Virus record (IMG/VR): IMGVR_UViG_3300030099_001544
Location: 1-20,032 of that record
Reading direction: 5' to 3' (one strand)
Source: a virus
DNA: 20,032 nt
This document shows, piece by piece, positions 1-20,032 of this stretch. The notes below the pieces were generated by a model, which did not search any database, was not told where the DNA came from, and saw only the letters and a list, made by a program, of their open reading frames with translations. Each line of letters starts with the position of its first letter. Position 1 is the first letter of the stretch. The translations under genes and the position numbers were made by a program.

Positions 1-96
1 CTTGCCCTTTTTAGGGCGTGAGTGTTGACCATTTCCTTGTGTGGTCCGTTTTGGTTTACCGACAACAAATGTTTGGCCGTTAAGCGACTTCGCCAT
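1..96 (-). CDS. Small very basic protein, 3' end outside the window
   Basis: An ATG at 96 overlaps the previous stop as TAATG and opens a frame without stop to the window edge. The visible 32 residues begin MAKSLNGQTFVVGKPKRT and go on with TQGNGQHSRPKKGK, so they are rich in Lys, Arg, Gln and Gly. Short basic proteins with a LNGxxFVVGxPKxTxQG pattern occur, as far as I recall, in marine cyanophages near virion genes, without known function. Nucleic-acid binding is plausible from composition only. Length is unknown. Confidence 0.6.
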   Translation of the reverse strand, partial: MAKSLNGQTFVVGKPKRTTQGNGQHSRPKKGK

Positions 97-287
97 TAGT
101 AGCCGTCAGTGGACTCCAGGTTGCGGTATTTATTCGCCAGTCCAGTAAACAAACCATGCTGAGGATGACTGATCATGTCGCGACCATCAAGGAAGAACAG
201 CTCTTCGAGCCACAGCGTTCTAGCCGCCATAGCCTGTACGTCTTCCGCACCAGGCTTAGCAGCGATCATCGGATCGGGACGTTGCAT
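96..287 (-). CDS. Small protein, function unknown
   Basis: The 63-residue protein starts at the ATG at 287 that overlaps the previous stop (TGATG); a TTG one codon upstream at 290 is possible. The sequence (IAAKPGAEDVQAMAARTLWLEELFFLDGRD, ISHPQHGLFTGLANKYRNL) shows one helix with aromatic residues and no signal peptide or clear membrane segment. It was not recognised. The end overlaps the start of the next gene (TAATG), so three short genes form a coupled chain behind the fibre. The coding call rests on this tight spacing and strand agreement. Confidence 0.6.
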   Translation of the reverse strand: MQRPDPMIAAKPGAEDVQAMAARTLWLEELFFLDGRDMISHPQHGLFTGLANKYRNLESTDGY

Positions 288-514
288 CAAGAACCAGCGG
301 TGATGGCAGCGTTCAGAGGTACAAGATCCTGAGCAGCAGTCCAGTAGTCCTTAGCGACCATGATCTGCAGGTGCTCGACGTTGCGGGCAACAGTTGCAGT
401 CTGTTCGTCGTCACGGCTGTCCAGTGCCATCAGGTCAGTGATGAGCGTGACTGAATCCAAAGCGGCATCGTAATGAGCCTGGATCTGTTCAGCAGTCAGA
501 GTTTCGTCGGGCAT
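287..514 (-). CDS. Small protein downstream of the fibre, function unknown
   Basis: This 75-residue, mostly helical, acidic protein (MPDETLTAEQIQAHYDAALDSVTLIT, ARNVEHLQIMVAKDYW) starts at the ATG at 514, twenty bases after the fibre stop. No strong ribosome site is seen. The family was not recognised. Its place right after a fibre gene and its helical composition fit a fibre assembly or cap protein, but no homology supports that. It ends in TGATG, coupling it to the next short gene. Confidence 0.65.
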   Translation of the reverse strand: MPDETLTAEQIQAHYDAALDSVTLITDLMALDSRDDEQTATVARNVEHLQIMVAKDYWTAAQDLVPLNAAITAGS

Positions 515-534
515 TGTTCTGTAAAAGTGAGAGG

Positions 535-2709
535 TCAGATGCCTGCAGCATCAAGTCTAGCTTTGAGTGCAGTATTTTCTGCCGACAGTTCTTTGACGGC
601 ATTGATCAGAACTGGAACGATGCGATCGTATTTAACACCATAAGACTTTTCATCCTCAGTCAGATTAGTAAGTAGCTGCGAATCGCGATTAGTTGAGTAA
701 CCGTCCGCAGTTTCAATCTCAAGAACATCCTGAGCCAACAGGCCAAGGTTGATGCGTTGACGCTTGCGGCTGCCATCAGGCGTAACTGATGTGATGTCAC
801 CATTAGGGTCGTCAAGATACCAAGAGCGGCGATCCCATCGGTAGGTGACGGGCTGCATTTGGTTGATCCAATCCAGGCCGTGCGTGAAATTTGTAATGTC
901 AGTTTTGTCGCGCTTGTCAGACGACGAAATCGTTGTGTCAGCGCAGAAAATGTGGTTGATATCGTTATCGCCTAAGCAAACTTGGTTGCTGCCGTTGACA
1001 ATCTGACCCGATGGTGAGTTTGATCGGCCTGCACTGACGCCGAGAAGCAAATTATTAGAACCTGTTACTAAGTCAAGACCAGCATTGACACCAACAGCAG
1101 TATTTTCAGTGCCAGACGTACATGCTCTTAGGCAAGCTTCGCCAACAGCGGTATTAGAACCTGCAGTGTTGTCCCGAAGAGCGTCTGTGCCAACAGCTGT
1201 GCAATTAACAGAGGTAGTGCTTGAACCAAGGGCGTTATAGCCAACAGCAGTGTTGTTCTGGCCAGTGGTATTTGCATCAAGAGTGTTTGTACCAACTGCA
1301 ACGTTGTTATTGCCAGTGGTGTTCAAAAGCAGGGCGTCAGACCCAACCGCAGTGTTATGGTCTGCAGTGGTATTTTCACCCAACGCACCAACACCAACAG
1401 CAGTGTTTTTATCACCAGTGGTATTTGCATCAAGTGAAGAGGTTCCAACAGCGGTGTTGTTAAAGCCCTCGGTGTTTGCGCTTAATGAGTTATAGCCAAC
1501 AGCGGTGTTATTATTTGCAGTAGTATTCGCATCAAGAGCAAGCGAACCAACAGCAGTGTTCTGCGTGCCAGTGGTGTTTGACCCAAGAGCGTCTTTACCA
1601 ATTCCAGTATTGTTGCTTGCTGTAGTATTTGCAGTCAGCGCAGCTTTGCCAATCGCAGTGTTGCTAGCGCCAGAAGTGTTATTGGTAAGTGCGTTATATC
1701 CGACAGCAACGTTATCGTGTGCAGTGTTTGTGGCATCAAGCGTAAATTGGCCAACAGCAGTGTTTCTTGTGCCAGTGGTATTGCCTGACATTGCTTTGTA
1801 GCCAACAGCGCAGTTGTTATCGGCAGTGGCAGAACTTAAAGCATCATGTCCAACCGCAACATTCTGAGATTGCGTTGTGTTTGATGCCAAGGCTGATTGA
1901 CCAATAGCAACGTTTCGGATGCCGGTAGTAGTATTGTTAGCGGCATTTTGCCCAACGGCAATGTTGCTAGAGCCAGTGGTATTTTCATCAAGAGCATTGG
2001 CACCAACGGCAGTATTGTTTGAACCAGTGTTGTTAGTTAAAGCTTCATACCCGATAGCAGTAGTGTTAATTCCAGTTGTAATTGACTTAAGAGCACTTGT
2101 GCCAACAGCAGTGTTTCGCGCGCCAGTAGTGTTAGATTCCAGCGCACTTTTGCCGACAGCGGTGTTATCACTTGCAGTAGTGTTTAACGCTAAAGCATCT
2201 TTGCCGAGTGCAGTATTGCTGCTGCCTGTAGTGTTTGCACTCAAAGAGCCTTGGCCCATTGCGACGTTAGAGCCTCCCTCGGTATTTGCGTCTAAACATT
2301 GATTACCCACCGCTGTGTTGCTACCGCCAGTGGTGTTTTCACTCATACAGTTATCACCGACCGCTGTATTAGCTGTGCCTCCAGTGTTTGCATCCAGAGC
2401 GTTTCTACCGACAACAGTATTTGTTTCTTGGTCGCCAGCTCCACGACCAACCGTGATGCTGTTGACAATCGCATCAATGACCGACAGAGAGCCGCCCGTC
2501 GTGGTCCCAACCTCCAGCCAAGCATCGTTTGAGCTATTCCTGAGCTTGATCTTGTTGGTGTTGGTGTCAACCCAGATTTGATATGCGTAGGTCGTCCCAG
2601 GCTCAGAGCTAGAGCTGTTCTGGCTGACGATTGCCGCTAGGGCATTGTTCAAATCAGAACGGACTGCCGCACCCGTGCCGTTTGCAATCACATAGTCGTG
2701 GGTTGCCAT
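535..2709 (-). CDS. Repetitive tail fibre with C-terminal S74 self-cleaving chaperone
   Basis: The 724-residue fibre has three parts. Residues 1-95 are a head module (DYVIANGTGAAVRSDLNNAL, YQIWVDTNTNKIKLRNSSND) of the type that anchors fibres in marine siphophages. Residues 97-552 are 26 tandem 17-residue repeats of the form N-T-A-V-G-x-x-A-L-x-x-N-T-T-G-x-x plus a degenerate one, expected to form a long trimeric beta-solenoid stalk. Residues 597-724 are a Peptidase_S74 chaperone: Ser597-Asp-Lys-Arg-Asp-Lys602 is the Ser-x4-Lys site, followed by HGLDWINQMQPVTYRW and a C-terminal coiled coil ending ELSAENTALKARLD. S74 domains trimerise the fibre and then cut themselves off just before that serine. 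Receptor binding is presumably in the last part of the stalk. Confidence 0.93.
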   Translation of the reverse strand: MATHDYVIANGTGAAVRSDLNNALAAIVSQNSSSSEPGTTYAYQIWVDTNTNKIKLRNSSNDAWLEVGTTTGGSLSVIDAIVNSITVGRGAGDQETNTVVGRNALDANTGGTANTAVGDNCMSENTTGGSNTAVGNQCLDANTEGGSNVAMGQGSLSANTTGSSNTALGKDALALNTTASDNTAVGKSALESNTTGARNTAVGTSALKSITTGINTTAIGYEALTNNTGSNNTAVGANALDENTTGSSNIAVGQNAANNTTTGIRNVAIGQSALASNTTQSQNVAVGHDALSSATADNNCAVGYKAMSGNTTGTRNTAVGQFTLDATNTAHDNVAVGYNALTNNTSGASNTAIGKAALTANTTASNNTGIGKDALGSNTTGTQNTAVGSLALDANTTANNNTAVGYNSLSANTEGFNNTAVGTSSLDANTTGDKNTAVGVGALGENTTADHNTAVGSDALLLNTTGNNNVAVGTNTLDANTTGQNNTAVGYNALGSSTTSVNCTAVGTDALRDNTAGSNTAVGEACLRACTSGTENTAVGVNAGLDLVTGSNNLLLGVSAGRSNSPSGQIVNGSNQVCLGDNDINHIFCADTTISSSDKRDKTDITNFTHGLDWINQMQPVTYRWDRRSWYLDDPNGDITSVTPDGSRKRQRINLGLLAQDVLEIETADGYSTNRDSQLLTNLTEDEKSYGVKYDRIVPVLINAVKELSAENTALKARLDAAGI
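1105..2421 (-). repeat. 26 tandem 51-base coding repeats in the fibre gene
   Basis: Each unit codes 17 residues (one of 15, two of 16 and one of 18). NTAVG, ALxxNTTG and similar cores are kept, while x positions vary freely and DNA sequences differ between units. This implies old duplication under protein-level selection rather than fresh expansion. Two further degenerate units follow down to about 1030. The plus strand shows long open frames here only because of the repeat codons. Confidence 0.9.
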
Positions 2710-2743
2710 GCCTGAGCCCGTTTTCTACAACAGTGCCTTTATG

Positions 2744-5700
2744 TTAAACCGCCTTGCCATAGCCCACAGCCGCATAGGTGAAGTTCCTGTTCACATTGGC
2801 GTCACTGCTGTTCAAGATGTCCACGTCAAAGCCGGTGGCACTGACATTGCTGACGTTCAGCCGCTCGCCGTCGCCAAGGTTCTGAACCGTGACTGCAACG
2901 CTCGGCAGATAAGCGTTTGTACCACCAAGCGATGCTGTGCCCGTGAAGAATGCTTTGTCAAAGGTCACGCTTTTAGTGCTAGTGCCTGAGGCGATGGTGC
3001 CGTTGCTGTTTTCTTGACGACGCTGGAACGTCGCTTCGTAGCCCAGCTCGTCAATCAGAATGTTCTGCGCAATATCGGAGCTGTTCAGCTCTGCTTTGAA
3101 CTGGAACGCCCTAGCTTCAAACGTTCCAGAAATAAACTCCTGCCATGCGCCGTAAGTCGGAGAACCTGACGGATCATCGTTGGTGCTTCTGAAGTAGAGC
3201 TTGGCGTTCACTGCGTCAGCTTCTGTACCGTCAAAATCGTTCCAGGTGTCAACGTTGGCTGTGCGGGAGTCAATCAGATCATTGGGGAAGAAAGCTCTAG
3301 TAACGAATCGGCGCTGAATATCCAGCGAGAATCGTGCGCCAAGATCAAGGGCATTTACAAACTGATATTCAGCAGAAGACAGAATGTCACCAAGCGTGTC
3401 AAGAGAGCTGATGTCGTCAAAATCCGTCTGATCATCTAACTCTTCGTCACCGTCAATAATCAGCGCGTCTAGGCCTTCGTCATAGAAACAATCGGTCTTG
3501 GTCCCCTGGAACGGTGGACTGTCTAGGTCTTCCCTGCGGGTTTCGACTGCAAGCCGTCCCAGAGTGTCTGGGAACTGCATGATCACGCTGGTGGCGTTCG
3601 TGCTTTTGTTGCCAAGGTCATCCTCAAACTTGGCAAATATCTCACCAGCCACCAACGGCACAATCGCTTCAGTTGAGTTGCCCGCAACAGCAGGGATCAG
3701 GTCAACAGAGTTAGGCCAGGTCGCTGTACCGTCAGTCAGGTTGCTGTGCTTGATGTGAACAAGACCATTCACCTTCACATCAAGGTCAACAGTTTGATCC
3801 CAACGCAGGCGAGCACTGTTGGCGCTGATTGCTTCAATCGACAGGTTCTGCACATCGCCAGGAACTGCCGTCTTGCCGACAAGTTCAAACGTTGCTGATG
3901 CCGTTGAGCTTTGCTTGCCTAGATAATTCTTTGCACGAATCTGAACCTCAAGCGTGCCGGACCTCAGCGTCCGCAAAGTTACAGATGGGTTTGAAGTGTT
4001 GATCTCGGTGAAGTTATCATCGTTAATTTTATATTTAACAGCAAACTCATTAACGTTCAGCCTGTCATGCTGCCAACTTAAATCGAAACCTGTGTGAACT
4101 GTCTGACCTTCCTCGTATAAAAACTCAGTACCAGACAAACCTTCTGGCGCGTTTGGCGTACCACTCAGGTTGCTGATGTCTCGCGTTGTAAGCGCGATGT
4201 CTTGTTCAACAGCGTCATAGATTGACTCATTGTAAGCAACAGCAGTGACGCCCACGGTGCCATCGCCAGCCTCAGCAACAGACACCACGCGATATTGTTG
4301 AGACTGTATGTCGCTGGTTTGGATCAGGTAAATCGCTTGTGATTGCGGCGCTTGGCTAAACGCCTCACTGACAGTGATTGCAGTGCCTGAGATGCTGCTA
4401 ATTGTTTTTGTCTCAACCAAACCTGTTGGCAACAGGACTGACAGCGTCGGACTGCTTGACAGGTTCACAGACAGATCCGTGTCGCTGTCAATCGTGACGA
4501 CAGTTGTCGTTGCAGAGCTGACCCTGCCGCTGCGGCGTGTGCCAGCACGCAGCGGATCAGCAATGTCGATGACAATGCCTGGGGTTACAGCAATGCCGGC
4601 ATCAATAGAAACAGCGAAGCTGACTGTTTCTGACAGCAGCCTTTCGCTAGTCAGCAACCACTTGCCCAGCCTGTGCGCTTGGCCTTGGCTGTAGCAACCG
4701 ATTGCCTTTACGTCCTTATTAACGATGCCGTACTTTGCAACGGCCTCGTGATCCTCAACGTATTCATATTCAACCTCACCAAAAGTGTCATAGCTTTGCC
4801 AGGCCACCGTGGCGCAGGTGTGTCGCGCCTTCTCAGCCGTGCCGCTGTAGGTGAACAAGCCATCAACAACGTTGCTGGGGCCGAGCAGATATTGCGAATC
4901 AGCGGGCTTATCTTGACGCAGAACAAGTGAACCAGCGCCGTAATAACTGATGCCCCTGAAAATGCTGGTTAGCTGCTGAATGACGTTGTAAACCTCGTCA
5001 CGGGTGTTGAGCAGCAGGTTGAGGCTGAAGCGTGGCTCTTGTCCGCCTTTGCCATCATCGACAAGTTCCGAACAATATCTTGAAATTTCATAGAAGTCGA
5101 ACAGGTCCAGTGATGCTTCTGGAACGCCGCACCCATAGCGGGTGTCTGTGAGCAAATCGAATAAGCACCAGGCAGGGTCATTCGTCCACGTCGCCGCAGA
5201 CAGCGTGCCGTCAAACAACCCTGAATAAGTGATGCGCCCTAGGTGTGTTGTTGTGTCAACGGTGCCGTTGCTAGGGATCCTGACCTTTGTGCCACGAATC
5301 AGATATTTACGTCGTGGAATGTTTTGGAACTGTTTTGAGCTGAAACGCAGACCAACGATTGCAGAGTTTGGGTAGGCAAGTTTCTCCGTTTGAATTTCTG
5401 TGTAACTTGTAAAAAATGTTGAGCTACTTTTTTTTGCGCTTGTTTCATCTCCACTGACTCGAATGACTCGCAAGTCAACAGGAAAGCTGCCAGAAAGATC
5501 TATCAGATAATCTCGTTGATAACGGCTGCTAGTTTTGCCGCGTATTGTGTCGCTTAAAACTGTATTGAAGCCACCGCTGTTGTATTGCAAATCAATCCTT
5601 ACATCAACTCTTCTGCCAATAATGTCGCCTTTATCAGTGACCTCTTGCAAAGAAGGCAGTGAGATTGTCACGCGGACCTTGTCAACCTCAGAGTTGGTGA

Positions 5701-6052
5701 TTGTTCTTGTTACTGGCGCTGCGTTAGTAACCTCAACGTTAACGGCCCTTTCTACTTGAACCCCGCCTGTCGGTGTTGTTATAGGGTTTTGCGTTTGTGT
5801 TCCGTTGTTAACAGCTACACCAAAATTCTCAAAGTTAAAACTGTCGTCTGCGTTTTGCAGTGGCGTGTCTTCAAGAAAAATACTCTTAGCGCCATCGTCT
5901 AGCCCTTGAATCTCCCCTTCGCACAGGAGATCAAGAACGTTCGCAAACTGTTCAGACTCAAGAGTGTCATCTGCTTCTGTAGGCGTGCGTCCTCTGCTGC
6001 TGCCACCTTTGCCGCCGCCACCAGAGCCAAGGATTAGTTTTTCGTCAATCAT
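2744..6052 (-). CDS. Central tail tip protein, gpJ family (host specificity)
   Basis: This is the trimeric central tip protein, 1102 residues from the ATG at 6052; a GTG at 6055 directly before it is an alternative. After a Gly-rich start come LESEQFANVLDLLCEGEIQGL, the J signature TNDPAWCLFDLLTDTRYG (about 292-309) and a beta-rich hub domain to about 630. Two fibronectin type III-like domains follow (about 634-727 and 731-828). The variable C-terminal part ends with FTYAAVGYGKAV, like the receptor-binding end of J. Length is close to lambda J (1132). It is the only long-range receptor binder besides the fibre gene that follows 34 bases downstream. An A8 run at codons 207-210 (5428-5435) is coded normally. 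Confidence 0.95.
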   Translation of the reverse strand: MIDEKLILGSGGGGKGGSSRGRTPTEADDTLESEQFANVLDLLCEGEIQGLDDGAKSIFLEDTPLQNADDSFNFENFGVAVNNGTQTQNPITTPTGGVQVERAVNVEVTNAAPVTRTITNSEVDKVRVTISLPSLQEVTDKGDIIGRRVDVRIDLQYNSGGFNTVLSDTIRGKTSSRYQRDYLIDLSGSFPVDLRVIRVSGDETSAKKSSSTFFTSYTEIQTEKLAYPNSAIVGLRFSSKQFQNIPRRKYLIRGTKVRIPSNGTVDTTTHLGRITYSGLFDGTLSAATWTNDPAWCLFDLLTDTRYGCGVPEASLDLFDFYEISRYCSELVDDGKGGQEPRFSLNLLLNTRDEVYNVIQQLTSIFRGISYYGAGSLVLRQDKPADSQYLLGPSNVVDGLFTYSGTAEKARHTCATVAWQSYDTFGEVEYEYVEDHEAVAKYGIVNKDVKAIGCYSQGQAHRLGKWLLTSERLLSETVSFAVSIDAGIAVTPGIVIDIADPLRAGTRRSGRVSSATTTVVTIDSDTDLSVNLSSSPTLSVLLPTGLVETKTISSISGTAITVSEAFSQAPQSQAIYLIQTSDIQSQQYRVVSVAEAGDGTVGVTAVAYNESIYDAVEQDIALTTRDISNLSGTPNAPEGLSGTEFLYEEGQTVHTGFDLSWQHDRLNVNEFAVKYKINDDNFTEINTSNPSVTLRTLRSGTLEVQIRAKNYLGKQSSTASATFELVGKTAVPGDVQNLSIEAISANSARLRWDQTVDLDVKVNGLVHIKHSNLTDGTATWPNSVDLIPAVAGNSTEAIVPLVAGEIFAKFEDDLGNKSTNATSVIMQFPDTLGRLAVETRREDLDSPPFQGTKTDCFYDEGLDALIIDGDEELDDQTDFDDISSLDTLGDILSSAEYQFVNALDLGARFSLDIQRRFVTRAFFPNDLIDSRTANVDTWNDFDGTEADAVNAKLYFRSTNDDPSGSPTYGAWQEFISGTFEARAFQFKAELNSSDIAQNILIDELGYEATFQRRQENSNGTIASGTSTKSVTFDKAFFTGTASLGGTNAYLPSVAVTVQNLGDGERLNVSNVSATGFDVDILNSSDANVNRNFTYAAVGYGKAV

Positions 6053-6759
6053 CACGCTTTCTTTGTCATAAGGAAGTCAACAACAAGCTCAACGAGCCCT
6101 GATGGACCGCGCACGCTAGGCGAATGATCAACATCAAGACCGCTGCTGATAACAGCTGAACCAACAAAAAGCCGCCCATAGGCTATTGGCACCGCAAGGC
6201 CCTGCTGGCTGGTGTTAGTGATTCCGCTGAAGCTGAAGTTTTGAATTCGGTTGGCTTCTTTTAGCTCAAGCCCTGAAGGTGGCGTAGGGGAGATGATCTG
6301 TGAGACGCCTGTCAGAACCAAGCCAGCGCCAACAGCAGACAACGCCGTGCCGACGGTCGTCAGTGTTCCGATTGTTGCTGGAGCCAATGGGCCAAATGCA
6401 CCAAATCCAGCGCCAAACAAGCCAGCACCAGGAAACAGGAATGACGCACCGATCAACAAACCGCCAAAAACAAACCTGCCAAAACCACCAGCACCAGCAA
6501 CGACAGGTGTGATGCTGAAGACCTCACGCTCTGACCAAGGCAAACTCAGCACGCTTAGGTCACTAGGTGTCGCCTCCTCTCTGCCAACCTTCACCCGATA
6601 AGCGACGCCATCCTGCTCGCTATCAATCAACCACTTGTCCAAGCCAGGAAAGTTGACGCACAGAGCCTTGATCGCCTGCGCTGGTGTTGCCACGTTCAGC
6701 TCAAACCGGCACTGCCCTAATTGCTCCCGCAGAGCGCCGTAGACCTTAACGACTTTCAT
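6052..6759 (-). CDS. Tail tip assembly protein, gpI family
   Basis: The 235-residue protein follows gpK as in lambda. Residues 1-90 look like a beta-grasp (ubiquitin-like) domain (VVKVYGALREQLGQ, FELNVATPAQAIKALCVNFPGL, LSVLSLPW), the usual gpI N-terminus. Residues 88-160 are Gly/Ala-rich and hydrophobic (VVAGAGGFGRFVFGGLLIGASFLFPGAG, TVGTALSAVGAGLVLTGV) and could span membranes. Residues 180-220 (NFSFSGITNTSQQGLAVPIAYGRLFVG) are the conserved gpI C-terminal motif. Known gpI works with gpK, whose JAMM domain may act on the ubiquitin-like part. That link is inferred from the domain pairing, not shown here. The stop overlaps the gpJ start (GTGATG). Confidence 0.92.
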   Translation of the reverse strand: MKVVKVYGALREQLGQCRFELNVATPAQAIKALCVNFPGLDKWLIDSEQDGVAYRVKVGREEATPSDLSVLSLPWSEREVFSITPVVAGAGGFGRFVFGGLLIGASFLFPGAGLFGAGFGAFGPLAPATIGTLTTVGTALSAVGAGLVLTGVSQIISPTPPSGLELKEANRIQNFSFSGITNTSQQGLAVPIAYGRLFVGSAVISSGLDVDHSPSVRGPSGLVELVVDFLMTKKA

Positions 6760-7453
6760 GACGTATCGCCCGGTCTGTGGCCTTCAAATAATAGCCACCC
6801 AGTAAATCCCTAGAACTCAAGCGGCCCTGCACATGATGCAAAATCTGCTGCTCGCCAAGATAGATCGCAGCATGATTTGGGACAGGTGACTGCAGGTTCA
6901 TCAGCAGCAGGTCACCTCTCTGCAGCTGTTCAACCGGCACCCGTGAAAACCCTTCCTTAGCGAAGTTCTCCACATACATGTTCTCCCCGTTGTGCCACCA
7001 CTGATCGCGTCGGTGATAGTCCCTCAACGTGATGCCATATTCACGCTGAAAGAAGTCACGCACCAACGTGTAGCAGTCCACAATCCCGTGGACAAACTCA
7101 CGGCCTACATATTGCAGCTCAAACCCCTCAGGCTCGCAGTAGCCCCAGCCCTCAGTTTTTGGATTGACGATAAACCAAGGCAAACCAGATTTCTCACAGG
7201 CAACACGATCAGCCTCTGACGGCCTGGGGTTCGTTACAGGGTGACTGTGGCAAATCGCCACCACCTCGCCCTTGTCCTCTACCTCATGCCAGCCATCGAG
7301 CACAAAATGCTCATCAGGTGTCTGGGCAATGTTCCGGCAAGGGAAGTAACGACGCCTGCCCTTTACAACAGCAACTAGGCCGCAGGCTTCTTTTGGGAAC
7401 TCATCCTTAGCGTGCTGCAGGATTTCCGCCTGCATGGTGGCAGTCAGCTTCAT
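6746..7453 (-). CDS. Tail tip assembly protein, gpK family (JAMM metalloprotease plus NlpC/P60)
   Basis: The 235-residue protein has two enzyme domains, as in lambda K. Residues 1-115 are a JAB/MPN domain with the JAMM metal site: Glu22 (PKEACGL), His69 and His71 in HSHP, Ser79 and Asp82 (HxHx7SxxD). Residues 118-235 are NlpC/P60 with Cys127 (VDCYTLVRDFF), His194 (NHAAIYLG) and a downstream His206/His207. JAMM domains cut isopeptide-like bonds and NlpC/P60 enzymes cut peptidoglycan peptides. In lambda, K is needed for tip assembly and is not clearly retained in the virion, so a role in wall passage is possible but unproven. All expected catalytic residues are present. The gene overlaps gpL by 4 bases and gpI by 14. 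Confidence 0.94.
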   Translation of the reverse strand: MKLTATMQAEILQHAKDEFPKEACGLVAVVKGRRRYFPCRNIAQTPDEHFVLDGWHEVEDKGEVVAICHSHPVTNPRPSEADRVACEKSGLPWFIVNPKTEGWGYCEPEGFELQYVGREFVHGIVDCYTLVRDFFQREYGITLRDYHRRDQWWHNGENMYVENFAKEGFSRVPVEQLQRGDLLLMNLQSPVPNHAAIYLGEQQILHHVQGRLSSRDLLGGYYLKATDRAIRHESR

Positions 7454-8346
7454 CGCGTCAGGCCCGCCCCAGGGAAGGATCCAAACGGCAGCGTTCCGTT
7501 TTCACCAAACCGCAGCTTGCAAGATGCAAGACGCTTGCCGCACACATCCTGAGCCAGCGTGCTGACGCTGTTGCCGTTCACGTCAAAGTAGTTGCTGCCG
7601 GTGTAGCTGCACTCGCTGCTCCTGTAGATCCATTGGCAGGTGTTAGCCACAATCTGCCGCTTAGGCAATTTCTGCCCGACAAGATCAAACTCACTGGCAA
7701 GCTCGAAGGTGACAACGTCGCGGGTCTCTGTTGCCTTGCGGTTGATGCGCCAGATCTCCGTGGGGAACCTGGCGTTAGGGTCAGCCGTTGATTCACCGTC
7801 TAGGTAACGCTTCAAGGTGCGGATCCGCTTGACCGTCGCGCCTGTCAGATCGTTGCCCGTTGTTGTGGCATTGACCAGCGCCAGCAGCGTGGTCATGGTC
7901 CCGTCAAGGTTGGCGATGCTTAGCGTCGGCTGCGGGAGCGTGCCGCCGGAGCGCATCTCAAAACCATCAGCCTGAACAGGGAAGCGCGTATAGGCATTGC
8001 CATCAAACACGATGTTGCCTGTCACGTTGGCATTGCTGCCAGCGTGGAACCGATAAACGTCAGAGCTGCCGTGCAGCGTGCTGTCTAAGTGCAGCTCAAA
8101 CAGCTCAATGATCGCGCTAGGTGCGAGGACAGAAACGTCCTCATAGACGCTGCTGATCGCAGTCCAAACGACAGTGTTATCAGTGATTGTGCTGCCGATG
8201 TCTGTCGGCCAGCTCGGCTCACTGCTGGCAGAGGTGCCAGCTGTTGTGCAGCGAAACCACAGGCCACTGGCTTGGCTTGTGGTGGCCCTGCGTATGTCAC
8301 CAACAGAGAAGGCGGTGCTGGCTGCCCAGGCTGCAACTGCTGCCAT
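7450..8346 (-). CDS. Minor tail protein, gpL family, with added N-terminal binding module
   Basis: Of 298 residues, about 66-298 form the gpL family tail-tip protein (PSAIIELFELHLD, YRFHAGSN, MRSGGTLPQPTLSIANLDG, GATVKRIRTLKRYLDG, PNARFPTEIWRINRKA). Four cysteines at 237, 246, 269 and 276 give C-X8-C-X22-C-X6-C. From memory, this is the same spacing as the cysteines that hold an iron-sulfur cluster in lambda gpL, so a cluster is likely. Residues 1-65 are an extra module (AAWAASTAFSVGDIRRAT, WFRCTTAGTSASSEPSWP, TITDNTVVWTAIS). This W..S..Y/F..GD..R.....G.S...EP.WP...G..V.D..V.W pattern recurs on phage tail proteins and is thought to resemble carbohydrate-binding domains. It makes this gpL longer than lambda L (232). 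It overlaps gpK by ATGA. Confidence 0.9.
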   Translation of the reverse strand: MAAVAAWAASTAFSVGDIRRATTSQASGLWFRCTTAGTSASSEPSWPTDIGSTITDNTVVWTAISSVYEDVSVLAPSAIIELFELHLDSTLHGSSDVYRFHAGSNANVTGNIVFDGNAYTRFPVQADGFEMRSGGTLPQPTLSIANLDGTMTTLLALVNATTTGNDLTGATVKRIRTLKRYLDGESTADPNARFPTEIWRINRKATETRDVVTFELASEFDLVGQKLPKRQIVANTCQWIYRSSECSYTGSNYFDVNGNSVSTLAQDVCGKRLASCKLRFGENGTLPFGSFPGAGLTR

Positions 8347-8690
8347 TACGGTTCAAAGACTTGGCGGAAAGTGGCGTTGATTGTTGCCAAGTTTGCGTAT
8401 GGGATCGTTTTTGTCCAGCTGGGGCAGACCCACTTGTAAGAAGTAGAGGAGCCTGGCGGCTGCCAATCAAACGACGCACCATCGTCAGCGCGAGCATCCA
8501 GAAACGTTTCAATCGTGTCTGAATCAGTCTCTGAGATGTTCTGAAAGATCAGCGTCCATTCTTTTGGGTTCTGATTCAGGCCGTAGTTCAGACGCAGCTC
8601 ATAGCCATCACCGAACTGCACACGCCGCAGCCTTGGTGCGCTGTTCTTCTGCGCGTTGTAGTCAGGATCAATAGAAGGGAAGGTGGCCAT
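8346..8690 (-). CDS. Minor tail protein, gpM family
   Basis: The 114-residue protein matches the lambda gpM family (Phage_min_tail): FPSIDPDYNAQKNSAPRLRR, VQFGDGYELRLNYGLNQNPKEW, then IETFLDARADDGASFDWQPPG and a final strand ATFRQVF. Known gpM is a tail-tip component that joins the tape-measure initiator complex to the first tube ring and is related to distal tail proteins. Length is like lambda M (109). It begins two bases after the tape measure stop and ends with a 1-base TAATG overlap with gpL, so the pair should be coupled. Confidence 0.92.
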   Translation of the reverse strand: MATFPSIDPDYNAQKNSAPRLRRVQFGDGYELRLNYGLNQNPKEWTLIFQNISETDSDTIETFLDARADDGASFDWQPPGSSTSYKWVCPSWTKTIPYANLATINATFRQVFEP

Positions 8691-8692
8691 AA

Positions 8693-10564
8693 TCAGACTG
8701 TTGCAAGCAGACCGCCAGGACGCTTCTGCTTCAAGATTTCAGTTTGAACAGCAACGCCAATAGCTTTGCCCAGCTGTGACGCTTGTGCGCTGTCACCCTG
8801 CACTGAAGAACCTGAAGCATCAACACTGACATTCACGGTAGTGGCCCCACTGCCAGATGCCTCAACACCAAGGCGGCCGCTACGCCCGCGGCGCAGGGGA
8901 AGTATCCCTTCGGGTCCGGCCTCGCCCATGAGTCCCATACCGTTCGCCATGGGGAACAGCGTTGGCCTGTTTACAACGCCGCCATAGGCAAAAGGGACAA
9001 CGTTGTTCTGTGCAAAAACGCCGCCCTTAGCAAAGGGCAACAGGCTCCTGATGCCGAACTGCAAAAACATACTGCCAACCTGCCGCAAGACACCTGACAA
9101 CGATTGGCTGAGGCTTTTAGTTCCGTCAATTAAGCCCATGATTGCGTTAGTTAAGCCAGTCGCAACGGTGTCTTTGACCTGTTCAAAGAGTTTTTGCGAT
9201 TCTGTGATTTTTTTGTTTAGCTCGTCTTGATTGCGCTTTTCCTCCTCTTGCTTATCCAACTTGTCCTGTAACGCAGCATTGCCACGAATCTGTTGCTCAA
9301 CATGCGCAGCAAGCTCAGGAGTGAGACCTCTAGTCATCTCCTCAATTTTAATCTCAAGTTCAACCTCTTCTCTTTTGCCGATCAGGCTTGCATTTAACAA
9401 ACGATTTTCTTCTTTAAGTGCGTCAAGCATTTCCATTACTTGACCAACTCTCCCAAGCCCTCTGCCTATAGCACCTTGCGCACTGCTCGCTGCACCTGCA
9501 CCACCCCCTCCCTGCAGCTGAATAGTCTGCAGTGGCGTAAATGCTTTGTTAGGCGTGGCAGGGGCTTCAACGCGGCCTGTCAGCATATCCATTATGCGCT
9601 TGTTGAAGTCAAACCTTCCGCCAACACCAGTAAAGAACTCTTGGCCAGCCTTAAAAGCTTCGCCAAAGTCTTCCATCGCGAGTGAGCCAAGAATCTTCGC
9701 AAGCGATTTAGTCGCCTCAACGATCTCAACAATCCCCATCGCAGTTGCAGCGATCGAAACAGCAGTTCCTTTGATCACAACATCCAACGCCTGGAACATT
9801 CCAGTCATGTCGTTCTCAGAGCTAAGAATCTCAGAAAACGCCAAGATGATGGAGTTAAGAGTTGGCAGCAAAAAGTCAGCCAGCTGCTGCCTAAATCCGT
9901 CAAACTGAAATGCAAGAATTTGAATCTGATCGTTGAAGAACTCTGCATTTCGCGCAAAGTTCTCGCTCGTTTCGTAGTTAAAACGCTCAAGCGCCTCTGA
10001 ACCACCATTCAGCAGCGTGATTAGCTTTGACCCAGAACGGCCAAATATGTCCATCGCAACAGCCGCCTTTTCAGGGCCGTTTGGCAGATCCTCAAACTTG
10101 TCTGCAATCTCACCTAACAGCTGATCAGATGGCTTCAAGCTGCCATCTGCTTTCTTAACGCTGATCCCCAGCTTGGCGTATGCCTCTGAATAGGTTTTCA
10201 CACCCTCAGCAGCCTCAGCCTGTGTCTGAGCAAGCTTGCGCAGGCCGTTCTCGATCTCGCTTTGGCTGACATCTGCCAACTTGCCGGCGTTGACATACGC
10301 CTGCAGCTTGTCTGCCGCAATGCCTGTCCTCGTGCTCAGCTTGCCAAACGCATCAGCTGTATTAATTGCACCTTTGACGTAAGCAGCAAAGCCAGCAACA
10401 GCAGCGGCCGCAAACAACCCCTTAAAGGCTGCGCCAACACCACGGACGGCCATGCCAAGGTTCTTGGCCTTGCCCTCAACTCCTTGCATGGAGTTGCCGA
10501 GGCGCTTGATATTGTTTTCGCCCTTAGTTTTGGCGTCGATTAACAGACCGAACTTGGCAGCCAT
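8693..10564 (-). CDS. Tail tape measure protein
   Basis: This 623-residue protein sets tail length and is ejected ahead of the DNA. Residues 43-65 are a hydrophobic Ala-rich segment (AAFKGLFAAAAVAGFAAYVKG), and further hydrophobic stretches lie near 265-280 and 465-500. Residues 160-192 (NGPEKAAVAMDIFGRSGSK, LLNGGSEAL) are a hallmark of tape measures. Residues about 375-470 are a charged coiled coil. The C-terminus (FAKGGVF, PFAYGGVVNRPTLFPM, GLMGEAGPEGILPLRRG, ending KQKRPGGLLA) is very like that of lambda gpH, which is removed by proteolysis in lambda. Using the general rule of about 0.15 nm per residue, the tail would be roughly 90 nm, shorter than lambda. The start at 10564 has a strong AAGGAG. 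Confidence 0.95.
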   Translation of the reverse strand: MAAKFGLLIDAKTKGENNIKRLGNSMQGVEGKAKNLGMAVRGVGAAFKGLFAAAAVAGFAAYVKGAINTADAFGKLSTRTGIAADKLQAYVNAGKLADVSQSEIENGLRKLAQTQAEAAEGVKTYSEAYAKLGISVKKADGSLKPSDQLLGEIADKFEDLPNGPEKAAVAMDIFGRSGSKLITLLNGGSEALERFNYETSENFARNAEFFNDQIQILAFQFDGFRQQLADFLLPTLNSIILAFSEILSSENDMTGMFQALDVVIKGTAVSIAATAMGIVEIVEATKSLAKILGSLAMEDFGEAFKAGQEFFTGVGGRFDFNKRIMDMLTGRVEAPATPNKAFTPLQTIQLQGGGGAGAASSAQGAIGRGLGRVGQVMEMLDALKEENRLLNASLIGKREEVELEIKIEEMTRGLTPELAAHVEQQIRGNAALQDKLDKQEEEKRNQDELNKKITESQKLFEQVKDTVATGLTNAIMGLIDGTKSLSQSLSGVLRQVGSMFLQFGIRSLLPFAKGGVFAQNNVVPFAYGGVVNRPTLFPMANGMGLMGEAGPEGILPLRRGRSGRLGVEASGSGATTVNVSVDASGSSVQGDSAQASQLGKAIGVAVQTEILKQKRPGGLLATV

Positions 10565-10891
10565 TTATTTGCTCTCCTTGTTCAGGATCTTGACCGCCGC
10601 AGCCTCCATGACCTGCAGATTCTCAAGCACGGTCGCGGGCTCCTCGACTTCATACAGTCTAAACAGCCATTCAACAGCTGAATAGTCCAGGCCACACACA
10701 CCTGCAGACGTTGTGCGCCATTGCGTCTGACAACGCAAGAACATCTCAACAGCAGGCCAATTATCAGGCCACACCTCAAAACGCTCAGGCGCATCAGGCT
10801 CAGGCAGAGCTAAGCCAAACGCCTTGGCATCAGCCATCAGCTCTGACTTGTCATCAGGGCCGCTGAATAGATACTCAACGGCCTCCTCTAG
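10565..10891 (-). CDS. Frameshift extension of gpG (DUF1799, gpT-like)
   Basis: This frame is read after a -1 slip at 10891-10897 and adds 108 residues to gpG, giving a 222-residue fusion. The first added residues are LEEAVEYLFSGPDDKSEL, which run without a stop into the 90-residue segment that begins at the internal ATG at 10837. That segment (FEVWPDNWPAVEMFLRCQTQWR, GLDYSAVEWLFRLY) matches the DUF1799 pattern, a family found at the T place of many lambda-like phages. The W..GLDY..V block is typical. The ATG at 10837 has only a weak ribosome site, which favours expression through frameshifting. The stop directly touches the tape measure start (TAAATG) and the gene carries the AAGGAG for it. 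Confidence 0.82.
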   Translation of the reverse strand, partial: LEEAVEYLFSGPDDKSELMADAKAFGLALPEPDAPERFEVWPDNWPAVEMFLRCQTQWRTTSAGVCGLDYSAVEWLFRLYEVEEPATVLENLQVMEAAAVKILNKESK

Positions 10892-10897
10892 TTTTTT
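10858..10897 (-). promoter_or_regulatory. Programmed -1 ribosomal frameshift signal (G to GT)
   Basis: The slippery heptamer A AAA AAC at 10897-10891 is in the zero frame of gpG and is followed directly by the gpG stop TAG. After a 7-base spacer comes a 9-bp stem: GGCCGTTGA (10883-10875) pairs with TCAGCGGCC (10866-10858), with one U-G pair and an 8-base loop. An AGGGAG, like a Shine-Dalgarno, lies 7 bases upstream of the heptamer, as in the dnaX signal. All three known stimulators are thus present. Confidence 0.88.
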
Positions 10898-11232
10898 CTC
10901 TTGGCTCCCTGCTTGCTTTCCAAATAAGCGCCAGCAATCGCGCTGGCCATCATGGGCACGTCCAGCAACTCATCACGCTTGGTGATGCTGTAAGGCAGTT
11001 CCTTGCCATCCTCATCCTCAACACCTGCCCAACCTGACATCACCTCGCGGGCAATCTCAACGTCAGACAGACTGCCTTCACCGCTTAGCTCAGCAATCTC
11101 CAACAGCCGGCTTTGCGTCAAGTCTTTGAACTCAACATCAAAAGTGACCCGCTCGTGTTTGCCCCCATCAACAGGGACATCCACAGAAACGGGCCACTTG
11201 TAGGTGTTGGACTTTTTAAGGACGAATCCCAT
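10888..11232 (-). CDS. Tail assembly chaperone, gpG-like
   Basis: The 114-residue protein starts at the ATG at 11232. It combines an N-terminal beta part (YKWPVSVDVPVDGGKHERVTFDVEFKDL) with helical C-terminal parts (RLLEIAELSGEGS, ELLDVPMMASAIAGAYLESKQG). It sits between tube and tape measure, as lambda G does. Known gpG coats the tape measure with its longer form GT and recruits tube subunits; neither is in the virion. The gene ends in AGA AAA AAC TAG, where the last codons before the stop form a perfect slippery heptamer, so a fraction of ribosomes should continue into the downstream frame. No strong Shine-Dalgarno was found before the start. Confidence 0.82.
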   Translation of the reverse strand: MGFVLKKSNTYKWPVSVDVPVDGGKHERVTFDVEFKDLTQSRLLEIAELSGEGSLSDVEIAREVMSGWAGVEDEDGKELPYSITKRDELLDVPMMASAIAGAYLESKQGAKRKN

Positions 11233-11263
11233 AAAAGGAAAAATTCATCCCAAAACTAGCGCA

Positions 11264-12199
11264 CTATGTAAGTGCCAGGCTGTACTCATCATTGCCCGAC
11301 GTTGTCGGGGTTGCTGTGTAGTCAAAGTTCAGCATCTGAACGCCGTCAGAATCTGAGTAGCTAACAGCAGACAAATCAGTCTGAGGTGCGCTGAAAGTAA
11401 AGATGTTCCCAGCAGTCTGACCATGCTGAAACGTATTGTTTCCAGTGTCAGAGCCAGTGATGCTGGTGAAATAGTTCTTAGTTGCCATCGTGACGGCCTC
11501 CAGAACAATACTGCCGCCAGGGCGACGATCAGTGATCAGCACTTCCTTGCTGCCACCAACCAGCTCGCGATAGACGCTTTGATTGTTCTGATCAAAGCTG
11601 AACGACTGCACAGCACCTGCATAGCTGAACAGCTGCTGGCTGGTGGTGTTGCCGTTCTTAAACAGCACCGGCTTGGCTTGGTTCTGATACGTCGGTGTTG
11701 CGTTTGAAACGTCAGTCGGCTCGTTGTAGATGCCAACCATTGTGAAGCTGATCGTCGGAATCTGGCCGATCTCCGCAGAGATGGAGAACGAACCGCGAGC
11801 GCCAGTCACTTTCTGGCGGACGCCATCTTGGAAGAAGTAAATGGTGACAGAGTCAAAGCTGCTGCTCACTGGGGCATAGGTGACCGAGGTGCTGGCCACG
11901 ATGGTTTCGCTGTTGCCGCAAGCTTTAAGCAGCGGGCCAAAAGCAGGGGCGGTGCCGGCTGAACCAGAGCCGACCATTTCAACCTCAAAAGTCACCTCAA
12001 CGCGCTGGTTGGCGTGAAGCACTTCATAGTTGCCCATGTAACCGCGAATCAGTTCGCGCTCAACAGCGTCAGACTGAAAAGGGCTGATCTCAAGGCTGCG
12101 AACAAGCACCGCGTTTGCAGCGCCTGTTGGTGTCGGATCAGTGCCGTAAGTTGACTCCTCTTTCGCCAACAGAAGGCGTTGACTTGTTCTAAGTGCCAT
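11264..12199 (-). CDS. Major tail tube protein
   Basis: This 311-residue protein is the subunit that stacks into the non-contractile tail tube, the role of lambda gpV. It belongs to the group of tube proteins that begin with a resistance-to-turnover style N-terminus (SQRLLLAKEESTYGTDPTPTGAANAVLV), followed by LEISPFQSDAVERELIRGYMGNYEVL and a long run of beta strands (VEVTFEVEMVGSG, SVTIYFFQDGVRQKVTGARGSFSISAEIGQIPTISFTMVG). It is longer than lambda gpV (246), and no clear C-terminal Ig domain was seen. It has its own GAGG site nine bases before the ATG at 12199 and lies in the largest intergenic gap of the module (52 bases), consistent with strong expression. Confidence 0.87.
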   Translation of the reverse strand: MALRTSQRLLLAKEESTYGTDPTPTGAANAVLVRSLEISPFQSDAVERELIRGYMGNYEVLHANQRVEVTFEVEMVGSGSAGTAPAFGPLLKACGNSETIVASTSVTYAPVSSSFDSVTIYFFQDGVRQKVTGARGSFSISAEIGQIPTISFTMVGIYNEPTDVSNATPTYQNQAKPVLFKNGNTTSQQLFSYAGAVQSFSFDQNNQSVYRELVGGSKEVLITDRRPGGSIVLEAVTMATKNYFTSITGSDTGNNTFQHGQTAGNIFTFSAPQTDLSAVSYSDSDGVQMLNFDYTATPTTSGNDEYSLALT

Positions 12200-12229
12200 T
12201 GGTCAAAACCTCAGTTGGAGACAGGAAGT

Positions 12230-12254
12230 TGACTATCAGAACCCATAATAGTCA
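12230..12254 (-). repeat. Inverted repeat over the gpU stop, before the tail tube gene
   Basis: Perfect 7-base arms (TGACTAT and ATAGTCA) flank an 11-base loop; the outer arm contains the gpU stop codon. There is no U tract after it, so it is not a standard terminator. It could be an mRNA processing or stabilising hairpin ahead of the highly expressed tube gene, or chance. Confidence 0.35.
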
Positions 12255-12683
12255 CGGGCCTTGAGTCAGGTCAGCGAGCCGGGTGCGGTAACGCACTAGA
12301 TATTCAACACCAATCACACCAGCTGGTTGATCAGCGTCAACCATCTCAAATGTTGTCGTTCCTGGCTGCACGTCGATCGCGTAACCGCCGAGCGTCAGGT
12401 CCGCCATGATTTTGCTGTGCAGACTCTCAACAATCGGATCTGCAACTTCATCAGGCTTGTCGCCTCGCACGATCACAGAAACACGCACCGTGAGCGACCA
12501 GTCCAGCGTTGGCAGGCTGGTGTTTTGCTCAGGCGTGTCGCTGATCGCCTCAACAACCAATGCAGGGCTCTCACCACGCTGCAACGGCACCACTCGGCTT
12601 CTATAGATGCGCGTTCCGACGTTGGTTGTGCCAGCAAGGCTGCTGACAATGTCATCAAGGATGTTTTCCCGCAGCGTCGTCAT
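12252..12683 (-). CDS. Tail terminator, lambda gpU-like
   Basis: The 143-residue product has the layout of tail terminator or tail-completion proteins: an N-terminal helix (TTLRENILDDIVSSLAG), a strand with RIYRSRVVPLQRGESPALVVEAI, a strand WSLTVRVSVIVRGD, a helix (PDEVADPIVESLHSKIMAD) and C-terminal strands ending in YLVRYRTR. Known gpU forms a hexameric ring that caps the growing tail tube and joins the FII-portal assembly. The start at 12683 has GGTGA six bases upstream, overlapping the end of the previous gene. Placement just before the tube gene is as in lambda U-V. Length is close to lambda U (131). Confidence 0.8.
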   Translation of the reverse strand: MTTLRENILDDIVSSLAGTTNVGTRIYRSRVVPLQRGESPALVVEAISDTPEQNTSLPTLDWSLTVRVSVIVRGDKPDEVADPIVESLHSKIMADLTLGGYAIDVQPGTTTFEMVDADQPAGVIGVEYLVRYRTRLADLTQGP

Positions 12684-12684
12684 G

Positions 12685-13059
12685 TCAATTCACCGAAAGC
12701 CAAGCTTGCATTGCTTCTGACCCGCCAACGCCAGAAACAGTCACGCGAACATATCGGCAGTTGGCGCGGTAGTGCGATGCAGTCGTTCCGCTGCTGTGTG
12801 CTCTGCCATTGCCATGCACGCCATCGTCATCGTCATCAGCGGCCTGGGCCTCAGCGTGCGGTTGCTCTTTTAATGGCCACCAAATCGTTCCATCTAGCGA
12901 ACCTTCATCAGTGATCGTCACAGTCCCGTTGCTGACCTTGTGGACGATCGTGAAAAAGGTGCTTGAGATTTGTGCTGCAGGTGTGCTGCCGTTTGCAGTC
13001 AGCTCATCCCACCCATGATGGTTGAAGTTGTTGTCAACGTAATGACCGAGGGGGCTCAT
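12685..13059 (-). CDS. Unrecognised 124-residue protein in the position of lambda Z
   Basis: The gene starts at the ATG at 13059 with a 4-base ATGA overlap with the FII-like gene, and ends one base before the gpU-like gene, so it is tightly coupled in the operon. No family was recognised. The sequence is beta-rich with a sandwich-like alternation: FFTIVHKVSNGTVTITDEGSLDGTIWWPL, then an acidic aspartate cluster followed by His/Gly residues (ADDDDDGVHGNG), then CRYVRVTVSGVGG and AWLSVN. The pair WxPL and RYVRVTVSG suggests a discoidin- or jelly-roll-like sandwich, sometimes seen in virion surface proteins. Lambda has the tail-completion protein Z at this position, but length (192 in lambda) and pattern do not match. 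A neck or head-surface protein is a guess. Confidence 0.75.
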   Translation of the reverse strand: MSPLGHYVDNNFNHHGWDELTANGSTPAAQISSTFFTIVHKVSNGTVTITDEGSLDGTIWWPLKEQPHAEAQAADDDDDGVHGNGRAHSSGTTASHYRANCRYVRVTVSGVGGSEAMQAWLSVN

Positions 13060-13343
13060 GTCTTCTGCAGCGAGATTTCACAAAGCAAGCCGTCATCAAT
13101 TAAGCGCGTCTCGCGCACTGTGTAAGCAACAGAATCGACGGTGATGCTGGTGCCTGCTGTAAGGGTGCCAAAGTCAGAAGCCTTGGCGGTGATTTGGTAG
13201 TCAGTGCTGAGCACCATGTCACCAGCCAAAACTTGACTGGGCTGATCCAGAATTACATTGGCTGTTGTTGCGCCTGACGTAGCAGACACAGCGAAGTCAC
13301 CTAGGAAAACTCCTAGATCATCGGCAAGCGCATCAAACGCCAT
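13056..13343 (-). CDS. Head-tail connector, lambda FII-like
   Basis: This 95-residue protein starts MAFDALADDLGVFLGDF at the ATG at 13343, with AAGG just upstream inside the previous gene. The open frame extends up to 13451, but that part overlaps the small Lys/Ala-rich gene and lacks typical composition. Layout matches the gpFII family: a short N-terminal helix, then a small beta-barrel (TTANVILDQPS, DYQITAKASDF, GTSITVDSVAYTVRETRLIDDGLLCEISL). Known FII binds the portal-gpW complex and offers the docking site for the tail. Position after capsid and before the tail genes agrees. It ends with an ATGA overlap with the next gene. Sequence identity to lambda is weak, so the call rests on pattern and place. 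Confidence 0.72.
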   Translation of the reverse strand: MAFDALADDLGVFLGDFAVSATSGATTANVILDQPSQVLAGDMVLSTDYQITAKASDFGTLTAGTSITVDSVAYTVRETRLIDDGLLCEISLQKT

Positions 13344-13515
13344 CAGCCTTAGCTTTGGTCGTTCGTTTTGCCTTGGGCTTAGCAGGTGCTGCGCCCTCGA
13401 CTGCTTTACCCATGCGGATAAGCAGTGCGCCATCAGAATCAGACACGTCATAAGACTGGCCAGCCTCTAGGGCTTTGCCAGATGCCATGACGTTTCTAGT
13501 GCAGGTGATTTTCAT
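13333..13515 (-). CDS. Small head-region protein with Lys/Ala-rich tail, function unknown
   Basis: The product is 60 residues from the ATG at 13515. The frame is open further upstream to 13557, but that part runs through the terminator and is not credible coding. Residues 1-35 form a small beta-like unit (MKITCTRNVMASG, AGQSYDVSDSDGALLIRMGKAVE). Residues 40-58 are low-complexity and basic (PAKPKAKRTTKAKA). Similar short proteins with a YEVSDADA..L..MGKA pattern are common just after capsid genes in siphophages, but their job is not settled; minor decoration or connector roles are possible. No good Shine-Dalgarno is visible, because the terminator U tract occupies that place. Its 3' end overlaps the next gene by 11 bases. 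Confidence 0.65.
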   Translation of the reverse strand: MKITCTRNVMASGKALEAGQSYDVSDSDGALLIRMGKAVEGAAPAKPKAKRTTKAKADGV

Positions 13516-13518
13516 GAG

Positions 13519-13543
13519 AAAAAAAGGGGCCGTTGCCGGCCCC
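13519..13543 (-). terminator. Intrinsic terminator directly after the capsid gene
   Basis: Read on the minus strand, GGGGCCG, the tetraloop GCAA and CGGCCCC form a perfect 7-bp G+C-rich stem closed by a GNRA loop. Seven uridines follow at once. It starts 11 bases after the capsid stop (13554) and its U tract ends 3 bases before the ATG at 13515 of the next gene. Such a terminator after the major capsid gene would reduce transcription of the connector and tail genes relative to capsid, unless antitermination or leaky read-through operates. Confidence 0.9.
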
Positions 13544-13553
13544 CTCCCCGTTA

Positions 13554-16082
13554 TCAAGCGGTGGTGATGTCTTCGATGGAAGCGAAGGCAGTTGCTTGGC
13601 GAACCGCGACATCAAAGGAAACGATGCCACGAACCGAGGTCAGAGCCTTGCTGAAGTCATCGGAGTCAGTGCCCACGGTGATCTCAAGGCCGTTGCCGTA
13701 GAAGCCCAGCATGGCCTGGCTGAAGTCACCAGCAACCAGAGCGGAGCAAACGGCAGAAGCGGTGCCCTTGGTCAGGTTGGAAGGCACAGCGTTGGTGACG
13801 GCGATCGGATAGCCATTCAAGGTCAGAGGCGTGGGGCCGCGACCAATGGCTTGCAGATCAGAGTTGTAGAGGAAAGCACCGTCAGTGGTGGTGGAACCAC
13901 CAGCGCGGAGTTTCTTCAGAGCACCCATCACCTTGGCGTTGGTGATGTAGGCCATGTTCGGGCCTGCTGCGTTGTCCTGCGTGACCTCAGTTTCAAGGTC
14001 AACAACCTTTTCCATGGTGATCGCGCCACCGTTGGTGCCCATAGCCACCGAGCCGATGCCGGAGGTGTTGCGGATGCCGGTAGGTTGACCGGAAGAACCG
14101 GAGCCGTTCAGCACTGCAGCGTCGATGGCAGTGTTGATGCCATCAGTCAGGTCACGACGGATCAGCTCTTCAATGCCAGGAGTGGCCTGAAGCAGAGTCT
14201 GACGGCTGTACTTAGACAGGGCTGCCAGATTCTTAGGGCTCATCGTCACCTGATCAAAGGTGGACTCAGCCTGAGTGATTGCGGTGGTCTCAGAAGAGAG
14301 GTAGCTGGTGGAAGCAACACCGGAGCGACGGGGGATAGCCACGTCACCGACCAAGCCGGTCAGAGTGCGAACGCCCAGGCCAACAACGGGGGAAGCGTTC
14401 CGCAGTGCTTCTATAAAATCGTCGGCGAGGAGGTCGGTGGCGACAAGATTTCCTCCCACATTGGCCGTTGACGTGACATAAGTCGCGCGTTGGCTCAGTG
14501 CAGAGAAAGGAACAAAGAAGGTGCGCTCGCTAGTGGCGGTCAGGCCAGAGCTGCGTGCAACTTCTTGGCTCAGTTCACGGACCAGGCCGGCACCGTGGGA
14601 GGACCAGTCACCAGTGATCAGGGCGCGAACGCCATCCATGATCTGGTAACGGGACTGAGTGCCTTGATCCAGATCAACAGGAGCCACGGTCTCAACCGGC
14701 TTGGCGCCGATCTTCTCAAGCACAGCCTCACGGGCCACGTCGAGAGATGAACCGTTCTCGATCAGTTGATCAGCCAAGTCACGCATTTCGTGCTTGCTGC
14801 ACAACTCTTGGATGTTGCGGATGCGGTTGCGCTCTGCAGAAGCTGCCTTTTTGGAAGCTTCATCGCGCACCACATTGATGTCGGGTGCTGTGGACATTTG
14901 ATTCTCAGAATCGGGTGAACTTTGTGGTGCGACGCGAGCCGCAGAATCCGCCGTAATGGCTTCTTCTTTCTCGATTGTAGTAGCGGGAAGCAAGGATCTT
15001 CCCACCCCAATCTTGGGATCAGCAGGCACGCTGACGATGGAAACTTCGTAAGGCTCCCAGTTCGTCGCTACAAACTCATTGTTGCGCTCTTCCATCTCCT
15101 TAATCCGGTAACCAACGCTGATATTTCTCATCACGCCATCTTTGACATCGGTCAAAATTTCCTGCGCAAAAGAGTTACGGCTGAAGCGAACGCGGCTGTA
15201 GCCCTTCTTTTTGTCCTTGTCTAAGTAGGCACGCTCAACAACACCGATCGGTCGATCCATGTCGTGATTGAACAGCAGCGGTGCGCCGTCGTTCAGTCGG
15301 CCAAGATCAGCAGCGCCATCCTCATGGCTCAGGACCTCCATGCCAAAAGCCCGCTCTACTGGATATTCAGAGCTAAAGCTGAACTCCATAACGCGGTCTT
15401 CCTGCTCCTCGAACTTGGTCTCGCCAGCCCGCTTGTAAAGCGCAGGAGCAGAGCGCAGAGCAGCAATCTTGGTCAGCGTTGAGAAGCGGTGACCAACCTG
15501 CACATCAGTTGGCTCATTGCCTTCATCGGTCTCGCGATAAACCGTGATCAGTGCAGCAGGGTCATCCTCATCACCGTTCACAGTGAAGTCAGAATCAGGA
15601 ACATTGATTGTGCCGTCACGCTCAATGCGATCAATGCGGCCTTGTGCAGTGCCACCTGAGCTGTTCCAACGCACGAAATCTCCGACGCTAAGTTCGTCGG
15701 GCTCGGCCCTTACTTGCGATTTGTCGGACATAGTACGTTCGCGGATTTCTTTAATTCTATCCGCCTTGTTAGTAGCCCACACCTGCCCAGGGTCTCCGCC
15801 CCACGCAGCCCAAGCCACACGGCCATTAGACGGGTAGCCGTCTTCCCCAGGCGAAAAACCTTCGCCTTGCTTGTCAACTTCGTGGCGGGCGAACCATGCA
15901 GCCATGGTGATCACTATGTCGGCAGACAGTTCATCACCGCTCAGGATCTGCGTGGCTCTGCGTGCTGCAACCTCAGTGCCGCCAGCTTCACCGTCAGCCT
16001 TCCAATCGCGATAACGCTGCGCCTCTTCCCTCATGCCTTCTGTAGGCATCAGGTCGATCTCTGTGCCGTTAATAGTTGCCAA
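13554..16082 (-). CDS. Fused Tudor-like module, S78 prohead protease and HK97-fold major capsid protein
   Basis: From the preferred TTG at 16082 the product is 842 residues. Residues 1-115 are a phage-specific module (AQRYRDWKADG, FARHEVDK, YPSNGRVAWAAWGGDPG). Residues 130-185 (LSVGDFVRWNSSGG..GRIDRIERDG) look like the HVA1 Tudor family. Residues 230-362 are an HK97-type S78 protease with likely catalytic His273 (FNHD), Ser322 (VMRNISVGYRI) and Glu346 before VSIVSVPADP. Residues about 396-500 are helical and charged, like a scaffolding delta domain. The rest is HK97-fold capsid (PRRSGVAS, STFDQVTMSPKNLAALSKYSRQ, YITNAKVMGALKKL). TTG is chosen because GGAGG lies 6 bases upstream at 16089-16093; the frame is open further up to a TTG at 16148 and an ATG at 16109. 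Known relatives cleave themselves during prohead maturation. One gene doing protease, scaffold and shell is unusual. An internal ATG at 14897 could give capsid alone. Confidence 0.9.
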   Translation of the reverse strand: MATINGTEIDLMPTEGMREEAQRYRDWKADGEAGGTEVAARRATQILSGDELSADIVITMAAWFARHEVDKQGEGFSPGEDGYPSNGRVAWAAWGGDPGQVWATNKADRIKEIRERTMSDKSQVRAEPDELSVGDFVRWNSSGGTAQGRIDRIERDGTINVPDSDFTVNGDEDDPAALITVYRETDEGNEPTDVQVGHRFSTLTKIAALRSAPALYKRAGETKFEEQEDRVMEFSFSSEYPVERAFGMEVLSHEDGAADLGRLNDGAPLLFNHDMDRPIGVVERAYLDKDKKKGYSRVRFSRNSFAQEILTDVKDGVMRNISVGYRIKEMEERNNEFVATNWEPYEVSIVSVPADPKIGVGRSLLPATTIEKEEAITADSAARVAPQSSPDSENQMSTAPDINVVRDEASKKAASAERNRIRNIQELCSKHEMRDLADQLIENGSSLDVAREAVLEKIGAKPVETVAPVDLDQGTQSRYQIMDGVRALITGDWSSHGAGLVRELSQEVARSSGLTATSERTFFVPFSALSQRATYVTSTANVGGNLVATDLLADDFIEALRNASPVVGLGVRTLTGLVGDVAIPRRSGVASTSYLSSETTAITQAESTFDQVTMSPKNLAALSKYSRQTLLQATPGIEELIRRDLTDGINTAIDAAVLNGSGSSGQPTGIRNTSGIGSVAMGTNGGAITMEKVVDLETEVTQDNAAGPNMAYITNAKVMGALKKLRAGGSTTTDGAFLYNSDLQAIGRGPTPLTLNGYPIAVTNAVPSNLTKGTASAVCSALVAGDFSQAMLGFYGNGLEITVGTDSDDFSKALTSVRGIVSFDVAVRQATAFASIEDITTA

Positions 16083-17649
16083 GATCTTCCTCCGCGACGT
16101 TCTCTGCATCCTCGCCACCAGGCGCAGGCGTGTCACCAAAGGCGTCAATGGTGTTGGCCGGCTTGTACTGGCTAGCGCCGCTGGCGTTCACAGCAGACGG
16201 ATCAGTGTCAGTGATGATGTTCATCTCGTCGAGCTTGGCCAGCTCTGACTGACGGGCAACCAAGAACTCATCAAAGTCGCCACCGTTTTCAGCCACACAA
16301 TCGGCAAGCGTCTTGAACCCGCTGCGCACTGCCGCCTTCTGTGCAGCGATTTCCTTCTGCGGGTCAACGTAGTGGTAGCCCCTGCAAACCCAGCGCACAG
16401 CCTCATAACGCTCAGGCTCAGTCTCATAAGTAGGCAGATTTAGTGCGCCACTAAGCACAGCCATCTCAAGCCAAGCGTCATAAATCGGCTGATAAAACTG
16501 GTCTTTCATCATCTGCTGAATGGATCGCCAGTTGTCGCGGTCCTGCAGTAGAGCGAGTCGTGATGACGAATAATTTGACTGCGAATAATCGTTGCTGAGC
16601 ACCTCGTAGCTACATCCGACACCCGCACCGAGTGCCCTGAGCTGTGCCCTGAGGAACGGCTCATATTCGCCATTAGGCGAATCCATGTCAGGAATGGTGA
16701 CGGTTTCCCCAGGTGCTAGGTAGGCAAATTTGCCAGGAGAAAACGATTCGACTCTTTCGTTCTCAAAAACATCGTCGCCAACTAGCTCCCCTTCAGGTGA
16801 TTGGATGAATCCCATCAGAGCAGAACTTGCGCGAGCACGCACAACGCTTGCCTGTTCCCATCCATCTAGGTGGTGCATCCTCTGCATGGCAGATGCAAGC
16901 CACGGCACGCCACGGGTCTGACCAGGACGCGCAGATGTCCGGTCAAACAGATGGATAACATCCTTTGCCGGGACAATGATGTGACGCTTGCCAGGCTCCC
17001 GCGTGGGGAACGCCGTGTCGCCAGGGTGACGGCTTAGGAAGGCGTAGCTGACGGGACGGCCAAACTTGTCCAGCTCAACGCCGAGTTTCCAAACGTTGCC
17101 GGGTTTGGTTGCAGGGCTGTTGTAGTCCTCATCAAGCTGGTCAGCCTCCAGCACCTCAAGGGCAAAGTTGACTTTGCTGCGGCCAAACTTCTGACGCACC
17201 ATGCGGATAAAAACTTCGCCGCTCTCGCACATTGACGAGACAGCAAGCTTTTCAATATCGGCAAAGCACAGCAGCCCTGCGGTGTTGCAGCTGTCCTTAC
17301 GGCCCCACATCGACCAAGCTTTTTCAATCTGCTCGTTGATGCGGGTATCAAGCTTGCCGCCACGCTGACGCATCACCTGCGCTTGCAGCCTGACGCCTGT
17401 TCCCACAACAGAGTTGCGGACAACACGGACAACAGACTTTGCGTAATCGTTGTCGCGTACAAGCTGCCGCGATCTAGACCGCAAACGTTTCAGGCTGCCC
17501 TTGATCTCTTGGTCAGCAGAGGTGACAGAGGTGACCCAGTCAGATGTCAGACGACTGGTCTGAGCACCGCCAAACATGCGAGCGCGTGGACGCTGCAAAG
17601 GCTCAGGATTTGTGCGCCACAGTTCGCGCCATGCAGAACGGATGCCCAT
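16069..17649 (-). CDS. Portal protein, lambda gpB family
   Basis: This 526-residue protein is the dodecameric ring at the capsid vertex through which DNA enters and leaves and on which the connector is built. It matches the lambda-type portal family (Phage_portal_2). Recognisable blocks are the N-terminal NDYAKSVVRVVRNSVVGTGV segment, the LEVLEADQLDEDYN block, the IVPAKDVIHLFDR..RPGQTRGVPWL block that precedes the stem helix, and NDYSQSNYSSSRLALLQDRD near residue 360. The length is close to lambda gpB (533), so it looks complete. It begins with ATG one base after the gpW-like stop (TGACATG). The 3' end overlaps the start of the capsid polyprotein. Its acidic C-terminal tail carries the GGAGG used by that next gene. 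Confidence 0.94.
   Translation of the reverse strand: MGIRSAWRELWRTNPEPLQRPRARMFGGAQTSRLTSDWVTSVTSADQEIKGSLKRLRSRSRQLVRDNDYAKSVVRVVRNSVVGTGVRLQAQVMRQRGGKLDTRINEQIEKAWSMWGRKDSCNTAGLLCFADIEKLAVSSMCESGEVFIRMVRQKFGRSKVNFALEVLEADQLDEDYNSPATKPGNVWKLGVELDKFGRPVSYAFLSRHPGDTAFPTREPGKRHIIVPAKDVIHLFDRTSARPGQTRGVPWLASAMQRMHHLDGWEQASVVRARASSALMGFIQSPEGELVGDDVFENERVESFSPGKFAYLAPGETVTIPDMDSPNGEYEPFLRAQLRALGAGVGCSYEVLSNDYSQSNYSSSRLALLQDRDNWRSIQQMMKDQFYQPIYDAWLEMAVLSGALNLPTYETEPERYEAVRWVCRGYHYVDPQKEIAAQKAAVRSGFKTLADCVAENGGDFDEFLVARQSELAKLDEMNIITDTDPSAVNASGASQYKPANTIDAFGDTPAPGGEDAENVAEEDLGNY
16089..16093 (-). promoter_or_regulatory. Shine-Dalgarno GGAGG deciding the capsid polyprotein TTG start
   Basis: On the minus strand GGAGG is followed by the 6-base spacer AAGATC and TTG at 16082. 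It lies inside the last codons of the portal gene, 20 bases before its stop. This spacing is close to ideal and supports translational coupling of portal and capsid from a rare TTG codon. The downstream sequence MATINGTEIDL looks like a natural N-terminus. Confidence 0.7.
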
Positions 17650-17650
17650 G

Positions 17651-18223
17651 TCAGAACCTCACATACTTGGTAAAAGGATCGCCAAGCCCGTTGGCAATCT
17701 TGGCGCGTCTTCGCTCAAGGTTCACGATGTAATTCAGCTGACTCTCGCGAGTGCGTAGCTCAGCCAAATCGACACGCTTAAAGGTCCGGTTGCCGATGCT
17801 GTATTCAGCAGCCTTGTCAGCAATGATTGCCCGAATTGCTGCTGTAACTGCGTCTAGATCTTTCTCTGCCTGCGTGCGTCCGTCAAAAGCTCCAGGGTCT
17901 CCGGTGTAGGCAAGGCTGGCAAAGACCTCAAGTTGACCATTTCCTAGCGTAAACTTCTCAGAGCCCTTAGATGCTTCTGCGTAAAAAAACCAACTCCCTG
18001 CATCAAAGCCTGCGCTATCTGTTGCGCTAATTGTGAACTCCCAGCCAGTGCCGTATGAAGTACCAACAACGGTGTGGCCCTCATCAGCCGTGTTAGTCCG
18101 TAGGTAGTAGGTCAAAGACCAGTTATCTGTGCCGCTTGTGATGCTTTCATTCAGCGGGCCAACCGCCGCGTCATCCCTCCATTTGATCGTCGTGCCGGCG
18201 TAGATCTTCTTAGGGATGTTCAC
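17651..18223 (-). CDS. Head-tail joining protein with gpW-like C-terminal domain
   Basis: The gene lies between terminase and portal, exactly where lambda has W. It starts with GTG one base after the terminase stop, preceded by a GGTGA ribosome site. The protein is 190 residues, far longer than lambda gpW (68). Residues 118-190 look like gpW: a helical stretch with conserved-looking alanines, then a short beta element around GNRTFKRVDLAEL, a second helix, an RRR cluster and an aromatic-basic tail (KYVRF). Known gpW plugs the portal channel after packaging and prepares the site for FII. Residues 1-115 are a separate, beta-rich, Thr/Ser/Gly-rich module (TIKWRDD, WSLTYYLRT, WEFTISATDSAGF, GSWFFYAEA) that resembles an Ig-like or fibre-sheath fold. 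Its role is unknown, and decoration of the neck is only a guess. The gpW assignment rests on position plus the C-terminal pattern. Confidence 0.7.
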   Translation of the reverse strand: MNIPKKIYAGTTIKWRDDAAVGPLNESITSGTDNWSLTYYLRTNTADEGHTVVGTSYGTGWEFTISATDSAGFDAGSWFFYAEASKGSEKFTLGNGQLEVFASLAYTGDPGAFDGRTQAEKDLDAVTAAIRAIIADKAAEYSIGNRTFKRVDLAELRTRESQLNYIVNLERRRAKIANGLGDPFTKYVRF

Positions 18224-18224
18224 G

Positions 18225-20032
18225 TCACCAGCTGTTTACAAACGACTGAGCCGGTTTAGACGGCTTTGTCCTTGATTTTAGCGGTCTATTGTCGCCTGAT
18301 TCCAGCTTCTCACGCAGGTTTTCCCACATCGTGAGCTTGGGCAAACGGCGTATGTAGAGCTGAAATGCCGCATAGGCGTAAACCGCGCAGTCCAGGCACT
18401 CAGCCCGTGCTGATGCTTTTCTGACCCAAATCCGCGTTGGCATCCCGCCTCGATAGACAAGCTTCTGCCGCTCAGAAGTAAGTTGCTGGAAGTATTCAGT
18501 ATCAGCAGCTAACCCGAAATTGAGGTTGCCAGGGCCGTTTTCTAGGCGAAGTTTGCCAAATAGCGTGGTCTTAATAGTGTCTGTTCCCAGCATGTAAAGG
18601 GTGACGCCCTTTTTGATGGTCCGACCCTTCCAGTTGACATCAACCTTGCTGCCTTTTCCTACTGCTGCAGCGTTTCTGCGGCTGCTGCCCTTGATCGCTA
18701 CAACCCCACGCGGCAGACGCTCACGCACATAGGCGTAAACCTCATGCGTGCAGTAGCCAGTGTCAACAGCAAGCTGAGCAATCTTGAGTTGGTGGTGTTC
18801 TTCCGTCTCCCACTCAGTTGCCAAAACAACGTCCAACTGTTTCCATACTTCAGGCTGTGTCGGATCCCCAAAAAGCTTGAGGTGGCTTACAAGCCAGCCC
18901 GTCTCTGGTTGTCCCTTAGCTCCTGACCAGCCCCAAACTGAGATCTCAAGACGGTCGAGCTGCACGTCAACGCCAGCCGTCAACAGCACAACATCCTTAG
19001 GCACAGTGCCTGGCTCATAGGGCAAGCGTCGGCCCATCAAACCCTCAGCACTGACCTGCGCCGAGTAGTTCTCCTCATAGGTCTCCGCAAGCCGGGTGTT
19101 GATAAAGGTCCGCAGCGCAGCCGGGTCGTTCTTCGCACGTAAAAAATCCTCAGCCAGCTCACTCCAGCTAGCCCAGCCAAGCGGACTGTAAAGACCATTC
19201 AGATGGAAGCCAGCAGTCTTGCCGTCAAAGTGCGAGTGGTTGCGCCACTCTCCAGCGGCCAGCATCTGCGTCTTGTGGTGTTCGTCAAACCGCTCGCCAC
19301 AGTGCTTGCACTGATACTGCGCCGTTTCTGGCTTGTCCTTTTCCCACTTCAGCCGGCTCCACTCAAGGTGCTGATATTCACCGCACGCAGGACAAGGCAC
19401 CCAAAACTTGCGTTGGTCAGACTTCATATATTCCGCCTCAATCTTGCTGAAGTCCTTCACCGTTGGCGTAGAGGTCAACAGCACCTTCCGCCTGGCAAAC
19501 GTTGTCGTTCTGCGTTCGGCTAGTGCAACTGGATCCCCCTCCCCAGGAATCTCCTGCATAGCGTCCACCTCATCCATGAATAGGTAACGGCAAGGTGCAG
19601 AGCGCAGCTGGCTAGGACTATTCGCGCCAGTGAGCAGCAGAATCCCGCCAGGGAAGTCCTTGGCGAACATTGAGTTAGAGCCATCTCTAGAGCGTGCGGG
19701 TGCAATTTTTTCTTTGAGCCTCGGCGTGTCCTCAATCAGGCCCTCCAGCCTCTGCTTGGACATCCTGCGGGCCATCTCAATGGTGGGTTGCACGGCAAGC
19801 AACGGCCCAGGGCTGTGATCAATAATCCAAGCAAGCCAGTTCAGGCCAACCTCTGTCTTTCCGCTCTGCGCTGAAAACATCAACACAACACGCTGCACAC
19901 TGCTTTCACTGCTCAGGTCACGCATCACCTGACGCAGATAAGGCGTCCGATCAGTGCGCCACGGCCCAGGCTCCGCACTTGCTTTACTGCTCAACCGCCG
20001 ATAACGATCGCTCCACTCATCAACAGTCAGAG
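18225..20032 (-). CDS. Terminase large subunit, GpA family (5' end outside window)
   Basis: This is the ATPase-nuclease motor that cuts concatemeric DNA and pumps it into the prohead through the portal. Numbering from the TTG at 19994, residues 42-47 (AQSGKT) are the Walker A-like loop, 137-142 (YLFMDE) Walker B and 174-178 (TSTPT) the coupling motif. Cys201/Cys204 and Cys229/Cys232 form a zinc-knuckle pair typical of the GpA family. D343, D411 and D536 sit where the RNase H-like nuclease has its acidic residues. The reading frame is open past the TTG to the window edge, and the extra codons (LTVDEWSDRYRRL) match the usual GpA N-terminus. The TTG is therefore not the true start, and the gene continues beyond 20032. 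It ends one base before the gpW-like gene. Family call is firm; the exact length is unknown. Confidence 0.95.
   Translation of the reverse strand, partial: LTVDEWSDRYRRLSSKASAEPGPWRTDRTPYLRQVMRDLSSESSVQRVVLMFSAQSGKTEVGLNWLAWIIDHSPGPLLAVQPTIEMARRMSKQRLEGLIEDTPRLKEKIAPARSRDGSNSMFAKDFPGGILLLTGANSPSQLRSAPCRYLFMDEVDAMQEIPGEGDPVALAERRTTTFARRKVLLTSTPTVKDFSKIEAEYMKSDQRKFWVPCPACGEYQHLEWSRLKWEKDKPETAQYQCKHCGERFDEHHKTQMLAAGEWRNHSHFDGKTAGFHLNGLYSPLGWASWSELAEDFLRAKNDPAALRTFINTRLAETYEENYSAQVSAEGLMGRRLPYEPGTVPKDVVLLTAGVDVQLDRLEISVWGWSGAKGQPETGWLVSHLKLFGDPTQPEVWKQLDVVLATEWETEEHHQLKIAQLAVDTGYCTHEVYAYVRERLPRGVVAIKGSSRRNAAAVGKGSKVDVNWKGRTIKKGVTLYMLGTDTIKTTLFGKLRLENGPGNLNFGLAADTEYFQQLTSERQKLVYRGGMPTRIWVRKASARAECLDCAVYAYAAFQLYIRRLPKLTMWENLREKLESGDNRPLKSRTKPSKPAQSFVNSW

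Follow-up and report, generated by a model that had tools for sequence, protein, structure and literature searches.

The window, by which we mean the whole 20,032-base virus contig analysed here, comes from a marine-type phage and holds a single match to the capsid polyprotein described below. The polyprotein gene lies on the minus strand (Table 1), a point absent from the preliminary description of this DNA. It is preceded on the same strand by genes for the terminase large subunit, a head–tail joining protein and a lambda-family portal protein, and is followed by head–tail and tail genes, which identifies the region as a siphovirus-type head–tail block. Also on the minus strand of the window are a tail gene with JAB and NlpC/P60 domains (6746-7453) and a gene whose 724-aa product combines many NTAVG-type repeats with an S74 intramolecular chaperone at its C-terminus (535-2709).

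Table 1 Features of the capsid polyprotein gene, in window coordinates
Feature	Position	Strand	Basis or remark
Capsid polyprotein gene (module A - Tudor - S78 protease - delta-like scaffold - HK97 capsid)	13554..16082	minus	842 aa
TTG start codon, overlapping the portal gene 3′ end	16080..16082	minus	start-codon column conserved in most relatives
Stop codon of the polyprotein gene	13554-13556	minus	
GGAGG Shine-Dalgarno-like site of the polyprotein gene	16089..16093	minus	sequence
Portal gene (Phage_portal_2), upstream of the polyprotein gene	16069..17649	minus	Pfam
Module A, helical, phrog_2859-type (residues 12-105)	15768..16049	minus	PHROGs profile, model
Hva1-type Tudor/SH3-like barrel (residues 128-206)	15465..15701	minus	PF11160, model strands, VIA-align
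S78 (HK97-type) prohead protease domain (residues 213-350)	15033..15446	minus	Pfam, model
Protease His273	15264-15266	minus	invariant
Protease Ser322	15117-15119	minus	invariant
Low-confidence (disordered) linker (residues 351-400)	14883..15032	minus	pLDDT <50
Helical HK97-delta-like scaffold region (residues ~401-535)	14478..14882	minus	model; between protease and capsid
Probable mature HK97-fold capsid (residues ~543-842)	13557..14456	minus	PF05065, 8gta start, fold match
Internal ATG, Met118; matches the likely start in relatives without module A	15729..15731	minus	alignment
Internal ATG, Met396, not conserved	14895..14897	minus	alignment

The start of the polyprotein gene overlaps the portal gene by 14 bases. 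Most aligned relatives have ATG, GTG or TTG at residue 1, in many cases preceded by an AGGAGG-like site, and this start-codon column together with the Shine-Dalgarno-like sites supports the TTG at 16082 as the start. A scan for promoters and terminators found nothing exceeding shuffled sequences. About 50 relatives (41–95% identity) encode the same domain order in a single uninterrupted ORF, and neither chance nor sequencing error accounts for a fusion that is kept so widely. We could thus rule out a missed stop, a frameshift or a chance ORF, and with them the possibility that protease and capsid are separate genes.

Domain architecture and processing of the polyprotein

Profile searches agree with the preliminary description of one real gene that combines Tudor-like, protease, scaffold-like and capsid parts. 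Pfam matched Hva1_TUDOR (PF11160; E 9.4e-7, 29.3 bits against a gathering cut-off of 24.1) and, also above their cut-offs, Peptidase_S78 (E 7.9e-11) and Phage_capsid (PF05065; E 7.3e-43). That description had also placed a phage module at the N-terminus, before the Tudor domain, and this part, which we call module A, matched phrog_2859 in PHROGs (E 1.6e-25, profile positions 160-266 of 740 only). The protease-to-capsid part matched phrog_617, ‘major head protein’ (E 9.7e-121), so the S78 protease and the HK97-type capsid share one uninterrupted ORF as a phrog_617-type fusion. The match to NCBIfam NF045541 (scaf_prot_MCP2) was below threshold, at 182.1 bits against a cut-off of 525 and over model positions 3-259 of 634. 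Among aligned relatives, the invariant residues of module A include W27, R66-H67, D70-K71, YPS83-85, AW90-91 and WGGD94-97, and those of the Tudor domain include GD and SGG. Protease residues H273 and S322 are likewise invariant, and we take them to be the S78 catalytic residues. The domain content, the single ORF, the conserved start and the invariant active-site-type residues are all directly observed.

An AlphaFold2 model of the N-terminal part has a helical module A and a Tudor-type barrel with strands at residues 135-205 (pLDDT ~82). A further model (overall pLDDT 65, and hence good for domain-level use only) has a protease barrel at 214-349, helices at 401-510 and the capsid, with a disordered linker at 351-408 below pLDDT 50. 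The barrel and the scaffold-like region anticipated in the preliminary description are therefore both present in the models, and the predicted delta-like helices precede the capsid as in HK97-type procapsid maturation. VIA-align matched the barrel to Tudor chains in rows covering the Tudor part only. Since the Z values are middling (up to 7.6), we base the Tudor assignment on the Pfam hit and on the match of PF11160 to every Tudor-bearing relative (35 of 35). A Foldseek search of the PDB with the N-terminal model returned nothing at E 0.001 or better, and a phmmer search of PDB sequences with the Tudor region gave no match. The Pfam namesake, Cryptococcus HVA1 (CNAG_02591, PDB 4p5n; PMC5008624), aligned to the barrel with Z 6.7 and 28% identity over 61 residues; it is, however, a stand-alone fungal protein with a proposed metabolic role and no link to head assembly.

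The capsid part matched the fold of HK97-type capsids, best of all that of Dinoroseobacter phage vB_DshS-R4C (vBDshSR4C_006, PDB 8gta), whose mature capsid has been solved. The R4C protein is likewise a protease–scaffold–capsid fusion, with 33% identity over polyprotein residues 197-829, but lacks module A and the Tudor domain. Its 629-aa product is represented in 8gta by a chain that begins at residue 362, which aligns to polyprotein residue 543, so the polyprotein is probably cut near this position and everything upstream removed. The mature capsid would by homology be ~31–32 kDa. The preliminary description had noted that several hundred protease copies would start in the shell if every subunit carried one. 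R4C has 415 copies of its fused MCP in a T=7 shell, in a paper that does not discuss the protease (PMC10276861). A procapsid with protease copies in the hundreds is therefore probably usual for such phages.

Fusions of protease and capsid were already known, as the preliminary description had it. Examples are VP882, phiHAP-1, S-LBS1 and R4C, and a capsid–protease fusion was called notable in a recent phage report (PMC12760985). VP882, phiHAP-1 and ECO1230-10 (NF045541/phrog_617) likewise encode S78 and an HK97-type capsid in one ORF, but match only from about residue 200 and thus have no module A or Tudor domain; the S-LBS1 fusion also lacks both. The N-terminal part is not peculiar to the source phage. 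The cultured phages S-CBS1 and S-CBS3 (Synechococcus) and CRP-811 (Roseobacter) encode the same order of module A, Tudor, S78, scaffold and capsid directly after the portal gene (37–42% identity over 98–100%), annotated just as ‘major capsid protein’, and CRP-406 and CRP-821 carry module A. The N-terminal modules are not mentioned in those parts of the literature on S-CBS1, S-CBS3 and CRP-811 that we consulted, and we found no description of Hva1_TUDOR or DUF2945 in phages in the open-access literature. We conclude that the A–Tudor–protease–capsid arrangement already sits unremarked in public genomes; what looks new is module A and Tudor as a portable head-assembly unit.

Internal starts and natural loss of module A

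Internal initiation at the ATG at 15731 (Met118) or 14897 (Met396), both put forward in the preliminary description, would yield Tudor–protease–capsid or capsid-only forms and dilute the protease in the shell. In three relatives without module A (L095, L096 and L153), stop codons lie a short way ahead of the Met118 equivalent, which makes this their likely start. In the source phage, however, no Shine-Dalgarno site precedes Met118, and the position is Met in only about half of the relatives. Three others (L106, L107 and L109) have lost module A by an in-frame join of (V)ATI to DRMRKIQDRTM that retains the original start. The Met396 column is mainly E, V or M, and mostly E or V outside the source phage, so that this start is not conserved. 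In a synonymous-rate scan for hidden start sites, the variable linker was covered only by close relatives. We regard internal initiation as quite improbable, although there may be minor use of Met118.

We followed the gain and loss of the N-terminal modules among relatives fetched by their capsid part. Among phages with capsids 83–95% identical, module A is absent in 11 tree rows and both modules are absent in L142; two more distant rows, L166 and L167, also lack both, which makes three in all. The protease–capsid ORF is intact in all of these. In a capsid tree of 96 rows, the A/Tudor label switches at least 9–11 times across well-supported branches, a count to be read with the caveat that a recombined 5′ part could look like an independent loss. 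The group nearest to the source phage places a relative with module A (L092) beside one without it (L095). On capsid-chosen loci, mean identity was 90% for module A, 89% for Tudor and 88% for the capsid. On loci that had been selected by module A, this module seemed better conserved than the capsid; we dropped that impression, as the two are equal on capsid-chosen loci. From these comparisons of sequence, module A is an accessory part in this lineage, but where it is present its conservation equals that of the capsid.

Some of the relatives carry variant N-terminal parts. In L059 two tandem Tudor domains lie ahead of the protease (L072 agrees with it in length and match pattern), and in L081 and L083 (CRP-821) an extra domain is inserted between the N-terminal modules and the protease, CRP-821 being without Tudor.

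Module A and Tudor in other head proteins

We scanned for module A and for Tudor in other proteins, keeping the best 80 loci of each scan; because of this limit, and because the Tudor profile was partly built from the capsid-polyprotein family, the proportions that follow are rough. Among these loci, module A lies near the C-terminus of 30 proteins, including 14 with Phage_portal and 10 with Phage_portal_2, and at the N-terminus of 66, including S78 (17), Mu-F (10), XkdF (9) and ClpP (1) proteins. Tudor co-occurs with S78, XkdF and portals in the same set, and is also found with scaffold-like coils; module A is in the same ORF at 38 of 76 Tudor loci and within 3 kb at 22 of 76, and is often found without Tudor. 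Split versions keep the gene order of the polyprotein: a portal–Tudor gene followed by an A–S78 gene (L206), an A–S78 gene followed by a capsid gene (L218, and likewise L246), an A–Tudor–S78 protein (L208) and a portal–A–Tudor protein (L303). In Limnohabitans phage DC31, module A and Tudor belong to adjoining head genes and keep their relative order: A–XkdF comes first, then Tudor with a coil-rich C-terminal part in a separate gene, then a Phage_cap_E capsid, whereas the source phage has S78 and an HK97 capsid. Haloarcula virus HATV-3 carries module A in the C-terminal part of its portal. Module A was also seen in two contigs binned, provisionally, as Euryarchaeota (L330 and L331), one of which encodes a full A–protease–capsid protein.

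Module A and Tudor are thus portable: they turn up in portals, proteases and further head proteins, and module A has been repeatedly lost or gained. What the proteins that carry them have in common is that they build the procapsid at its portal end. Of the partnerships that had been considered for the N-terminal modules, this domain context favours the portal or the scaffold. We propose, at about even confidence, a self-processing capsid polyprotein in which module A and Tudor serve as a portable adaptor of the procapsid interior. Subunits would co-assemble into a procapsid through their capsid and delta-like scaffold parts, with module A, Tudor and protease hanging inside, and the adaptor would assist in positioning or nucleating protease and capsid at the portal. 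The S78 protease would then cut the chain, leaving a shell of residues ~543-842 and freeing the rest. That the two modules are an internal and removable adaptor is a role suggested by domain context, and we hold it to be evenly balanced. The copy number implied ranges from 12 in a portal fusion to ~415 in the capsid fusion, a range that a strict portal-docking role does not predict, and the intact protease–capsid ORF of relatives without module A, or without either module, indicates that such an adaptor is at best accessory.

The preliminary description had also raised DNA binding by the Tudor barrel. On this reading Tudor and module A would bind DNA inside the head or while it is being packaged. 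SH3-like barrels can bind nucleic acid, and elsewhere module A is mostly basic (median pI ~10). In the source phage, however, both modules are acidic (module A net −7, pI 4.5; Tudor net −10, pI 4.2), and the charge of module A varies widely within the capsid-fusion class. Charge is not conserved, which argues against non-specific DNA binding as a shared role, and we judge this explanation highly improbable. As a separate observation, L168-L194 have a strongly basic module A in ~1500-aa proteins, like DSL-LC01 and L087.

Alternatively, the N-terminal modules may be accessory cargo, or a unit against host defences, that is delivered through fusion to any head protein, travels within the head until the protease releases it, and is kept or lost according to the host. 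This would account for the very frequent gain and loss among relatives with capsids 83–95% identical and yet conservation of module A, and for fusion to many unrelated head proteins. A few of the scanned proteins also have Ferritin-like or Zeta-toxin domains, which would suit such a unit. The contexts are, however, almost all head-assembly genes at the portal/protease junction, and we consider a cargo unit unlikely. At one scanned locus (L243, 4311-7490), a 1060-aa protein joins a Ferritin-like domain to both module A and Tudor.

Returning to the adaptor, we suggest somewhat tentatively, at a little under even confidence, that module A and Tudor form an undescribed unit of the procapsid interior that has been plugged, split or joined, into portals, proteases of several families, Mu-F proteins, scaffold-like coil proteins and capsid polyproteins, and that is very quickly gained and lost. 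The natural deletions provide ready-made test pairs, with near-identical capsids that carry or lack module A. The presence of the extra modules suggests that head assembly includes, at its portal/protease stage, a shared function that has yet to be named.
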